A DNA stretch of 64,000 bases, from contig JAAWCJ010000029.1 in the NCBI GenBank assembly GCA_022793195.1, positions 1 to 64,000 on the forward strand, read 5' to 3'. The position numbers were made by a program, and so were the translations under genes. The notes below the pieces were generated by a model. That model did not search any database. It worked only from the letters and a program-made list of their open reading frames with translations, and was not told the DNA's origin. Within the stretch, counting starts at the first letter, position 1; the number at the start of each line of letters is the position of its first letter. Positions 1-64,000 of this stretch are shown here, piece by piece. This stretch comes from Lachnospiraceae bacterium. Its GTDB lineage: Bacteria; Bacillota; Clostridia; Lachnospirales; Lachnospiraceae.

Positions 1-472
1 ATGTCTGAATCTCAGCAGCAACCTTTTCTTTATTTTTACTGGACAACAGCCTTTCATAGAAAAAAGTATTTATCTGACGTTCAAGCTGTCTGGTACTCCA
101 TCCAAACTTTACCGCTTCCTGCATATAAAATTCCCTTGCGTTATCGTTTTCTACTTTTATTAAAAGCCTATAATGCGTCCAGCTCAATTCGTCACGCAGT
201 GCGTGACCATTTGGAAAAGTTAAATAAAACTGCCGCATATATTTTAAATTAGTAACCGTAAAACCTTTCCCAAAATCATGCGTCATCTGCTTAGAAAGTT
301 CTTTCAGCAATCCTACGCCATATTCCGCCTTTTCATTTCCGCCCTGCTCTTCTACAATGGATTTGCCAATATTCCAATATGCTTCCACCATTGCAAAATT
401 AGCAGTCTGGTAGACCTTGTTTCTTGCAGCAAGCAATATATTCCTTATTTCATTATAAAAATTCTGATTCAC
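1..472 (-). CDS. DUF1016/YhcG-type (PDDEXK nuclease-like) protein, N-terminal part, truncated by window edge
   Basis: Manual minus-strand translation from a GTG at 472 with upstream AAAGGGGAA: VNQNFYNEIRNILLAARNKVYQTANFAMVEAYWNIGKSIVEEQGGNEKAEYGVGLLKELSKQMTHDFGKGFTVTNLKYMRQFYLTFPNGHALRDELSWTHYRLLIKVENDNAREFYMQEAVKFGWSTRQLERQINTFFYERLL; matches the DUF1016 N-terminal pattern. Open to the window edge. Confidence 0.85.
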   Translation of the reverse strand, partial: MNQNFYNEIRNILLAARNKVYQTANFAMVEAYWNIGKSIVEEQGGNEKAEYGVGLLKELSKQMTHDFGKGFTVTNLKYMRQFYLTFPNGHALRDELSWTHYRLLIKVENDNAREFYMQEAVKFGWSTRQLERQINTFFYERLLSSKNKEKVAAEIQT

Positions 473-967
473 CCCAGATTCCCCTTTCACAACATATTTA
501 TAAAAATCCTTTTATAGTTCTTTTCAGTCAGCCCTTTATTCTCTCTTGCAATGACAGAATTATCTACATATACCCTAACAGATGTTGCTTTTCAATTTTC
601 ATTATTTAAATACCATAATAGAATTAGAGAGCGAATTCTATTATCTATATTTTATTATAGTTCATTTCTCACCATCTCACAATGCAGAAGCAACACACTC
701 GTAATGCAGCATGAAGGCTTAATTTGCAGAGAGGCGTACTGAATAGAGGACAACGCTGAAAAACTGCCAAATCATGCAGACTGGAGCGTGTGTGTCCTTG
801 TCAACCGACGGTAGAATCAAACAGTCAACAAAGGACATGAAAAGAGAAAAAATTTAAACGCAAGCAAAAAAATACTGTACAGGCCGTTAACTGTATTAAT
901 GTGGTCCATATAGTATTTATTCAGTTGCATCTATTATGGATAAAAGAAAACGATGTGAGAACATGAA

Positions 968-1222
968 ATGCCAAATATAAAGCCGATATCAGATTTAAGA
1001 AACTACACAGCAGTTGTAAATGAAGTATCTTATGGCAACAGGGTTTACCTTACCCGAAACGGACATGGTACATGTGCTATTATTGATATACAGGAATTGG
1101 ATGAATTAGATAAGCAGAAAGCATTAAATCAATTATTGCTAAAATTACAGGAGGCTGAACATTCTGCTATTACCGAAGGTACTATATCTGCTGATGAATT
1201 GGAAAAAGAGTTGGGGGTATAA
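968..1222 (+). CDS. Phd/YefM-family antitoxin
   Basis: 84 aa, MPNIKPISDLRNYTAVVNEVSYGNRVYLTRNGHGTCAIIDIQELDELD; classic Phd/YefM N-terminal domain. Confidence 0.85.
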   Translation: MPNIKPISDLRNYTAVVNEVSYGNRVYLTRNGHGTCAIIDIQELDELDKQKALNQLLLKLQEAEHSAITEGTISADELEKELGV

Positions 1223-1226
1223 TGAT

Positions 1227-1259
1227 GTGGGCAGGCTGGAATATTCACGATTTATATAG
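1227..1259 (+). pseudogene. Remnant of RelE/ParE-type toxin start (VGRLEYSRFI*)
   Basis: GTG GGC AGG CTG GAA TAT TCA CGA TTT ATA TAG right after the antitoxin stop; resembles a RelE/ParE N-terminus, then terminates at the start of repeat-like sequence. Confidence 0.45.
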
Positions 1260-1289
1260 CATTGTGCCCCCCTGCATCCTACCGCTCAT

Positions 1290-1540
1290 GGATGGCAAAT
1301 TTTGACGAAGTTTTCATAAATCTACCTCTTTCGGAAAAAACCGTCCCTGTCCGGGGAAAAACCGTTCAAAAACCGCCGGTACTTGAAATTTTCAAATGTT
1401 AATGCAGAAAATTTCTTAGTACCGCTGCTAGTCTTTGAGGTGCTGAGTGCCAGTGGCACTCGTTTAGCACGGACCGAAGCGGAGCGGAGACGGGGAGCGT
1501 GTTTTGACTGGACAGAGCCGCTTTTTTTCTGGAAAGGTAT
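1290..1540. repeat. Palindromic repeat family 1, copy A (degenerate left arm)
   Basis: Shares CTGTCCGGGGAAAAACCGTTCAAAAACCGCCGGTACTTGAAATTTTCAAATGTTAATGCAGAAAATTTCTTAGTACCGCTG and GCGTGTTTTGACTGGACAGAGCCGCTTT with the reverse complement of 22401-22557. Confidence 0.9.
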
Positions 1541-1703
1541 GCCTATAAAAAACGGCAGATATCAACGGCAAGTTTTTCTTCGAGATCAATCAGCTGTTTC
1601 GTGATGTCCTTTGTTTTCTCGTCGGCTGCATTCCCTGTTTTGGCCAATATTATTCTGCCTTTCACCAGGACGCGGCCGTATAATCAGAGCAAAATTCAAA
1701 TTC

Positions 1704-1732
1704 CTCCGCCCCGCTCTCTAACGGGGCGGAAT
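1704..1732 (-). terminator. GC-rich hairpin downstream of the TIR-protein gene
   Basis: TCCGCCCCG-CTCTCTAA-CGGGGCGGA followed by AT-rich sequence. Confidence 0.55.
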
Positions 1733-1742
1733 TTTCTCATAC

Positions 1743-4226
1743 TCAGTCTCCATCCTCAAGGGGAGCAGTGGAGATCCACATGGCGGGACGGACGCCCTGC
1801 CAAACAAATTCGTCGCTACTGTCCACAATACTTCCATCGACTTTTACATATGGAGCTTCCGTATTATCCCCTGCTAAACGCAGCCACCACGGCTTGCTTG
1901 TACCGGTGCCAATCTCATTGCAGCTGCGGTCAAGATTATCCGGAAAAAAGGAAGAAACCTCATCTTTGGAAAGCAAAAATAGTTTATCGTTGGTGCTCCT
2001 TCCATTCCCCACATTCACCTCTGCCTCTAAAATTCGTCCTTGTTCAAATTCATTAAACGCCTTCCCATACAGCTTCTGATTCAGGTCTTGGCGAATCAAA
2101 CAACCTTCCCAACTGATTATTGTGTTATATGCTGAGCAGTAAGGCATATCCCACAAACTGTACTTGCTGACCACTAAAATCCTATCTTCCTCTTTCGCGA
2201 GAACCTTCCATTCAACATTTTCCTGTCTATAATCTGCAGACGGGTTATAGACACCAAAATAAAAGGAATCTCCGACTGATACTGCCTGTAAAATCTGCAC
2301 TAATTTTTCCTGGCTGTCTTTGTAGTCACTTGATTCCCGAAAGGCAGTAAAAGCTTCGTAATCGTTGCCCGCTTCCAGCAATTCGATTCCCGTTTGGTAC
2401 TTCCTAACATACCGCCGGCAAAGCGATGCTTTCTCCGGACTGCTTTTATAATCTCCCAGTCCCTCAAAAATCTCAACAGCTTCATCGTAATTTCCCGCAT
2501 CCATATAATCCAATGCTTTTTGATACTGGCCTGACAATTTTTTCAGATTTATTATATTCCATACAACAAAAGCAGCAACACAAGCAAAAACAACAGTCGC
2601 AACAATTATAAAAATTTTTCGATCCCGTCTGCGCCTTTTTTCCGCCTGCCGCTTTTTCTCCGCCTCCTCTTCCTCTTTCATTCTTTTGATCTCTTCAATC
2701 TTTTCCCGACAGAGGGCCGCCTGTTCGTCCGCATCCTTCCAGCCGGGGATCAACTTAAACTGTTCAAGGGAATCCTCATAAGAACGGAGAAACGTCCCCT
2801 CCATCCTGCCTTTTGCAGAGCGGTAAATAAGGTCGTTTCTTTTCTCCGTACACTCTTTCCCCAGGATATCCGCATCCCTGTAACCCGGGATTTCAGAAAA
2901 AAGCCCGGCAGCTTTCCCGTAAGTATCTGCCGATACTGCTTTTTCCATCACAGCGCAGGCTTCCCCATAAACCGCTTCCTGCCGCCTTGTCTCGTTGCGC
3001 TCAACGATATGGGCAACGTAGCCCTTCAGGGCTCCCGCCGTCTTTTCATCCCCAAAGCGCACGGCTTTTTGGTAATTCCTTTTGTCATCAAAAGGGAAAT
3101 CCAGGTCTCTTAGTTCTTCCTCCCTGTGGACATGCAGCTCCGCCATCAGTTTGCCGAGGTATGCCTTTGCGTTTTCCGGCTCCTGATCCAGCACCCTTTC
3201 ACAGTATTGGTCCGCGTCCACCCACTCCCCGTCCTCCAGGAACATAAACACCCTCTTAAGAAGGGCGGCCACACCGGCACCTCCTCTGCCGTCCGTTCCG
3301 GAAACAGGTTCCTTCTCCCCTTTTGGACCGTCGGAAGCCAGGATCTTCTTTATGCCGCGGATCAGGTCCTGCATAAAGCCCAGCTCCGACATATCCTGCG
3401 CCTGGAGATGGGAAAATTCCTCCGGCAGGTCATAAGGATCCATGTCCCTGTAAGCAGGAATCAGGGTCTTTTTCCTGTCCTTTTTGCTTAAAGCCAGATA
3501 ACGGCTCCATTCATTCTTCACCCAGGCGGCGTTATAGTACTCCTGCTTCGTCCCCAGGACCACCATGACGCGCGCACTGTTTAACGCGGCAAATATGTAA
3601 GGCTCGTAAGCCGTCCCCAGCTTGTCCTCCAGGGTAATCCTGGAGAAGAACACCTTAAAGCCCTCCTCGGTCAAGTGGTGGTAGATGTCGTTGGCCAGGA
3701 CGCTGTCGGGCGTCCGTTTCCCATACCGGTCTGTCTCTTTATAGCAGAGAAAAACGTCAAAGGGCTCTTCTTTTTCGGAAATTTCCAGAATCCCCTTCTG
3801 AATCTCATCGATGGCTTTCGCCTCTTCCTCGTAGACTGCCCGCTGCGCACCGTCGGCGTACTGGAGAGCAGACTTATAATCCCCGTCCGCAAAGACAGAT
3901 GTGAACTGGGTACGGTTTACCGTGGGAACCCGCCTGTGTGTCTCCTCATCCTCCACATATTCAATGCCGTAGCGGCATAAAACCAGCGACCAGTAGGCTT
4001 CCGCGTCTTCCTGGTCTTCATTCAGGATCTGCTCGTAAATTCCCATGGCCTTGTCGTACTCATTGTTCCGGCGGAAATGGTTGGCGCGGTCATAGAGGTT
4101 CCTGCGCCTGTCATTGTCCAGCTTGGGAATGGTCTGCTTTGTCCCGCAGTACTCACAGACTGCCACTGTTTCCTTTTCCTGTAATTCCAGGGTGCCTCCG
4201 CACATTTTGCACTTAAAAACAGACAT
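1743..4226 (-). CDS. Zinc-ribbon / TIR domain / TPR-like membrane-anchored protein
   Basis: 827 aa; CKMCGG..CEYCG ribbon, TIR-like core (FDVFLCYKETD...VFFSRITLEDKLG...ARVMVVLGTKQEYYNAAWVKNEWSRYLAL), later TM helix (IFIIVATVVFACVAAFVVWNII) and repeats. Confidence 0.85.
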   Translation of the reverse strand: MSVFKCKMCGGTLELQEKETVAVCEYCGTKQTIPKLDNDRRRNLYDRANHFRRNNEYDKAMGIYEQILNEDQEDAEAYWSLVLCRYGIEYVEDEETHRRVPTVNRTQFTSVFADGDYKSALQYADGAQRAVYEEEAKAIDEIQKGILEISEKEEPFDVFLCYKETDRYGKRTPDSVLANDIYHHLTEEGFKVFFSRITLEDKLGTAYEPYIFAALNSARVMVVLGTKQEYYNAAWVKNEWSRYLALSKKDRKKTLIPAYRDMDPYDLPEEFSHLQAQDMSELGFMQDLIRGIKKILASDGPKGEKEPVSGTDGRGGAGVAALLKRVFMFLEDGEWVDADQYCERVLDQEPENAKAYLGKLMAELHVHREEELRDLDFPFDDKRNYQKAVRFGDEKTAGALKGYVAHIVERNETRRQEAVYGEACAVMEKAVSADTYGKAAGLFSEIPGYRDADILGKECTEKRNDLIYRSAKGRMEGTFLRSYEDSLEQFKLIPGWKDADEQAALCREKIEEIKRMKEEEEAEKKRQAEKRRRRDRKIFIIVATVVFACVAAFVVWNIINLKKLSGQYQKALDYMDAGNYDEAVEIFEGLGDYKSSPEKASLCRRYVRKYQTGIELLEAGNDYEAFTAFRESSDYKDSQEKLVQILQAVSVGDSFYFGVYNPSADYRQENVEWKVLAKEEDRILVVSKYSLWDMPYCSAYNTIISWEGCLIRQDLNQKLYGKAFNEFEQGRILEAEVNVGNGRSTNDKLFLLSKDEVSSFFPDNLDRSCNEIGTGTSKPWWLRLAGDNTEAPYVKVDGSIVDSSDEFVWQGVRPAMWISTAPLEDGD

Positions 4227-4256
4227 TCTTTATCCCCCCGTATAAAATTTTGTTTT

Positions 4257-5159
4257 TTAACCCATATAATGATTTTTACGTTCCAGCGCTTCAAGTGAAA
4301 AATCAAGGATTTTCTCTTTTCTCTCAGTGAGCATCAGCCAATAAAATTTCTTCTGCAGCTCGCTTATAAATGGTGTAGACTTTATCAATTCCCGGATGCT
4401 CTCCATATCAATTCGTGGGACAATACGCATTAAAGCATGATTACAGTCTTTATTTTGCAGCGATGAGATAAAATCAAAATATTTAATTCTTTTACCATTT
4501 ATCATAATAGCAGAAGTCGGAATCTCATAAATCCGGTAATTTCTCGCTTTTTCATCTAAAAAGACGGACTCCATAATATTTTCGTCTGCCTGGGGATAAA
4601 GGCTGCTTCCGCAGTCATATACCGGAGCCAGTTCCATCGCGTCTGTGACGGTATTATAAAGAAATCCCCAGTTCCCATTATGTCTGTCCCAGTTTCCAAT
4701 CAGGGCGTCTATGATAAACATATCCCAAAAACGTTCTGAAAGAATCCGGCTGTCGATCACCGCCTGCTCTTCAAATGTATTCTGTATATCGGAAAGCTCA
4801 GTTCCATAACCACTCCTCTCAGAATCAATCATCTGGTTTTTCAGAGAACCAAAATCCTGTAAAACAACGCCCGGCCTGGTAAAATCTCTGCACGCAGCCA
4901 CAATCTTTTCTTTTCCTTTTACCGTAAAAGCCCCCAACAAAGTTTTCTGTACAGGAACCCCTGCAATTTCATAAATCTGGCAGCCGAGATATTCTGAAAA
5001 ACAACTGTTGCTGTAACTCATATCTTTGTTTTTTGTGGGCGCGGGAGGGAATTTTAACATATACTGTTCTCCCTCGTATATCACAGAAATCTTATTTCCA
5101 TTTGCCCCTGCGTACATTTTATTTCTCTTTTGAAGCCCTGTAAAATCAATGGGCGGCAT
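4257..5159 (-). CDS. HipA-like / CtkA-type kinase domain protein
   Basis: 300 aa; FWDMFIIDALIGNWDRHNGNWGFLYN...APVYDCGSSLYP HipA-like kinase motifs. Confidence 0.8.
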   Translation of the reverse strand: MPPIDFTGLQKRNKMYAGANGNKISVIYEGEQYMLKFPPAPTKNKDMSYSNSCFSEYLGCQIYEIAGVPVQKTLLGAFTVKGKEKIVAACRDFTRPGVVLQDFGSLKNQMIDSERSGYGTELSDIQNTFEEQAVIDSRILSERFWDMFIIDALIGNWDRHNGNWGFLYNTVTDAMELAPVYDCGSSLYPQADENIMESVFLDEKARNYRIYEIPTSAIMINGKRIKYFDFISSLQNKDCNHALMRIVPRIDMESIRELIKSTPFISELQKKFYWLMLTERKEKILDFSLEALERKNHYMG

Positions 5160-5163
5160 ACTC

Positions 5164-5454
5164 TCACACCCTTTCCATCCTCAAATACTTTTCCCGAAGA
5201 TGCCATGCCTGTTCTGTACTGATGATCAGGTTCACTTCAGCATTGTTGATATCGCTTTGAAGGCGGCAATAATCACAGTCCCAGTAAAGGTATGTCTCCC
5301 CGCCATCAATTTTTTCCCATGCCTCTTTCATGGCCGCAATAGATTCTTTAAGAAAATCGGGAAGTCCATGCTCCAGATATCCTTTATCCTGCGGCAATCC
5401 TGTTTCATTGTCGTAAGGTGATAAAGAAGATTTCTCCTTCTCTTTCATTACCAT
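5164..5454 (-). CDS. Small hypothetical protein paired with the HipA-like kinase
   Basis: MVMKEKEKSSLSPYDNETGLPQDKGYLEHGLPDFLKESIAAMKEAWEKIDGG...; start chosen for AAAGGGAGAA upstream of ATG; ends 4 nt before the kinase start. Confidence 0.7.
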   Translation of the reverse strand: MVMKEKEKSSLSPYDNETGLPQDKGYLEHGLPDFLKESIAAMKEAWEKIDGGETYLYWDCDYCRLQSDINNAEVNLIISTEQAWHLREKYLRMERV

Positions 5455-5462
5455 TTCTCCCT

Positions 5463-6143
5463 TTATTTTAGCATCCTGCATTTCTGGTTCCGGCTATGGA
5501 GAATCGCCGCCGTCTCTTTTGCCAGCGTTTTTGCTTCCGCGGTATTCTCCTTTTCCACTGTCCGGGAAAACAGGGCGAATTTCTCCGCGATCTCCGATTC
5601 TGTTCCAGCCAGGGAAACATCCGACATGGGGTCGGAATACCGCGCTGCCTCGTAAACCTCTTTGCAGGCTGCCCTGATTTCTTCTGAACCGGCTTTCTCC
5701 ACAAGGCTTTTTGCCTCAGCCGTCAGGTTTTTTATAAAAAAAGTCTGGGCCCTGGTCGTTTCGTCCACCTGTCCCGCAAAATCCGCCTCCGCCTTTGCCC
5801 CTGCCGAAGCGGCAGCCGTAAAGGCAAATACACCTACACAGAAGGAAACCCCCGCCCACACCGGGAATCCCGGAACCACCATCAGCAAGATTCCGCATAA
5901 GACGGTGGCAGCCAGCCCCATATAACTGACCAAAATCATCGGGATACCGTAAAACAGCTTCTTCCTGTTTGTTCCCCTCAAGGCCAGAAAAGCGCAAAGG
6001 TACTGCCCGATAAAGGCCAGCGTGACCAGCCAGTAGGCCGCCTTGCCGCCTGTCCCGACAGGCGGTATGGTAAAATAAATAATCTGGAAGGCCAGAAAAA
6101 ACACAGCCCATATAAAATCATACACTCTGATTCTTTTATTCAT
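5463..6143 (-). CDS. Multi-TM hypothetical protein
   Basis: MNKRIRVYDFIWAVFFLAFQIIYFTIPP...; hydrophobic segments; start overlaps stop of the upstream SPFH gene. Confidence 0.75.
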   Translation of the reverse strand: MNKRIRVYDFIWAVFFLAFQIIYFTIPPVGTGGKAAYWLVTLAFIGQYLCAFLALRGTNRKKLFYGIPMILVSYMGLAATVLCGILLMVVPGFPVWAGVSFCVGVFAFTAAASAGAKAEADFAGQVDETTRAQTFFIKNLTAEAKSLVEKAGSEEIRAACKEVYEAARYSDPMSDVSLAGTESEIAEKFALFSRTVEKENTAEAKTLAKETAAILHSRNQKCRMLK

Positions 6144-7362
6144 AGCTTTCCCCCCTCTTTGTCCCGCATTTCGGACAGAATTTTCCGGGACGTTCAAACA
6201 CGTATCCGCAGTTTTGGCATTTGGATTCCTCTTTGGGAACCGGCATCCCGCACTCATCGCAGAAAGCCGCGCCGAAAGAAAGCTCCGACCCGCAGTTTTC
6301 GCAAAATCCCCCTGTTTTTGCAGGCTGTAGGGCGGACTGCGAAGAATCCTCCTGTTGAGGCTGTAACGGCTGCCGGGTGGCGGTATCCACTGCCCCTCCG
6401 ATAGCGCCACTCACCAGGCCTCCCACGGCTCCCCCGACGCCCGCCATGGTGCCAAAGCCGACCCCCATGTTGGTAAACTGGCCCACCGATTCATTCCGGG
6501 CCACCTCTTCGGCCACATCAAATCCTCTCTCCTGCTGGTAAGTATAACCTTCCTGGGCACGTTTTGCCGCCATAGCCTGGGACTCAATAACCGTCTTCTG
6601 AGCCTGTGTCTGCGCTTCGATCACCGCGGTCTGCTGGCGCAGCTTCGCCTCCGCGATGTCGGCATACTGGCGGAAATAAAGCTCCTTGAATTTTTCATAC
6701 TGGCGTTCTCCGTCGGGCCTGACCACGTTTGTCACAAAAAACCGCTCCAGGGATATGCCGTAGTCTGCGAAATCAGGGATCAGCAGCCTGTGGATATTTT
6801 CAGAAAAAGATGTCAGGTGCTCGTCCAACTCGAAAATATTGATGGAATCCGCCTTCATCACCTGCGCGATATAAGTCTTAACCCGCGTCATCAGAAAAGA
6901 GCGGAAGAACCCAATCAGTTTCTCCTGGGAAAGAAGGCTCTCCGTGCCCACCAGCTTTAGCAGCAGCTTTCTTCCGTCCTCCGCCCGGAGGCTCATCTCG
7001 CCGGAGGCCCCGACGGAAATGGGAAACCCGTAGGTCGGCTCCATATACTGTACTTTACTGTCCGTCCCCCATTTCACGGACATCTGCTCCGCCTTGTTGA
7101 TAAAATACACTTCGCAGTGAAAGGGGGAAACACCGCCTGTTGCCAGATTCAGAAGCTTTCCCAGAATCGGAATATTCTGCGTCTCAAGGGTATATCTCCC
7201 CGGCCCGAAAAGATCCAGCGCCTGGCCGTTCATAAAGAAAACGGCCTCCTGGCTCTCATGGACGATCAGCTGGGTCAGGCTGTTGAAATCTTCACTGGGG
7301 TGTTTCCAGATAAACGTGCTGTTATCCCCCTCATATTTGATAATCTCCGTAATTTTTGCCAT
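6136..7362 (-). CDS. SPFH domain protein with C-terminal double zinc ribbon
   Basis: SPFH-like body, C-terminus FCENCGSELSFGAAFCDECG...CQNCGYVFERPGKFCPKCGTKRG; strong RBS GGGGGGAGG before ATG at 7362. Confidence 0.85.
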   Translation of the reverse strand: MAKITEIIKYEGDNSTFIWKHPSEDFNSLTQLIVHESQEAVFFMNGQALDLFGPGRYTLETQNIPILGKLLNLATGGVSPFHCEVYFINKAEQMSVKWGTDSKVQYMEPTYGFPISVGASGEMSLRAEDGRKLLLKLVGTESLLSQEKLIGFFRSFLMTRVKTYIAQVMKADSINIFELDEHLTSFSENIHRLLIPDFADYGISLERFFVTNVVRPDGERQYEKFKELYFRQYADIAEAKLRQQTAVIEAQTQAQKTVIESQAMAAKRAQEGYTYQQERGFDVAEEVARNESVGQFTNMGVGFGTMAGVGGAVGGLVSGAIGGAVDTATRQPLQPQQEDSSQSALQPAKTGGFCENCGSELSFGAAFCDECGMPVPKEESKCQNCGYVFERPGKFCPKCGTKRGESYE

Positions 7363-7377
7363 AATATGTCCTCCCCC

Positions 7378-7409
7378 CATCGCCTTCCCGCCTCCGGGCG
7401 GAGGCGATG
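7378..7409. promoter_or_regulatory. Strong hairpin in the 5' UTR of the SPFH gene / possible terminator
   Basis: CATCGCCTTCCCGCCTCCGGGCGGAGGCGATG then TTTTT on the + strand; about 15 nt from the SPFH start. Confidence 0.5.
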
Positions 7410-7586
7410 TTTTTCGTTCATACTTTTATCCCCGTGTTTTTCCATATCGGTCTGATTTTTTCTATTTTCAGTATACCATGATACCCCGCCCGGCCACAAC
7501 CTTTTTACAAAAACATGGCTACCCCGCAGGTTTTTCATTTCCCGCAGGGCAGCCATATTCTATAAGGAAAATACGATATAACTCTT

Positions 7587-10034
7587 TTATGCTCTTACTC
7601 TCACCTTCAGGGCCCGGCTCTCCCTGTAAGGCCTAAACAACAGGTACAAAATCCCCGTCGTGAGAACCGCCGCAGCGGCCGTGCCGACTACATGGACGTT
7701 TCCGGTGAAAAAAAGGCCAAGCTGATACACAATAAACGCGATTACGTAGGCAAATACGCACTGGTATCCGATGGCAAACCAGGTCCACTTCGCGCTGTTC
7801 ATCTCCCGTTTGATTGCCCCGATGGCAGCGAAGCAGGGAGCGCAGAGCAGATTGAAAATCAAGAAGGAGTAAGCCGCCAGCGGCGTGAACGCCACGCGCA
7901 TATTGGCCCAGATCTGCCATCCGTTTTCCGCCACCTCCTCAAATCCTCCGAAAAGTACGCCGAAGGTGCCGACCACGTTCTCCTTTGCAATCAGGCCGGT
8001 GACGGACGCCACGGCGCCCTGCCAGTGACCCCAACCTAAAGGTGCAAAAATCCAGGCGATACCTTTTCCGATGACAGCCAGGATACTCTCATCCATCTCC
8101 ACTGCCCCGAATCCATTTTCACCAAATCCGTAAGAAGAAGTAAACCATACCAGGATGGTCGCCAGAAGGATAATGGTTCCCGCTTTCTTTATAAAGGACC
8201 ATCCTCTCTCCCACATGGAGCGGAGGATACTACCCACAGTGGGCATATGGTAAGCGGGAAGCTCCATGACGAAGGGCGCCGGATCTCCTGCAAACATCCT
8301 CGTTTTCTTTAATATGATACCGGAAATAATAATTGCCGCAATTCCGACAAAGTAAGCGCTGGGAGCTACCCACCACGCCCCGCCGAACATGGCGCCTGCA
8401 ATCAGGGCAATGATGGGGAGCTTCGCCCCGCAGGGGATAAAGGTGGTAGTCATGATGGTCATCTTCCTGTCACGGTCGTTCTCAATGGTCCTGGAAGCCA
8501 TGATTCCGGGAACGCCGCAGCCCACCCCTACCAGCATAGGAATAAAGGATTTCCCCGAAAGGCCGAATTTCCGGAAAATCCGGTCCATGATAAAAGCGAT
8601 ACGGGCCATATAGCCGCAGCTTTCCAGGAACGCTAAGAACAGGAACAGCACAAGCATCTGGGGCACAAAGCCTAACACCGCCCCCACACCGGCCACGATG
8701 CCGTCGAGAATCAGGTCGTGGAGCCATCCGGCGCAGCCCACAACTTCCAGCCCGTTTTCAATGATACCTGGAATTCCGGGAACCCATATCCCGTAACTTG
8801 CCGGATCCGGTTCTTCCAGCTCTGCCGCCGCCAGATAGCTGTCATAGGTGACTGGAATCTCCTCTTCCACATTTCCTTCATCGTCATAGAGATATGCCGT
8901 GGTGGTGATGTTTTTCGCTAAAATTTCATCCAATACGGTTTCCTCATCGGAAGAGAGGGCTTCATCAACGGCTCCCGCTTCTTTTGCAGCATCTAAAAAT
9001 GCTTCTTTTACGGCAGCAGGGACAACATACTCTTCGGCAGCTTCCTCATACTCGCCGCGCCCCATACCAAACAGATACCATCCGTCGCCGAACACACCAT
9101 CATTGGCCCAGTCGGTGGCAATGGTGCCCACAGTACTCACTGAAATATAATAGACAATAAACATAACAAGGGCAAAGATCGGAAGAGCCAGGAAACGATT
9201 TGTCACCACTCTATCAATTTTATCTGAAACGGATAACTGTCCCGCTCCCTTTTTCTTATAGCATCCTCTGATAATAGAAGCGATATAAACGTAACGCTCG
9301 TTGGTGATAATGCTTTCCGCATCGTCGTCCAGCTCTTTCTCCGCAGCCTGGATATCTTCTTCGATGTGAGCCAGCGTTTCCTTATCCAACTGAAGTTTAT
9401 CCAGCGCTTTGCTATCCCGCTCAAAAATCTTGATGGCATACCAGCGCTGCTGTTCCTCCGGCATGTTATGTACCGCAGCCTCTTCAATGTGGGCCAGGGC
9501 ATGTTCCACCACACCAGAAAAGCTGTGGGCCGGTAACGTCTTCGACTCTTTGGCCGCCTTTACCGCAGCTTCCGCAGCCTCCATGGTTCCCGTCCCTTTC
9601 AGGGCGGAAATCTCCACCACTTTGCAACCCAACTGCCTGGAAAGCTCTGCCGTGTCAATTTTATCCCCGTTTTTTTGTACCACGTCCATCATATTGATGG
9701 CCACCACAACAGGAATCCCAAGCTCTACAAGCTGAGTGGTCAGGTAAAGGTTTCTCTCCAGGTTTGTACCGTCAACAATATTTAAAATCGCATCGGGCCG
9801 TTCTCCCACCAGGTAATTTCTGGCCACCACTTCTTCCAGTGTATATGGGGAAAGGGAATAAATACCGGGAAGGTCCATAATTTTCACGTCATCATGCCTT
9901 TTTAGCCTTCCCTCCTTTTTCTCCACAGTGACTCCCGGCCAGTTTCCCACAAACTGATTGGAACCGGTCAGCGCATTGAATAATGTCGTCTTTCCGCTGT
10001 TGGGATTACCCGCAAGGGCAATTTTCATACTCAT
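7587..10034 (-). CDS. feoB: Ferrous iron transport protein B
   Basis: 815 aa; GNPNSGKTTLFNALTGSNQFVGNWPGVTVEKKEG G1 motif, FeoB GTPase plus TM permease. Confidence 0.97.
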   Translation of the reverse strand: MSMKIALAGNPNSGKTTLFNALTGSNQFVGNWPGVTVEKKEGRLKRHDDVKIMDLPGIYSLSPYTLEEVVARNYLVGERPDAILNIVDGTNLERNLYLTTQLVELGIPVVVAINMMDVVQKNGDKIDTAELSRQLGCKVVEISALKGTGTMEAAEAAVKAAKESKTLPAHSFSGVVEHALAHIEEAAVHNMPEEQQRWYAIKIFERDSKALDKLQLDKETLAHIEEDIQAAEKELDDDAESIITNERYVYIASIIRGCYKKKGAGQLSVSDKIDRVVTNRFLALPIFALVMFIVYYISVSTVGTIATDWANDGVFGDGWYLFGMGRGEYEEAAEEYVVPAAVKEAFLDAAKEAGAVDEALSSDEETVLDEILAKNITTTAYLYDDEGNVEEEIPVTYDSYLAAAELEEPDPASYGIWVPGIPGIIENGLEVVGCAGWLHDLILDGIVAGVGAVLGFVPQMLVLFLFLAFLESCGYMARIAFIMDRIFRKFGLSGKSFIPMLVGVGCGVPGIMASRTIENDRDRKMTIMTTTFIPCGAKLPIIALIAGAMFGGAWWVAPSAYFVGIAAIIISGIILKKTRMFAGDPAPFVMELPAYHMPTVGSILRSMWERGWSFIKKAGTIILLATILVWFTSSYGFGENGFGAVEMDESILAVIGKGIAWIFAPLGWGHWQGAVASVTGLIAKENVVGTFGVLFGGFEEVAENGWQIWANMRVAFTPLAAYSFLIFNLLCAPCFAAIGAIKREMNSAKWTWFAIGYQCVFAYVIAFIVYQLGLFFTGNVHVVGTAAAAVLTTGILYLLFRPYRESRALKVRVRA

Positions 10035-10102
10035 AGCTTTTTATCCTTTCCATATTATTAGTCTTTGCTAACTTAAGCCTCAAAAAATAAACGCTGCCAT
10101 AC

Positions 10103-10327
10103 TTACTGACTGACCTCAATCATCTCTGCATCCGCTTTTCTTAAGGAAAGTTCATATCCCCTCACCGTCACCTCCACCGGATCTCCAAAAGGAGCCACTT
10201 TTCTCACGTAAATGTCCACGCCCCGCGTGATTCCCATGTCCATGATCCTGCGTTTTACCGCGCCTTCCCCATGGAGCTTCACTACTGTTACCGTATCACC
10301 GATTTTCGCCTGTTTCAATGTCTTCAT
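10103..10327 (-). CDS. feoA: Ferrous iron transport protein A
   Basis: MKTLKQAKIGDTVTVVKLHGEGAVKRRIMDMGITRGVDIYVRKVAPFGDPVEVTVRGYELSLRKADAEMIEV; start with AGGAGG. Confidence 0.93.
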   Translation of the reverse strand: MKTLKQAKIGDTVTVVKLHGEGAVKRRIMDMGITRGVDIYVRKVAPFGDPVEVTVRGYELSLRKADAEMIEVSQ

Positions 10328-10374
10328 ACCATATCCTCCTGAATTCCATGGCAACACCTGACTTTCTCGCTGCC

Positions 10375-10608
10375 TTATCCGATACCGGTCTCTACCATAA
10401 TCTTCCCTGCCATCTCTTTGCTGACGGCCACCCTTGATTCTTTCACATTCACAATCAGATTTCCTCCCATGGTGGAAATAACTGTAACCGTACTTCCTGA
10501 TACAAAGCCCAGATTCTCCAGATGGGCCCGGATCTCCGGTTTCCCTCCCACCTTCCGAATCATGTTTTCCTCTCCGATTCCTGCCAGTGTAAGCGGCATC
10601 ATATCCAT
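10375..10608 (-). CDS. Second FeoA domain protein
   Basis: MPLTLAGIGEENMIRKVGGKPEIRAHLENLGFVSGSTVTVISTMGGNLIVNVKESRVAVSKEMAGKI. Confidence 0.9.
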   Translation of the reverse strand: MDMMPLTLAGIGEENMIRKVGGKPEIRAHLENLGFVSGSTVTVISTMGGNLIVNVKESRVAVSKEMAGKIMVETGIG

Positions 10609-10653
10609 CCCCCTTTCCAGTAAGTGTCTACTAACACATATTTCAAAATTTTA

Positions 10654-10695
10654 GTTAGACTTATCTAACCAAAATATATGTTAGCACTCCCTAAC
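10654..10695. promoter_or_regulatory. Tandem palindromic operators upstream of feoA, candidate DtxR/IdeR-type iron boxes
   Basis: GTTAGACTTATCTAAC (10654-10669) and GTTAGCACTCCCTAAC (10680-10695). Confidence 0.65.
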
Positions 10696-10812
10696 TTATT
10701 TGTCAATTACTTTTTTCCACTTTTTTGTAATCCTTTTTTGTCCACAGTATCCTTCAGTAAACCGCACAGATTAAATTCCTTCGCATACCATGAATATAAA
10801 GGAGATGAATCC

Positions 10813-11382
10813 ATGGGAAAAAATGACATGTTCTGTTTTAATACAAAAGAATATCTGAATACCTTTTACTGTATCCTGGACCAGATGATACAGGAGATGA
10901 CAACGGCAAACCTGACAGAGAGCATTTCCAATAATTTTATTGTCCAGATGATTCCCCATCATCAGGCAGCCATCCAAATGTCAAAAAATCTTTTAAAATA
11001 CAGTGAATTTTGCCCTCTGAAGACCATTGCTTCCCAAATCATTGAAGAACAGACAAAAGGCATTGCTGAAATGGAATCCCTGTTAAAATCCTGTTCATGC
11101 CTCATCAACTGTGACAAGGATCTCTGCCTTTACGACCGCAGGGTCTGTCAGATCATGGAAGTGATGTTCACCGATATGGAATACGCCCGTGCTACGGATT
11201 CCATTGATGCAAATTTTATAATGGAAATGATTCCCCATCATCTGGGAGCCATCTCCATGGCAGAAAATGCCCTTCACTATGAAGTCTGCGACGGACTCAT
11301 CCCCATCCTGGAATCCATCATCAGCTCCCAAAGGCAGGGCGTACGCCAGATGCAGTGCCTGCTGCGGAGACTGGGTTATTAG
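10813..11382 (+). CDS. Tandem DUF305 protein without apparent signal peptide
   Basis: Two copies of the MIPHH motif (MIPHHQAAIQMSKNLL; MIPHHLGAISMAENAL); GGAGATG upstream of ATG at 10813. Confidence 0.85.
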   Translation: MGKNDMFCFNTKEYLNTFYCILDQMIQEMTTANLTESISNNFIVQMIPHHQAAIQMSKNLLKYSEFCPLKTIASQIIEEQTKGIAEMESLLKSCSCLINCDKDLCLYDRRVCQIMEVMFTDMEYARATDSIDANFIMEMIPHHLGAISMAENALHYEVCDGLIPILESIISSQRQGVRQMQCLLRRLGY

Positions 11383-11395
11383 CGTAAAAATCAAA

Positions 11396-11832
11396 GATTC
11401 GGGAACGACATGATATAAATTCTGTCTATTCCCCGCCAAATTGCATGGCAGGTTCGCTTTCTGCGCTGGTGACGTGAATATTGAATCCCTAAATGTTCTG
11501 AATCTTTAAGCAGCACAACAACTGGCAACCGGCTTATGACCCGCCGTCCGTGGCGGCATAAAACCTTTTGTCGTATAGGGACTTCGTTCCCCATACGCCA
11601 AAAGCCCTCCGGAGGAAGCGCAGTTCGCGGGAAGGAAATTAGCCTTTCAGGCACCGCTCACGCGCGGTGATTGCGCAAGGCGCAATCTTTTTTAGACGTC
11701 CTGTCCGGAAATTGCCGGGATATTCTACAGAACATTAAGGGCTTCTAATATTCCCGTCAATGCGCAATACACGAAACCTGCCATGCAATTTGGCGGGGAC
11801 AGACAGAATTTATGTCATGCCGTCCCCGAATC
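11396..11832. mobile_element. Palindromic element family 2, copy E (437 bp, MITE-like or structured RNA/DNA element)
   Basis: Ends GATTCGGG...CCCGAATC with long imperfect terminal inverted repeats (GGGAACGACATGATATAAATTCTGTC...GCCAAATTGCATGGCAGGTTCG vs its complement); core shared with 24515-24950. Confidence 0.85.
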
Positions 11833-11837
11833 CTTAT

Positions 11838-13072
11838 TTATTTTTTCGCATTAAACACTTCCCGGTCAAGTTCATTGACATTTGCCGCAATGGTAACCAT
11901 GCCCACCGTATCGCTCGTGACATTCAACATGGTTCCCACAAAATCAATGAGGACATAAATCCCCGCAATGATGGCCACCATCTGAGCATCCGGAAGCCCC
12001 ATAGTATTCAGGCAGATGGTGCACATCATAATACCGCCGCCGGGGATTCCCGCCGCTCCGGCCGACATCACCACGCACAGGATAATCGTAAAGATAATCT
12101 GAAGCGGCTCAAGTGGACATTGAAGGCATATGCCGCAAACAGTACATAACAAGTATACTCCACCGCTGCGCCGTCCATATTGATGGTGGCAGCCGGGGCA
12201 GTCACCAGGTTCACAATATCATCCGGCACCCCGCATCTCTCTTTTGCCGTCTTCATGGTGACAGGGAGCGTACCCACGCTGGAACAGGTGGAGGCTGCCA
12301 TCACCATAGTGGGAAATGCATTTTTGTAAAACTGGATGGGGCTGACCTTGGCAAATACTTTCAGCACAATCGGGATAAACAGGACCAAAAATGCCAGAAG
12401 CCCAGCATAGTAAGCGCCCAGCATCTTTGCGACGCCTGACACCACCTCCAGTTTTGTGGTGCCGATCATGTTGGCGATCAGGGCAAACACGCCGATGGGC
12501 GCCAGGCGGATCACAAACCCCACCATCTTTGTCATGACGTCATTGACGCCCACCAGAATTTTAAAGAGCGCTGCTCCTGTTTCTGTCTTTCGGACAGATG
12601 CCAGCACTGCCCCAAACGCGACGGCAAAAATAATGATCTGAATCAGGGAGCCGTTGCTGAAGGAGGCGAATACATTGTCGGGAATCCATTCCACAAAAGA
12701 CTGTACCACATCCACTGAGGCCGTTTCCGTCACGGCATCGCCCAGGTTCACGCCCTGCCCTGCTTTTGTCACAACCATGGCGATCACTCCGAAAATCGCC
12801 GCGCAGGTGGAACTGATAAAGGTGTACCCCAGAAAAGACAGACCGATTTTCTTTAACCGCGCAATATCCATCACATTGGCGACGCCGGTGATGATACTGA
12901 CAAGAATCAGGGGATACACGCACATTTTCAGAAGCCGCATGAAAATGCTCCCGATAAAACTGATATACGACGCTTTTTCTCCCAGCAGGAAACCCGCCCC
13001 GATACCGAACAGCATCGCGATCAGAAGCTGAACCGGCAGGCTTAATTTTTTCTTTTCACTACTCATTCCCAT
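11838..13072 (-). pseudogene. Dicarboxylate/amino acid:cation symporter (GltP/DctA family), frameshifted
   Basis: N-terminal part MSSEKKKLSLPVQLLIAMLFGIGAGFLLGEK...VEYTCYVLFAAYAFNV and C-terminal part LQIIFTIILCVVMSAGAAGIPGGGIMM are in different frames, joined at about 12105-12115. Confidence 0.85.
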
Positions 13073-13079
13073 TCCCTCC

Positions 13080-14222
13080 TCATTGCAAATTGTAAAAATG
13101 AACCAGTCTCTTAATCCCTTCCTGCAGATCCTCTCCCTTTGAAGCCAGAGAAATCCGCAGCCATCCCTCCCCGTTTTCGCCGAAAGTCTGCCCCGGCGCC
13201 ACCGCAACCTTCTCTTTCAGCAGCAGTTTTTCCGCAAACTCAGTGGAATCCTTCCCCTCTATGCCAACCCACATATAAAATGCGCCTCCAGGCAGAAAAT
13301 ATGAAATTCCGGCTTCTGCAAACAGAGCCGCAGCCAGATCCCGGTTATCCTGATAAGTCCTTCGCATCTCCTCCACACATTTCTGGGGTCCCCGGATCGC
13401 AGCCACGCCCGCCATCTGGTTGGCCCCCGGCACAGAAGAAATATATGCCTCCTGAAGTTTCATCATTGTCTGGATAATTCCTGAATCCGCCAGGAGATAC
13501 CCAATCCTCCATCCGGTCATCGCATAAGTTTTTGAGAGGGTATGCGCGGCAATCACCTTTTTTTCCGTGTCCATGGCATAAGGCGTCACCATATCCGTGT
13601 CGTAGACGATTCTCTCATAAGCCTCGTCGCTGAGCAGGTAAAGGTCATGCCGCCCGGCAAATTCCAGCAGTTCCCTCATCACTTTTTCCGGGAACACCAC
13701 GCCCAGCGGATTCGACGGGGAATTGACCACCAGAAGCTTTGTCCTTTCTGTAACCAGTTTTTCCAGCTCCTCTGTCACCGGATAAAACCGGTTTTCTGCC
13801 CGCAGGGAATAGGGCACCGGCTTTACGTTTGCAATCGTCGCCATCATCCTGTAATTGGGCCACGCCGGATCCGGAATCAATACTTCATCCCCCGGCTCGC
13901 AAAAGGCGCGGAAGGCACAGTTGATCACCTCCACTCCCCCGATTCCCACCAGTACGTTTTCCGGTTCCACTCTGACTCCCAGTTCTTTTGTCCTGCTCTC
14001 CGCGATGGCTTCCCGCAGCTCTCTCATCCCCGCGTTTGGGGTATACTTTGTATAACCTGCCCGCAGCGCCGCGCAGCCCGCCTCCACAATATGTTCCGGG
14101 GTTGCAAACAGCGGCTCCCCCACCTCCAGATGGATTACCCCATCCATGGTCTGCGCCAGCTCCATGATCTTGCGGATTCCTGACCTCGGGGCTCTCAGCA
14201 CAGATTGTGATAACTCAGCCAT
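13080..14222 (-). CDS. PLP-dependent class I/II aminotransferase
   Basis: Aminotransferase motifs NSPSNPLG, SDEAYERIVYD, HTLSKTYAMTGWRIGY. Confidence 0.93.
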   Translation of the reverse strand: MAELSQSVLRAPRSGIRKIMELAQTMDGVIHLEVGEPLFATPEHIVEAGCAALRAGYTKYTPNAGMRELREAIAESRTKELGVRVEPENVLVGIGGVEVINCAFRAFCEPGDEVLIPDPAWPNYRMMATIANVKPVPYSLRAENRFYPVTEELEKLVTERTKLLVVNSPSNPLGVVFPEKVMRELLEFAGRHDLYLLSDEAYERIVYDTDMVTPYAMDTEKKVIAAHTLSKTYAMTGWRIGYLLADSGIIQTMMKLQEAYISSVPGANQMAGVAAIRGPQKCVEEMRRTYQDNRDLAAALFAEAGISYFLPGGAFYMWVGIEGKDSTEFAEKLLLKEKVAVAPGQTFGENGEGWLRISLASKGEDLQEGIKRLVHFYNLQ

Positions 14223-14241
14223 CTCTTACCGCCTCCTTTCT

Positions 14242-15048
14242 CTATTTTTTACTACAATTACCGCCAATGCCATCCTCAGTCTCTTTACAGATTGAGTCAA
14301 AATCCTCCGTCCTGTTTCTGGCCCCTTTCAGCAGAAGATCCAGCTCGCTTCCATAAGAATAGAGGTTAAGCCCCTGATTCAGGGAATACCGCAAAAGCTC
14401 CTTGTTTCCTGTGATGATACCGGAAGCCTTGTTGTGCTTCCTGCTCTCCTTTGCCAGTTTTTTCACTGCCTGACGGATTTCCTCCCCATTGACCTTTCCC
14501 GGCATCCCATAATCTCCGGCCAGGTCGTTGGGCCCGATCAGGACGCCGTCTATCCCTTCCAGCGCCACTATCTCTTCCATATTCTCCACCGCCGTTTTCG
14601 TCTCTGCCTGGACAAACAGCCCCACACGCTCATTGGCCTGTTTCAAATATTCCCACAGGGGCGGGGGATTATAGTCGGTATGCGCCCTTGTCGTCGAAAT
14701 TCCCCGTTTTCCTATGGGGGTATACTTGGCATATTCCACCGCTTCTCTCGCCTGCATAACAGTATTCACCATGGGAACCAGGATCCCGTCCGCGCCCATA
14801 TCCAGAATCTTTGTGATATATTCCCGCGTCACCCCCGGAACCCGGACGATAAAAGGCATCCCATAGCCGTTCGCCACGGCTGCCATGGCCGCCAGTTCGC
14901 CAAATCCAAAATACCCATGTTCATCATCTGCAATGACAAATTGAAACCCTCCCTGGCGGAGTACTCTGATCAGATTGGGATTTTGGAATTCAGACACCAT
15001 AATTCCCAGCTTCCTCCCGGTCCCGCCGATCGTCTCCTTGCTCTTCAT
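14242..15048 (-). CDS. HpcH/HpaI aldolase/citrate lyase family protein
   Basis: DDEHGYFGFGEL...GADGILVPMVNT...VQAETKTAVENMEEIVALEGIDGVLIGPNDLAGDYG. Confidence 0.92.
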   Translation of the reverse strand: MKSKETIGGTGRKLGIMVSEFQNPNLIRVLRQGGFQFVIADDEHGYFGFGELAAMAAVANGYGMPFIVRVPGVTREYITKILDMGADGILVPMVNTVMQAREAVEYAKYTPIGKRGISTTRAHTDYNPPPLWEYLKQANERVGLFVQAETKTAVENMEEIVALEGIDGVLIGPNDLAGDYGMPGKVNGEEIRQAVKKLAKESRKHNKASGIITGNKELLRYSLNQGLNLYSYGSELDLLLKGARNRTEDFDSICKETEDGIGGNCSKK

Positions 15049-16427
15049 AAGTCTCCCCCTCTCTCCAGCCGCAGTGTTCCATATCCAGTATCTTTCAGGG
15101 CAATCCCCGGCTCCGCCAGACAGCAGGCTATGCGGAATAAACCGTAAAACACTTCATCCTTCCCCCCGGAAAAGCGGCAGGGCTTCCCTGTTTTCCCGCG
15201 AATGATTTCACACAATACAGGAGTATTCCAAAGTACCCCTCCGGCAAATACAATCCCCTTCACCTGCGAAGCCGCCGTCGTCTCCCGTATCGTCTTCCAG
15301 TATGTATCCGCCATATTTTCATAAACAGCATACGCTGCCTGTGCAATATGGAGATTCTCCCCTGTAATCCCGGTAATACTTCCTCCCCTGTCCCAGCCTG
15401 GAAGCGGGTAAAAACGGATATCCGCCGCCAGCCCATCGCTCTTTCCGTATCCCATCTGCCCCGCCAGGGCCATCTTTTCCAGAATCCGAAGGTTTGAATA
15501 AGTTTCTCCGGTGATATATTCCACTGTCTCCTGAATAAACTGTGCGATCACCTCCAGATTCCGGCCTGAGGGCATGTTGGAAACCGTGAGATAACAGGTG
15601 TTTTCAAAATAGGGCCGTATCTCTCCCGCCGGCGCCCATCTCCTGCCCTCCGTATCCCCCATAAAGATAATCTGTGCGGCTGTCGCCGCGTTTATAATGA
15701 CATCGCCGCAATCCGCGCCGCATCCCAGGACGCTGACCTGCTGGTCCCCATAGTCGGGAAAGACCTTGATCTCCTTCCCCTGACAGAAAAAACTTCCGCA
15801 CACCTGTGTGTCCTCACGGGCAATCTCCGGAAAACGCATCCTGTCAAAGGATAATTTTCTTAACAGTTCCGGATCCCAATCCTTTGTCTCCAGATCCACT
15901 AACCCCCAGGGGGCGGCGTTGGTAATATGGCAGCAGTTTCTGCCTGTCAGCCGATGAATCAGGTAAGAACCCAGTGTAAAAATCTCTTCTTCCCTCCCCT
16001 GGTTTCCCTCGCCTAAAATCGCGTATAAGTTGCACAGCCCCAGGGAGGGTTTCAGATAAACCCCTGTCCGGCGTATATCCTCCCTGGAAATCTTTTCTTT
16101 CAATTCATCCAGATAAGAAATTCCGTCAGGATTTTTTTTCAGGCAGCTGGTATCCTGCCAGGATACATAAGTATCCCCCAGCACAAAGCCATGCATCTGT
16201 GTGGAAAAAATAATTCCCTCCACTGTGTATCCCATCCCCATGGCCTCCTCGAGCAGTCCTGATACCAGCTCATAGTATTTTTCCGCCGGAATCCGACAGG
16301 AATGAGGTTCCCTCTCCCTCCCTGGTCCCGGTGACTCCCGCCTGCCCAAAACATATCCTTTCTGTCTCCCCACATCCAGGACAACCGACTTCACTGAAGT
16401 ACTTCCTATGTCGATACCCAGGTACAT
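15045..16427 (-). CDS. FGGY-family carbohydrate kinase
   Basis: MYLGIDIGSTSVKSVVLD N-terminus; C-terminal FAGGVLWNTPVL motif; start adjusted to the RBS-associated ATG. Confidence 0.88.
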   Translation of the reverse strand: MYLGIDIGSTSVKSVVLDVGRQKGYVLGRRESPGPGREREPHSCRIPAEKYYELVSGLLEEAMGMGYTVEGIIFSTQMHGFVLGDTYVSWQDTSCLKKNPDGISYLDELKEKISREDIRRTGVYLKPSLGLCNLYAILGEGNQGREEEIFTLGSYLIHRLTGRNCCHITNAAPWGLVDLETKDWDPELLRKLSFDRMRFPEIAREDTQVCGSFFCQGKEIKVFPDYGDQQVSVLGCGADCGDVIINAATAAQIIFMGDTEGRRWAPAGEIRPYFENTCYLTVSNMPSGRNLEVIAQFIQETVEYITGETYSNLRILEKMALAGQMGYGKSDGLAADIRFYPLPGWDRGGSITGITGENLHIAQAAYAVYENMADTYWKTIRETTAASQVKGIVFAGGVLWNTPVLCEIIRGKTGKPCRFSGGKDEVFYGLFRIACCLAEPGIALKDTGYGTLRLERGGDL

Positions 16428-16429
16428 TT

Positions 16430-16460
16430 TTGTCCTCCTTTTCATATTATTGTAGGACAA
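16430..16460. promoter_or_regulatory. Candidate GntR operator upstream of the kinase operon
   Basis: TTGTCCT (16430) and AGGACAA (to 16460) inverted pair; same word as upstream of the GntR gene. Confidence 0.45.
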
Positions 16461-16520
16461 ATATTATATTATATCAACATATTTATTTTTTGTTGTATGT
16501 TTTTCCAAAAAATATACAAC

Positions 16521-16556
16521 AAAAAAACTATGCAGGCCTTCCTGCATAGTTTTTTA
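16521..16556 (-). terminator. Rho-independent terminator (GntR gene)
   Basis: AAAAAACTATGCAGG-CCTT-CCTGCATAGTTTTTT. Confidence 0.85.
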
Positions 16557-16580
16557 CTGTTTCTTATTCTCTTTTCCCTT

Positions 16581-17258
16581 TTATTTTTGGGAGTGTACTC
16601 CCATGCTCGTCTCTCTTTCCGCGATGCCGATATGTTCCCGAAGCACACTAAACGCTTTCTGGTCTTTCTGCATGACCATATCCATCAGTGTCTGATGGGT
16701 GTGGATCAATTCCTCGTTGGTCTGCCGGTCTCCCAAGGTGAGATAATTAAATTCTGTGATCGCATTCATTAAGGGTTCAATGGTTTTCCAGCAATTCCAC
16801 AAGGACATGTTATTAGTCGCCAAAATCAAGCTCCTGTGAAATTCCGTGTTTACCTGGTTCCTGCGCCTGTATAGCTCCTCGCCGCTGAATGCATATAAAG
16901 TATAAAATCCGGCGCAGGCAGCCGCTATAACAGAATAGTCCATATCAGATTCCGTCATGCAAATCCGTATTGCTTCACATTCCAGCATAATCCTTGTACT
17001 GTAAAAATTCCGTATGAATTTATCTGTCAATGTCTCCGGGGTTTTCCGCCCATTTGACCCTATGACAATCAGTCCTTCATTCTCCAGAATCTGAACTGCT
17101 GAACGTACCGTTCCCCTGGACACCCCATATTGCTCCGCCAGCATACTCTCCGTCAAAGACTGCCCCTCCGGGAAATGATGCAGGATGATTTTCTCCCGCA
17201 TATCCTGAAGCACCCGCTCCACCGCAGGCTGGCGGTCGCTTTGTTTTACAAATTTCAA
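16581..17258 (-). CDS. GntR-family (FadR/FCD-like) regulator
   Basis: wHTH: ESMLAEQYGVSRGTVRSAVQILENEGLIVIGSNG; TTG start at 17258 preferred (GAGGG upstream). Confidence 0.85.
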   Translation of the reverse strand: MKFVKQSDRQPAVERVLQDMREKIILHHFPEGQSLTESMLAEQYGVSRGTVRSAVQILENEGLIVIGSNGRKTPETLTDKFIRNFYSTRIMLECEAIRICMTESDMDYSVIAAACAGFYTLYAFSGEELYRRRNQVNTEFHRSLILATNNMSLWNCWKTIEPLMNAITEFNYLTLGDRQTNEELIHTHQTLMDMVMQKDQKAFSVLREHIGIAERETSMGVHSQK

Positions 17259-17279
17259 AATAATCCCTCTTTCTTTCGT

Positions 17280-17308
17280 TTGTCCTATTATTATACAGGA
17301 TTGTCCTA
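17280..17308. promoter_or_regulatory. Candidate GntR autoregulatory operator
   Basis: Direct repeats TTGTCCTA at 17280-17287 and 17301-17308 (21 bp apart). Confidence 0.5.
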
Positions 17309-17375
17309 CCGGTTTCAAGGGAAAAAGCCCTCTGTGCCCTCTCATTTTCTTTGGAAGAATAGCGAAAGGGCCTGT

Positions 17376-18500
17376 TTATTCCAGATAAATCACCGCATAT
17401 TCACAGTGTTTCTCCGTGCGGAAGGGATAGCCCCAGCCGGTAAAACCGGAAGAGACAATGATCTTGCAGTCTCCCTCCCGGTACTCTCCGTAATTGAGTG
17501 TGCCAAACATCTCGGAAAACATTCCGATGGGCCACATCTGCCCTGCGTGGGTGTGGCCGGAAACCAGGAGATCCACGCCTCCCGCCGCATTTTCCTCCGC
17601 TTCAATGGGCTGGTGGTCGGCCATGATAATAAACCGTCTCCGGTCGGCAGTTTTTAAAATCTCTTCCACAGACGCCCGGCCGGAGACATTTCCCCAAGCC
17701 GCATCTTTTCGTCCCGCCAGTAAAAGGTCGTTTCCAAGTTCCACGGCCTTATCCTCCAGAACCACAATCCCATTCTTTCTGATGGCCCAAGCCAGTTCGC
17801 TGTCCGCATAGGTGGGTTTATCTGTATAAGGCTGTCTGTCATGGTTCCCATATACATAGTAGACGCCATAGCGGGTCGCAATGCCGCCAAATATCTGAAA
17901 TACTTCCTCCATCCGCTCTTTTGAAGTATTTTCCTCCACGATATCCCCGCCCAGAACCACAAGATCCGGCTTTTCTGCGCTGATCTCCTCTGCTTTTTCT
18001 TTCAAAAGCTCCGTGCTCTGGATGGTTCCGTAATGGGTATCCGTAATGAGAACCAGTCTATAGTTCTGTTCCAACTCTTTTCCTGTTTTTATATGATATT
18101 CTGTCCGTACCGCACGGTTCATGTTAAAAAAACCGTATCCCAGCATCACTGCCGTGATGGCCACAGGCAAAAGTCCACAGCGATAGATCTTCCCTGCTGT
18201 TTTTAAAAACCTGCTTTCTGCTTTCCTGGTCCGAAATGCAATTTTAAATATACTTGCCACCAGATCAAGGACAAGCGATACAGCCAGCACATGAAGGACA
18301 AGCATGGCCCTGGTACTCCAAAAATTGCTGCTGAGGGCTGCGAATACCAGCGCCAGCGCCACATTCAGCGCCTTCGCCCGCCACATTTTCATATCCAGTC
18401 TGTAAAAAACCAGAATTCTTCTAAAATAAAAATAAGAATACACTCCAACAAATGCTGCCGGCAACACCCTAAACACCAAATAAAATCCCATTATTGTCAT
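17376..18500 (-). CDS. Membrane-anchored metallophosphoesterase (YkuE-like)
   Basis: LITDTHYG...VVLGGDIVEE...YVYGNHDR...VSGHTHAGQ motifs with N-terminal TM segments. Confidence 0.92.
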   Translation of the reverse strand: MTIMGFYLVFRVLPAAFVGVYSYFYFRRILVFYRLDMKMWRAKALNVALALVFAALSSNFWSTRAMLVLHVLAVSLVLDLVASIFKIAFRTRKAESRFLKTAGKIYRCGLLPVAITAVMLGYGFFNMNRAVRTEYHIKTGKELEQNYRLVLITDTHYGTIQSTELLKEKAEEISAEKPDLVVLGGDIVEENTSKERMEEVFQIFGGIATRYGVYYVYGNHDRQPYTDKPTYADSELAWAIRKNGIVVLEDKAVELGNDLLLAGRKDAAWGNVSGRASVEEILKTADRRRFIIMADHQPIEAEENAAGGVDLLVSGHTHAGQMWPIGMFSEMFGTLNYGEYREGDCKIIVSSGFTGWGYPFRTEKHCEYAVIYLE

Positions 18501-18720
18501 CCGTCATTCTCCTGTTTTAAAATTCCACACCAAAACTGGTTTTCCTGTTCACTGATATCAGTATATATCTTCAAGTCTGCTTGAAGTCAAGAGGATTAAC
18601 TTTTGATTGTACACGCTCCATTTGTGATTGACGATGTTATTCCTGTACAATTTGTGGTATACTTTTCCTGATAAAAAGAAGCAAAACCAAAGTTTGTAAG
18701 TCAACAGGAAGGAGCTGTAC

Positions 18721-19377
18721 ATGAAAACCATTGCAGTCATTGATGACGACCTCCATATCGGAAACATGCTGGAAGAGGTTCTTGCACGGGAGGGTTACCG
18801 TACTTTACGGGCTTATTCCGGGACGGAAGCCCTGTTTCTTCTGGAACGGGAGCATCCGGACCTGCTTCTCCTGGATCTCATGCTCCCCGGCCTTTCGGGG
18901 GAGGAGGTTTTAAAAAAGATTTCAGGGATCCCCGTCATTATCCTCAGCGCAAAAGCCGACGTACCGGACAAAGTATCCCTGCTTCTGGGCGGGGCTTCCG
19001 ACTACATGACAAAGCCTTTTGACACCAGGGAGCTTCTGGCCCGCATTGCCGTACAGCTGAGAAACGCTTCCTCCGCTTCGTCCGGGCTTCTCACTTTTGG
19101 CGCCCTGGCTCTGGATACACAGGCCCGCTCCGCCACTTTGGAAGAGGTTCCTGTCCATCTCACAAAAACAGAATACGCTATTTTAAAACTGCTAATGCAA
19201 AATCCCGGCCAGGTCCTCACCAAATCCCTCCTTTTAGAGCGAATCAGTCCGGACACCCCCGACTGCACGGAGCTTTCCTTAAAAATCCATGTGAGCAATC
19301 TGAGAAAAAAACTGAAACACATCGACGGCAAAGACCATATCGAAGCCGTATGGGGTATCGGGTTCCGGTTAAGGTGA
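18721..19377 (+). CDS. OmpR-family response regulator
   Basis: IAVIDDDLHIGNMLEEVL...LLLLDLMLPG...KPFDTRELLARI; C-terminal wHTH. Confidence 0.95.
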   Translation: MKTIAVIDDDLHIGNMLEEVLAREGYRTLRAYSGTEALFLLEREHPDLLLLDLMLPGLSGEEVLKKISGIPVIILSAKADVPDKVSLLLGGASDYMTKPFDTRELLARIAVQLRNASSASSGLLTFGALALDTQARSATLEEVPVHLTKTEYAILKLLMQNPGQVLTKSLLLERISPDTPDCTELSLKIHVSNLRKKLKHIDGKDHIEAVWGIGFRLR

Positions 19378-19380
19378 TTT

Positions 19381-19646
19381 GGAAAGGGGTGTTGAAAAAT
19401 ATAACGTATCCTGATATTTATGTCTGCCCGGCGTCCTGCCCGCCTTCGTTTCCGTCCGGTAGGCAGATTTTGCAGGTTTTGTGAGCATAGCGACGGCAGC
19501 ACCGCTGATCATCTTTTATAGAAACGGCGGCTGGCGGCAAAAAGCGGCGCAACAAAACCCAAAAATCAACGTGGATGGAAACGAAGGCGGGCAGGGCGCC
19601 GGGCATATATAAATATAAATATAAATATTTTTCAACACCCTTTTCC
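19381..19646. mobile_element. Palindromic element family 3, copy F (266 bp)
   Basis: 22-bp TIRs with one mismatch (GGAAAGGGGTGTTGAAAAATAT / ATATTTTTCAACACCCTTTTCC), second arm GTCTGCCCGGCGTCCTGCCCGCCTTCGTTTCCGTCC; core shared with 25537-25785. Confidence 0.85.
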
Positions 19647-19731
19647 GATCATCTTTACTATTTCTTTACTCTTTCCTTTACCGTTTTCTTTACCGGGCCG
19701 TGTTATATTTCATAAAAAGGAGGTTTTATTT

Positions 19732-20646
19732 ATGGATTATATTCTGACAGCCGATTCCCTGACAAAGCAGTACCGGCATTTTAAAGCCCTGGACCATCTG
19801 TCCCTCCATATTCCGAAAGGAGCCATCTATGGGATGGTGGGAAGGAACGGAGCCGGAAAGACTACATTAATCCGCATTATCTGCGGGCTTCAGGATGCGA
19901 CAGAGGGGGAATATACCCTCTATGGAAAAAAGAATACGGACAAGGAGCTTTACAGAGCCAGAAGGCGGATGGGGGCCGTGGTGGAAACGCCTTCCATCTA
20001 TCTGAATATGACTGCCGAAGACAATTTGAAGGAACAGTACAGAATTTTAGGCCTTCCGTCTTTTGAAGGGATTTCTGAACTTCTGGAGCTGGTGGGGCTG
20101 GAGCACACCGGGAAAAAGAAGGCAAAGAATTTTTCTCTGGGAATGAGGCAGAGGCTTGGTATTGCCATCGCCCTGTGCGGTGAGCCGGATTTCCTGGTTC
20201 TGGATGAACCTGTCAACGGCCTGGATCCCCAGGGCATTATCGAAATGCGGGAATTAATTCTCAAGCTCAACAGGGAAAAGCAGATCACCGTGTTGATTTC
20301 CAGCCACATATTAGATGAACTTTCCAGGCTGGCCACCCATTACGGCTTTGTGGATAACGGCCGTATGGTAAAAGAGTTGAGCGCCAAAGAACTGGAAGAG
20401 GCCTGCCGCAAATGTATCCGGGTAGAAGTCACCGACATCAAAGCCCTCTCCCGCGTTCTGGACGATATGTCCCTGGACTATAATGTGGTTTCTCGTACCC
20501 AGGCGGATATTTTTGCCCAGGTCGGTATCTCCGAATTGGCCCTTGCCCTGGACAGAGAAGGGTGCCAAATCCTGAAGGCTTCCGAGCGGGATGAAAGCCT
20601 GGAGAGCTATTTTATCAGTCTTGTAGGAGGTGCAAACTATGAATAG
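19732..20646 (+). CDS. ABC transporter ATPase
   Basis: GRNGAGKTTLIRIICG Walker A, NFSLGMRQRLGIAIAL signature, LVLDEPVNGLDP Walker B. Confidence 0.95.
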   Translation: MDYILTADSLTKQYRHFKALDHLSLHIPKGAIYGMVGRNGAGKTTLIRIICGLQDATEGEYTLYGKKNTDKELYRARRRMGAVVETPSIYLNMTAEDNLKEQYRILGLPSFEGISELLELVGLEHTGKKKAKNFSLGMRQRLGIAIALCGEPDFLVLDEPVNGLDPQGIIEMRELILKLNREKQITVLISSHILDELSRLATHYGFVDNGRMVKELSAKELEEACRKCIRVEVTDIKALSRVLDDMSLDYNVVSRTQADIFAQVGISELALALDREGCQILKASERDESLESYFISLVGGANYE

Positions 20647-21475
20647 ATTACTGTCCGCGGGATTTGTCCGCCTGAGAAAAAATAAAACCCTTTGGTTCTC
20701 CATGATTTTTATGGCTCTTTTTGGAATATTCCTCGCCATAAGCGCCTACAGCGACTACTCACTTTTCGGTCTGAAACCCTCCCTGGGCCGGACGCTCTTT
20801 GCTTACGGCCAGTTCATTGGTATTCTTATTTCCGCTTTTTCCAGTTTATTTCTCGGTATGGAATACAGCGACGGAACCATACGGAACAAACTGATTGCCG
20901 GTCACAAACGAATCACTGTCTATCTTTCCGGCCTGATTTTGAACCTGGCCGCCGCCCTCCTGATGGTCCTTTCCTTCCAGCTTCCGCTTTTCCTGCTGGG
21001 ATCTGCACTTCTGGGCATTGACTGTTTCTCTGTTGAAGCCGGTTCCTTTATTTTCAACCTGGCAGCAGGTTTTGCCCTGATGGCCGCTTACTGTGCTATC
21101 TTTACTTTTATCAGTATGCTGTGTCAAAAACGGGCGGTTGCAGCTGTTATCGGGATCCTTACTTCTTTTATTCTGCTGTTTTTGGGAGCTTATATTATGG
21201 CCTCCCTTTCCCAGCCGGAATACTGGGATGGCTACAGCTTTACCTCCGATACAGGGGAGCTGGTCGAAATGGAACCTGAACCGAATCCACATTACCCCAG
21301 AGGAACAAAGCGGAAAGTTTATGAGTTCCTCTTTGACTTCCTTCCCGGAGCCCAGTCGCTACGTCTGTCCGAAGCCGGACTGTGCAGCTGGCAGCCCCCT
21401 GTTTACTCTTTGGCCATTACGGTTCTTTTTTCCGGGGCAGGTATCCTGCTGTTTAGGAAAAAAGACTTAAACTGA
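20639..21475 (+). CDS. ABC-2 type transporter permease
   Basis: Multiple TM segments; FLGMEYSDGTIRNKLIAGHKR; AGGAGGTGCAAACTATG start. Confidence 0.88.
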   Translation: MNRLLSAGFVRLRKNKTLWFSMIFMALFGIFLAISAYSDYSLFGLKPSLGRTLFAYGQFIGILISAFSSLFLGMEYSDGTIRNKLIAGHKRITVYLSGLILNLAAALLMVLSFQLPLFLLGSALLGIDCFSVEAGSFIFNLAAGFALMAAYCAIFTFISMLCQKRAVAAVIGILTSFILLFLGAYIMASLSQPEYWDGYSFTSDTGELVEMEPEPNPHYPRGTKRKVYEFLFDFLPGAQSLRLSEAGLCSWQPPVYSLAITVLFSGAGILLFRKKDLN

Positions 21476-21509
21476 TAGTTCTTTCCATGTATGTCCCGGA
21501 GGAATTTTT

Positions 21510-22469
21510 ATGACCTGGTTATTCTGTCTCTGCGCAGCACTGTTTCTCATCATTCTCATCTTGATTTTCAAAATTGCGGCCCTTCACCGGGCCGCAGATG
21601 AAATCCGGCAGCAGGTTTCTTTATGGTTCGACAGCGACACCAATACGGTCATTACCCTCCCCTGCCATGACAGGCACATGCGCCGTCTGGCTTCCTCCTT
21701 AAACAAAGAGCTTCGCCGCCTTCGGAGCATCCGCCTTCAGTTTGAACAGGGTGACCGGGAACTTAAGGAATCCATCACCAATATTTCCCATGACCTGCGC
21801 ACTCCCCTGACTGCCATATTGGGTTATCTGGATCTTTTGGATTACGTGGAAAAGCCGGAGCAAGTGGAAAAATACCTTTCCATGATCCGAAACCGTTCCA
21901 ATGTGCTCCGGCAGCAGACGGAAGAGCTGTTTGGGTATTCCATTGTAAAATCCCTGCCGGAAGGAGAAACGGAGCTTCTCTCTTTAAACTATATATTGGA
22001 GGAAAGCCTGGCTTCCAGCTACGGAGCCATGACTGCACAGGGTATCATCCCCAAAATCTCCATCCCGGAGCAAACTGTGGAACGGGTTTTAAATCGTTCC
22101 TCCCTTGTCCGCATTTTCGGCAATATCATCGGCAACGCTTTAAAATACAGTGACGGGGACTTCTCTGTGGTCATGGATCCTAACGGAACCATCGTTTTCT
22201 CCAATCAGGCAAAGGGTCTGACTCCGGTGACTGCAGCACGGCTCTTTGACCGATACTACACGGTGGAATCCGGACGCCGTAGCACAGGGCTTGGCCTCTC
22301 CATCGCGAAACTTCTGACAGAACGGATGGGTGGGGAAATCTCTGCCCATTACCGGGAAGGGCGGCTGTTTATCACTCTGCGGTTTCCTAAAGATATACCT
22401 TTCCAGAAACAAAGCGGCTCTGTCCAGTCAAAACACGCTTCCGCTCTCAAAACCTCGCAGCGGTACTAA
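21510..22469 (+). CDS. Sensor histidine kinase; C-terminal tail derived from repeat copy B
   Basis: NISHDLRTPLTAILGYLDLL H-box, GNIIGNALKYSDG N-box, GLGLSIAKLLTERMGG; last ~23 aa are encoded inside 22401-22557. Confidence 0.93.
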   Translation: MTWLFCLCAALFLIILILIFKIAALHRAADEIRQQVSLWFDSDTNTVITLPCHDRHMRRLASSLNKELRRLRSIRLQFEQGDRELKESITNISHDLRTPLTAILGYLDLLDYVEKPEQVEKYLSMIRNRSNVLRQQTEELFGYSIVKSLPEGETELLSLNYILEESLASSYGAMTAQGIIPKISIPEQTVERVLNRSSLVRIFGNIIGNALKYSDGDFSVVMDPNGTIVFSNQAKGLTPVTAARLFDRYYTVESGRRSTGLGLSIAKLLTERMGGEISAHYREGRLFITLRFPKDIPFQKQSGSVQSKHASALKTSQRY

Positions 22470-22557
22470 GAAATTTTCTGCATTAACATTTGAAAATTTC
22501 AAGTACCGGCGGTTTTTGAACGGTTTTTCCCCGGACAGAGCCGCTTTGTTTCTGGAA
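22401..22557. repeat. Palindromic repeat family 1, copy B (157 bp, perfect 25-bp terminal inverted repeats)
   Basis: TTCCAGAAACAAAGCGGCTCTGTCC (22401-22425) / GGACAGAGCCGCTTTGTTTCTGGAA (22533-22557); inverted copy of 1330-1534. Confidence 0.93.
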
Positions 22558-22562
22558 GAGGA

Positions 22563-22646
22563 AGATTTATGAAAGCTCCGTCAAATTTTAAGGGAGGTAC
22601 CGGACACGAACCTTCCCACAAAATTTGACAGCGGTTTTATAAATGT
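22563..22646. repeat. 84-bp imperfect palindrome adjoining copy B
   Basis: ATTTATGAAAGCTCCGTCAAATTTTAAGGGAGG ... CCTTCCCACAAAATTTGACAGCGGTTTTATAAAT. Confidence 0.75.
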
Positions 22647-22773
22647 ATACCCTTCGGGTATCCCATTATGGCCATTCGGCTTTACAAAAAGGTATAATTA
22701 AATAGACATTATACTTCCGCTGTGATATACTTATACAATCAAATGGTCGTCCACTACAGGAAGAGGTGATATA

Positions 22774-23037
22774 TTGACATTGACAAATGAAGATCTGCTT
22801 GCCATTTCTCAACTGTTGGATACAAAGTTAAAGCCTTTAGAAGACAGGACGAAAAATATTGAGATCTTGCTTGAAAACGATATTTTACCGAGATTACAAA
22901 ATAGTGAAGCTTGTTATACTTCTACATATCGCCGTTATGTCAATGGCAGCACTCAAATAGAGGCAATGCAAGCCGATATTGATATCATGAAAAAAGTCAT
23001 CTCAGAACACAGTAAAAAGCTACAAAAAATTTCCTAG
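22774..23037 (+). CDS. Small coiled-coil hypothetical protein
   Basis: 87 aa MTLTNEDLLAISQLLDTKLKPLEDRTKNIEILLENDILPRLQNSEACY...; AAGAGGTGATATATTG upstream. Confidence 0.75.
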   Translation: MTLTNEDLLAISQLLDTKLKPLEDRTKNIEILLENDILPRLQNSEACYTSTYRRYVNGSTQIEAMQADIDIMKKVISEHSKKLQKIS

Positions 23038-23040
23038 TAA

Positions 23041-23079
23041 AAGGGCCGCTGCGGATTTTGCAGCGGCCCAAAAATTTTC
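23041..23079. terminator. Bidirectional rho-independent terminator
   Basis: GGGCCGCTGC-GGATTTT-GCAGCGGCCC flanked by A-rich and AAAAATTTT. Confidence 0.85.
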
Positions 23080-23093
23080 ATATTCACAACTCA

Positions 23094-24287
23094 TTATTTC
23101 ACAAGTGCGACTGTTTCCCGCATAATGGCCAGTTCCTCATTTGTGGGAACCACTGCCACTTTCTTTGCGGAATCATCAGCGGAAATCACCACCTGCTTAC
23201 CACGGCAGTTGTTCTTCGCTGCATCGATTTTGATTCCAAGATAGCCAAAGTACTCACAGATTTTCTCACGGACTAAAGGCGCGTTCTCACCGATACCTGC
23301 TGTGAAAGCGATGGCATCCACACCGTTCATGGCCGCAACATAGGAGCCGACGATCTTCGCTACCCTGTAGCAGAAAATATCAATGGCATCTGCCGCCAGT
23401 TGATTTCCATCTCCCATTGCCTCTTCCAGGTCGCGGAAATCGCTGGAAAGGTTTTTGGTCAGGCCAAGGACACCAGATTTCTTATTGAGAATATTCATCA
23501 CTTCGCCGACAGTCTTGTCCTCTTTATTGCAGATGTATTCCACAACCGCCGGATCCAGGTCGCCGGAGCGTGTCCCCATCACCAGGCCTTCCAAAGGAGT
23601 CAGGCCCATGCTGGTATCCACACATTTGCCGTCCTTCACCGCGCTGATGGAAGCGCCGTTTCCGAGATGGCAGACAACGACTTTGGAATGATCCGGGTCG
23701 AGACCCAGGAACTTGATGGTTTCTTTGGAAACAAAGCTGTGAGAAGTTCCATGGAACCCATATTTGCGGATGTGGTATTTCTCATAATACTCATAAGGGA
23801 TGCCGTACATAAACGCCTTTGTGGGCATGGTCTGATGGAACGCCGTGTCAAACACTGCCACATTGGGTTTGCCGGGCATCAGCTTCTGGCAGGCATAAAT
23901 GCCCTTCAGGTTGGCCGGATTGTGCAGAGGGCCAAGGTCACAGCACTCTTCCACAACCTTAAGTACTTCATCGTCAATCACATAAGACTGGGTAATCTTT
24001 GCACCGCCATGAACCACCCTGTGTCCGATGGCATCCACTTCATCCAGGGATTTGAGGACGCCTGTTTTTTCATTGACCAGTGCATCTAGCACCATCTGAA
24101 TGGCTTCCGTATGGGAAGGCATGGGAGCCTCCGTCACTTCCTTCTCCCCGCCTGCAGGCTGATAGATCAGGCGTCCGTCTATGCCGATTCTCTCACAGAG
24201 GCCTTTTGCCTGAACCTGCTCCGTCTCGGAATCAATGATCTGGTATTTCAGAGAAGAGCTTCCGCAGTTGATAATCAATACTTTCAT
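23094..24287 (-). CDS. ackA: Acetate kinase
   Basis: MKVLIINCGSSSLKYQIID...HRVVHGG...FDTAFHQTMP...GFHGTSH...CHLGNGASI. Confidence 0.97.
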   Translation of the reverse strand: MKVLIINCGSSSLKYQIIDSETEQVQAKGLCERIGIDGRLIYQPAGGEKEVTEAPMPSHTEAIQMVLDALVNEKTGVLKSLDEVDAIGHRVVHGGAKITQSYVIDDEVLKVVEECCDLGPLHNPANLKGIYACQKLMPGKPNVAVFDTAFHQTMPTKAFMYGIPYEYYEKYHIRKYGFHGTSHSFVSKETIKFLGLDPDHSKVVVCHLGNGASISAVKDGKCVDTSMGLTPLEGLVMGTRSGDLDPAVVEYICNKEDKTVGEVMNILNKKSGVLGLTKNLSSDFRDLEEAMGDGNQLAADAIDIFCYRVAKIVGSYVAAMNGVDAIAFTAGIGENAPLVREKICEYFGYLGIKIDAAKNNCRGKQVVISADDSAKKVAVVPTNEELAIMRETVALVK

Positions 24288-24456
24288 GAATTTGTTTCCT
24301 CCTGGTATCGTATTCCGTTTTTTGTGCAAAAACACAAACTACTATTATTCTATCGCTTTCCCTTCTCTGTGTAAAGGACATTTTTCCTCCAATTTCCGTA
24401 TTTTTGGTATACAATAAGTAACGGAAGAAGAGGGGCTTTTTCATTCCAGAATTCCT

Positions 24457-24500
24457 AGTACCGGCGCTTTTTGAACGGTTTCGTCCTGGAGAGAACTGAT
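24457..24500. repeat. Fragment of family 1 repeat
   Basis: AGTACCGGCGcTTTTTGAACGGTTT matches the family 1 core in copies A and B. Confidence 0.65.
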
Positions 24501-24514
24501 TTTTTCCTGTTTAA

Positions 24515-24950
24515 GATTCGGGTGCGGGAAGCCGCCGCCCAGATTGGCTGTCGACAAATTGCACAATGATTCGTGATACTGCGACTTGACGGGGACCTTA
24601 GAATTTCTTAGCGTTCCGGTCAGAAAAACAGCAATTCCCGGACAGGACGTCTAAAAAGGAATCCTGTCACACAGGATTCTTCGCCTGTGGCGGCTTGCGT
24701 CAGCAAGATCATTCCGCTCCGCCACAGTGCGATCCCCCGGAGGGCTTTTGTCGTATGGGGAACGAAGTCCCTATACGGCAAAAGGTCTTATGACGCCATG
24801 GACGGCGGATCATAAGCCGGTTGCGTAAGACTTGCTCAGATTAAATCGGAACACTTAGAAATTCAAGGTTCACGGAACCGGAGCAGAGAGCGAATCTTAT
24901 TGTGCAATTTGACGACACCATCTTTGGCGGCGGCTTCCCGCACCCGAATC
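24515..24950. mobile_element. Palindromic element family 2, copy D (436 bp) with 7-bp target-site duplication
   Basis: GATTCGGGTGCGGGAAGCCGCCGCC ... GGCGGCGGCTTCCCGCACCCGAATC; flanked by direct TGTTTAA (24508-24514 and 24951-24957); core matches 11396-11832 in opposite orientation. Confidence 0.9.
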
Positions 24951-25016
24951 TGTTTAAATATAAAATTCAGAAACTGTATTCTCTGGCTCAGACACGTATA
25001 TGCAGACTTAGAATCA

Positions 25017-25511
25017 TTACCTCACTTCCAGTCTTCCGTATCCTTCCACCGCGCTCACGTGTTTATATTGCGGGTTGATATGTGTCTCTTTCACTTCCGC
25101 CAAAAACATGATGTGATCCTGGACCGGCATTTCCTGAACCACTTTACATTCCAGGGCCGCATGGCTTTTCGCCACCAGCTTTACGGAAACAGTATCTGCT
25201 TCCTGAAGTTCAATTCCGAATTCTTCCGGCTTATTGATATCCCTCCCGGAACACGTACCACATTTGAAGGCTTCTTTTGCAATGCTTTCATCAGGAAGGC
25301 AGAGGCAAAATTCCCCGGTCTCTCTGATCAACTCATTTGTATATCCCCTGCTGCTCAAAAAAATAACGATGGTCGGCACCGGCTTGTTTGCCGCATGGGT
25401 CCACCAGGAGAGCGCCATAACATTGGTGGTTCCATCTTCCTTCCTGCTTGTCACCAGGGCGAAAGGGTTCGGTGAACTGGCCTTCTGAAACTTTCCGATC
25501 TCTACTGACAT
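25017..25511 (-). CDS. Flavin reductase-like (FMN-binding) protein
   Basis: MSVEIGKFQKASSPNPFALVTSRKEDGTTNVMALSWWTHAANKPVPTIVIFLSSRGYTNELI. Confidence 0.88.
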   Translation of the reverse strand: MSVEIGKFQKASSPNPFALVTSRKEDGTTNVMALSWWTHAANKPVPTIVIFLSSRGYTNELIRETGEFCLCLPDESIAKEAFKCGTCSGRDINKPEEFGIELQEADTVSVKLVAKSHAALECKVVQEMPVQDHIMFLAEVKETHINPQYKHVSAVEGYGRLEVR

Positions 25512-25536
25512 GATATTCCTCCTGCATAAACACAAA

Positions 25537-25785
25537 GATGGCACTGCCGGAAAATTTTGATTTTTATGTCTGCCCGACGCCCCGCCTGTCCTGGGGGCTG
25601 TCCACGTTGATTTTTGGGTTTTGCTGCGCCGCCTTTTGCCGTCAGCCGTCGCTTCCATAGAAGATGGTCAGCGAGGCTGACGGTGCTATGCTCACAAAAC
25701 CTGCAAAATCTGCCTACCGGACAACCCCCCAGGACAGGCGGGGCGCCGGGCAGAGATAAACTCAAGTATTTCCCGGCAGCCCCAT
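25537..25785. mobile_element. Palindromic element family 3, copy G (about 249 bp)
   Basis: Arms GATGGCACTGCCGG...GTCTGCCCGACGCCCCGCCTGTCCTGGGGG / CCCCCCAGGACAGGCGGGGCGCCGGGCAGA...CCCGGCAGCCCCATC; core CACGTTGATTTTTGGGTTTTG...ATGCTCACAAAACCTGCAAAATCTGCCTACCGGAC shared with F. Confidence 0.85.
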
Positions 25786-25795
25786 CTTATATTTT

Positions 25796-26473
25796 TTATT
25801 TGTTCATATACTCAACAACCGTCGTGATCTGATCTGCAAAGGATCCTTCTCCAAATTTCTTTTCAAAGAATGCCCCGCCGATGGTGAACGCCCAGGCGCC
25901 GGTAGCCTTCACTTCATCAAGCCTTTGGAAACTGGCTACGGAGCCGGCCAGGCACACATCTCCTCTCACATGCTTTACAAACTCCGAATTCAGTTTGACA
26001 GCGTCGCCTGTATAACGGTATCCCAGGAGATCAAAGCCTTTGAGGCCCTTCGTGTCAACCAGGTTGTTGGCCTCTTCGATCATTCCTTCAATGGTTCCTT
26101 CCAGGATACTGGGCCTTCCGCTGATCTGCCCCACAAAAGGCATATAGCCCATCCCTGCTTCTTCGGCCACCTTTTGCACAGACTCGAAATACATCGTTCC
26201 CATCAGAATATCAAACCCGCATCTGGCGCCGATCTTTGCGCCTTCCACACACTCTTCTTCTGTGTAGGCCACTACTTCCAGGAAAGTCTTCTTCCCGGCA
26301 TCCTTCATCTTCTGAACCAGAAGCTTCATCTTATCTTCCGGAAGCCCCACTTCTTTGAAGCCCCAGAACTTGGCCGGCGCATCTTTTGCGGACTCAAATA
26401 CTTCAATGGCATCCTCCACAGTCTTGTCATGCCATGTCAGCATAACGATCAATTCAGGAATTCTCTTTTCCAT
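25796..26473 (-). CDS. TIM-barrel-like protein of unknown function (possible aldolase/epimerase)
   Basis: MEKRIPELIVMLTWHDKTVEDAIEVFESAKDAPAKFWGFKEVGLPEDKM...GFDLLGYRYTGDAVKL...VCLAGSVASFQRLDEVKATGAWAFTIGGAF. Confidence 0.65.
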   Translation of the reverse strand: MEKRIPELIVMLTWHDKTVEDAIEVFESAKDAPAKFWGFKEVGLPEDKMKLLVQKMKDAGKKTFLEVVAYTEEECVEGAKIGARCGFDILMGTMYFESVQKVAEEAGMGYMPFVGQISGRPSILEGTIEGMIEEANNLVDTKGLKGFDLLGYRYTGDAVKLNSEFVKHVRGDVCLAGSVASFQRLDEVKATGAWAFTIGGAFFEKKFGEGSFADQITTVVEYMNK

Positions 26474-26520
26474 GCTTTCCATCTCCTTTGATTTTTAAAT
26501 GAAGTGTTCCGGGTTATCTT

Positions 26521-27774
26521 TTAATTTCCGGCAATGAAATCCGCCAGGGTAGCTCCCCCGTAATATTCCTCAAACATTGTTTCCACATTATCTTTTGTTA
26601 CAAAAGTATTGGTCTGGTAAATGATTCCGGGAACTTCTTCGCCGTTTAAGATATTTACCATCTGCATAAGGGCAAGCCTGGAGCCTTCAATGGCGGAATA
26701 TCCGGTGGAACCAAGAACAGAACCATTGTAAATGCCTTCCAGAATCACACGGTCATTATCCACAGAGGATAAAAGGATACCAGAATCAGAAGCAGCGATG
26801 GCCTGCATCATACCATAGGTGGCAGAAGAGAACAGTCCCCATGCCCCAAGCATATCGGGATCGGCCTGAATCTTTCCTTCCATACCGGAATAGAATTCCT
26901 CCGGAGCTTCTCCTGTGATCGCTTCAATCTTTACGTCAGGATACTCTTCAAATACACTGAAGAAACCGTATTCACGTGTCTGGGCATTGGGATGTTTGAA
27001 AGGAAGTGTCCCGTAGTAAATGTTTCCTTTCATTTCTGTGTTGGAATCCTGAAGGGCCTTTAAGAGGGCCTCCCCTGCCAGCCTTCCCTGCTCCACGGCA
27101 TCGTACATAACCACTGCATCCACATTTCCGGCATTGGGAGGTGCATCATAAGAAACTACAGGGATATTTGCTTCTTCCAGGGCATCCAGGGCGTCTTTGA
27201 TTCCGTAGAAATCGCAAGGCGAAAGAATCACTCCGTCCACACCCTGAAGAATCCACTGTTCAATGGCCTGATTCTGGACATTCTGATCCCAGTTTGCGTC
27301 GTTGACCAAAAGCTCAATACCGATCTCTTTTGCTGCAGCCTGCATACCTTCCAGATACATGGCCCCCACTTCATCGACCGTGGTATAAGCTGCAAAGCCA
27401 ATGGTATATTTCTCTTTCGGTTCCGGCAAAGGGACATCGCCGCCACCCAGCCAGTTTACGGAACCGCCCTGCTGACGTATGGTGATGTCACATTCAATGT
27501 CATACTGGGCATAATAATCATTCACATCTGAGGCCGTTCCAGCCTCCACCACATACTCAAAATTGGGGTTTTTCCCGGCAGAAGCTGCCTTTGTCTCCGC
27601 TGCTTTTGTTTCTTCTGCCTTTGTCTCCGGCGCTTTCGTCTCTGCCGCTTTCGTCTCCTTTACAGCAGGAGCCTCCGTACCGTCTGTTTTCTTCTCCTCC
27701 TCGCCTGACCCGCAGCCAACCATAGCCATCACCATCACGACACACATCAATAACGCTGACAATCGTTTCTTCAT
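26521..27774 (-). CDS. Sugar ABC transporter substrate-binding lipoprotein (ribose type)
   Basis: Lipobox MVGCGSGEE; periplasmic-binding protein motifs KYTIGFAAYTTVDEVGAMYLEGMQ...QWILQGVDGVILSPCD. Confidence 0.93.
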   Translation of the reverse strand: MKKRLSALLMCVVMVMAMVGCGSGEEEKKTDGTEAPAVKETKAAETKAPETKAEETKAAETKAASAGKNPNFEYVVEAGTASDVNDYYAQYDIECDITIRQQGGSVNWLGGGDVPLPEPKEKYTIGFAAYTTVDEVGAMYLEGMQAAAKEIGIELLVNDANWDQNVQNQAIEQWILQGVDGVILSPCDFYGIKDALDALEEANIPVVSYDAPPNAGNVDAVVMYDAVEQGRLAGEALLKALQDSNTEMKGNIYYGTLPFKHPNAQTREYGFFSVFEEYPDVKIEAITGEAPEEFYSGMEGKIQADPDMLGAWGLFSSATYGMMQAIAASDSGILLSSVDNDRVILEGIYNGSVLGSTGYSAIEGSRLALMQMVNILNGEEVPGIIYQTNTFVTKDNVETMFEEYYGGATLADFIAGN

Positions 27775-27844
27775 ACACTGCCTCCTTTTTCTGAATTAAC
27801 ACACACTTACAATATTGTTTTTAGCTTCGTTTATATAAAGCCTT

Positions 27845-28819
27845 CTAATGGTCTTTTGTAACCACTGTCCGGTCTTTCAGTACATTATCCAGGTACACTG
27901 CAAAGATAATCACAAGGCCTTTCACAAGCATCTGATGGTGGGACTGTGCCCCCAGCAGGGACATACCGCCGTTTAAGCTGCCCATAATCAGGACGCCACC
28001 AATAGTTCCCCACATGCTGCCAATACCGCCGGCAATGGCTGTCCCTCCCAGTACGGAAGCTGCGATAGCATCCATGGAAAGCGTCTCCCCCAGGTCGGAC
28101 ATACCGCCATTCATCAGGCCCGCTAAAATTAACCCGGCCAGCCCGTAGGCAAATCCTGCCAGCGCATTGACAACAATTTTATATTTATTGACATTGACGC
28201 CTGCCACCTTTGCCGCTTCCACATTTCCGCCGATACATTTTGTATAGAAGCCCAGCTTTGTCTTGTGATACAGGAAGAAACTGATCAAAAAGAAAACCAC
28301 CATGATCACCACCGGCATGGGGACAATCCCAAGCAGGGAGCCATTTCCAAAAATAAATGCAAATGTGGAATTCTTAATGGGGATGGTACGGCCGTTTGAA
28401 ATGATCATCGCAATACCACGGAAAATATTCATGGTTGCAAGCGTCACCAGGAAAGAGTTGATTCTTCCATAAATACTGACAAGCGCATTAAAGACACCGC
28501 CTGCCACAGCCATGGCCATCACAATCAGAAGCGCCGGGGCCAGTCCCACTTTGCGGTTTAAAAGCGTCCCCAGGACCACGCCTACCAGAGCCGCCATGGA
28601 ACCACCGGAAAGATCCAGCTCGCCCATCGTCATGATAAAGGTGATACCATATGCGGTAAGCGCCACATAGCTCATTCGTTTCAACATGTTCAGCACATTC
28701 TTGCTGTTCAGAAAGATTGGATTCAAACATGTAAATACAACCACCAATACAATCAGAATTAAAATTGTCCTGTATTTAATAAAGAACTGTACAAAATTGG
28801 GACGTTTTGTTGATTTCAT
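27845..28819 (-). CDS. Sugar ABC transporter permease (RbsC-like)
   Basis: Multi-TM, LDLSGGSMAALVGVV, AASVLGGTAIAGGIGSMWGT. Confidence 0.95.
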   Translation of the reverse strand: MKSTKRPNFVQFFIKYRTILILIVLVVVFTCLNPIFLNSKNVLNMLKRMSYVALTAYGITFIMTMGELDLSGGSMAALVGVVLGTLLNRKVGLAPALLIVMAMAVAGGVFNALVSIYGRINSFLVTLATMNIFRGIAMIISNGRTIPIKNSTFAFIFGNGSLLGIVPMPVVIMVVFFLISFFLYHKTKLGFYTKCIGGNVEAAKVAGVNVNKYKIVVNALAGFAYGLAGLILAGLMNGGMSDLGETLSMDAIAASVLGGTAIAGGIGSMWGTIGGVLIMGSLNGGMSLLGAQSHHQMLVKGLVIIFAVYLDNVLKDRTVVTKDH

Positions 28820-28842
28820 ATGGTTCCCTCCTCCTCTTTGCC

Positions 28843-30360
28843 TTAAATCCCTGCAGTTGTCGCCAGGCTCATTACCAGTTCCTGACTGATTTCATCCCTG
28901 CCAATGATCCCTCTCATCAATCCGCTGTTCATGACCAGGATGTTGTCAGCTACACTGACCAACTCAGCCAGCTCAGAGGAAACCATAATAATGGATACTC
29001 CTTCTTTTACCAGACCTGCCATGATCTTATAAATTTCAGCTTTTGCACCAATATCAATCCCTCTTGTAGGTTCATCAAACAAAATGATCTTCGGCTTAAT
29101 ATCCAGCCATTTTCCCAGGGCCACTTTCTGCTGATTCCCGCCGGAAAGTGTCTGTACCGGCAAATTCATGGTGGAAATCCTGATATTTAAAGCTTCTCTC
29201 TGGCCCTGGGCCATCCTCTTTAACCCCTTAAAATCAAGAAGCCCGGCAAATTTCGTATGGCGCTTCGCGTTCAGCATACTGAGGTTATCTAAAATGGGAA
29301 GGCAAAGTACCAACCCCGTTTTCTTTCTGTCTTCCGTGACAAAAGCCATTCCCTTTTTAATTGCCTGCTCCGGGGTTGTGGGCACATATCCCTCTCCAAA
29401 CAGCCAGATTTTTCCGCCTGTCATGGGACGGACGCCGAAAAGTGTTTCCAGCACTTCCGTTCTCTTGGAGCCCACCAGTCCTCCGAAACCAAAAATCTCT
29501 CCTTTATGTACTTCAAAAGAGATGTCCTTGAATACGTCGGAACACAGATTCTCTACTTTTAGGACTACTTCCCCCAATTCCACTTCTGCTTTTGTATAAG
29601 CATCTTCAATCTTCCGGCCAACCATCATCGCAATCAGCTGTTCTTCTGTCACCGATTCATTTTTTACGGTGTCGATCTGATTTCCATCCCGCAAAATAGT
29701 GATCCTGTCGGCGATCTCTGCAATTTCCTGAAGTCTGTGTGAGATATAGATAATGGTTACGCCTTCGTCCCGCAGCTGTTTTACGATCTCCAGAAGCCTT
29801 TCCGAATCCTTGTGGGAAATCGAGGAGGTTGGCTCGTCCATGATGATCACTTTGGCACTGGCGCTTAGGGCTTTGCCGATTTCCACAATCTGCTGTTCTG
29901 CGATGGACAAGTTCCTGACCATGGCGTCCGGTGAAATATCTGACCCAAGCCTCTCCAAAACTTCTGCCGCTATCTCTCTAAACTGCTTTTCTTTCAGCAT
30001 GAAGCCTTTGAATCGCTCCTGCTTGTCAATCACGATGTTTTCCGCTACAGTCATATCCTTGCAGAGCGTAAGCTCCTGATAGATTGTATGGATTCCTGCG
30101 TCCTTAGGCTGTTTTGGGCTGGCGAACTCTTTACGGTTTCCTTCCACATAAATTTCGCCTCCCTTGTCAGGGTGGTGGTATCCGCTGATGATCTTAATCA
30201 ATGTGGATTTCCCCGCGCCATTTTCACCTAAAAGGACGTGGACCTCCCCTTTTTCAAACTGGAGATTGACTCCCCTAAGAACGTTAACACCGGAAAATGT
30301 TTTGCCAATATTCTTAAGCTCCAATATGTATTGTGCCAACCTCTTTTCCTCCTTCTCCAC
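28843..30360 (-). CDS. Sugar ABC transporter ATPase, duplicated ABC domains (RbsA/MglA-like)
   Basis: GENGAGKSTLIKIISGYHHPD; second half LSGGNQQKVALGKWLDIKPKIILFDEPTRGIDIGAK. Confidence 0.96.
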   Translation of the reverse strand: MEKEEKRLAQYILELKNIGKTFSGVNVLRGVNLQFEKGEVHVLLGENGAGKSTLIKIISGYHHPDKGGEIYVEGNRKEFASPKQPKDAGIHTIYQELTLCKDMTVAENIVIDKQERFKGFMLKEKQFREIAAEVLERLGSDISPDAMVRNLSIAEQQIVEIGKALSASAKVIIMDEPTSSISHKDSERLLEIVKQLRDEGVTIIYISHRLQEIAEIADRITILRDGNQIDTVKNESVTEEQLIAMMVGRKIEDAYTKAEVELGEVVLKVENLCSDVFKDISFEVHKGEIFGFGGLVGSKRTEVLETLFGVRPMTGGKIWLFGEGYVPTTPEQAIKKGMAFVTEDRKKTGLVLCLPILDNLSMLNAKRHTKFAGLLDFKGLKRMAQGQREALNIRISTMNLPVQTLSGGNQQKVALGKWLDIKPKIILFDEPTRGIDIGAKAEIYKIMAGLVKEGVSIIMVSSELAELVSVADNILVMNSGLMRGIIGRDEISQELVMSLATTAGI

Positions 30361-30367
30361 TGCAATG

Positions 30368-31870
30368 TCACTGCTCTATTTCATGAATTCCATACGCCAG
30401 TTTCCTGTAGGTTTCATAGGATTTCTCAAATCTCTTTACTGCTTCCGGCACAGGTAGAAACACTTTTTCTTTGCCGTCCGTATAGTTTTTAATCTCCCCC
30501 GGATGCCCCATTGCCCCGGCGGCAACGGCTGCATATACGGCAGCCCCCATTGCTGCGCCTTCTGTGACACTGCATTTGACGATTTTCTTCCCCGTAATAT
30601 TTGCTTTCAGCTGTAGCTGCCTGTCAATGGAAGAACCGCCTCCCACTGCCCTCAGGGTATCAATGTGAATCCCTGCCTTCTCAAAGGCCTCCAGCTGCAT
30701 TTTCACTTCGTAAGCCAGACCTTCCACCAGGGCCCGGCCGATGTCATCCCTTTTGGTATCGGTGGTCAGTCCGTAAAGGGCGCCTTTTGCCCCTGCATCG
30801 AAGAAGGGATTTCCACTTCCCGAAAAATGCGGGAGGAGATACAGGCTGCCCGGTTCATCTTCCACCATGGTCCGCTGCATATATTCATAGAAATTTAGCC
30901 CCTTCTCTTTGCACATCGCATAATCATCCGGCACAATCATGTCACGATACCACCTGGTAATGCACCCTGCTGTCAGATTCACGGAAAAAGTCACATAATC
31001 TTCGTACCCCACATAACAGGGAAATGCCTGGTGGCACATTTCCATGGAAGTGTTACATTCTTTTAACGCTACAACCACGCCTTCAATCGTACCTGCGATG
31101 TCTACGGCCGTCCCCGGTTCCTTTTCATCTAATCCCGCCCCGATGGCAGAGCAGACCATGTCATGGCCGCCCACCGCAACCAGTACCGGAGCCGGGAACC
31201 CCAGTTCTTCGCACATCTCAGGAGAAAGCTTCCCGGCAATACTTCCCGACTGGGCGGCTGCCGGAAGCTGGTCCATGCGGACCGGCACTGCCTTACAGAT
31301 TTCTTCCGACCATTCCCTCCCACGGATGTCAAACAGCATGGTCCTGGAAAGTTCCGAATAACTGGCTATGGGGTCAAGCCCCATCTTCTGAATAATAAAA
31401 TCTTCAAAAGTCCCCCATCTGGCCGTCTGTTCAAAAATATCCGGCTCATTTTCTTTAATCCAAAGGATTTTTGCCAGGCTTCCGATAAAGAGTGGAGGCA
31501 TCCCGTTGATTTGATAGAAAGCTTCCTTTCCAAATTCTTCGGCAAACCGGGCAATCTCTTCTTCTCCCCGCGGGTCGAAGTCGATGATGGCGTATTTACG
31601 GTGGCAGTTTCCCTCTTTATCTAAAGGGATAATGACGTCTCCGATGGCAGATACCGCCAGTGCAGTCACCGGTTCATCCGTTTTTCCATTCACTTCCCTG
31701 ATGACCTCACGGATGTTTTCCCAGACCAGCCCCGGCTCAATTTCCATCAGTCCTCCGCCCGGGAAATGTGTCGGGTATTCCCGGTAAGCCTGGCATACGA
31801 TGGCCCAGGCTTCGTTGAAAACCACTGCTTTGCAGCCGGAGGTTCCCATATCAACACCTAAAAAACGCAT
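30368..31870 (-). CDS. FGGY-family carbohydrate kinase (xylulokinase-like)
   Basis: MRFLGVDMGTSGCKAVVFNE...AVGGGSSIDRQLQLKANITGKKI. Confidence 0.92.
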   Translation of the reverse strand: MRFLGVDMGTSGCKAVVFNEAWAIVCQAYREYPTHFPGGGLMEIEPGLVWENIREVIREVNGKTDEPVTALAVSAIGDVIIPLDKEGNCHRKYAIIDFDPRGEEEIARFAEEFGKEAFYQINGMPPLFIGSLAKILWIKENEPDIFEQTARWGTFEDFIIQKMGLDPIASYSELSRTMLFDIRGREWSEEICKAVPVRMDQLPAAAQSGSIAGKLSPEMCEELGFPAPVLVAVGGHDMVCSAIGAGLDEKEPGTAVDIAGTIEGVVVALKECNTSMEMCHQAFPCYVGYEDYVTFSVNLTAGCITRWYRDMIVPDDYAMCKEKGLNFYEYMQRTMVEDEPGSLYLLPHFSGSGNPFFDAGAKGALYGLTTDTKRDDIGRALVEGLAYEVKMQLEAFEKAGIHIDTLRAVGGGSSIDRQLQLKANITGKKIVKCSVTEGAAMGAAVYAAVAAGAMGHPGEIKNYTDGKEKVFLPVPEAVKRFEKSYETYRKLAYGIHEIEQ

Positions 31871-31911
31871 GCTTCCTCCTCCCTTCTTTCTCCTTTTCCT
31901 GATGGAAGGTA

Positions 31912-32889
31912 TTAAAGGTTCTTATCCCAGTATCCCCCAACAGAGTGGTATCCGGGGTTCAAAGCCACAAGGGACGGATACTCCGGTCCCAGATCCGTAT
32001 TGGCAGGAATCTCATCGTCAGCCTTTGACGTCCCACATTTGCCCGTACTCATAAACATCTTCATGCAATCGGCTTCCGCCCGCGTAAAACCATCCGTAAC
32101 AGACCGGATTAAATCTGGAATATCGTAATTTCCCGTATAATCCGGATGGGCTTTGATGTAATCTTTTGCCTGTTCCTTGCCCACATGACACATTTCCGTA
32201 TAGATACAAATCTTGCTGATTCCAAGCTGGATGCTTCTCTGGATATGGTCTTTCGGAATTCCTGTCCCGCCGTGAAGTGTCAGATAACAATTATAGGCCA
32301 TCAGCGCCCGCCGTATCTCCGACAACCTTCCAAAATCAAGCTTCGGAGTCCCTTTATAAAATCCATGGGCATTTCCGACGGCAACCGCCAGAATGTCAAT
32401 CCCTGTCCTGGCCACAAAATCCCTTGCCTGGTCCGGATCTGTCATGGTCTCTTTGATATCCACAAAGCTGGAACCTAATGCTCCCAGTTCCCCTTCCACG
32501 GCAGCGCCGAATTTGTGTCCCATCTCCACAGCAATCTTTGTATTTCTGACATTTTCCTCATAAGGAAGTTTGGAACCGTCGTACATCACAGAGGTAAAAC
32601 CCGCTTTGCAGGCCCTCTCCACCTGCTCCAGGTCAAGACCGTGGCTCAGATGAATCCCCACCGGCACACTTGCCTGTTTTGCCGCACGGGCTGTCACCAG
32701 CACATAATCCTCAAAATCCACATATTGTTCGATCACTCCCGGCTCCACCATCAAAATGGGGGAACCAAGTTTCTCTGCCTGCCTGATCAATGCTCCCGGC
32801 TGGTCAAGGCCATTGATGTTAAAGGCGCCAACTGCGTACTGCCTTCTTTCACAGTCCCGCAAAATATCCAATGTTTTACAAAGCGGCAT
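31912..32889 (-). CDS. Class II (Zn) fructose-bisphosphate/ketose-bisphosphate aldolase family
   Basis: QYAVGAFNINGLDQ...VGIHLSHGLDLE...LTLHGGTGIPKDHIQRSIQLGISKICIYTE. Confidence 0.92.
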   Translation of the reverse strand: MPLCKTLDILRDCERRQYAVGAFNINGLDQPGALIRQAEKLGSPILMVEPGVIEQYVDFEDYVLVTARAAKQASVPVGIHLSHGLDLEQVERACKAGFTSVMYDGSKLPYEENVRNTKIAVEMGHKFGAAVEGELGALGSSFVDIKETMTDPDQARDFVARTGIDILAVAVGNAHGFYKGTPKLDFGRLSEIRRALMAYNCYLTLHGGTGIPKDHIQRSIQLGISKICIYTEMCHVGKEQAKDYIKAHPDYTGNYDIPDLIRSVTDGFTRAEADCMKMFMSTGKCGTSKADDEIPANTDLGPEYPSLVALNPGYHSVGGYWDKNL

Positions 32890-32903
32890 TTTCCCTTCCC
32901 TCC

Positions 32904-33953
32904 TTATCGTCTAATCTTCTGGAACACTTCAGGGTTTACCACCGGTTTTGGCATACCGCCCGCAAAGTAAAGAAGCAAATCATTCACCAGCATGACAGAC
33001 TGCAGATAGATCACGTCGCGCCCCGCCCCCGCAATATGCGGCGTCAGGACTACATTGGGGTAGTTGAAGTATTCGTCGTCACGTTTGATGGGCTCCTGAT
33101 GGAATACATCCAGCGCCAGTCCGCCCAGTTTGCCGCTTCGCAGAGCTTCCCTTAAGGCTTCTTCCTGGACAAGCCCGGCTCTTGCATTATTAATCAGGTA
33201 TACCCCGTCTTTCATCATGTCAAACTGCTCTTTACCGATCATGCCCTTATTGGAATCCGTTACCTTCGCATGGAAGGTAATGATATCCGCATTTCGTAAA
33301 AGGTCGTTCAGTTCTGCCTTCCGGCAGTCTGCCGCTTCGATCACTTCCGCTTTCTGATAAGGGTCATATACCATGACATTCATCCCAAAGCCCAAAGCCC
33401 TTCTGGCAACCTGTTTTCCCACTGTGCCAAAGCCAATGAGCCCAATGGTCTTTCCCTCCATCTCAATCCCTTTTCTGGACTGCCAGGGACCTTCTGCGTT
33501 CATATCCCAGATGACGTCCTTGTCGCTGCCAAAATCACCGGCAGGGGCAGTGAAAACTCCCCTTCTCAGCTCTTCGTCGGCACGTGCGATCTTTCTTGTG
33601 AGCGAAAGGATTTGTCCGAAGGTAAAATCCGCCACAGGAAGGGCCTCCCTCCCGAAGGTGAAAAATACAGGAATCCCCTTCTGGGTAGCATAATCCACAT
33701 CAATATTGGCCCTGGGACCTCCCCGTATGGAAGAAATCACTTTCAGACGAGTCTGGTCAATCACCTTTTTTGTCACCTCTTCATAGCCGACAATCAGGAC
33801 ATCCGCATTTCCGATTTCCCTGATCAGTTCATCTTCTCCCAGGATTTCACTGGTATATCCCCATCCGCCCGTCCTGACGGTATGTCCCGCGGCTTTCAGA
33901 GTTTCTATTCCATCCTGCGAAAAATCCGCACAAATATAAATCTCCAAAATCAT
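32904..33953 (-). CDS. D-2-hydroxyacid (phosphoglycerate-type) dehydrogenase
   Basis: TIGLIGFGTVGKQVARRALGFGMNVMVYDPY; LINNARAGLVQEEALREAL; TPHIAGAG. Confidence 0.93.
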   Translation of the reverse strand: MILEIYICADFSQDGIETLKAAGHTVRTGGWGYTSEILGEDELIREIGNADVLIVGYEEVTKKVIDQTRLKVISSIRGGPRANIDVDYATQKGIPVFFTFGREALPVADFTFGQILSLTRKIARADEELRRGVFTAPAGDFGSDKDVIWDMNAEGPWQSRKGIEMEGKTIGLIGFGTVGKQVARRALGFGMNVMVYDPYQKAEVIEAADCRKAELNDLLRNADIITFHAKVTDSNKGMIGKEQFDMMKDGVYLINNARAGLVQEEALREALRSGKLGGLALDVFHQEPIKRDDEYFNYPNVVLTPHIAGAGRDVIYLQSVMLVNDLLLYFAGGMPKPVVNPEVFQKIRR

Positions 33954-33976
33954 TCCTCCTTGAAATAAAAAACCCG

Positions 33977-35050
33977 TTAATCCTCAGGATACAAAATAAC
34001 TTTCATACTCTTTCTGTCGCGGTACAGCTGAATGGCCTCGCGGTACTGGGAAAGAGGAAGCTTATGGGAAATAATGCTCTTATTATCCCATTTTCCGGCT
34101 TTAATCAGATTGAATACGCTTCTCCAGGATACCCAGTCATAACCAAAATGGCCTTTCACGGCAACTGCTTTATCCACAATCGGATCTAAGGATACGCCGT
34201 AAGGTCTTGCGTCATAGCCGATTTTTACAATGGTGCCTGCCGGACGGACAATTTCAATGGCCTGTCCGAGTACCGGGTTTACTCCGGCAGCATCCGCCAC
34301 CACTGCCACGCCTTCTCCCTCTGTAATTTCCATGACTCTTTCCACCATATTGCATTTATCACTCATGACGATATCGGTGGCCCCGCATTTTTTCGCAAGC
34401 TCAAAACGGTCTCCGTCCGCTTCCAGCCCGATGGCGATAATCTTCGCCGCTCCGGCCGCCCTCGCCGCCTGGATGCTGAACTGCCCCAGGGTGCCCAGGC
34501 CAAAGACTGCGCAGTACTCGCCGGGCATAAGCTTTGCTTCCTGAACCACTGCCATAAACCCATTACATGCAGGATCCATCACTGCCGCTTCATCAAAGCT
34601 CATGCAATCAGGAATCCTCATGAGGCTGTTGGGGAATACAGCCAGCGTCTTTCCCAGAATCTTTACATATTTGGTCCAGCCGCCGTCCATACCGTAGCCA
34701 ATGCCAAGGCGCTCCGGACAGGACAGGTAGTCCGCCGTACCACAGGCGTAACATTCGCCGCAGGCAGTTCCCGTATTGTCAGAAACAACCCTGTCTCCAA
34801 CTTTCCATTTTGTCACGTTCTTCCCAACCTTTGAAATCACACCTGCAAATTCATGACCTAAAATCACCGGCGGGAACAGAATATTTTCATGATGTCCGTC
34901 GAAGAAAGCGATGTCGGAACCACACACTCCGGCTGCCTTCACTTCGATCAAAACATCATCGTCACCAATCTCCGGTACAGGAACATCACGCAGTTCCATT
35001 TTGTCAACACCATGTTCGTATTTCACAACGGCTTTCATTGTTTCTGCCAT
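33977..35050 (-). CDS. Zn-dependent medium-chain alcohol/polyol dehydrogenase
   Basis: VKAAGVCGSDIAFFDG, GHEFAGVISKVG, CGECYACGTADYLSCP, YCAVFGLGTLGQFSIQAAR. Confidence 0.93.
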   Translation of the reverse strand: MAETMKAVVKYEHGVDKMELRDVPVPEIGDDDVLIEVKAAGVCGSDIAFFDGHHENILFPPVILGHEFAGVISKVGKNVTKWKVGDRVVSDNTGTACGECYACGTADYLSCPERLGIGYGMDGGWTKYVKILGKTLAVFPNSLMRIPDCMSFDEAAVMDPACNGFMAVVQEAKLMPGEYCAVFGLGTLGQFSIQAARAAGAAKIIAIGLEADGDRFELAKKCGATDIVMSDKCNMVERVMEITEGEGVAVVADAAGVNPVLGQAIEIVRPAGTIVKIGYDARPYGVSLDPIVDKAVAVKGHFGYDWVSWRSVFNLIKAGKWDNKSIISHKLPLSQYREAIQLYRDRKSMKVILYPED

Positions 35051-35054
35051 GATA

Positions 35055-35765
35055 TCATCTCCTTCTGTTTGCAATAAATTTAAACTTATCCGTCCTCAGA
35101 CATTCTTCCGCATAAATAATCGGGGTACAATACATGTCCTGTACTCTCACTTTAAACTTTAAAAGCGGTGTATATAACGGCACTTCCAATTTCCCCGCCA
35201 GTTCTTCATCCGCAGCCACCGGAACGATTTCCGTCATGCATTGCCCGATCTCAATTCCGCATTTCTCTTCCACAAAGTTGTACAGGGAAACTTCTGCGTC
35301 CGTAATCTGCAGAAAATGGCTGGCCAACTGCGGCGCCAGATAATCCAGCGAATATACCACGGGGATATCATCAGCAAGACGGATTCTCTCACAGACCAGT
35401 ACGTCGGAATCTTCTGATATATCCAGTCCTTCCGCCACATCCTCCCCCGCTTTCACCAGCTTTTTCTGGAAGAGTGAGGTACTGCAGGTGTAGCCGTTGT
35501 CCTCGATCATCTCCGTCACACTTTTGTTCAGGTTCAGGAAATTGGCCATATAGTGATAATCAAAGGTCACAAAGGTCCCCTTTCCCTGAATGGCAGAGAT
35601 AACTCCCTCCTGCTTCAATGCATTCATGGCCTCCCGCAAGGTCAGCCTGCTGATACCCAGAATCTCTGCCAATTCCGTTTCAGCCGGAAACCGATCCCCT
35701 CTTTTCATCTTGTTTTCTGTAATATACTGAAGAAGTCTTTTGCTGGAATCCTTATATGCATGCAT
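35055..35765 (-). CDS. GntR-family regulator, HutC/UTRA subfamily
   Basis: FPAETELAEILGISRLTLREAMNALKQEGVISAIQGKGTFV wHTH; C-terminal UTRA-like domain. Confidence 0.93.
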   Translation of the reverse strand: MHAYKDSSKRLLQYITENKMKRGDRFPAETELAEILGISRLTLREAMNALKQEGVISAIQGKGTFVTFDYHYMANFLNLNKSVTEMIEDNGYTCSTSLFQKKLVKAGEDVAEGLDISEDSDVLVCERIRLADDIPVVYSLDYLAPQLASHFLQITDAEVSLYNFVEEKCGIEIGQCMTEIVPVAADEELAGKLEVPLYTPLLKFKVRVQDMYCTPIIYAEECLRTDKFKFIANRRR

Positions 35766-35796
35766 TTTATATTTCTCCCTCCTGCCCGGAGAAGTT

Positions 35797-36510
35797 TTAG
35801 CGGTTCCTCACAGCCAGCCAGTCCGCGCCTGCCTGTCTGTACTCAGCCTGCCTGTCTGTGACATTACCGATCACTCCTACACTTAGCCCCTTTGCTTTTA
35901 AGTCACGAATCATGTCTGCTCCCACGCTTCCTCCCGTCACGGCAGAAAGCATAATTCCCTTTGCTCCAACTGCAACACAGGCCAATGCAGTATCCAGAAG
36001 CGTCTTTTTATCCATATCCTTCACTTCAATCACTGCCGCCGCCTCTACCTTACCCTTGCAGGCTGTCAGGCTTTCTGCCAGATCTTTCTGAACTCCTTTC
36101 ACGTCGCCTGCCGCACATTTATCCATGTTTACAGGCACAAGAATGATGTCTGCGCCTGCCGCCACTGCCTGCTTAATCTCCGCGTACTTGGCCATGGGAG
36201 AAGTGGTCCCCCCCGGCAGTCCCACAATCGTGGCAATTTTCACAGAAGAACCATGAAGATTTTCTTTTGCCAAAGCTACAAACCACTGGGGGATGCATAC
36301 TGCATAACTTCTGTTTCTGTCGGCGCTTTCAAACAGCCTCTTCATATCCGTTACTTTTGCGCCGGGCCTCATGTCGGAGAGAAGAATATGATCCGCAGAA
36401 TCGGCTGCCTTTTGAAAGCTTTGAGAATCCTGTTTTGATTCCATCTGTCTGAGTACTTCCTGGGTAATCGCCTTAATCAGTATTTCTCTATCCACTTGTT
36501 CTTCACTCAC
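35797..36510 (-). CDS. DeoC-family (2-deoxyribose-5-phosphate-like) aldolase with N-terminal encapsulation-peptide-like helix
   Basis: Body ILLSDMRPGAKVTDMKRLF...IATIVGLPGGTTSPMAKYAEIKQAVAAGADIILVPVN...AVIEVKDMDKKT; N-terminal DREILIKAITQEVLRQMES. Confidence 0.9.
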   Translation of the reverse strand: MSEEQVDREILIKAITQEVLRQMESKQDSQSFQKAADSADHILLSDMRPGAKVTDMKRLFESADRNRSYAVCIPQWFVALAKENLHGSSVKIATIVGLPGGTTSPMAKYAEIKQAVAAGADIILVPVNMDKCAAGDVKGVQKDLAESLTACKGKVEAAAVIEVKDMDKKTLLDTALACVAVGAKGIMLSAVTGGSVGADMIRDLKAKGLSVGVIGNVTDRQAEYRQAGADWLAVRNR

Positions 36511-36523
36511 TTTCTTTTACAGA

Positions 36524-36796
36524 TTAACCCTCCAGAATCTTTTCAACATCGTCGTGGGGCCTGGGAATCACATGGGTTCCCCGCAGTTCTCCCACACGTC
36601 TCGCCGCTTCTGCGCCGGCCTCAACTGCCGCTTTGACGGCCCCCACATCACCGCGTACCATGATGGTCACGATGCCTCCGCCCACTTTTTCTTTTCCCAC
36701 CAGTTGGACATTTGCAGCTTTTGCCATCGCATCTGCAGCTTCGATAGAAGCCAGTAAACCATTTGTCTCTACAATTCCCAATGCCTGTTTTTCCAT
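36524..36796 (-). CDS. BMC-H hexameric shell protein (PduA/EutM-like)
   Basis: [88 protein letters not shown]. Confidence 0.97.
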
Positions 36797-36855
36797 GTCA
36801 TTATTTCCTTTCTTATATTAAATTTATAAAACTGTTCTGTTTCCGGTCCGTATTT

Positions 36856-37116
36856 CTATTCATCAACTACGCCCACAATCAGCCCGTCAAAGACACAGAC
36901 CTTATTTTCCAGCTCAAAAACCAGTTCTGCCGCTCCTCCGTCTTCACTGACCAGGACCAAATCCCCGATTCCGGCGTTGGCCGAATCTGCAAATACCCCT
37001 TCTTCCAAGGGGCTCCCTTCCCTGTCCAGAAAGCGGACCAGCAGAAACTTGTGGCCGTCATGGCAGGGATCATGGATCACGGAAACCATGTTTCCCACGA
37101 CTCTTCCGATTCTCAC
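36856..37116 (-). CDS. BMC-P pentameric vertex protein (EutN/CcmL family)
   Basis: GTG start; VRIGRVVGNMVSVIHDPCHDGHKFLLVRFLD...DSANAGIGDLVLVSEDGGAA. Confidence 0.9.
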   Translation of the reverse strand: MRIGRVVGNMVSVIHDPCHDGHKFLLVRFLDREGSPLEEGVFADSANAGIGDLVLVSEDGGAAELVFELENKVCVFDGLIVGVVDE

Positions 37117-37144
37117 TGTCCCTTTGCTCCTTTCTTCCGAAGGT

Positions 37145-37414
37145 TTATCTCCCTTCCCTGTAGCAATGTTCCACAAGCCCCACAATGGCCAAATCTGTCG
37201 GCACCAAGCCTTTTCTCATGGAAGCGGCTGCTTCACTGCTGTCGATCAGATATACCATATCCCCCTCGGAAGCTGCCCTGACAGAATCCACTGCCAGTTC
37301 CACCCGGCTCCCCGGGCTGTCCCAGGGTATCTGTACAAGGAACAGCTTCGTCCCCACAAGGGACGGATATTTGACTGTGCTGACTACTTTGCCAACCACT
37401 TTGCCAATCATCAT
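37145..37414 (-). CDS. BMC-P pentameric vertex protein (EutN/CcmL family)
   Basis: MMIGKVVGKVVSTVKYPSLVGTKLFLVQIP...DSVRAASEGDMVYLIDSSEAA. Confidence 0.93.
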   Translation of the reverse strand: MMIGKVVGKVVSTVKYPSLVGTKLFLVQIPWDSPGSRVELAVDSVRAASEGDMVYLIDSSEAAASMRKGLVPTDLAIVGLVEHCYREGR

Positions 37415-37427
37415 AAGCCTTCCCCCG

Positions 37428-37730
37428 CTACTCCTTTTTATATTTGGTGAATAAGACTTTCCCTTCCATATCCACCTCATCCACAATTCCGATCACTGCC
37501 ATGTCCACCGGCTTTTTATCCGTCTCCTCCGTCTGCCTGGAAGAACTTCCCGAAACGCAGAAAACCAGTTCTCCTTCTCCCGCATTTACCACATCCACCG
37601 CCACCTTGGGCTGTCCGCTGCACTTTCCGGTAAGCGGGTTCCACTCTTCCACAACCAACAGCTTGTATCCTTTCAGTTTCGGCGTTTTGTTCGTACTTAC
37701 CACATTGCCTTTCACATATGCAAGAATCAT
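37428..37730 (-). CDS. BMC-P pentameric vertex protein (EutN/CcmL family)
   Basis: MILAYVKGNVVSTNKTPKLKGYKLLVVEEWN...DVVNAGEGELVFCVSGSSSRQ. Confidence 0.93.
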   Translation of the reverse strand: MILAYVKGNVVSTNKTPKLKGYKLLVVEEWNPLTGKCSGQPKVAVDVVNAGEGELVFCVSGSSSRQTEETDKKPVDMAVIGIVDEVDMEGKVLFTKYKKE

Positions 37731-37787
37731 ACCGATTCACCGCCTTGTTGTATTATTACTTGATTTTATTATATGACTTTTTATACT

Positions 37788-37805
37788 AAGTCATCTGATG
37801 ATTTT
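37788..37805. promoter_or_regulatory. Candidate operator of the BMC regulon
   Basis: TAAGTCATCTGATGAT with palindrome TCATC-T-GATGA upstream of the EutN-DeoC operon; repeated at 44345-44359. Confidence 0.6.
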
Positions 37806-37880
37806 ATTCTATCACAAATTTCATATTTTTCAACCATAATTTCCAGATATTTTGTAGAAAAATACAATCTTATTTTTGTC

Positions 37881-38591
37881 TTACTTTCTTATGAATTCTT
37901 TGAATTTGTGATAGTCATAATTGAGAATCAGCTCTGCCGGATAAGAGGCTTCCAACACCAGTTTTTCGGCACAGGATACCTCCCCTATCTTGTCTTTTCC
38001 ATGGCTGTCACTGGAAAGAATGAGCGGCCTGTGATAGCACCGGCACAGTTTCAGAATCTCCAGATTATTCTCCCTCGTGTCCCCCCGATAGCCACCGGGA
38101 AGAAGAGAACTGTTGTTGATTTCCAAAAGAACCCCATATTCTCCGGCTGCCTGCACCAGGGCCTCATAATCTACCGGATATCCCCCGTCGTCACAATGGC
38201 CGATGATCTTTACATGGGGATTTTTCATGGCGCCGATATAAGCTTCCGTATTTTCCGTACGGCTCCCCGGCTTTAAGTTCATACGGTGGAGGCTGGCTAT
38301 GGCATAATCCAGAAAGGAGAGAGTGTCCAAATCCAAATCTACGGTTCCTTCATAGTCCAGGATATTCAGCTCGACGCCATATAAAAGTTCCACACCACAC
38401 CGGCGTTTCGGCGCCATGGCCAGGCTTCGGAAATACGACGGGCGGCAGGAAAGAAGCGTGGCCGGCCCGTGGTCCGATATTCCCAAAAGGCTTATCCCTT
38501 TCCTCTCCGCCTCTCTTGCCATATCCGTAATGGTACATTTTGTCCCATGCCCGCTGGCAATGGTATGGGTATGGACATCCAGCTGGTTCAT
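37881..38591 (-). CDS. PHP-domain phosphatase/phosphoesterase
   Basis: LDVHTHTIASGHG; GISDHGPA; GVELNILDYEG; ILSSDSHGKDKIG. Confidence 0.9.
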   Translation of the reverse strand: MNQLDVHTHTIASGHGTKCTITDMAREAERKGISLLGISDHGPATLLSCRPSYFRSLAMAPKRRCGVELLYGVELNILDYEGTVDLDLDTLSFLDYAIASLHRMNLKPGSRTENTEAYIGAMKNPHVKIIGHCDDGGYPVDYEALVQAAGEYGVLLEINNSSLLPGGYRGDTRENNLEILKLCRCYHRPLILSSDSHGKDKIGEVSCAEKLVLEASYPAELILNYDYHKFKEFIRK

Positions 38592-38600
38592 AGGCCCTCC

Positions 38601-39149
38601 TTAAAGGATAGAGGAAATCATCTGCCGGTCCGGATGTGCAATTACGGAAGAATCCAGATACATCCCACTGTCCGCGATGGTGGCCTTTGCTTTTTCAATG
38701 GCTGCCGCAACAGCAGAAACTTCGCCAGTGACCAACATAAATGATTTCCCACACATGCCTTTTGCAATCCGAAGCTCAATCAAGTCCACAATGGCTGTTT
38801 TCGCCGCCGTATCTGCCGCAACGATGATGGAAGCCGCATCATAAGTCTCGAAAATCCCAAGGGCGCGGATCTTTTCTACGTTTGTAGCCCCATAGATCGC
38901 CGGAAATATATCGTCGTGGGGATTTCCCAGCACAAAGCTGTCAATCAAATGCTGCGGACACTGGGCGGCGGCCGCATCCACTGCCGCTTTCACCGCACTC
39001 AGGTCTCCAGATACAATAGCGGTATATTTTCCAGGACATACGGTCTGTGCTTCTACGATTTCCACCTCAGCCGTCTTTAGCATTGTATCGGCAGCAGTAA
39101 TACCGCTGGAAACCGTTTTAAACTCTACCATGCCTATTGCTTTATCCAC
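38601..39149 (-). CDS. BMC-T tandem shell protein, PduT-like (candidate Fe-S cysteine)
   Basis: Two BMC domains in 182 aa; TVCPGKYTAIVSGDLSAVKAAVDAA with PduT-like CPGK. Confidence 0.92.
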   Translation of the reverse strand: MDKAIGMVEFKTVSSGITAADTMLKTAEVEIVEAQTVCPGKYTAIVSGDLSAVKAAVDAAAAQCPQHLIDSFVLGNPHDDIFPAIYGATNVEKIRALGIFETYDAASIIVAADTAAKTAIVDLIELRIAKGMCGKSFMLVTGEVSAVAAAIEKAKATIADSGMYLDSSVIAHPDRQMISSIL

Positions 39150-39168
39150 TTATTCCACGTCCTTTCTA

Positions 39169-40497
39169 TCACGCTTTTTGTATGGTCACATGAGAAGCGT
39201 CTGCCTCCACGACTTTTCCGCTGATGGAGGCATGTATCCCTACACTTAACCCATCCGCCGGCTTGCCAATCATCTGGCCCACCTCAACCATATCGCCTTC
39301 TTTAACAACCGGCTTCGCGGGAGCGCCAATATGTTGGCCAAGCAGAATCCTGACCTTTCCCATCTGGACGACTTCATCCTTAAGGGGCGCATCCACATTA
39401 TATTTGGACAGTCCGAGACGCGCTTCCAGCCTGTGCTCAGGAACCTTCCTCAGTTCTCTGGAAGGCTGCACCGGCGTAACAGACGGATCCTTCGGAGGCT
39501 TTACGCCGGCAGACCTGAGACCCGCTTTGTATTCAGCCATCAATGACCTTGGCGCAAGCCCCTGGGGACAAGCATATAATTCGCATACCCCGCAGGAAGA
39601 ACAGAAATGGGTATTCACAAACGGATTCAAATCCTGGAAATCTTTATTTGAGGCCGCCCTCATAAACAGATGGGGCTGTATCGGATGCCCCAGGGCATGG
39701 CGCGGGCAAAGATCTGTGCACATCTGACACTGGCAGCAGATGGAGGCCGCCCTTTTCAGGGAAATAGAAGCTTTTGTCCTTTTCTTTTCCACTAAAAGGT
39801 GATCCCCCGGCAGTACGAGAATGGCGTTTGTGGTTTTCGTCACCGGCGCATCCGCCCTTCCAATGTTGCCCATCATGGGCCCTCCCACAAAATAAACGGG
39901 ATCTTTCACTGTCACATGGCCCGCCAATGCCGCCACTTCCCTTATGGTGCACCCCAAAGGCACCCGGACTGAAACCGGATCGGATACTTCCGCCACCACA
40001 GAAACCACCTTATCTGTCACCGGATGATGTTTTTCCACCGCACGGTAGATGTTGTAAACCGTCTCCACATTAAATACTGCAACACCCTCATTGATGGGAA
40101 GCCCTCCCGGCTTCACGATTTTTCCTGTGGCTTCGTAGATCATCACGATCTCATCCCCCATGGGGTAGACCCCCGGCAGAAGATGAATCCGCACCTTCGG
40201 AAATTCTCCGATGCACTGTTCCAGTGCCCAGATCGTAGCTTCATATTCTTTTTTTACACAAATAATCGCTTTCTCAGCGCCAACGGCATCCGCCATCATG
40301 CTGAATGTTTTTGTAATCTCATAAGCATGCTTCTCAAGCAGCTGTCTATGTAATTTCAACAGAGGTTCACACTCTGCACAGTTCATGAGAATCGTATCCG
40401 CCCGTTCATCCAGCTTCACATAGGTGGGAAAGCCTGCGCCGCCGGCTCCTACCACACCATTCTCACGAACGATATCCTGCAGCTCTTTTATGTTCAT
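39169..40497 (-). CDS. PduS-like (RnfC-related) flavoprotein/ferredoxin oxidoreductase
   Basis: VGAGGAGFPTYVKL; NCAECEPLLKLHRQLL; CCQCQMCTDLCPRHALGH and CSSCGVCELYACP clusters. Confidence 0.93.
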   Translation of the reverse strand: MNIKELQDIVRENGVVGAGGAGFPTYVKLDERADTILMNCAECEPLLKLHRQLLEKHAYEITKTFSMMADAVGAEKAIICVKKEYEATIWALEQCIGEFPKVRIHLLPGVYPMGDEIVMIYEATGKIVKPGGLPINEGVAVFNVETVYNIYRAVEKHHPVTDKVVSVVAEVSDPVSVRVPLGCTIREVAALAGHVTVKDPVYFVGGPMMGNIGRADAPVTKTTNAILVLPGDHLLVEKKRTKASISLKRAASICCQCQMCTDLCPRHALGHPIQPHLFMRAASNKDFQDLNPFVNTHFCSSCGVCELYACPQGLAPRSLMAEYKAGLRSAGVKPPKDPSVTPVQPSRELRKVPEHRLEARLGLSKYNVDAPLKDEVVQMGKVRILLGQHIGAPAKPVVKEGDMVEVGQMIGKPADGLSVGIHASISGKVVEADASHVTIQKA

Positions 40498-40540
40498 AGT
40501 CCTTACTCCAATCCTGTGCCCTCTCCGGCAGTCCCTGCGG

Positions 40541-41257
40541 TCATGGTTCTCTGATCAGTGTCACCATGGAACCAGTGGCAATTCTGGATGCATTGGCCTC
40601 ATCGGTATCAATATGCATTTCTAAGGTAAAGCTGTCGTCCACCCGGATTGTCACCTGCCCAAATATGGTTCCCCTCTCGTTATCCGCCCGGACAGATACA
40701 GTATCGCCATCCCCAACACCAAATGCTTTTGCATCGGCCGGAGACATATGGATGTGCCGCTTGGCAATGATGCAGCCTTCCTTCAAATATAAGACGCCTT
40801 TCGGCCCCACAATGGCGATTGGCGCGGAGCCTTCCAGGTTCCCGGATTCGCGGACAGGGGCGTTTACCCCCAGCCTGACGGCATCTGTGGCTGAAATTTC
40901 AACCTGAGAAGCCTTTCGGACAGGTCCTAAAATCCTGACATTTTCGATGGCTCTCAGCTTAAGCCCCACGATGGTGACAATCTCATTGGATGCATACTGC
41001 CCGCCCATCAGATCTTTCTTTTTTGTCAGCCGGTATCCTGTGCCAAACAGCGCCTCCACATGTTCTTTTGTCAGATGGACATGTCTGGCAGATACCCCTA
41101 CGGGCACCGGACGTTCCTGTACGCCAGTAAAAGCCTGTTTTATGGGTGAAGGCGTTCCCTTCTCCTTTTTTTCAGTTTTCTTTCCCTCCGCTACAGCCCG
41201 TTCTTCCATGGCTTCAAGGACTCTCCTGGCAATCAATTCAATATTTTTCGTATCCAC
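40541..41257 (-). CDS. pduL: PduL phosphotransacylase with N-terminal encapsulation peptide
   Basis: MDTKNIELIARRVLEAMEER EP; VGVSARHVHLTKEHVEALFG; AKRHIHMSPADAKAFGVGDGD; EMHIDTDEANA. Confidence 0.95.
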   Translation of the reverse strand: MDTKNIELIARRVLEAMEERAVAEGKKTEKKEKGTPSPIKQAFTGVQERPVPVGVSARHVHLTKEHVEALFGTGYRLTKKKDLMGGQYASNEIVTIVGLKLRAIENVRILGPVRKASQVEISATDAVRLGVNAPVRESGNLEGSAPIAIVGPKGVLYLKEGCIIAKRHIHMSPADAKAFGVGDGDTVSVRADNERGTIFGQVTIRVDDSFTLEMHIDTDEANASRIATGSMVTLIREP

Positions 41258-41283
41258 ACGAACACCTACTTTTTTCTGAATTT

Positions 41284-41754
41284 CTACTTAATACCCGGAA
41301 GTACCTGCTCCACATCCCCATGGGGCCTGGGAATCACATGGGTGGCAATCAGCTCTCCAAGGGAAGACGCTTTATCTGCCCCTGCCTCAACGGCAGACTT
41401 TACAGCCCCCACATCACCCCGCACCATGACCGTCACCAGGCCGGAACCGATTTTTTCTGTCCCCAGTAAAGTGACGTTTGCCGCTTTACACATGGAATCC
41501 GCCGCTTCGATTGCCGCTACCAAACCTCTTGTTTCCACCATACCTAATGCTTCCTGTGGCATTCTTTTTACCTCCTTTTTCCTTTCTGGGCTATCTTTAT
41601 CCTGCCCGGCAGCAGCAACTGCTGCTGCCGCCGCTTTTTTTGCAGGTCTGCCTTTTTTTGGTGACTCTGTTATCGGTTTCGCTTCTGCTGCTTCCATATT
41701 TTCTGTTGTTTTCTTCTCTTCTGCCTGTACTGCTTCATCTGTTTTTTTCTTCAT
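41284..41754 (-). CDS. BMC-H shell protein with basic/Ala-rich N-terminal extension or internal start at 41562
   Basis: BMC domain from [24 protein letters not shown]; upstream in-frame [15 protein letters not shown]...[19 protein letters not shown]; internal SD AAGGAGGTAAAAAGAATG. Confidence 0.9.
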
Positions 41755-42067
41755 CCATCTTCCTCCTGCCTGAATGGAAGCGGCTGGCGCTCTCCTTCAC
41801 CAATCTCACAATCTCTTCATGGGGATTGGCTATAATGCCGTGCATGGCAGGTTTCCTGAGTGCATATGTACAGGCTGATTTCACTGCTTCCTCCACCGCA
41901 GCGACTTCTCCGCCGATGATGATCGTCACCAGCTGTCCACCCCATCTGCGCTCCCAGGTAAGCAATTTTACCTCCGCGCTCTTGCACATGATGTCCAATG
42001 CATCAACCGCCGCGGTAACGCCTTTCATTTCCACGAAACCATACGCCATCCCCATCAATGAACCCAC
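41735..42067 (-). CDS. BMC-H shell protein
   Basis: [63 protein letters not shown]. Confidence 0.92.
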
Positions 42068-42100
42068 TCCTTATCCATCTGTTACAAAACCCTTATCTTT

Positions 42101-42394
42101 TTATTTCGGATTCTCCGGCTCTCCCTTCGGAAGAATTTTTTCCACATCCGCATGGGGCCTGGGAATCACATGTACGGCAATCAGTTCCCCAAGCTTCCTC
42201 GCCGTCTCAGCCCCTGTTTCCACAGCCGCTTTTACGGCGCCCACATCGCCCCGCACCATCACTGTCACCAGGCCGGAGCCGATTTTTTCCGTCCCCACCA
42301 GCGTAACTTCAGCGGCCTTTGTCATAGAATCCGCCGCCTCAATCGCCGCCACCAGACCTCTTGTTTCAATCATGCCCAATGCTTCCTGTGCCAT
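42101..42394 (-). CDS. BMC-H shell protein (PduA/EutM-like)
   Basis: [63 protein letters not shown]. Confidence 0.97.
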
Positions 42395-42470
42395 TTCTTT
42401 TTCCTCCTGATCTCCATAAATTTTTATTGTATGCTGCTTTTCCCCTTAAATTCCAAAGCCCATGAAACGC

Positions 42471-42785
42471 TCAGCGTTTGTCAAAAGCCCCCATCCTTAA
42501 TATCTGCTCCGTCTGTTCTGTGGGATTTGGAATGATATATTGCTTTACAACTCCCGTCAAAGACTCCGCTTTTTTTGCCCCTGCCTTTACCGCAGCTTCC
42601 ACCGCCGCCACCGAACCCCGGAATTTCACTGTCACCAAAAGCGGCACTGAAAGTTCACGCGCTCTGGCCGGCCTGTTTCTGTCAAAGCTCTCCAGTCGCA
42701 CATCCGCAGCCTTGCACCCGGCATCTGCTGCCATAAATGCTGTGGAGAGCCCATATACTTCTAAAATCCCAACAGCATTTCCCAT
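42471..42785 (-). CDS. BMC-H shell protein with insertion
   Basis: MGNAVGILEVYGLSTAFMAADAGCKAADVRLESFDRNRPARARELSVPLLVTVKFRGSVAAVEAAVKAGAKKAESL. Confidence 0.92.
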   Translation of the reverse strand: MGNAVGILEVYGLSTAFMAADAGCKAADVRLESFDRNRPARARELSVPLLVTVKFRGSVAAVEAAVKAGAKKAESLTGVVKQYIIPNPTEQTEQILRMGAFDKR

Positions 42786-42800
42786 GGTTTTCCTTTCCCC

Positions 42801-44192
42801 CTATCGGATGCAGAGGCTGTCCGACATGACGCAGCGCCTTCTTTTTGTAAAAGTACTTGCACTGGTCAGCCCTTCTCCTGTCCGGCTGGCGATTGTAAAG
42901 GTACAAAACCCTTCCCCGCCAAACCCAATGGCCGCATAAGACGGAGCGTTTTTCACAAGAATGGCCGTATCGATAGCCTTTGCATATTTGGTAATGTTGT
43001 CAATATTCTTGGAATGGATATGGGCCGAATGTCGGTTTCCGTGTTCCAGCCACACTGCCGTTTCCACCGCTTCGTCAAAGTCCTTCACCCTTACAATCCC
43101 TAATATGGGCATCATCAGCTCTGTTGCAATGAGCGGATGCTCCTTTTCCCCTTCAAAGACAATGCAACGGATATCTGGCGGAACCGTAATGCCAATCATG
43201 GAAAGCAGTGTCCTGGCATCGCGGCCTACGCATTTGCGGTTTAACTTTCCCCCTGCCAGTACCACCGCTGTCAACGCTTCCTGTTCATCCTTTCCGATGA
43301 TGTAACATCCATTTTCCGCTGACATGTCATGAATCAGTTCATCCGCAATCCCATCCAGGGCCACCACTTCTTTCTCTGCGATACAGGGGAGATTATTGTC
43401 AAACACGCAACCATTTACAATATCCCGTGCCGCCTTTCGGATATCTGCCGTCTCATCCACAAGAACCGGCGGGTTTCCCGCTCCTGCCCCGATTCCCCGT
43501 TTCCCGGAAGACAGGACCGCGGTGACGACGCCCGGCCCCCCTGTAGCGGCGATCAAAGGGATATCTTTATGGTTCATCATAATGTTTCCCGACTCTATGG
43601 TGGGCTTCGCGACACTGCAGGCTACATGATCCGGCCCCCCTGCTTCCAGGGACGCTTCGTTAATCATGTTTACGGCAAAAAGCGATGTTTTCACAGCCGC
43701 GGGGTGTGGATTAAACACAACGGTATTCCCACCGGCAATCATCCCTATGGAATTGCAGATGACAGTCTCACTGGGATTGGTGCAGGGGGTAATGGCGCCG
43801 ATCACTCCAAAAGGCCCCATCTCCACCAACGTCAGCCCCCGGTCACCCGACCATGCCGTCGTGGTAATGTCTTCTGTCCCCGGCGTCTTGTCGGCCACCA
43901 GATGGTGTTTTAAAATCTTGTCTCCCACATTTCCCATACCGGTTTCTTCCACCCCAATGCGGGCAAGGGTCTCCGCGTTTTCATGGGTTTTTCTGCGGAT
44001 CGCCGAAATGATCTTTTCCCTCTGGTCCATGGACATCTTTCTGATGACTTTCTGAGCCCTCCCGGCAGCCAATACAGCTTCATCCATGTCCTCAAACACA
44101 CCGTGTTCCCCCGCCGCTTCCACTTCCGGGAACTTCATACTGGCAAGGACTTCTTTTACAACGTCCTGTACCATTTTTTCATTCAGTGGCAT
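42801..44192 (-). CDS. CoA-acylating aldehyde dehydrogenase (PduP/EutE-like) with N-terminal encapsulation peptide
   Basis: MPLNEKMVQDVVKEVLASMK EP; GPFGVIGAITPCTNPSETVICNSIGMIAGGN; FDNNLPCIAEKEVV catalytic Cys region. Confidence 0.95.
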   Translation of the reverse strand: MPLNEKMVQDVVKEVLASMKFPEVEAAGEHGVFEDMDEAVLAAGRAQKVIRKMSMDQREKIISAIRRKTHENAETLARIGVEETGMGNVGDKILKHHLVADKTPGTEDITTTAWSGDRGLTLVEMGPFGVIGAITPCTNPSETVICNSIGMIAGGNTVVFNPHPAAVKTSLFAVNMINEASLEAGGPDHVACSVAKPTIESGNIMMNHKDIPLIAATGGPGVVTAVLSSGKRGIGAGAGNPPVLVDETADIRKAARDIVNGCVFDNNLPCIAEKEVVALDGIADELIHDMSAENGCYIIGKDEQEALTAVVLAGGKLNRKCVGRDARTLLSMIGITVPPDIRCIVFEGEKEHPLIATELMMPILGIVRVKDFDEAVETAVWLEHGNRHSAHIHSKNIDNITKYAKAIDTAILVKNAPSYAAIGFGGEGFCTFTIASRTGEGLTSASTFTKRRRCVMSDSLCIR

Positions 44193-44344
44193 AAGTTCCT
44201 CCTCCTATCTCCGGTACATGAAGTCTGCCCGTCCCTCCATGTATTCTGGCCAAATGTACATTTCATCTGATAATATTCGACTTTATATGTATCAGTATAT
44301 TGTTTTAATCTGTTTTTGTCAATATATAATCTGCGTATTATTAT

Positions 44345-44359
44345 AAGTCATCAGATGAT
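44345..44359. promoter_or_regulatory. Candidate operator of the BMC regulon
   Basis: TAAGTCATCAGATGATA with palindrome TCATCAGATGA (44348-44358) upstream of the aldehyde dehydrogenase; related half-sites TTTCATCTGATAA at about 44261 and CATCGGATGA at about 44398. Confidence 0.6.
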
Positions 44360-44482
44360 ATGTGATGCAAATTGTCGATCTGTCAGTACCTGGATTCCAT
44401 CGGATGACAAAATCCGCCAACCGGACACACTCCGGCTGACGGACCTCGTTTTACAATACTGCAAGTGTGGTTTTTATCATAA

Positions 44483-45205
44483 TCACGGAAGCAATGTATG
44501 TGCTCCGGCTATGATCGGCCATTTCTCACAAATTTCAAATGCCTCCACATATTCCACATTGGGTGTTCCGCAGACAGACGCATAATATTCACACTCATTT
44601 TTCAGGATGTCGTTATAAGATACCCCAAATGCATCCCTGCACCAGTCCCCCTGCTGGGAATCATGGCATTTAAACATTTTCATCTTATCCTCAAACTCAT
44701 TTGTAATATCCACAAAATACTGAGGATGATAAGAGTTACTCATGCCCATGGGCGTACAGTAAAATAGCGGAGGAATATGGTCGATCACATCATGTTCTGT
44801 CTTGATGGCTTTTACCGTAGCCAGCACACGCGCCACAAATGCCAGATAACCTGTCACATCGTGATCCTGGTTGTAGTCCCTGTTTGACGGAGGGGCAAAT
44901 ATCACATCCGGCCTTGCGATACGGACTGCCTCGATAAATTTAAGCCTTGTCGGTTCGTCGTCAAAGATAAACTCATCCGGCTCATCCAGCCACAGTAAGG
45001 TCGCTCCAATATAATCCGCCGAAGCCTGTGCTTCCTTTTTACGCATGGCGGCAGTCTCTTCTTTTGTGTGCTGATAAGAACCGATGTTGCCATTTGTCGC
45101 AATACACATGAAGATCTCGTCGCCCCGTTTTTTCATCTTCATCAATGTCCCGGCCATACGGAATTCAATATCATCCGGATGGGCCCCAAAAGCCAATACT
45201 CTCAT
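44483..45205 (-). CDS. PIG-L family (LmbE-like) deacetylase
   Basis: MRVLAFGAHPDDIEFRMAGTLMKMKKRGDEIFMCIATNG; HPDD motif. Confidence 0.93.
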   Translation of the reverse strand: MRVLAFGAHPDDIEFRMAGTLMKMKKRGDEIFMCIATNGNIGSYQHTKEETAAMRKKEAQASADYIGATLLWLDEPDEFIFDDEPTRLKFIEAVRIARPDVIFAPPSNRDYNQDHDVTGYLAFVARVLATVKAIKTEHDVIDHIPPLFYCTPMGMSNSYHPQYFVDITNEFEDKMKMFKCHDSQQGDWCRDAFGVSYNDILKNECEYYASVCGTPNVEYVEAFEICEKWPIIAGAHTLLP

Positions 45206-45287
45206 CCATTTTCTCCTTTCCTGTTGTAATGCATAAATATATTTGTCAATAGATTCAGGAACATCCCGTGTACCCCTGCCGGATCTG

Positions 45288-46550
45288 TCACTCTGTTTCA
45301 CCTGCAATATAATCTGCAAGGGTCTTGCCGTCATAATAATGTTCAAACATCTCTTCTACATTATCCTTTGTGACAAGACGGTTCTCATAGAAATACGCAC
45401 TGGGAACATCCACGCCGTTCAACAAATTAATGATAGCGCTCATGCAATAGAAAGTAGGAGCCGCCGCGCTGTAGCATGCGGAACCCAGGCAGTCCCCTTC
45501 ATAGATTGCCTGAAGGATCGGCTTATCATTATCAATGGAGGTAATGGGAATATCGCTGCCGTTTGCTTTCTTTGCATTGATCATCCCCACTGTCGCGGAA
45601 GAATACAGGCCAAATGCTCCAATCATATCAGGGTAAGCAAGAAGGGCACCCTCAAATGCCGTATAATGTTCTTCCGGGGTAGAACCTGTCAACTCCACAA
45701 TCTCAACATCCGGGTAGTCCGCAAACACACTCTTGAAGCCGTCCGCCCTGGTTGCGGCATTGGGATGTACAAAAGGAAGGCTTTGATAAATGATCGTCCC
45801 TTTCATCTCCACGTTATTTTCCTGCAGATGATCCAGTAAGAGCTTACCCGCCATGACGCCCTGCTCCTTACATTCGGACATGACCACGGAATCTGCCTCC
45901 GATACCAGCGCCGGATTCAAAGTGGCGCAAGGGATACCTGCTTCTTTCAGGGCATCCAGAGACCCCTGTACGCCTGTGAAATCACAAGGTGCAAGGATTA
46001 CGCCGTCCACATCCTGAAGAATCCACTGTTCAATGGCTGCATTCTGTGCATCCTGGTCATAATTTGCATCGTTTACCAGGAGCTCTATCCCCGCTGCTTC
46101 CGCATGGGCTTTCATAGAATCCAGCATCATTGCCCCAACCTCGTCTACAGTAAAATAGACTGAAAACCCAATGGTGTATTTATCTTTTGGAACGGGAAGA
46201 GTCGTAGTCATGTCGTCCAACACATTGACAACCCCTCCTGTAGCCCTTAATTTAAAAGAACATTCTACTCCCAGGTCGTTATAATAAGTAGCAATATCAA
46301 AGGTCTCACCTGCCGGCTGTACATATTCATAGTCGGGGATCTGAGGATCTTCACCTGCTGCCTGTTCTTTTTCCGGAGCTTTCGTCTCCGTCTCTTTCGG
46401 AGCTTCCGTAGCTTTCTCCTTCGGAGCTTCCGTTTTCTTCTCCGTCTCTTTTGCGTCAGCCGGCTCTTCTCCTCCCGAAGAACCGCAGGCTGCCAGGGAT
46501 AATATCATTACCAGTGTCAAAACCATTGCCAACATTCTTTTTTTCCTCAT
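45288..46550 (-). CDS. Second sugar ABC transporter substrate-binding lipoprotein, paralog of 26521-27774
   Basis: Lipobox LAACGSSGG; KYTIGFSVYFTVDEVGAMMLDSMKAHAEAAGIELLVNDANYDQDAQNAAIEQWILQDVDGVILAPCD. Confidence 0.93.
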   Translation of the reverse strand: MRKKRMLAMVLTLVMILSLAACGSSGGEEPADAKETEKKTEAPKEKATEAPKETETKAPEKEQAAGEDPQIPDYEYVQPAGETFDIATYYNDLGVECSFKLRATGGVVNVLDDMTTTLPVPKDKYTIGFSVYFTVDEVGAMMLDSMKAHAEAAGIELLVNDANYDQDAQNAAIEQWILQDVDGVILAPCDFTGVQGSLDALKEAGIPCATLNPALVSEADSVVMSECKEQGVMAGKLLLDHLQENNVEMKGTIIYQSLPFVHPNAATRADGFKSVFADYPDVEIVELTGSTPEEHYTAFEGALLAYPDMIGAFGLYSSATVGMINAKKANGSDIPITSIDNDKPILQAIYEGDCLGSACYSAAAPTFYCMSAIINLLNGVDVPSAYFYENRLVTKDNVEEMFEHYYDGKTLADYIAGETE

Positions 46551-46642
46551 ACATTTCCTCCTTTACACTTGTGACATTTTCAATCTTTACTCAAATTTAT
46601 CAGACAATTATTTTCATTACCAGTGGAATTCATATTAAAAAA

Positions 46643-46707
46643 ATTGCATTTCGTTCACAATTATCTCTTCCATTGTATTCTGTTCTGATAATATTGCATT
46701 TCATTCA
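46643..46707. promoter_or_regulatory. Candidate AraC-family binding sites
   Basis: Direct repeats ATTGCATTTCGTTCA (46643-46657) and ATTGCATTTCATTCA (46693-46707), 50 bp apart, upstream of the second binding protein. Confidence 0.55.
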
Positions 46708-46724
46708 AACAATCCATGCAATAA

Positions 46725-46756
46725 AAAACAACTGCGACTTCCGCAGTTGTTTTTTA
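46725..46756 (-). terminator. Rho-independent terminator downstream of the araC-type gene
   Basis: AAAAAACAACTGCG-GAAGT-CGCAGTTGTTTTTT on the minus strand. Confidence 0.85.
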
Positions 46757-47662
46757 CCTTCCGCGTTTTATATGTTCTTTCCGGTATTTACCGGGACTCA
46801 CCCCATAATGTTTCATAAAATTCCGATACAGGCAGGAACTGTCATGAAAGCCGGCAGCTTCCGCCACATCTTCCAGGGACATGTCGTTTTCCAAAAGCAT
46901 CTGCGCCGCCTTTTCACAGCGTAAGTCATTCAGATATGCATGAAACGTCATGCCAACCACCTGTTTGAATAATATGCAATAATTTGTCCTGGAAACCGCA
47001 AACTTCAGGGTAATGTCTTCCAGTTTCAGTCTCTCATGGTAATGATTATGAATATAGTCTACGCTATCCAGCATCATTTTATTGATCCTGTGGTATTTTT
47101 GCTCCACCCGCGGGATTCCCGACTGATACAAATACCTCCACCCAAAGATATTGATAATGGTCATCAGTATACTGTTCAGGATTTCAAACATCCCTTCTCT
47201 TCTTCTGTTAAACTCATAGTGAAACCGCTCAATCTGCCGAAACAGGAAGATCTGGTCATCCCCTGACAAAGGGACTTTTGCAATAATGCTCTCTTTTTTC
47301 TCCAGGGCGGTATCCATCAGCAAAAAAGTAATCAACCGGTCTTTAATGGATTCCCCAAAGGGGTCGTACTGCAGGAATTCTTTTGAAAACTCAATAATAT
47401 AAAACTGGGTCTCCGGTTCCATATACTCTTCTTTTGCAATGACGTTCGGCGGAACAATAAACATATCCCCCCTTCTCAGCTCCACCGCCGCATCCCCCAC
47501 GCAATGCCTGAGCCGCCCGTTTTTCACCGCGCAGATGAAAAAATTGTCACGGATCAAATATTTATTGGCATCCACATAGGTATAAGCCAGGCCAATTCTG
47601 CACAAATTGCAACTTTCAGGATAGTTATTCAATGTAATTAACAGAGGTTTTTTCATCTTCAT
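46754..47662 (-). CDS. AraC-family transcriptional regulator
   Basis: N-terminal cupin-like region; C-terminal HTH LKLEDITLKFAVSRTNYCILFKQVVGMTFHAYLNDLRCEKAAQMLLENDMSLEDVAEAAGFHDSSCLYRNFMKHYGVSPGKYR. Confidence 0.95.
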   Translation of the reverse strand: MKMKKPLLITLNNYPESCNLCRIGLAYTYVDANKYLIRDNFFICAVKNGRLRHCVGDAAVELRRGDMFIVPPNVIAKEEYMEPETQFYIIEFSKEFLQYDPFGESIKDRLITFLLMDTALEKKESIIAKVPLSGDDQIFLFRQIERFHYEFNRRREGMFEILNSILMTIINIFGWRYLYQSGIPRVEQKYHRINKMMLDSVDYIHNHYHERLKLEDITLKFAVSRTNYCILFKQVVGMTFHAYLNDLRCEKAAQMLLENDMSLEDVAEAAGFHDSSCLYRNFMKHYGVSPGKYRKEHIKRGR

Positions 47663-47761
47663 GGTTTTATATTACCACATAAATCCTTTGAATTACAACC
47701 TAATAATTTACAAATTGCAATTTTTATATTATAATGACTATATTCGCGGAGGAGATGAAAC

Positions 47762-48757
47762 ATGAATAAAATATTAATTATTTCCCCTAATTATCAGGAA
47801 GATCGTTGTTATGAATGGATAAATACGGCAAATGCCCAGTCACCCTACGGCAACATTCTGACATTTGATTATATATCTCCAGAAAATCCCATCAGTGAAA
47901 ACGTAACCCTGTATGATTGTCTGGAAATTAAAGACATGCTTTGCCACACAGACTTATCCTGCTACCATGGGATTATCCTGATTCACGGTACAGAATACAT
48001 CCCCTTTACTTCTGCTGCTTTAAGCCTCCTTTTGACCCACCTGGAAATCCCCCTTGTCATTATCACTCAAAATGCCCTTCTGACCCAGAAAGCCAACTAT
48101 CATATGGAATGTTTTAATGCCGCCGTCTGTTTTATTATGACTGCCCATGCTCCGGGTGTTTTCAATGTCATTAAAAATGAATGGTCCAATACGCTGGAGG
48201 TTCACTTTGGCTCCAGAATCTCACAAAAGACCCCTTTTGATTTCCAATATATTGACATGTTTTCCGGGCGGTATGGTGAAATTATCGATCATGTCTTCCA
48301 CTTCAAACATGGCTCTGTCAACCCCACTGCAAACGATCTCTCTTCCATGCCCCGGTTCCCATCACCCATGAAAAAGTCTGCCAATGTCACTTACATACGC
48401 GCCTATCGGCGTATGCCTTATCACTATTACAATTTTTCTTCCAGCAGGCCCGCGGCAGTCCTTCAGGAATTGTACGACCTGAGTTCTGTCTTAAGCCACG
48501 AAGGCTTAACTTCTCTGACCGATTTTGCCAAACATTGTAAACGGTATCATGTGCCTTTATATTTGTGCCCTCTGGTATACGAAGACCTGGATTATGAAAA
48601 AGCACTGGAGCCCGTCCTGAAACAGGGGGCCATCCTGATTGGGAACATTACTGTTTTTTCCGCTTATGCAAAGCTGGTATACGGATATGGGGATGGGAAC
48701 TTCAGGAAATATCTGGATACAAATTTTGTGTTTGAGGATTTGTCCGGCCTCCGTTAA
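47762..48757 (+). CDS. Asparaginase-fold protein, probably catalytically degenerate
   Basis: ILIHGTEYIPFTSAALSLLLTHLEIPLVIITQNALL asparaginase-like middle; no TGGTI-type motif at the N-terminus. Confidence 0.55.
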   Translation: MNKILIISPNYQEDRCYEWINTANAQSPYGNILTFDYISPENPISENVTLYDCLEIKDMLCHTDLSCYHGIILIHGTEYIPFTSAALSLLLTHLEIPLVIITQNALLTQKANYHMECFNAAVCFIMTAHAPGVFNVIKNEWSNTLEVHFGSRISQKTPFDFQYIDMFSGRYGEIIDHVFHFKHGSVNPTANDLSSMPRFPSPMKKSANVTYIRAYRRMPYHYYNFSSSRPAAVLQELYDLSSVLSHEGLTSLTDFAKHCKRYHVPLYLCPLVYEDLDYEKALEPVLKQGAILIGNITVFSAYAKLVYGYGDGNFRKYLDTNFVFEDLSGLR

Positions 48758-48836
48758 ATTCCATTGACAACCTCCCCTTTCCCTGTTTAAAATAAAACCA
48801 TGCCGCATTTTGCCGGCCGGAAAGGGAAAAAACGCC

Positions 48837-49976
48837 ATGAATAAAAAAGAAATTTCAGAAATAAAGAAACAGTTTACGCCTTCAAATTGTACCATTAGCC
48901 GTATTTGCGGCTGCTACATAGACGGGGAAAAAGAAAAAAAGGCCACCATAAAAGAAGCCTTTCTTTCCCTTCCCGAAGAAGAAATGTTTAAATATTTTGA
49001 AATATTCCGAAAAAATCTATCGGGAACCCTCGGAAAAAACCTGGTCAGTCTGGAATTTCCCCTGGCAGCAGAAAACGAAGGCAGCGCTCATGATTTGCTC
49101 CTTCGGCTGCGGGATACGAAACTTGCAGACGACCTGTTATTGGATACTTTTTACGACATGATTTTGGAAAGTATTGATATAGAAGGAAGTTTTTTAATCC
49201 TCCTCATCCATTCTTCTTATGACATCCCGGGAAAATCCACAGACGGAAGTGAAATGTTTGATGCTTCCGACGAAGTTTATGAATATCTGCTCTGCACCAT
49301 ATGTCCCGTAAAACTGACAAAACCCGGCCTCTGCTACAATGCAGAAGCCGGAACTATCCAAAACAGAATCCGGGACTGGCTGGTGGAGTTTCCTGTCACC
49401 GGCTTTCTTTTTCCTGCCTTCCATGACCGGAGCGCCGATATTCACAGTCTGCTTTTTTATTCCAAGGATGCAAATCTGCCTCAGGCCCACCTCATCGAAG
49501 ACGTACTCCGCTGTACACTCCCTCTGGCTGCCAGCAGTCAGAAAGAAACCTTCAATGCCCTGGTGGAGGGAACTCTGGGGGATGGCTGTGATTTTGAAGC
49601 CGTAAAAGCCATCCACGGCCAACTGGCCGAACGGCTGGAAGAAGCTAAAGAAAACCCGGAGCCTTTGACCCTCTCAAAGGCCGAAGTCCGTTCTCTCCTT
49701 TCTGAAAACGGAGCCAGTGAAGAGCAGCTGGCCGGCTTTGAAAAACGGTATCAGGAAACCGCAGGTTCCGACGCCCCTATTCTGGCTTCCAACATTATAA
49801 ACAGCAGGAAATTTGAGATCTGTACTCCTGATATTGTAGTCCAGGTAAAACCGGAATATGCCCCTATGGTGGAAACCCGCCTCATAGACGGGCGTTCCTG
49901 TCTCGTGATTCCCATGGAAGGGCAGGTGGAAGTCAACGGAATTTGTATCCATACAGGCCTGAAAAACGAGACCTGA
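48837..49976 (+). CDS. DUF4317 family protein
   Basis: MNKKEISEIKKQFTPSNCTISRICGCYIDGEKEKKATIKEAFLSLPEEEMFKYFEIFRKNLSGTLGKNL. Confidence 0.85.
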   Translation: MNKKEISEIKKQFTPSNCTISRICGCYIDGEKEKKATIKEAFLSLPEEEMFKYFEIFRKNLSGTLGKNLVSLEFPLAAENEGSAHDLLLRLRDTKLADDLLLDTFYDMILESIDIEGSFLILLIHSSYDIPGKSTDGSEMFDASDEVYEYLLCTICPVKLTKPGLCYNAEAGTIQNRIRDWLVEFPVTGFLFPAFHDRSADIHSLLFYSKDANLPQAHLIEDVLRCTLPLAASSQKETFNALVEGTLGDGCDFEAVKAIHGQLAERLEEAKENPEPLTLSKAEVRSLLSENGASEEQLAGFEKRYQETAGSDAPILASNIINSRKFEICTPDIVVQVKPEYAPMVETRLIDGRSCLVIPMEGQVEVNGICIHTGLKNET

Positions 49977-49994
49977 TACATACCGGGGATGTTT

Positions 49995-51344
49995 CTATAA
50001 AAATAAATTGGCGAATAGTACGATCAGCGGAATTGCAATGACCGTCCTCTCCAGGAAAATGACAAACAGTTTCCAGAGGTTTAAGGGAATCTCACTTTTG
50101 ATGATGATGGTTCCCACTTCCGTCAGGTAAATGATCTGTACCAGGGAAAGGACACCGATGATGAATTTGGTCTTCACCGACTGGATCCCTGTGATCAAAA
50201 GGGCCGGAATAAACATATCCGTAAAGCCCACTAAAGTGGCGGGAGCAGCCGCAAAAGCTTCCGGTACGCCTAGCACCTGAAGAAGCAGCCCCATGGGATA
50301 AGAAATCCACTGGAACACCGGCGTATAAGTGGCGATAATCAAAGCCGCCGTACCCCAGGCCACCACAATGGGAATCAGGTCAAACAGCATACCCACCACC
50401 ACTTCAAAACCACTGGTGACCACTCCCTTTATTCCAAAGCTTTCTGCCCTGGCGCAGCTGATTTCCAGGGCATAGGCAAGACGGCCTTTTTCACTGGGAA
50501 CCTCCTCATTGATCTGCTTCCCCACCTGTTCCTGATAAGTGTCGGGAATGGTACGGATAGGAGGAATCCGCGCAATGATGACTGCCAGGAGAATCCCCAC
50601 CAGGCAGATACACAGATAAAAGGCAGGAAACAAATTGGCGATTCCCACCGTATCTGCAATCAACAGGCAAAAGGGAATGGACACCAGGGAAAAATTGGTC
50701 ATGATATAACCTGCTTCCCGTTTCGTATAAAAGCCTTTCATGTACTGTTCCCTTGTCAGAATCACCGCTGCATTGGAAGCTCCAAACCAGGAGGCGATCA
50801 GGTCGATGGAGGCGCGGCCCGGCACCTTAAATAAGGGGCGCACCACCGGCTTCAGCAAAACACCTAAAAACTCCATAATGCCACAGTCGGTGAGAAACGG
50901 CAGGATAAAACTGAAACTCAAGACGATACAAAACAAAGTGGCGCATAAGTCCACAATGGTGGCGCCCGTATCAACCGAAATGATAAACTCCGGGCCTACG
51001 CCGAAAACCACCATGCAGGTGACTACCGCCCCCAACACCTTGGATACCAGATAGAAGGGCGTTGTGGAAAATCCCCGTTTCAAATAATGATTATTCCGGA
51101 TCCATCCCGGTTTGCAGATAAAATCATAGACAGTCAATACAGCGGAGACCACCATGATAACCATCAGGATATAAGAGAGGCTTCCTCCCAGCAAACTTTT
51201 CAAAAAACTCTTTATAAAATCCAACAGAGTCGTAAAAGACTCACCCTGGGGAATCGGCACCAGAAACATCAAAATCCCGAAAGCGGAACCCAGGATAAAC
51301 TTCAGCAAATTTTTTGTATTCACACTTTTTGATTCCATACTCAT
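49995..51344 (-). CDS. YjiH-family (nucleoside-recognition/gate) membrane protein
   Basis: 449 aa polytopic; SWFGASNAAVILTREQYMKGFYTKREAGYIMTNFSLVSIPF. Confidence 0.82.
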   Translation of the reverse strand: MSMESKSVNTKNLLKFILGSAFGILMFLVPIPQGESFTTLLDFIKSFLKSLLGGSLSYILMVIMVVSAVLTVYDFICKPGWIRNNHYLKRGFSTTPFYLVSKVLGAVVTCMVVFGVGPEFIISVDTGATIVDLCATLFCIVLSFSFILPFLTDCGIMEFLGVLLKPVVRPLFKVPGRASIDLIASWFGASNAAVILTREQYMKGFYTKREAGYIMTNFSLVSIPFCLLIADTVGIANLFPAFYLCICLVGILLAVIIARIPPIRTIPDTYQEQVGKQINEEVPSEKGRLAYALEISCARAESFGIKGVVTSGFEVVVGMLFDLIPIVVAWGTAALIIATYTPVFQWISYPMGLLLQVLGVPEAFAAAPATLVGFTDMFIPALLITGIQSVKTKFIIGVLSLVQIIYLTEVGTIIIKSEIPLNLWKLFVIFLERTVIAIPLIVLFANLFL

Positions 51345-51385
51345 ACGCTCCCTATTCTTTCGTTTGTGCCCAGGCTCTTAAACCT

Positions 51386-52486
51386 TTATCTGCCGTCCGC
51401 GGTTTCATCCGCAGCCAGGGCCTCCACTGCCGTCATAGCCTCATATAGCATCTCTTCTGTCACCGGATAAGGGATATGCTCCATATCCGGCTCTGTGACA
51501 ATATCCCTTAAAACACCATCCAGGACTTGTCTGTCAAGATCAACCCCCATCGCTTTCAATGTCGTTTTAATTCCCAGCTTTGTAAGAAACGCTTTCAGCC
51601 GCAGCGCCTCCGCCCGTTCTCCATCCAAAAGAAGCTGCACCAATACGCCGTAGGCCACCACATTCCCATGAAGGTTCTCTTCCTCAAAACCTGGAAGCAA
51701 CACCAGTCCATAATAGACGGAATGGGCCACCGCGCAGTTATAATCATCAAGCACCATGAGGGATACTAACCCCGTGCTGATGATATTGGCAAGCACTGCT
51801 TCTGAAAGGGCACTGCTTACCCGTCCTTCTCTGCAATCCAAAAGGGCCTGCTCCCCGTGTTCCAGAAGAGGCCCATAGCACATATTGCTGATCTCCCTTC
51901 CCAGGGCGGAACTGTGGGACAATTTGTCGCCCCTGGCCGCAAAATGACATTCAAAATATTTTCCGATGGTGTCTCCCATCCCGGCCTGAAGATACTTTTC
52001 CGGCGCGTGGGCAATGACTGTCAAATCCATAAAACAGTGGCGGGCAGGACGTTCGTAAAAATAAAAGCTGTCAAAGCTCCCGTCCTTTTTGTAAACCACC
52101 GACAAGGCCGTGGAAGCGGCGCAGGTGGCACAGATGGTGGGAAACGTAAATACAGGAAGCTTTGCTTCATAGGCCGCTCCTTTTGCCGTATCCAGCACCT
52201 TTCCACCACCCATCCCGAAAATCATGTCCACCTTTAGTTCTTTTGCCCGTTTTGCCAACACATGAACTGCCTCATAAGTACAGTCTCCCCGGAAAGTTTC
52301 CACCGCCTCCAGGCTTAAGCTGCTCCCCTCCAGGGCGGCTAAAAGCCTTGGAAGCCCCGCCGCCAGGGCCTTTTCCCCTCCCATTAAAAGAATACGGCTT
52401 CCAAAAGGGGCACAAATGGCCGGAACCTCCCCATAAGGAGCTTCTCCAATGGAATAATTACAAAAGTAAGTAGATTCTGTTTTCAT
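51386..52486 (-). CDS. Iron-containing alcohol dehydrogenase / glycerol dehydrogenase family
   Basis: DMIFGMGGGKVLDTAKGAAYEAKLPVFTFPTICATCAASTALSVVYKKDG; AHSVYYGL. Confidence 0.88.
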   Translation of the reverse strand: MKTESTYFCNYSIGEAPYGEVPAICAPFGSRILLMGGEKALAAGLPRLLAALEGSSLSLEAVETFRGDCTYEAVHVLAKRAKELKVDMIFGMGGGKVLDTAKGAAYEAKLPVFTFPTICATCAASTALSVVYKKDGSFDSFYFYERPARHCFMDLTVIAHAPEKYLQAGMGDTIGKYFECHFAARGDKLSHSSALGREISNMCYGPLLEHGEQALLDCREGRVSSALSEAVLANIISTGLVSLMVLDDYNCAVAHSVYYGLVLLPGFEEENLHGNVVAYGVLVQLLLDGERAEALRLKAFLTKLGIKTTLKAMGVDLDRQVLDGVLRDIVTEPDMEHIPYPVTEEMLYEAMTAVEALAADETADGR

Positions 52487-53664
52487 CTTTTAAGCAACTC
52501 CTGCAGCTTTCCAAGCCTTAAAATGGCTTCGTCAATGGTCGCTTCCTCCCTGGCAAAATGAAGCCGGATTAAATGGTTGACTTCTTCTTTAAAGAAACTG
52601 GAACCGGGGACAGCCGCCACCCCCACATTTTTAATCATCCATTCACAAAACTCCAGATCCGTATATCCTTCAAACTGAGGCAGATTAAGAAACTCCTGTA
52701 TATCAATCAGCACGAAATACGTTCCCTGGGGAACATTATGCTTAAGGCCGATCTTGTCGAGGCCCGCCAGAAAATAATCCCTCTTTTTCGTGTAAGTCTC
52801 CAGCAGTTTGTCATAATAAGACTGGGGGAACAAAAGTCCTGCCACCGCCGCTTCCTGCAAAGGCGCGGCCGCCCCCACTGTCAGGAAATCATGGACTTTT
52901 TTGGCCCCTTCAATCACTTCTTCCGGCCCGATCAGATATCCCAGCCTCCATCCGGTGATGGAATAGGTCTTTGAAAGGGAATTACAGGTGATGGTATGCT
53001 GATACATGCCCGGCAGGGATGCCATACAGGTATGATGATAAGGGGCATATACCATATGTTCATATACCTCATCTGTCACCACGAACGCATCATATTTCAC
53101 CGCCAGTTCCCCAATGGCCGTAAGCTCCTCCCTGGAAAATACTTTGCCGCAGGGGTTGGAAGGATTGCAGACGATAATCGCCTTGGCCCCTTCGGAAAAT
53201 CCCTGCTCCACGAGACGAATATCAAACTCATATTCCGGAGGTACAAGGGGGATATAAATGGGCTCTGCCCCGGATAAAATGGCATCCGCCCCATAATTCT
53301 CATAAAAGGGAGAAAATACCATGACCTTATCGCCGGGGTTGCAAATGGTCATCATGGCGCACATCATGGCCTCCGTGCCGCCACAGGTAACGACAATCTC
53401 CCTGTCGGGGTCGATCTCTCTTCCAATGGCTTTTCCCTGCTTTTTTGCCAACGCCTCCCTGAAATTTTCCGCCCCGAAGGTCACGGAATATTGATGGGGG
53501 CCTTCATAGGCCGCCTTTGCCAGCGCATCCATAATTTCTTTTGGCGGGTCAAAGTCGGGAAAACCCTGTGACAAATTAATGGCCCCATGTTCATCGCTGA
53601 TTCTGGTCATCCTGCGGATCACCGAATCTGTAAAACTCTGCACTCGTTCGCTTAAAACCGGCAT
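52483..53664 (-). CDS. PLP-dependent class I/II aminotransferase
   Basis: INLSQGFPDFDPPKEIMDAL...CNPSNPCGKVFSREEL...VTDEVYEHMVY...NSLSKTYSITGWRLGYLIG. Confidence 0.95.
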   Translation of the reverse strand: MPVLSERVQSFTDSVIRRMTRISDEHGAINLSQGFPDFDPPKEIMDALAKAAYEGPHQYSVTFGAENFREALAKKQGKAIGREIDPDREIVVTCGGTEAMMCAMMTICNPGDKVMVFSPFYENYGADAILSGAEPIYIPLVPPEYEFDIRLVEQGFSEGAKAIIVCNPSNPCGKVFSREELTAIGELAVKYDAFVVTDEVYEHMVYAPYHHTCMASLPGMYQHTITCNSLSKTYSITGWRLGYLIGPEEVIEGAKKVHDFLTVGAAAPLQEAAVAGLLFPQSYYDKLLETYTKKRDYFLAGLDKIGLKHNVPQGTYFVLIDIQEFLNLPQFEGYTDLEFCEWMIKNVGVAAVPGSSFFKEEVNHLIRLHFAREEATIDEAILRLGKLQELLKR

Positions 53665-53780
53665 ACTACTGACTCCTCTTTTCTATCTTAAATTCTAAAA
53701 ACATTCCTCTACAATCATAAACGCACCTTCACTCTGCGTCAAGAGCGAAGGTGCATAAAGATACATAATTCTTCATATTT

Positions 53781-56198
53781 TTACTTACCAAAACGGAATC
53801 TAAGCTTTCTGAAAGTTTCCTGGAGCCAGGAAAGCCCCATGGTAAGATAGCGTAAAAGCGGCTCTGTGGCAATGGCAAACAATACAAACAACATGGCACA
53901 TTCCATGGAGATTTTTTTGATGGCAAATAAATCCGGCAGAAATATCCCGCTTAAAATCAACCCGGCCACGCACCCAGCCCAAACTGCCATACGGAATTTA
54001 TTCATGGGCTGGCAGATCTTAAAAAGAATCATGAAACCAACAATGGCAAGCAACATGGTGGCCGCAGTGGAAATATCCTCCGGGTCCACATGGAACGTCC
54101 CTCCAAATACCACCAGGGCGCCCACGGCTATCACATCAGTCAGGCCTCCTGGCAGCGCCTTTTTGATCACATTTGCCATAAAATGTCCCTGTATCCGCTC
54201 CTTGTTGGGCTGAAGGGCCAGGAAAAAGGCCGGCACACCGATGGCAAACATGCTGATCAATGAAACCTGGGCAGGCTCCAGGGGATAAGTAATCATAAAA
54301 GCCACGGAAAACAGGGAAAGCAGCAGGGAAAAGATATTTTTCACCAGAAACAGGCTGGCCGACCGTTCAATGTTGTTAACCACCCGCCGCCCTTCCAAAA
54401 CCACCTGGGGCATACAGGAAAAGTCGGAATCCAGAAGAACTACCTGGGAAGCCTGGGCCGCCGCCTCGCTCCCTGACGCCATGGCCACGCTACAGTCCGC
54501 GTCCTTTAATGCCAGCACATCATTGACGCCGTCCCCCGTCATGGCAACTGTCCTGCCCTGGAGCTTTAAAGCCTCCACAAACTGCCGTTTCTGGTCAGGC
54601 GTCACCCGGCCAAAGACTGTATATTCCCGCATGGCCCGGCTCACTGCCTCCGGAGTCGTCAAGGTGGAGGCGTCCACATAACGCTCCGCCCCGGCTACAT
54701 GCGCCTCTTTTGCTGCCTCCGACACAGTCAGGGGATTGTCCCCTGAGATCACCTTGATCTCCACCCCCTGTTCAGCAAAGTAAGCAAAGGTTTCCGGCGC
54801 TTCCTTTCGGATAGGATTGGCCAGAAGAAGAAATCCCAGAGGCGTCACATGTCCTGTCAACGGTTTTCCGTCAATCTCCCCGTCATAGGTTCCAAACACC
54901 AATGCCCGGTATCCCCGGGCCGCATAAGTTTCCAGCTGCTGCCTGACAGCCTCAAAATCCTCCCGCAGGACAAATTCCGGCGCCCCCAAAACATAGCTGC
55001 CATTTTCAAAAGTAACCCCGCTGTATTTCACTGCCGATGAAAAAGGCATCACACGGAGCGGTTTCGCCCCTGTCCCTTCCTGGAAATGCTCCTTGATGGC
55101 CTCCATGGTAATATTATCATTGCTCATGGCTTTTGCAAAATCACCCAAAAGGGCAGAAAGGGGAGGCATGGCCTCTTCTTTATAGCCATAAGCAGGAATC
55201 ACCTGTCTCACACTCATTTTATTTTCTGTAATGGTTCCCGTCTTATCCACACAAAGCACATCCACCCGCGCCAGAGTTTCAATGCTTTTCATATCATGGA
55301 GCAAAACGCCTTTGGACGCCAGGCGGATGGAACTGACTGCCAGGGCCACGCTGGTCAACAAATAAAGCCCCTCAGGAATCATCCCGATCACCGCCGCCAC
55401 CATGGATGTAATGCTGTCGGTAATGGTTTCTCCGTTAAACAGATAGCTCTGGACAAACAAAACAACGGCAATGGGGATTAATGCGATTCCCACCACCTTT
55501 AAAAGCTTATTTAAAGCCCGCATCATCTCCGACTGTTCCCCGGTCTTCATCTCTTTGGCCTGCAAAGTCAGCCTGGAAATATAGGAGGCGCTCCCCACTG
55601 CCGTCAGCATGGCATGGCACTGGCCGGATACCACAAAACTACCGGAAATCAACTGGTCTCCCTGCTTTTTTTCAATCTCGTCAGACTCACCGGTCAGAAG
55701 GGACTCATTGACCTTTACTTCCCCGGCAAGCACCACCGCATCGGCGCAGATCTGATTTCCGCCTTTAAAAATCACCACATCATCCCGTACAAGCTGCTCT
55801 GCCTCCACAGTCCAGACTTTTCCGTCCCGCACCACCGCTGCTTTGGGGGAACCCAGCATATTCATTTTCTCCAGTACCTTTTTAGCCCGGATTTCCTGTA
55901 CAATTCCAATCAACGTATTGACAACAATCACCGGAAGAAAGGTAAGATTCCGAAAGGAACCCACTATGCAAAGTAATACTGTGAGAACAGCAAAAATCAG
56001 ATTGAAGTAAGTAAACAAGTTCCCTCTGATGATTTCTCCCGTCGTGCGGGAGGAAGAATCCACCGCCACATTGGAAAGTCCCGTCTCCATCCGCTCTTCC
56101 ACCTGGCTGCGGGAAAGTCCTGTCTGATATCCCGGAAGAACCTTTTTTCTGTCTGTAAGTTGCATTTGATCCACTGTAAAACCTCCTGAGTTTTCCAC
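53781..56198 (-). CDS. P-type (HAD-IC) cation-transporting ATPase
   Basis: LCVDKTGTITENKM phosphorylation motif; AMTGDGVNDVLALKDADCSVAMASGSEAAAQASQVVLLDSDF. Confidence 0.95.
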   Translation of the reverse strand: MENSGGFTVDQMQLTDRKKVLPGYQTGLSRSQVEERMETGLSNVAVDSSSRTTGEIIRGNLFTYFNLIFAVLTVLLCIVGSFRNLTFLPVIVVNTLIGIVQEIRAKKVLEKMNMLGSPKAAVVRDGKVWTVEAEQLVRDDVVIFKGGNQICADAVVLAGEVKVNESLLTGESDEIEKKQGDQLISGSFVVSGQCHAMLTAVGSASYISRLTLQAKEMKTGEQSEMMRALNKLLKVVGIALIPIAVVLFVQSYLFNGETITDSITSMVAAVIGMIPEGLYLLTSVALAVSSIRLASKGVLLHDMKSIETLARVDVLCVDKTGTITENKMSVRQVIPAYGYKEEAMPPLSALLGDFAKAMSNDNITMEAIKEHFQEGTGAKPLRVMPFSSAVKYSGVTFENGSYVLGAPEFVLREDFEAVRQQLETYAARGYRALVFGTYDGEIDGKPLTGHVTPLGFLLLANPIRKEAPETFAYFAEQGVEIKVISGDNPLTVSEAAKEAHVAGAERYVDASTLTTPEAVSRAMREYTVFGRVTPDQKRQFVEALKLQGRTVAMTGDGVNDVLALKDADCSVAMASGSEAAAQASQVVLLDSDFSCMPQVVLEGRRVVNNIERSASLFLVKNIFSLLLSLFSVAFMITYPLEPAQVSLISMFAIGVPAFFLALQPNKERIQGHFMANVIKKALPGGLTDVIAVGALVVFGGTFHVDPEDISTAATMLLAIVGFMILFKICQPMNKFRMAVWAGCVAGLILSGIFLPDLFAIKKISMECAMLFVLFAIATEPLLRYLTMGLSWLQETFRKLRFRFGK

Positions 56199-56313
56199 AA
56201 AAACCAGACTTCATGATTAACATACAAAAAATATTTTGTCTGTGTGAAGCTATCATACCAGACAATTCTCTATTTTTTTCCTATGGAAACCAAAAGTTTT
56301 TCTTAGAATTCTA

Positions 56314-57699
56314 CTAGTCCCTGGTCAGTTTTCTCACCCATTTTCCAAAATTCACTTCCATAAAAGCCGGAATACATTTAAAGATCTGGTCGGCATTGAG
56401 ACAGCAGACCACCACCACCGGCGATGCTTTTACCACAAATGCCATAAAAAAGGACACGGGAAGCACAATCCCCCAGATGCTGATCAAGTCCAGTTTGACC
56501 ACAAAGCCCGCATGGCCCCCGCCCCGGATAATCCCGTTGTTGGTGGGCATCTGATAGGACATACCCACACATACCACACTTAAGATAATCAAAAATGTAT
56601 TTGCCATATCTTTTGTGACAGGCGACAGGTCGTAAAGGCTTAACACCGGAATCCTGAGGAAAAACAAAATTATCCCGGAAACCACCCCGATTGCCAGAAA
56701 CATCTTCTGAAGTCTTACGGCATAAAGTTTTACCTGTCCCATATCCCCCGCCCCCACGGTTTTTCCGATGAGGACGGACGCAGTGGAAGCCGCCCCCACC
56801 GCCATGGATTTTACCATGAGAAATAAGGTGGAAGCCACACTGTTGGCGGCAATGGCAGCCGCTGTCATGTGGCCCAAAATCACTGTCTGGAGAGCCGTAT
56901 TTAACCCCCACAGGCTCTGGACAAAAAACACAGGGGCCGTCACCTTAAAATAATCTTTTGAAAGTACCCGGTCAAACTGAAAATACCCCCGCAGTTTCAG
57001 GCACAGACGTTTTTCTTTTCGCGCCACGTAAAAGATCAAAATTCCACATTCCAGAATCCTGGCAGCCAAAGTACCGATGGCCGCACCTGCCACCCCCAGT
57101 TTTGGCGCCCCAAATTTCCCATAAATCAGCACATAGTTAATTCCACAGTTGACAAAAAAAGTCATGACGGAAAGATAGAAGGCAATCCGCACCACCTCCA
57201 CGCTCCTCAGGGAAGCTAAAAGAAGCTGTGTCACCGCAAAGAACAGATAAGTAAAGCGGATTAGACGGATATAGCGCACCCCTTCTTCGATAATGGGTCC
57301 GTCAGTCGTAAAAAGCCCCACAGCCTGATATGGAAAAAAGGACACCAAAAGAAACAGGATAACCGCCACCAGAAGCCCGGTCCGCATGGCCGTGGCCGCA
57401 ATCTTCCTCATGGGTTCTGTCTGCTTTCTCCCCCAGTACTGACTGCAGAACATGACGGCACCGTCCCCGAGGGCAAGGAGCATCTGTTGAAAGACAAACT
57501 GAATCTGGTTGACTGCCGCCACTCCTGCCAGTGAAGTCTCACTGTAGGCGCCCAGCATCATATTATCTGCCAGATTAACGCTCAATGTAATCACATTCTG
57601 CAGCACTAAAGCTGTATAGATTGAAAAAAAGTTCCGGTAAAAATACCTTTTTTCTTCTGTCTGTTTCACACGTTCCACCTTACTCTGCCCAGAAGGCAT
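56314..57699 (-). CDS. MATE-family efflux transporter
   Basis: 461 aa, 12-TM pattern; NVITLSVNLADNMMLGAYSETSLAGVAAVNQIQFVFQQMLLALGDGAVMFCSQYWG. Confidence 0.93.
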   Translation of the reverse strand: MPSGQSKVERVKQTEEKRYFYRNFFSIYTALVLQNVITLSVNLADNMMLGAYSETSLAGVAAVNQIQFVFQQMLLALGDGAVMFCSQYWGRKQTEPMRKIAATAMRTGLLVAVILFLLVSFFPYQAVGLFTTDGPIIEEGVRYIRLIRFTYLFFAVTQLLLASLRSVEVVRIAFYLSVMTFFVNCGINYVLIYGKFGAPKLGVAGAAIGTLAARILECGILIFYVARKEKRLCLKLRGYFQFDRVLSKDYFKVTAPVFFVQSLWGLNTALQTVILGHMTAAAIAANSVASTLFLMVKSMAVGAASTASVLIGKTVGAGDMGQVKLYAVRLQKMFLAIGVVSGIILFFLRIPVLSLYDLSPVTKDMANTFLIILSVVCVGMSYQMPTNNGIIRGGGHAGFVVKLDLISIWGIVLPVSFFMAFVVKASPVVVVCCLNADQIFKCIPAFMEVNFGKWVRKLTRD

Positions 57700-58030
57700 C
57701 TTCTATGACACGTACTTCCTCACCCATGACAGAAACCACATCAAACCTGCACCTGGCCCACCAGTCGTAACCGTGCCTGTGCATGTAAACTTCCGCGGTC
57801 CGCCGGATACTCTCCTGCTTTTTTCTGTCCACGGCCTCCTCCGGAAAGCCGCCCTTTTCATCTTTTCTGTATTTGACCTCCACAAACACAAGGAATCCCT
57901 GATGTCTGGCAATGATGTCGATCTCTCCCAGGCGGCATCGGAAATTTCTGTCCAAAATCCGGTAGCCCCTGGCATACAGCTCCCTGGCCGCCCTTTCCTC
58001 ATATCTGGCTCCTGCCTCATGACGATTCAA
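57680..58030 (-). CDS. YraN/UPF0102 endonuclease-like protein
   Basis: GARYEERAARELYARGYRILDRNFRCRLGEIDIIARHQGFLVFVEVKYRKDEKGG. Confidence 0.93.
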   Translation of the reverse strand: MNRHEAGARYEERAARELYARGYRILDRNFRCRLGEIDIIARHQGFLVFVEVKYRKDEKGGFPEEAVDRKKQESIRRTAEVYMHRHGYDWWARCRFDVVSVMGEEVRVIEDAFWAE

Positions 58031-58046
58031 ATACCTGCTCTCCCTC

Positions 58047-58805
58047 CTACAAAAACTTCTTTAAAAAACTCCTCCTGTGAATAGGAGTCATCCCATAGCG
58101 GCGGATAGCTTCCATATGTCCGCCAGAACCGTACCCTTTATGTCCCGCAAACCCATATTCTGGATATATCTTATCATATTCCCGCATCATCCGGTCCCTG
58201 GTCACTTTCGCAATAATACTGGCCGCTGCAATGGAAAGGCTTTTGGCATCCCCTTTGATAATGGGCACCTGGAGGATCTTTCCGTCCAGGCCCGGAATCG
58301 TCACCGCATCATTGAGGCACACATCCGGGCGGACAGAAAGCTTCCCCACCGCCTCCCTCATGGCTTCATAAGTGGCCTGGAGGATGTTGATCTCATCAAT
58401 CCGACCGGGGCTCACAACCCCCACACCCACGCTGACAGCAGCTTCCATGATCTCATCAAAAAGCTCCTCCCGTTTCTTCTCCGAAAGCTTTTTGGAATCA
58501 TTCACATAGGGGATCCGGCATCCCTCCGGCAATATTACCGCAGCGGCGGCCACCGGCCCTGCCAGGGGGCCTCTGCCCGCCTCGTCAATTCCGCAGACAA
58601 CACCCGCCTCCTCATATTTCTTTTCATAAATGGTCATGGTTTCCAAACGGGCGTACTCTGCCTCCAGGGCTTTCTGCCTTTTCTCAAAACTTTCCAGAAG
58701 TTTTCTTACTCCTGTCCGCTCATCTTCCCTATATAAGTCAAGCAATGCGGGTAACTCCGCATTGCCTGCCTGTTCCAACTGCAATTTTATCTCTTGTACC
58801 TTCAT
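58047..58805 (-). CDS. rnhB: Ribonuclease HII
   Basis: CGIDEAGRGPLAGPVAAAAVILP...NDSKKLSEKKREELF...KGDAKSLSIAAASIIAKVTRDR. Confidence 0.97.
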   Translation of the reverse strand: MKVQEIKLQLEQAGNAELPALLDLYREDERTGVRKLLESFEKRQKALEAEYARLETMTIYEKKYEEAGVVCGIDEAGRGPLAGPVAAAAVILPEGCRIPYVNDSKKLSEKKREELFDEIMEAAVSVGVGVVSPGRIDEINILQATYEAMREAVGKLSVRPDVCLNDAVTIPGLDGKILQVPIIKGDAKSLSIAAASIIAKVTRDRMMREYDKIYPEYGFAGHKGYGSGGHMEAIRRYGMTPIHRRSFLKKFL

Positions 58806-58825
58806 ATTGCCGCCTTACTTATCTT

Positions 58826-59422
58826 TTATCTGTGGCTGATAAACCCGATTTTATTTAATGGCCAAATGCGAAGCCACGCACGTCCTATGATCTGTTCTCT
58901 CTTTACATTGGCAACAGACGGATCCCTGCTGTCGGAACTGTCATTCCGGTTATCCCCCAATACAAAATATTCATCCTCTCCAAGTGTAATGGGATCTGCC
59001 GCAAGTTTTGCATCCCGGATGGGTTCCAGCCCATAATTTTCCTCCAGGCGTTCTCCGTCAATATAGATGTCGCTGCCGATGATCTGCACCGTCTCACCGG
59101 GGAGCCCGATGACACGTTTGATGTAAAAAACATTTTTAGCATGGGTATAGCGGAACACCACAATATCAAACCGTTCCGGTTCATGGAACCGGTAAGTAAC
59201 CTTTTCCAGAATCAACTGGTCTCCGTCCTGGAGGGTATCGTTCATAGAAGTGCCTGACACGCTGGTCCTCTGGGCTACAAATACAATAATCAAAAATGTA
59301 CATCCAAATATAACGGCTGCATATACCAAAAAACTGATTATTTCCTGCAGACGGCCCCGCTTTTTAGGTTCATCAAACTCCGGTAATTCTTCTGTTATCT
59401 GTTCCACTCCGTTTTCCATCAT
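58826..59422 (-). CDS. lepB: Signal peptidase I
   Basis: TSVSGTSMNDTLQDGDQLILEKVTYRF...FYIKRVIGLPGETVQI...YFVLGDNRNDSSDSR. Confidence 0.95.
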   Translation of the reverse strand: MMENGVEQITEELPEFDEPKKRGRLQEIISFLVYAAVIFGCTFLIIVFVAQRTSVSGTSMNDTLQDGDQLILEKVTYRFHEPERFDIVVFRYTHAKNVFYIKRVIGLPGETVQIIGSDIYIDGERLEENYGLEPIRDAKLAADPITLGEDEYFVLGDNRNDSSDSRDPSVANVKREQIIGRAWLRIWPLNKIGFISHR

Positions 59423-60282
59423 CCCTGCTCCTGGTCGGGAAGCTCCAGGGTAATGGCTCCCAGCCTCCCGCTTCTGAAATCATCAATAACCAATCTGGCC
59501 GCCTTTTCCAGGTCCAGCTCGTTTCCTTTCAGAACGCAGTTTCTGAACCGTGCAATTTCCGTCAGCATATGGACCGGTCCTTCTTTTCTCTCTGCCTCCG
59601 TAAGCTGATAGCGCAGTTCCAGGGTTTCAGGATACCGTTCTTCCAAACGGCCAAGCAGTTCCAGGGACAGCTCTTCCATCCCCAAAATTTCATCCTTCAC
59701 AGAACCTAAAAGCGCCAGTTTGATTCCCACCTGCTCATCTTCAAATTTAGGCCATAAAATCCCCGGCGTATCCAGAAGTTCCACTTCTTTGCTTAAACGG
59801 ATCCACTGATTCCCTCTGGTGACGCCCGGACGGTTTCCTGTCTTTGCACAGGCTCTGCCTGCAAAAGAATTGATAAACGTGGATTTCCCAACATTGGGAA
59901 TCCCCACCACCATAGCTCTGACAGGGCGGTTCTTGATTCCCCGTTTCCTGTCCCGTTCTGTTTTTTCCCGACAGGCTTCCCTGACTGCATTCTGCACCGG
60001 CTTCATGTCCGACCGCTTTCTGGCATCCACCCTGGCCGTAATACAACCCTGCTCCAGGAAATACTGCTCCCATATCTTATTTGCCTTCGCATCAGCCAAA
60101 TCCGCTTTGTTTAACAGGACCAGCCGCGCTTTGTTTCCACTAAGCTCATCAATATCCGGATTTCTGCTGGAGAGAGGCGCCCTGGCATCCAGTATCTCCA
60201 CCACCAAATCCACCAGCTTCATATCCTCTTTCATGGCCCGTTTTGCTTTTGTCATATGACCCGGATACCACTGAACCTGCAT
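59419..60282 (-). CDS. rbgA: Ribosome biogenesis GTPase YlqF/RbgA
   Basis: MQVQWYPGHMTKAKRAMKEDMKLVDLVVEILDARAPLSSRNPDI; GIPNVGKSTFINSFAGR (circularly permuted GTPase). Confidence 0.96.
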   Translation of the reverse strand: MQVQWYPGHMTKAKRAMKEDMKLVDLVVEILDARAPLSSRNPDIDELSGNKARLVLLNKADLADAKANKIWEQYFLEQGCITARVDARKRSDMKPVQNAVREACREKTERDRKRGIKNRPVRAMVVGIPNVGKSTFINSFAGRACAKTGNRPGVTRGNQWIRLSKEVELLDTPGILWPKFEDEQVGIKLALLGSVKDEILGMEELSLELLGRLEERYPETLELRYQLTEAERKEGPVHMLTEIARFRNCVLKGNELDLEKAARLVIDDFRSGRLGAITLELPDQEQG

Positions 60283-60295
60283 ACTATCCCTCTTT

Positions 60296-60868
60296 CTACT
60301 TGATCAACCCGAAATCTTCAAAAGGCGACACCCGTATCCAGATACGCCCCTCAATCCGGCTGGCATGAACATTCCCCACATTGGAAAAACGGCTGTCTTC
60401 ACTGGTATCTGTATTGTCTCCCAGAACAAAATATTCTCCTGCCTCAAGTTCCAGCTCTTCCTCAGCCAGCCCTGCCGTCTTTATGGCTTCTTCCTTTTCA
60501 GAAATTGCCAGCTCTTTTCCGTCAATATAAAGAATCCCGTCTTTGATCTGCAGCCGCTCTCCCGGAAGCCCCACAATCCGCTTGATATAAACCCGGCTTT
60601 CATCTGCCGGATCGCGAAACGCAATCACATCCATCCGTTTCGGTTCTGAAAAATTATACCACAATTTATCCAATAAAACAACATCCCCGCTTTTTAAAAA
60701 CGGCTCCATGGACCGGCCCGATACGGTCAGTTTTGTCCCCAGCATCACAACAGCAAAAAATGCCAGAGTGATCACTGCAACAATATCAACTCCCCAGCCA
60801 ATCACTTTTAAAAATCTCTTTTGTTCCTGTCTGTTTTCATTCTGATAGTACAATCCCAATCTAAACAC
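60296..60868 (-). CDS. lepB: Signal peptidase I (second copy)
   Basis: TVSGRSMEPFLKSGDVVLLDKLWYNF...VYIKRIVGLPGERLQI...YFVLGDNTDTSEDSR. Confidence 0.95.
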   Translation of the reverse strand: MFRLGLYYQNENRQEQKRFLKVIGWGVDIVAVITLAFFAVVMLGTKLTVSGRSMEPFLKSGDVVLLDKLWYNFSEPKRMDVIAFRDPADESRVYIKRIVGLPGERLQIKDGILYIDGKELAISEKEEAIKTAGLAEEELELEAGEYFVLGDNTDTSEDSRFSNVGNVHASRIEGRIWIRVSPFEDFGLIK

Positions 60869-60982
60869 CTGTCTCTTCTGCCCTGTGTGCCATCGAGTAG
60901 GGAAGATTTATCTTCCCCTACTGGCATACGGCCCGTGCGCCGCCTTAGCAGCATATTTCCCCTGCACGGGCCTGTACATAAA

Positions 60983-61015
60983 AAAGGGACAATCTATGAA
61001 AATAATTGTCCCCCT
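60983..61015 (-). terminator. Rho-independent terminator downstream of rplS
   Basis: GGGGACAATTATTTTCATAGATTGTCCCTTTTTT on the minus strand. Confidence 0.85.
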
Positions 61016-61046
61016 GAAGTTCCATGTTAAGCAGTCATCCTGCAGA

Positions 61047-61394
61047 TTATTTCTTTAACTCCTTTACCTTGGCAGCCTTGCCTACCCGGTCTCTCAAGTA
61101 GAACAGCTTCGCCCTTCTCACCTTACCTCTTCTCACAACCTCGATCTTTTCTACGAAGGGAGAATGAACCGGCCACGTCTTTTCCACACCGATTCCATTG
61201 GAATTTTTCCTGACAGTAAAGGTTTCTCTTGAACCGCCATTTTGTCTCTTAATGACAGTTCCCTCAAAAACCTGGATTCTCTCACGAGTACCTTCTTTAA
61301 TCTTATTGTGTACCCTTACGGTATCACCAACGCGAAACGCGTCTACAGAGCCTTTCATCTGGCCTGCTTCAATTTCTCTGATCATGTCGTTCAT
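61047..61394 (-). CDS. rplS: 50S ribosomal protein L19
   Basis: [79 protein letters not shown]. Confidence 0.98.
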
Positions 61395-61480
61395 GTGCGA
61401 CCTCCTTATGATTGTTGGATGTTCTTAATGCTCGTGGCACCAGAGGACCATCTCTCATCTTTCACAACTGTTATACCTTA

Positions 61481-62221
61481 TCATATTTCCTCCTGAAAAT
61501 CAAGTGTTTTCAGAAGTTCTTTTTCCTCTGCGGAAAGAACCGCTTTTTCAAGTAAATCAGGACGGGATCTGGCCGTGCGAATCACCGATTGCTTCCTGCG
61601 CCATCTGTCCACATTTCCATGATGGCCGGAAAGCAGTACCTCCGGCACTTTCTTTCCCATGAATTCTTCCGGCCTGGTGTACTGGGGATATTCCAGAAGG
61701 CTGTCGTGGAAGGTTTCAAACTCCGCCGAAGCATCATTATGGAGGACGCCTGGCACCAGTCTGGCGATGCTGTCGATGACTACCATAGCTGCTAACTCCC
61801 CGCCGGTCAGCACATAATCTCCAATGGAAATATAGTCGGTGACAATCATCTCCAGCACCCGCTCATCAATCCCTTCATAATGGCCGCAGAGAAAAACCAG
61901 CTCCTCCTCTTTTGCCAGTTCTTCCGCCACAGACTGATTAAATACCCTGCCCTGTGGCGTCAGGTATATCACCCTGGGATTTGTCTGAAGTTTTTCTGTC
62001 ACTGATTTCCAGGCGCTGTAAACAGGCCCTGGCTGCATCACCAGTCCCGCCCCTCCGCCATAAGGGGCATCATCTACCCGGTTATGTTTATTTTCTGAAA
62101 AGTCCCGGATATTGACTGCCTTTAAGGACAGCACTCCTTTTTCTTCCGCCCGCCCCAAAATACTGGTACGCAGGCCGTCAAGCACCATCTGGGGAAACAG
62201 GGTCAGTATATGGCAGTTCAT
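61481..62221 (-). CDS. trmD: tRNA (guanine-N1)-methyltransferase
   Basis: MNCHILTLFPQMVLDGLRTSILGRAEEKG...DDAPYGGGAGLVMQPGPV...ISIGDYVLTGGELAAMVVIDSIARLVPGVL. Confidence 0.98.
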   Translation of the reverse strand: MNCHILTLFPQMVLDGLRTSILGRAEEKGVLSLKAVNIRDFSENKHNRVDDAPYGGGAGLVMQPGPVYSAWKSVTEKLQTNPRVIYLTPQGRVFNQSVAEELAKEEELVFLCGHYEGIDERVLEMIVTDYISIGDYVLTGGELAAMVVIDSIARLVPGVLHNDASAEFETFHDSLLEYPQYTRPEEFMGKKVPEVLLSGHHGNVDRWRRKQSVIRTARSRPDLLEKAVLSAEEKELLKTLDFQEEI

Positions 62222-62233
62222 ATGATTCCTCCA

Positions 62234-62746
62234 TTATAGATCCAAAAGCCCGTCCAAAACATGGACAAGAACCTCACTTTTTTCCAAATCCACATCCAGA
62301 ACACATTCATCCGTCACCGGAAGCAACACAGTTTTGCCGTTTTCCATCTGCACCTCGTAGACATCATTGGCCCCTGTCTGAAGAACATCCTTTAAAGTGC
62401 CGAGGAGCGCTCCTTCATCTGTCACCACAGACAGGCCGATTAAATCCGCAATAAAATACTCCCCCTCTTTTAACGGCACCGCCTGTTCCCTTGTAATCCA
62501 AAGTTCTGCCCCTTTATACCGTTCCACTTCATTGATATCATCAATGCCTTTAAATTTTATAATGACAAACTGTTTGAAAAACCTGACGCTCTCAATCTCC
62601 AATACCGGTTTCTCCCGCTTTGCAACAAGAATCACCTGTTTCAAAACCTTAAAACGGGCCGGGTCATCTGTAGTCGGAAATACTTTGACCTCTCCGCGAA
62701 GCCCGTGAGTAGATGTAATCACTCCTACGCGAAATTCTGATACCAT
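62234..62746 (-). CDS. rimM: Ribosome maturation factor RimM
   Basis: FRVGVITSTHGLRGEVKVFPTTDDPARF; PRC-barrel-like C-terminus. Confidence 0.96.
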   Translation of the reverse strand: MVSEFRVGVITSTHGLRGEVKVFPTTDDPARFKVLKQVILVAKREKPVLEIESVRFFKQFVIIKFKGIDDINEVERYKGAELWITREQAVPLKEGEYFIADLIGLSVVTDEGALLGTLKDVLQTGANDVYEVQMENGKTVLLPVTDECVLDVDLEKSEVLVHVLDGLLDL

Positions 62747-62792
62747 TGTTTTCTCCCATAAAAAAGACTGCTATTCCCCTCAGAGGGTTTTC

Positions 62793-62823
62793 ATCGTATA
62801 GGGAACGAAGTTTCCTATACGAT
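62793..62823. repeat. Hairpin sharing the family 2 core motif
   Basis: ATCGTATAGGGAACGAAGTTTCCTATACGAT; compare CGTATGGGGAACGAAGTCCCTATACG in copy D. Confidence 0.7.
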
Positions 62824-62873
62824 AAGAAATCATTTCCCCTGCAAGGCAAAAGCCCCCAGGGGAAATAGTTTCT

Positions 62874-63101
62874 TTACTGAATTTCCAGAACTGCTTTTTT
62901 GTCCTCTCTGGAAGCCGCCGCCTTTACAACGCTGCGGATTGCCTTTGCAATTCTGCCCTGCTTTCCAATGACCTTCCCCATATCGGAAGGATCCACATGA
63001 AGCTCCAGAATCGTTTCTTTTCCTTCCTCCTTTTCCGTAACGGATACGCAGTCAGGATGATCCACCAGAGCTTTTGCAATTACTTCAACCAGTTCTTTCA
63101 T
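62874..63101 (-). CDS. khpA: KH-domain RNA-binding protein (KhpA/YlqC)
   Basis: MKELVEVIAKALVDHPDCVSVTEKEEGKETILELHVDPSDMGKVIGKQGRIAKAIRSVVKAAA. Confidence 0.95.
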   Translation of the reverse strand: MKELVEVIAKALVDHPDCVSVTEKEEGKETILELHVDPSDMGKVIGKQGRIAKAIRSVVKAAASREDKKAVLEIQ

Positions 63102-63120
63102 TGCCTCACCTCCATGCGGA

Positions 63121-63366
63121 TTATTTTTCAACACCGGCGATTTTCAGAAGCTTCGCAACTGTGTCTGTGGGCTGTGCGCCTGTGGATAACCACTTCTTTG
63201 CCAGCTCCTCATTGATTTTGATCACACTGGGGTCTTTTGTCGGATCATAGTATCCGATTTCCTCGATAAATCTGCCATCTCTGGGAGACCTGGAATCTGC
63301 AACAATGATTCTATAAAAAGGCGCCTTCTTCTGACCCATTCTCTTTAATCTCATTTTAACTGCCAT
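63121..63366 (-). CDS. rpsP: 30S ribosomal protein S16
   Basis: [46 protein letters not shown]. Confidence 0.98.
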
Positions 63367-63401
63367 CTCACATTCACCTCCTTGGAATATTTTTATATTT
63401 A

Positions 63402-64000
63402 TTAAAAAGGAAGTTTAAACCTGCCTTTTTTCCCTGCTTTTCCCATCATGCCGGACATCTGTTTCATCATCTTCCGGCTCTGCTCATGCTGTTTGATCAG
63501 CCGGTTCACTTCGGCAATATCCACACCGGCCCCCGCCGCAATCCTCTTTTTCCTGGAAGGATTGATAATATCTGGATTTGATCTTTCAGCCGGCGTCATA
63601 GAATAAATGATGGATTTTGTCCTGTCCATTGCCTTTTCGTCAATGTCCACATTTTTAAGTTTGCTCCCAAACCCCGGAAGCATACTGAGCATATCGGCAA
63701 TGCCGCCCATTTTTTTGATCTGCTCCATCTGCTCCAGATAATCATTGAAGTCAAACTCTGCTTTTTTCATCTTCTGTTCCAGCTTCTTGGCCTGATTTTC
63801 ATCAAACTGGGCTTCTGCCTTTTCAATGAGGGTCAGCACATCACCCATGCCAAGAATCCTGGAAGCCATCCTGTCGGGATAGAACTGTTCCAGGTCAGAA
63901 AGCTTCTCTCCCATACCCACATACAAAATCGGTTTTCCGGTCACCGCCCGGATGGAGAGCGCCGCCCCACCCCTGGTATCGCCGTCCAGCTTGGTGACGA
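63402..64000 (-). CDS. ffh: Signal recognition particle protein Ffh, C-terminal part, truncated by window edge
   Basis: [45 protein letters not shown]-domain; continues past 64000 ([18 protein letters not shown]). Confidence 0.97.

What the first reader, a model, noticed from the sequence alone, without database searches (positions are those of the whole stretch)
1743..7362. Five-gene TIR / HipA-like kinase / SPFH-zinc-ribbon cassette as a possible immune or stress module
Tightly packed minus-strand genes: SPFH protein with double zinc ribbon, membrane protein (overlapping start), small protein, HipA/CtkA-like kinase, and a zinc-ribbon/TIR/membrane repeat protein. TIR domains in bacterial immunity often act as NAD+-consuming effectors, and HipA-like kinases are toxins. 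A shared zinc-ribbon code and a membrane scaffold suggest a multi-component sensor-effector complex. I cannot name a described system with this composition.
Basis: partly seen in the sequence, partly recalled or inferred. Interest (0 to 1): 0.65.

Follow-up and report, generated by a model that had tools for sequence, protein, structure and literature searches.

The report
TIR receptor operon with toxin slot
The five genes are a conserved three-gene gut-bacterial operon that looks like a membrane-anchored sensor wired to an NAD-destroying TIR domain, with a mobile kinase gene pair dropped into a slot where relatives carry other toxin-like genes; in some relatives the sensor's outer tip is hypermutated, as expected of a changeable immune receptor, although no function has been tested.

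Summary
The five minus-strand ORFs are real, but they are two units. (1) SPFH/double-zinc-ribbon protein, 4-TM protein and zinc-ribbon/TPR/TIR/TM/DUF6273 protein form an operon seen in 54 loci across Clostridia and related Bacillota. The TIR catalytic Glu (E239) is kept in 120 of 126 TIR proteins. (2) The 94-aa helical protein and the CtkA-type HipA-fold kinase are a separate travelling pair, also seen on plasmids and virus-classed contigs; a near relative has deleted it, leaving a scar. The pair sits in a specific slot: 23 of 52 membrane-to-TIR junctions hold extra genes against 0 of 55 SPFH-to-membrane junctions. Many other occupants are toxin/defence families (HEPN, SIR2/AbiH, TIR, RES, FRG, DUF4365, defence RT, ParE). 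Tandem TIR copies often share 85-98% identical N-termini but have unrelated C-termini. In two relatives a diversity-generating retroelement (DGR) hypermutates the TIR protein's lectin-like DUF6273 tip (21/21 and 16/17 differences at template adenines); two more show decay or scars. The window genome shows no DGR. Best reading: a membrane sensor-effector conflict system, probably immune. No activity, trigger or phage phenotype is shown. No description of this composition was found in the papers searched.

The parts
6136..7362 (-). SPFH/Band_7_1 protein with C-terminal double zinc ribbon (408 aa), first gene of the conserved triad
   Evidence: Pfam Band_7_1 1.2e-40, DZR 1.2e-8; homologue next to the membrane gene in 55 junctions
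5463..6143 (-). Four-TM membrane protein with cytosolic helical tail (226 aa), second gene of the triad; no Pfam family
   Evidence: TM 5-23, 37-55, 72-90, 93-111; homologues mostly 3-4 TM
5164..5448 (-). 94-aa helical protein, conserved partner directly upstream of CtkA-type kinases (candidate antitoxin/regulator)
   Evidence: partner upstream of CtkA-like genes in several genomes, virus-classed contigs and a plasmid; AF2 pLDDT 87.6, no PDB fold match
4257..5159 (-). CtkA-type HipA-fold Ser/Thr kinase (300 aa); motifs GANGNK 18, YMLKF 33, NWDRHNGNW 156 (Asp158), VYDCGSS 180 (Asp182)
   Evidence: PDB 3akj 3.7e-90, HipA_C 7e-13, PADLOC PDC-M03A 5e-27, motifs
1743..4226 (-). TIR receptor-like protein (827 aa): zinc ribbon, TPR, TIR, TPR, one TM, TPR, DUF6273
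4146..4211 (-). N-terminal zinc ribbon of the TIR protein (C6, C9, C24, C27)
   Evidence: CxxC at residues 6 and 24; all four Cys invariant in 31 aligned sequences
3384..3755 (-). TIR domain (residues 158-281) with catalytic Glu239 at 3510-3512
   Evidence: TIR_2 2.8e-12; WVKNE; motif kept in 120 of 126 homologues
2559..2615 (-). Single TM helix (residues 538-556), positive charge upstream: N-terminus in, C-terminus out (predicted)
   Evidence: hydropathy and charge balance in homologues; RRRRDRK just before the helix
1770..2183 (-). DUF6273 (C-type-lectin-like) C-terminal domain, predicted extracellular (residues 682-819)
   Evidence: Pfam 2.7e-13; lectin fold and DGR targeting of DUF6273 in phages: PMC10743442, PMC11792537

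Best explanation
The locus is a three-gene, membrane-anchored sensor-effector conflict system of Clostridia (SPFH-zinc-ribbon scaffold, 4-TM anchor, transmembrane TIR receptor) carrying a mobile small-protein/CtkA-type kinase pair in its cargo slot. Proposed working: the SPFH and 4-TM proteins gather TIR proteins in a membrane patch through the zinc-ribbon/TPR segments; the variable outer domain (here lectin-like DUF6273) binds a foreign or damage ligand; the cytosolic TIR domains cluster and cleave NAD+ through Glu239, arresting or killing the cell; the slot gene supplies a second effector, here a kinase held in check by the 94-aa protein. Shown by sequence: operon conservation, catalytic Glu, slot specificity, cargo diversity, swapped C-termini, DGR hypermutation of the outer domain in relatives, and the kinase pair as a separate unit. 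Inferred: topology, ligand binding, NAD+ cleavage, the kinase being toxic or inhibited by the small protein, and any immune outcome.
For: Triad: 54 loci with one SPFH plus membrane and TIR genes; SPFH-membrane adjacent 55 times, membrane-TIR 52 times; distance matrices correlated (Mantel r 0.39-0.62). W[VIL][KR]NE in 120/126 TIR proteins. Slot: cargo in 23/52 membrane-TIR junctions against 0/55 SPFH-membrane junctions (Fisher p 2e-9). Cargo families: RiboL-PSP-HEPN 6e-14, TIR 2e-19, DUF4365 5e-13, SIR2_2 1e-9, ParE 2e-8; RES 5e-15, FRG 3e-12, RT 3e-25, DUF2971 2e-9; the RT is a defence RT (UG26, 1e-139). Flanking genes are largely metabolic or transport genes plus some integrases; PADLOC families hit: 96 for 42 cargo proteins, 9 for 45 flank proteins. 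Tandem TIR copies 85-98% identical at the N-terminus with unrelated C-termini in several arrays. DGR: L167 with target VR, Avd, TR and RT, 21/21 differences at template A; L185/L285 16/17; decay or scar in L196 and L170. Kinase pair elsewhere.
Against: No activity, ligand or phage data exist. 36 of 99 TIR loci have no SPFH gene on the DNA held; many are cut by contig ends, but a few (e.g. L172, L205) hold about 10 kb upstream without one, so the TIR protein can stand without the scaffold nearby. Some cargo is ordinary (short-chain dehydrogenase, Lgt, zinc-ribbon protein) or unidentified, and several HEPN calls rest on the RN-xxx-H motif read by eye. The window genome shows no DGR. The kinase-in-slot arrangement is seen once, with one deletion scar (G007), one orphan small gene (G004, L092) and one distant HipA-type kinase beside a TIR gene (L185). 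Mantel correlations also reflect shared species history. PADLOC family counts are inflated by the single RT.
Confidence: 0.6

Rival explanations
1. Envelope-stress module rather than immunity: an SPFH/4-TM platform like the Bacillus subtilis PspA-YdjGHI system senses membrane or wall damage, and the TIR protein is a signalling or scaffold protein that tunes the response.
For: The SPFH protein is Band_7_1 with C-terminal zinc ribbons, as in YdjI/YdjL (PMC8581546, PMC11237479); membrane proteins anchor YdjI there. DUF6273 could bind cell-wall glycans.
Against: No PspA or TPM-domain gene was seen among the window genes. TIR catalytic residues are nearly invariant. Many slot genes are toxin/defence families, and the outer domain is swapped and in some relatives hypermutated, which a fixed self-signal would not need.
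Confidence: 0.2
2. Chance composite: the triad and the kinase pair are unrelated, the kinase pair being a selfish toxin-antitoxin-like unit that landed in the operon and has no functional tie to the TIR system. (This concerns the kinase only and is compatible with the triad being a conflict system.)
For: The pair occurs alone on plasmids, virus-classed contigs and in other genomes; the kinase is absent from the slot in the other surveyed triads; G007 deleted it and kept the triad.
Against: The slot is specific (23/52 against 0/55) and many of its occupants are toxin/defence families; the pair is tightly spaced inside the operon; a second HipA-type kinase sits directly before a TIR gene in L185.
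Confidence: 0.4
3. Host-directed effectors: TIR and CtkA-type proteins act on animal-host signalling, as TIR proteins of some pathogens and H. pylori CtkA do.
For: CtkA similarity; gut or rumen origin of most relatives.
Against: No secretion signal or secretion-system gene among the five. PMC5536186 reports that the C-terminal secretion signal of H. pylori CtkA is absent or divergent in homologues of other gut bacteria. The TIR is predicted cytosolic behind a TM helix with zinc ribbon and TPRs.
Confidence: 0.03

Closest known systems
DGR-diversified conflict-system sensors (Kaur 2020 PMC7159879; Dore 2024 PMC10907252)
   Same: C-type-lectin-fold domain hypermutated by a DGR, in proteins linked to effectors including TIR; one Thiohalocapsa DGR target carries CHAT and TIR domains
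   Different: Those systems use STAND/NACHT, vWA-MoxR or VMAP parts, in multicellular proteobacteria and cyanobacteria; here the TIR is on a single-TM protein with zinc ribbon and TPRs beside SPFH and 4-TM proteins, in Clostridia. The window member has no DGR
B. subtilis PspA-YdjGHI phage-shock/SPFH operon (PMC8581546, PMC11237479)
   Same: SPFH domain with C-terminal zinc ribbon held at the membrane by membrane proteins from the same operon
   Different: No PspA or TPM partner; a TIR receptor instead; 4-TM protein without a Pfam family
Thoeris (ThsA/ThsB) and other bacterial TIR defence systems (SpbK, TIR-STING, SPARTA)
   Same: TIR domain with catalytic Glu; some loci also hold SIR2-like proteins and one a ThsB-like stand-alone TIR in the slot
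   Different: TIR fused to zinc ribbon, TPR, TM and lectin-like domain; no ThsA in the window; PADLOC gives no hit for the window TIR protein
HipA-family kinases: HipBA, HipBST, and CtkA
   Same: HipA_C fold; CtkA is the closest solved relative; small partner encoded just upstream
   Different: Partner is a helical protein with no detected HTH or HipS-like fold; CtkA is not mentioned in the Hip phylogeny paper (PMC8262856)
Gut-phage DUF6273 receptor-binding proteins and tentaclins (PMC10743442, PMC11792537)
   Same: DUF6273 as C-type-lectin-fold binding domain, variable region at its C-terminal part, DGR-driven
   Different: There it is a phage virion protein; here it is the predicted outer tip of a bacterial TIR membrane protein

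Membership tests
TIR NADase family | TIR domain with catalytic Glu in the W-x-x-x-E helix | tested here: met
   TIR_2 2.8e-12; WVKNE E239, invariant in 31 aligned, 120/126 overall
TIR NADase family | cleaves NAD+ or makes cyclic ADP-ribose | not testable with these tools
   needs enzyme assay
Thoeris | ThsB-type TIR protein paired with a ThsA effector | tested here: not met
   no ThsA-like gene among the five; NCBIfam Thoeris model 20 bits against cut-off 220
Phage-shock PspA-YdjGHI system | SPFH protein with zinc ribbon and membrane partner | tested here: met
   Band_7_1 and DZR, 4-TM partner
Phage-shock PspA-YdjGHI system | PspA and TPM-domain protein in the operon | tested here: not met
   none among the five window genes; relatives' triads were not scanned gene by gene for these families
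HipA-fold kinases (CtkA type) | HipA_C fold with Gly-loop, catalytic DRHxxN and DxG metal motif | tested here: met
HipBA / HipBST toxin-antitoxin | upstream HTH antitoxin HipB, or HipS matching the HipA N-terminal subdomain | tested here: not met
   partner is 94-aa all-helical, no Pfam family, no PDB fold match with E below 1
HipBA / HipBST toxin-antitoxin | kinase toxic, neutralised by partner | not testable with these tools
   needs expression test
DGR target | VR in the gene, TR copy nearby with adenine-specific differences, RT and Avd | tested here: not met
   window member: no second copy in its genome (genome 90% complete), no Avd hit. Relatives L167 and L185/L285 meet it
Known PADLOC defence system | match to a described system | tested here: not met
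   of the five proteins only the kinase has hits, best to the candidate family PDC-M03A

The most novel reading that the evidence does not exclude
A bacterial counterpart of a Toll-like receptor with an adjustable ectodomain: a transmembrane TIR receptor on an SPFH scaffold whose outer lectin-like domain is exchanged between tandem copies and, in some lineages, hypermutated by a DGR, with a swappable second toxin gene inside the operon (here a CtkA-type kinase with a new helical partner).
Probability: 0.35. Interest if true: 0.93.

Novelty: new variant of a known kind. Interest (0 to 1): 0.77.

Why it matters
It links TIR signalling to SPFH membrane scaffolds, shows a repeatedly used slot in which new toxin and defence families might be found by position alone, and gives examples in which the predicted sensing tip of a TIR protein is hypermutated, which makes the idea of changeable bacterial receptors directly testable. 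It also offers a candidate partner for CtkA-type kinases, a group whose best-known member is studied as a Helicobacter effector and not as part of a two-gene bacterial unit.

Tried and rejected
Five-gene cassette as one conserved unit: rejected. Kinase pair as a fresh insertion in the window genome only: rejected, because G007 keeps a mini-ORF M-K-A-L-E-R-K-N-I-P-stop that joins the start of the small gene to the end of the kinase gene, i.e. a deletion. HipS-like fold for the small protein: no fold match. Full-length TIR model searched against PDB: only TPR matches, not informative for the TIR or DUF6273 domains. DGR at the L146 RT: rejected (no TR/VR repeat; the RT is UG26). DGR for the window gene: no template in its own genome. 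Empty-site comparison behind feoB: the downstream genes vary across the genus, so no clean empty site.
Full report
OBSERVATION. The window is the first 64 kb of contig C55 of a 2.69-Mb draft genome, 90% complete; its relatives found in the named collection are Lachnospiraceae and other Clostridia. The five ORFs are present as described. Order of transcription: SPFH protein (6136-7362), 4-TM protein (5463-6143), 94-aa protein (5164-5448), kinase (4257-5159), TIR protein (1743-4226). The TIR protein reads zinc ribbon (C6, C9, C24, C27), TPR, TIR (158-281), TPR, one TM (538-556), TPR, DUF6273 (682-819). The TIR has W-V-K-N-E with Glu239 at the position of the known catalytic Glu of NAD+-cleaving TIRs (the SARM1 comparison is from my own knowledge). 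The kinase aligns end to end with CtkA (PDB 3akj, 3.7e-90) and keeps the HipA-family motifs.

TWO UNITS, NOT ONE. In relatives the SPFH, membrane and TIR genes travel together without the kinase: G007, G010 and G066 have SPFH-membrane-TIR; G023 has TIR-SPFH-membrane; G040 has three TIR genes then SPFH. In a family sample 21 of 299 genomes carry the TIR N-terminus. Over 99 non-duplicate loci, SPFH is on the same strand in 63, the membrane gene in 58, both in 56; many others are cut by contig ends, though some such as L172 and L205 show no SPFH within about 10 kb upstream. Within the window's genus of 11 genomes the triad is in three (G000, G007, G010) and a TIR gene without SPFH in G004, so it is accessory; the genes behind feoB vary.

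The small protein plus kinase is its own unit. The small gene lies a few bases upstream of CtkA-like kinases in several distant genomes, two virus-classed contigs (62% identity), an unannotated phage clone and a Campylobacter fetus plasmid, sometimes next to Fic toxin genes. In the sister genome G007 the stretch between the membrane and TIR genes still reads ATG AAA GCC TTG GAA CGA AAA AAT ATT CCA TAG, the first codons of the small gene joined to the last codons of the kinase gene (A-L-E-R-K-N in both), which indicates a deletion. G004 has the small gene alone just behind its TIR gene. The small protein is predicted as four helices (pLDDT 87.6) with no fold match in the PDB.

A CARGO SLOT. Extra genes sit in 23 of 52 membrane-to-TIR junctions and in 0 of 55 SPFH-to-membrane junctions (Fisher p 2e-9). 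The 46 genes found between core genes fall into 38 groups, mostly single cases. Identified ones: HEPN (Pfam: L186, L169; RN-xxx-H motif by eye: L143, L239, L174, L189, L235), SIR2/AbiH-like (L142, L144, L184, L187; L186 by motif), stand-alone TIR (L165), DUF4365 (L168), RES, FRG and defence RT UG26 (L146), DUF2971 (L144), ParE (L193), and two-TM proteins (L146, L149; a similar small membrane protein in L206). Ordinary ones exist: dehydrogenase (L188, L193), Lgt (L150). Controls: the strict HEPN motif is in 7 of 42 cargo proteins and 0 of 60 flanking proteins, although the flanking set has twice the residues; PADLOC families hit number 96 against 9 (the single RT accounts for many of the 96); flanking genes are largely metabolic or transport genes plus some integrases. 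The window's kinase pair is one more occupant of this slot. A HipA_C protein directly precedes a TIR gene in L185 as well.

EXCHANGEABLE OUTER DOMAIN. Conservation over 32 aligned proteins is about 0.8 across residues 1-300 and 0.1-0.4 beyond 600. Inside tandem arrays, TIR copies with 85-98% identical N-termini often have C-terminal 220 aa with no detectable similarity (L142 97% against none; L144 89-93% against none; L206, L238; L188 94% against 28% over 75 residues), while other arrays keep related tips. C-termini include DUF6273, Lectin_C, RCC1 repeats, or only a terminal TM helix. Charge bias predicts N-in/C-out for the single-TM forms. DUF6273 has been modelled as a C-type-lectin fold and is a DGR target in gut phages (PMC10743442, PMC11792537).

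DGR IN RELATIVES. In L167 the 3' end of the TIR gene (VR 2676-2801) has a 126-bp template at 3383-3508. All 21 differences fall on template adenines (p about 1e-12), 20 of them in the first two codon positions. An Avd-like ORF (2958-3347) and an RT with GLPLGNQTSQ...YMDD (from about 3529) complete the element. In L185 the TIR gene's VR matches a template on another contig of the same genome (L285; 16 of 17 differences at A), with an intact RT behind it; the Avd-like gene appears split between the two contig ends. L196 has a decayed element, and L170 a fusion of the start of Avd to the end of the RT behind a TIR gene, i.e. a scar. The window's gene has no template in its genome.

MECHANISM. I propose that the SPFH and 4-TM proteins hold TIR receptors at the membrane, much as YdjI is held by YdjG/YdjH (PMC8581546); that ligand binding outside clusters the TIRs; that NAD+ is cleaved and the cell arrested; and that the slot gene adds a second effector. 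Every step after 'the genes are co-inherited, catalytic residues are kept and the outer domain is diversified' is inference. I put a sensor-effector conflict role at about 0.6, phage defence in particular somewhat lower, and a functional link of the kinase to the TIR system at about even odds.

NOVELTY. No paper found describes SPFH + 4-TM + transmembrane TIR (searches; most subscription literature was not available). DGR-diversified conflict sensors, including one with a TIR domain, are known (PMC10907252), as are TIR defence systems. I therefore file it as a new variant of a known kind.

LIMITS. Loci were picked by similarity to the window TIR; the ORF caller was simple; cargo naming is partly by eye; most relatives are draft MAGs, so scaffold absence and DGR splits may be assembly effects; Mantel tests do not separate coevolution from common descent.

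Noticed in passing
L167:334-4758: Complete DGR (VR in a TIR+DUF6273 gene, Avd-like ORF, TR, RT) hypermutating the TIR protein's outer domain; 21/21 differences at template adenines.
   Followed up: yes
L185:12541-12667 and L285:3-1504: Second DGR aimed at a TIR gene, split over two contigs; the TIR gene is directly preceded by a HipA_C kinase.
   Followed up: yes
L287 (G676:C145): RT with a 118-bp TR/VR-like pair in the genome of L222, whose own TIR gene runs off its contig; target gene not identified.
   Followed up: no
L286, L288-L291: Other DGR-like TR/VR pairs beside RTs in genomes that carry the TIR module; their target genes were not identified.
   Followed up: no
L146:4936-19313: Array of TIR genes interleaved with FRG, defence RT (UG26), RES and two-TM genes, plus a TIR gene reduced to its two ends.
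   Followed up: partly
L099:4614-7478: SPFH and 201-aa membrane-type gene followed by a zinc-ribbon/TM protein that lacks the TIR, suggesting a broader SPFH scaffold family with other third partners.
   Followed up: no
window:2-490 (-) and 968-1222 (+): DUF1016 N-terminal (YhcG-type) gene cut by the contig start, and a lone Phd/YefM-like antitoxin gene (below the Pfam cut-off), beside the module.
   Followed up: partly
L239: SPFH-membrane-HEPN-TIR module on a contig classed as viral in IMG/VR; could be a prophage edge or a misclassified bacterial fragment.
   Followed up: no
L240, L241: CtkA-like kinase genes on Campylobacter fetus and Megamonas plasmids lie beside or near Fic genes.
   Followed up: no
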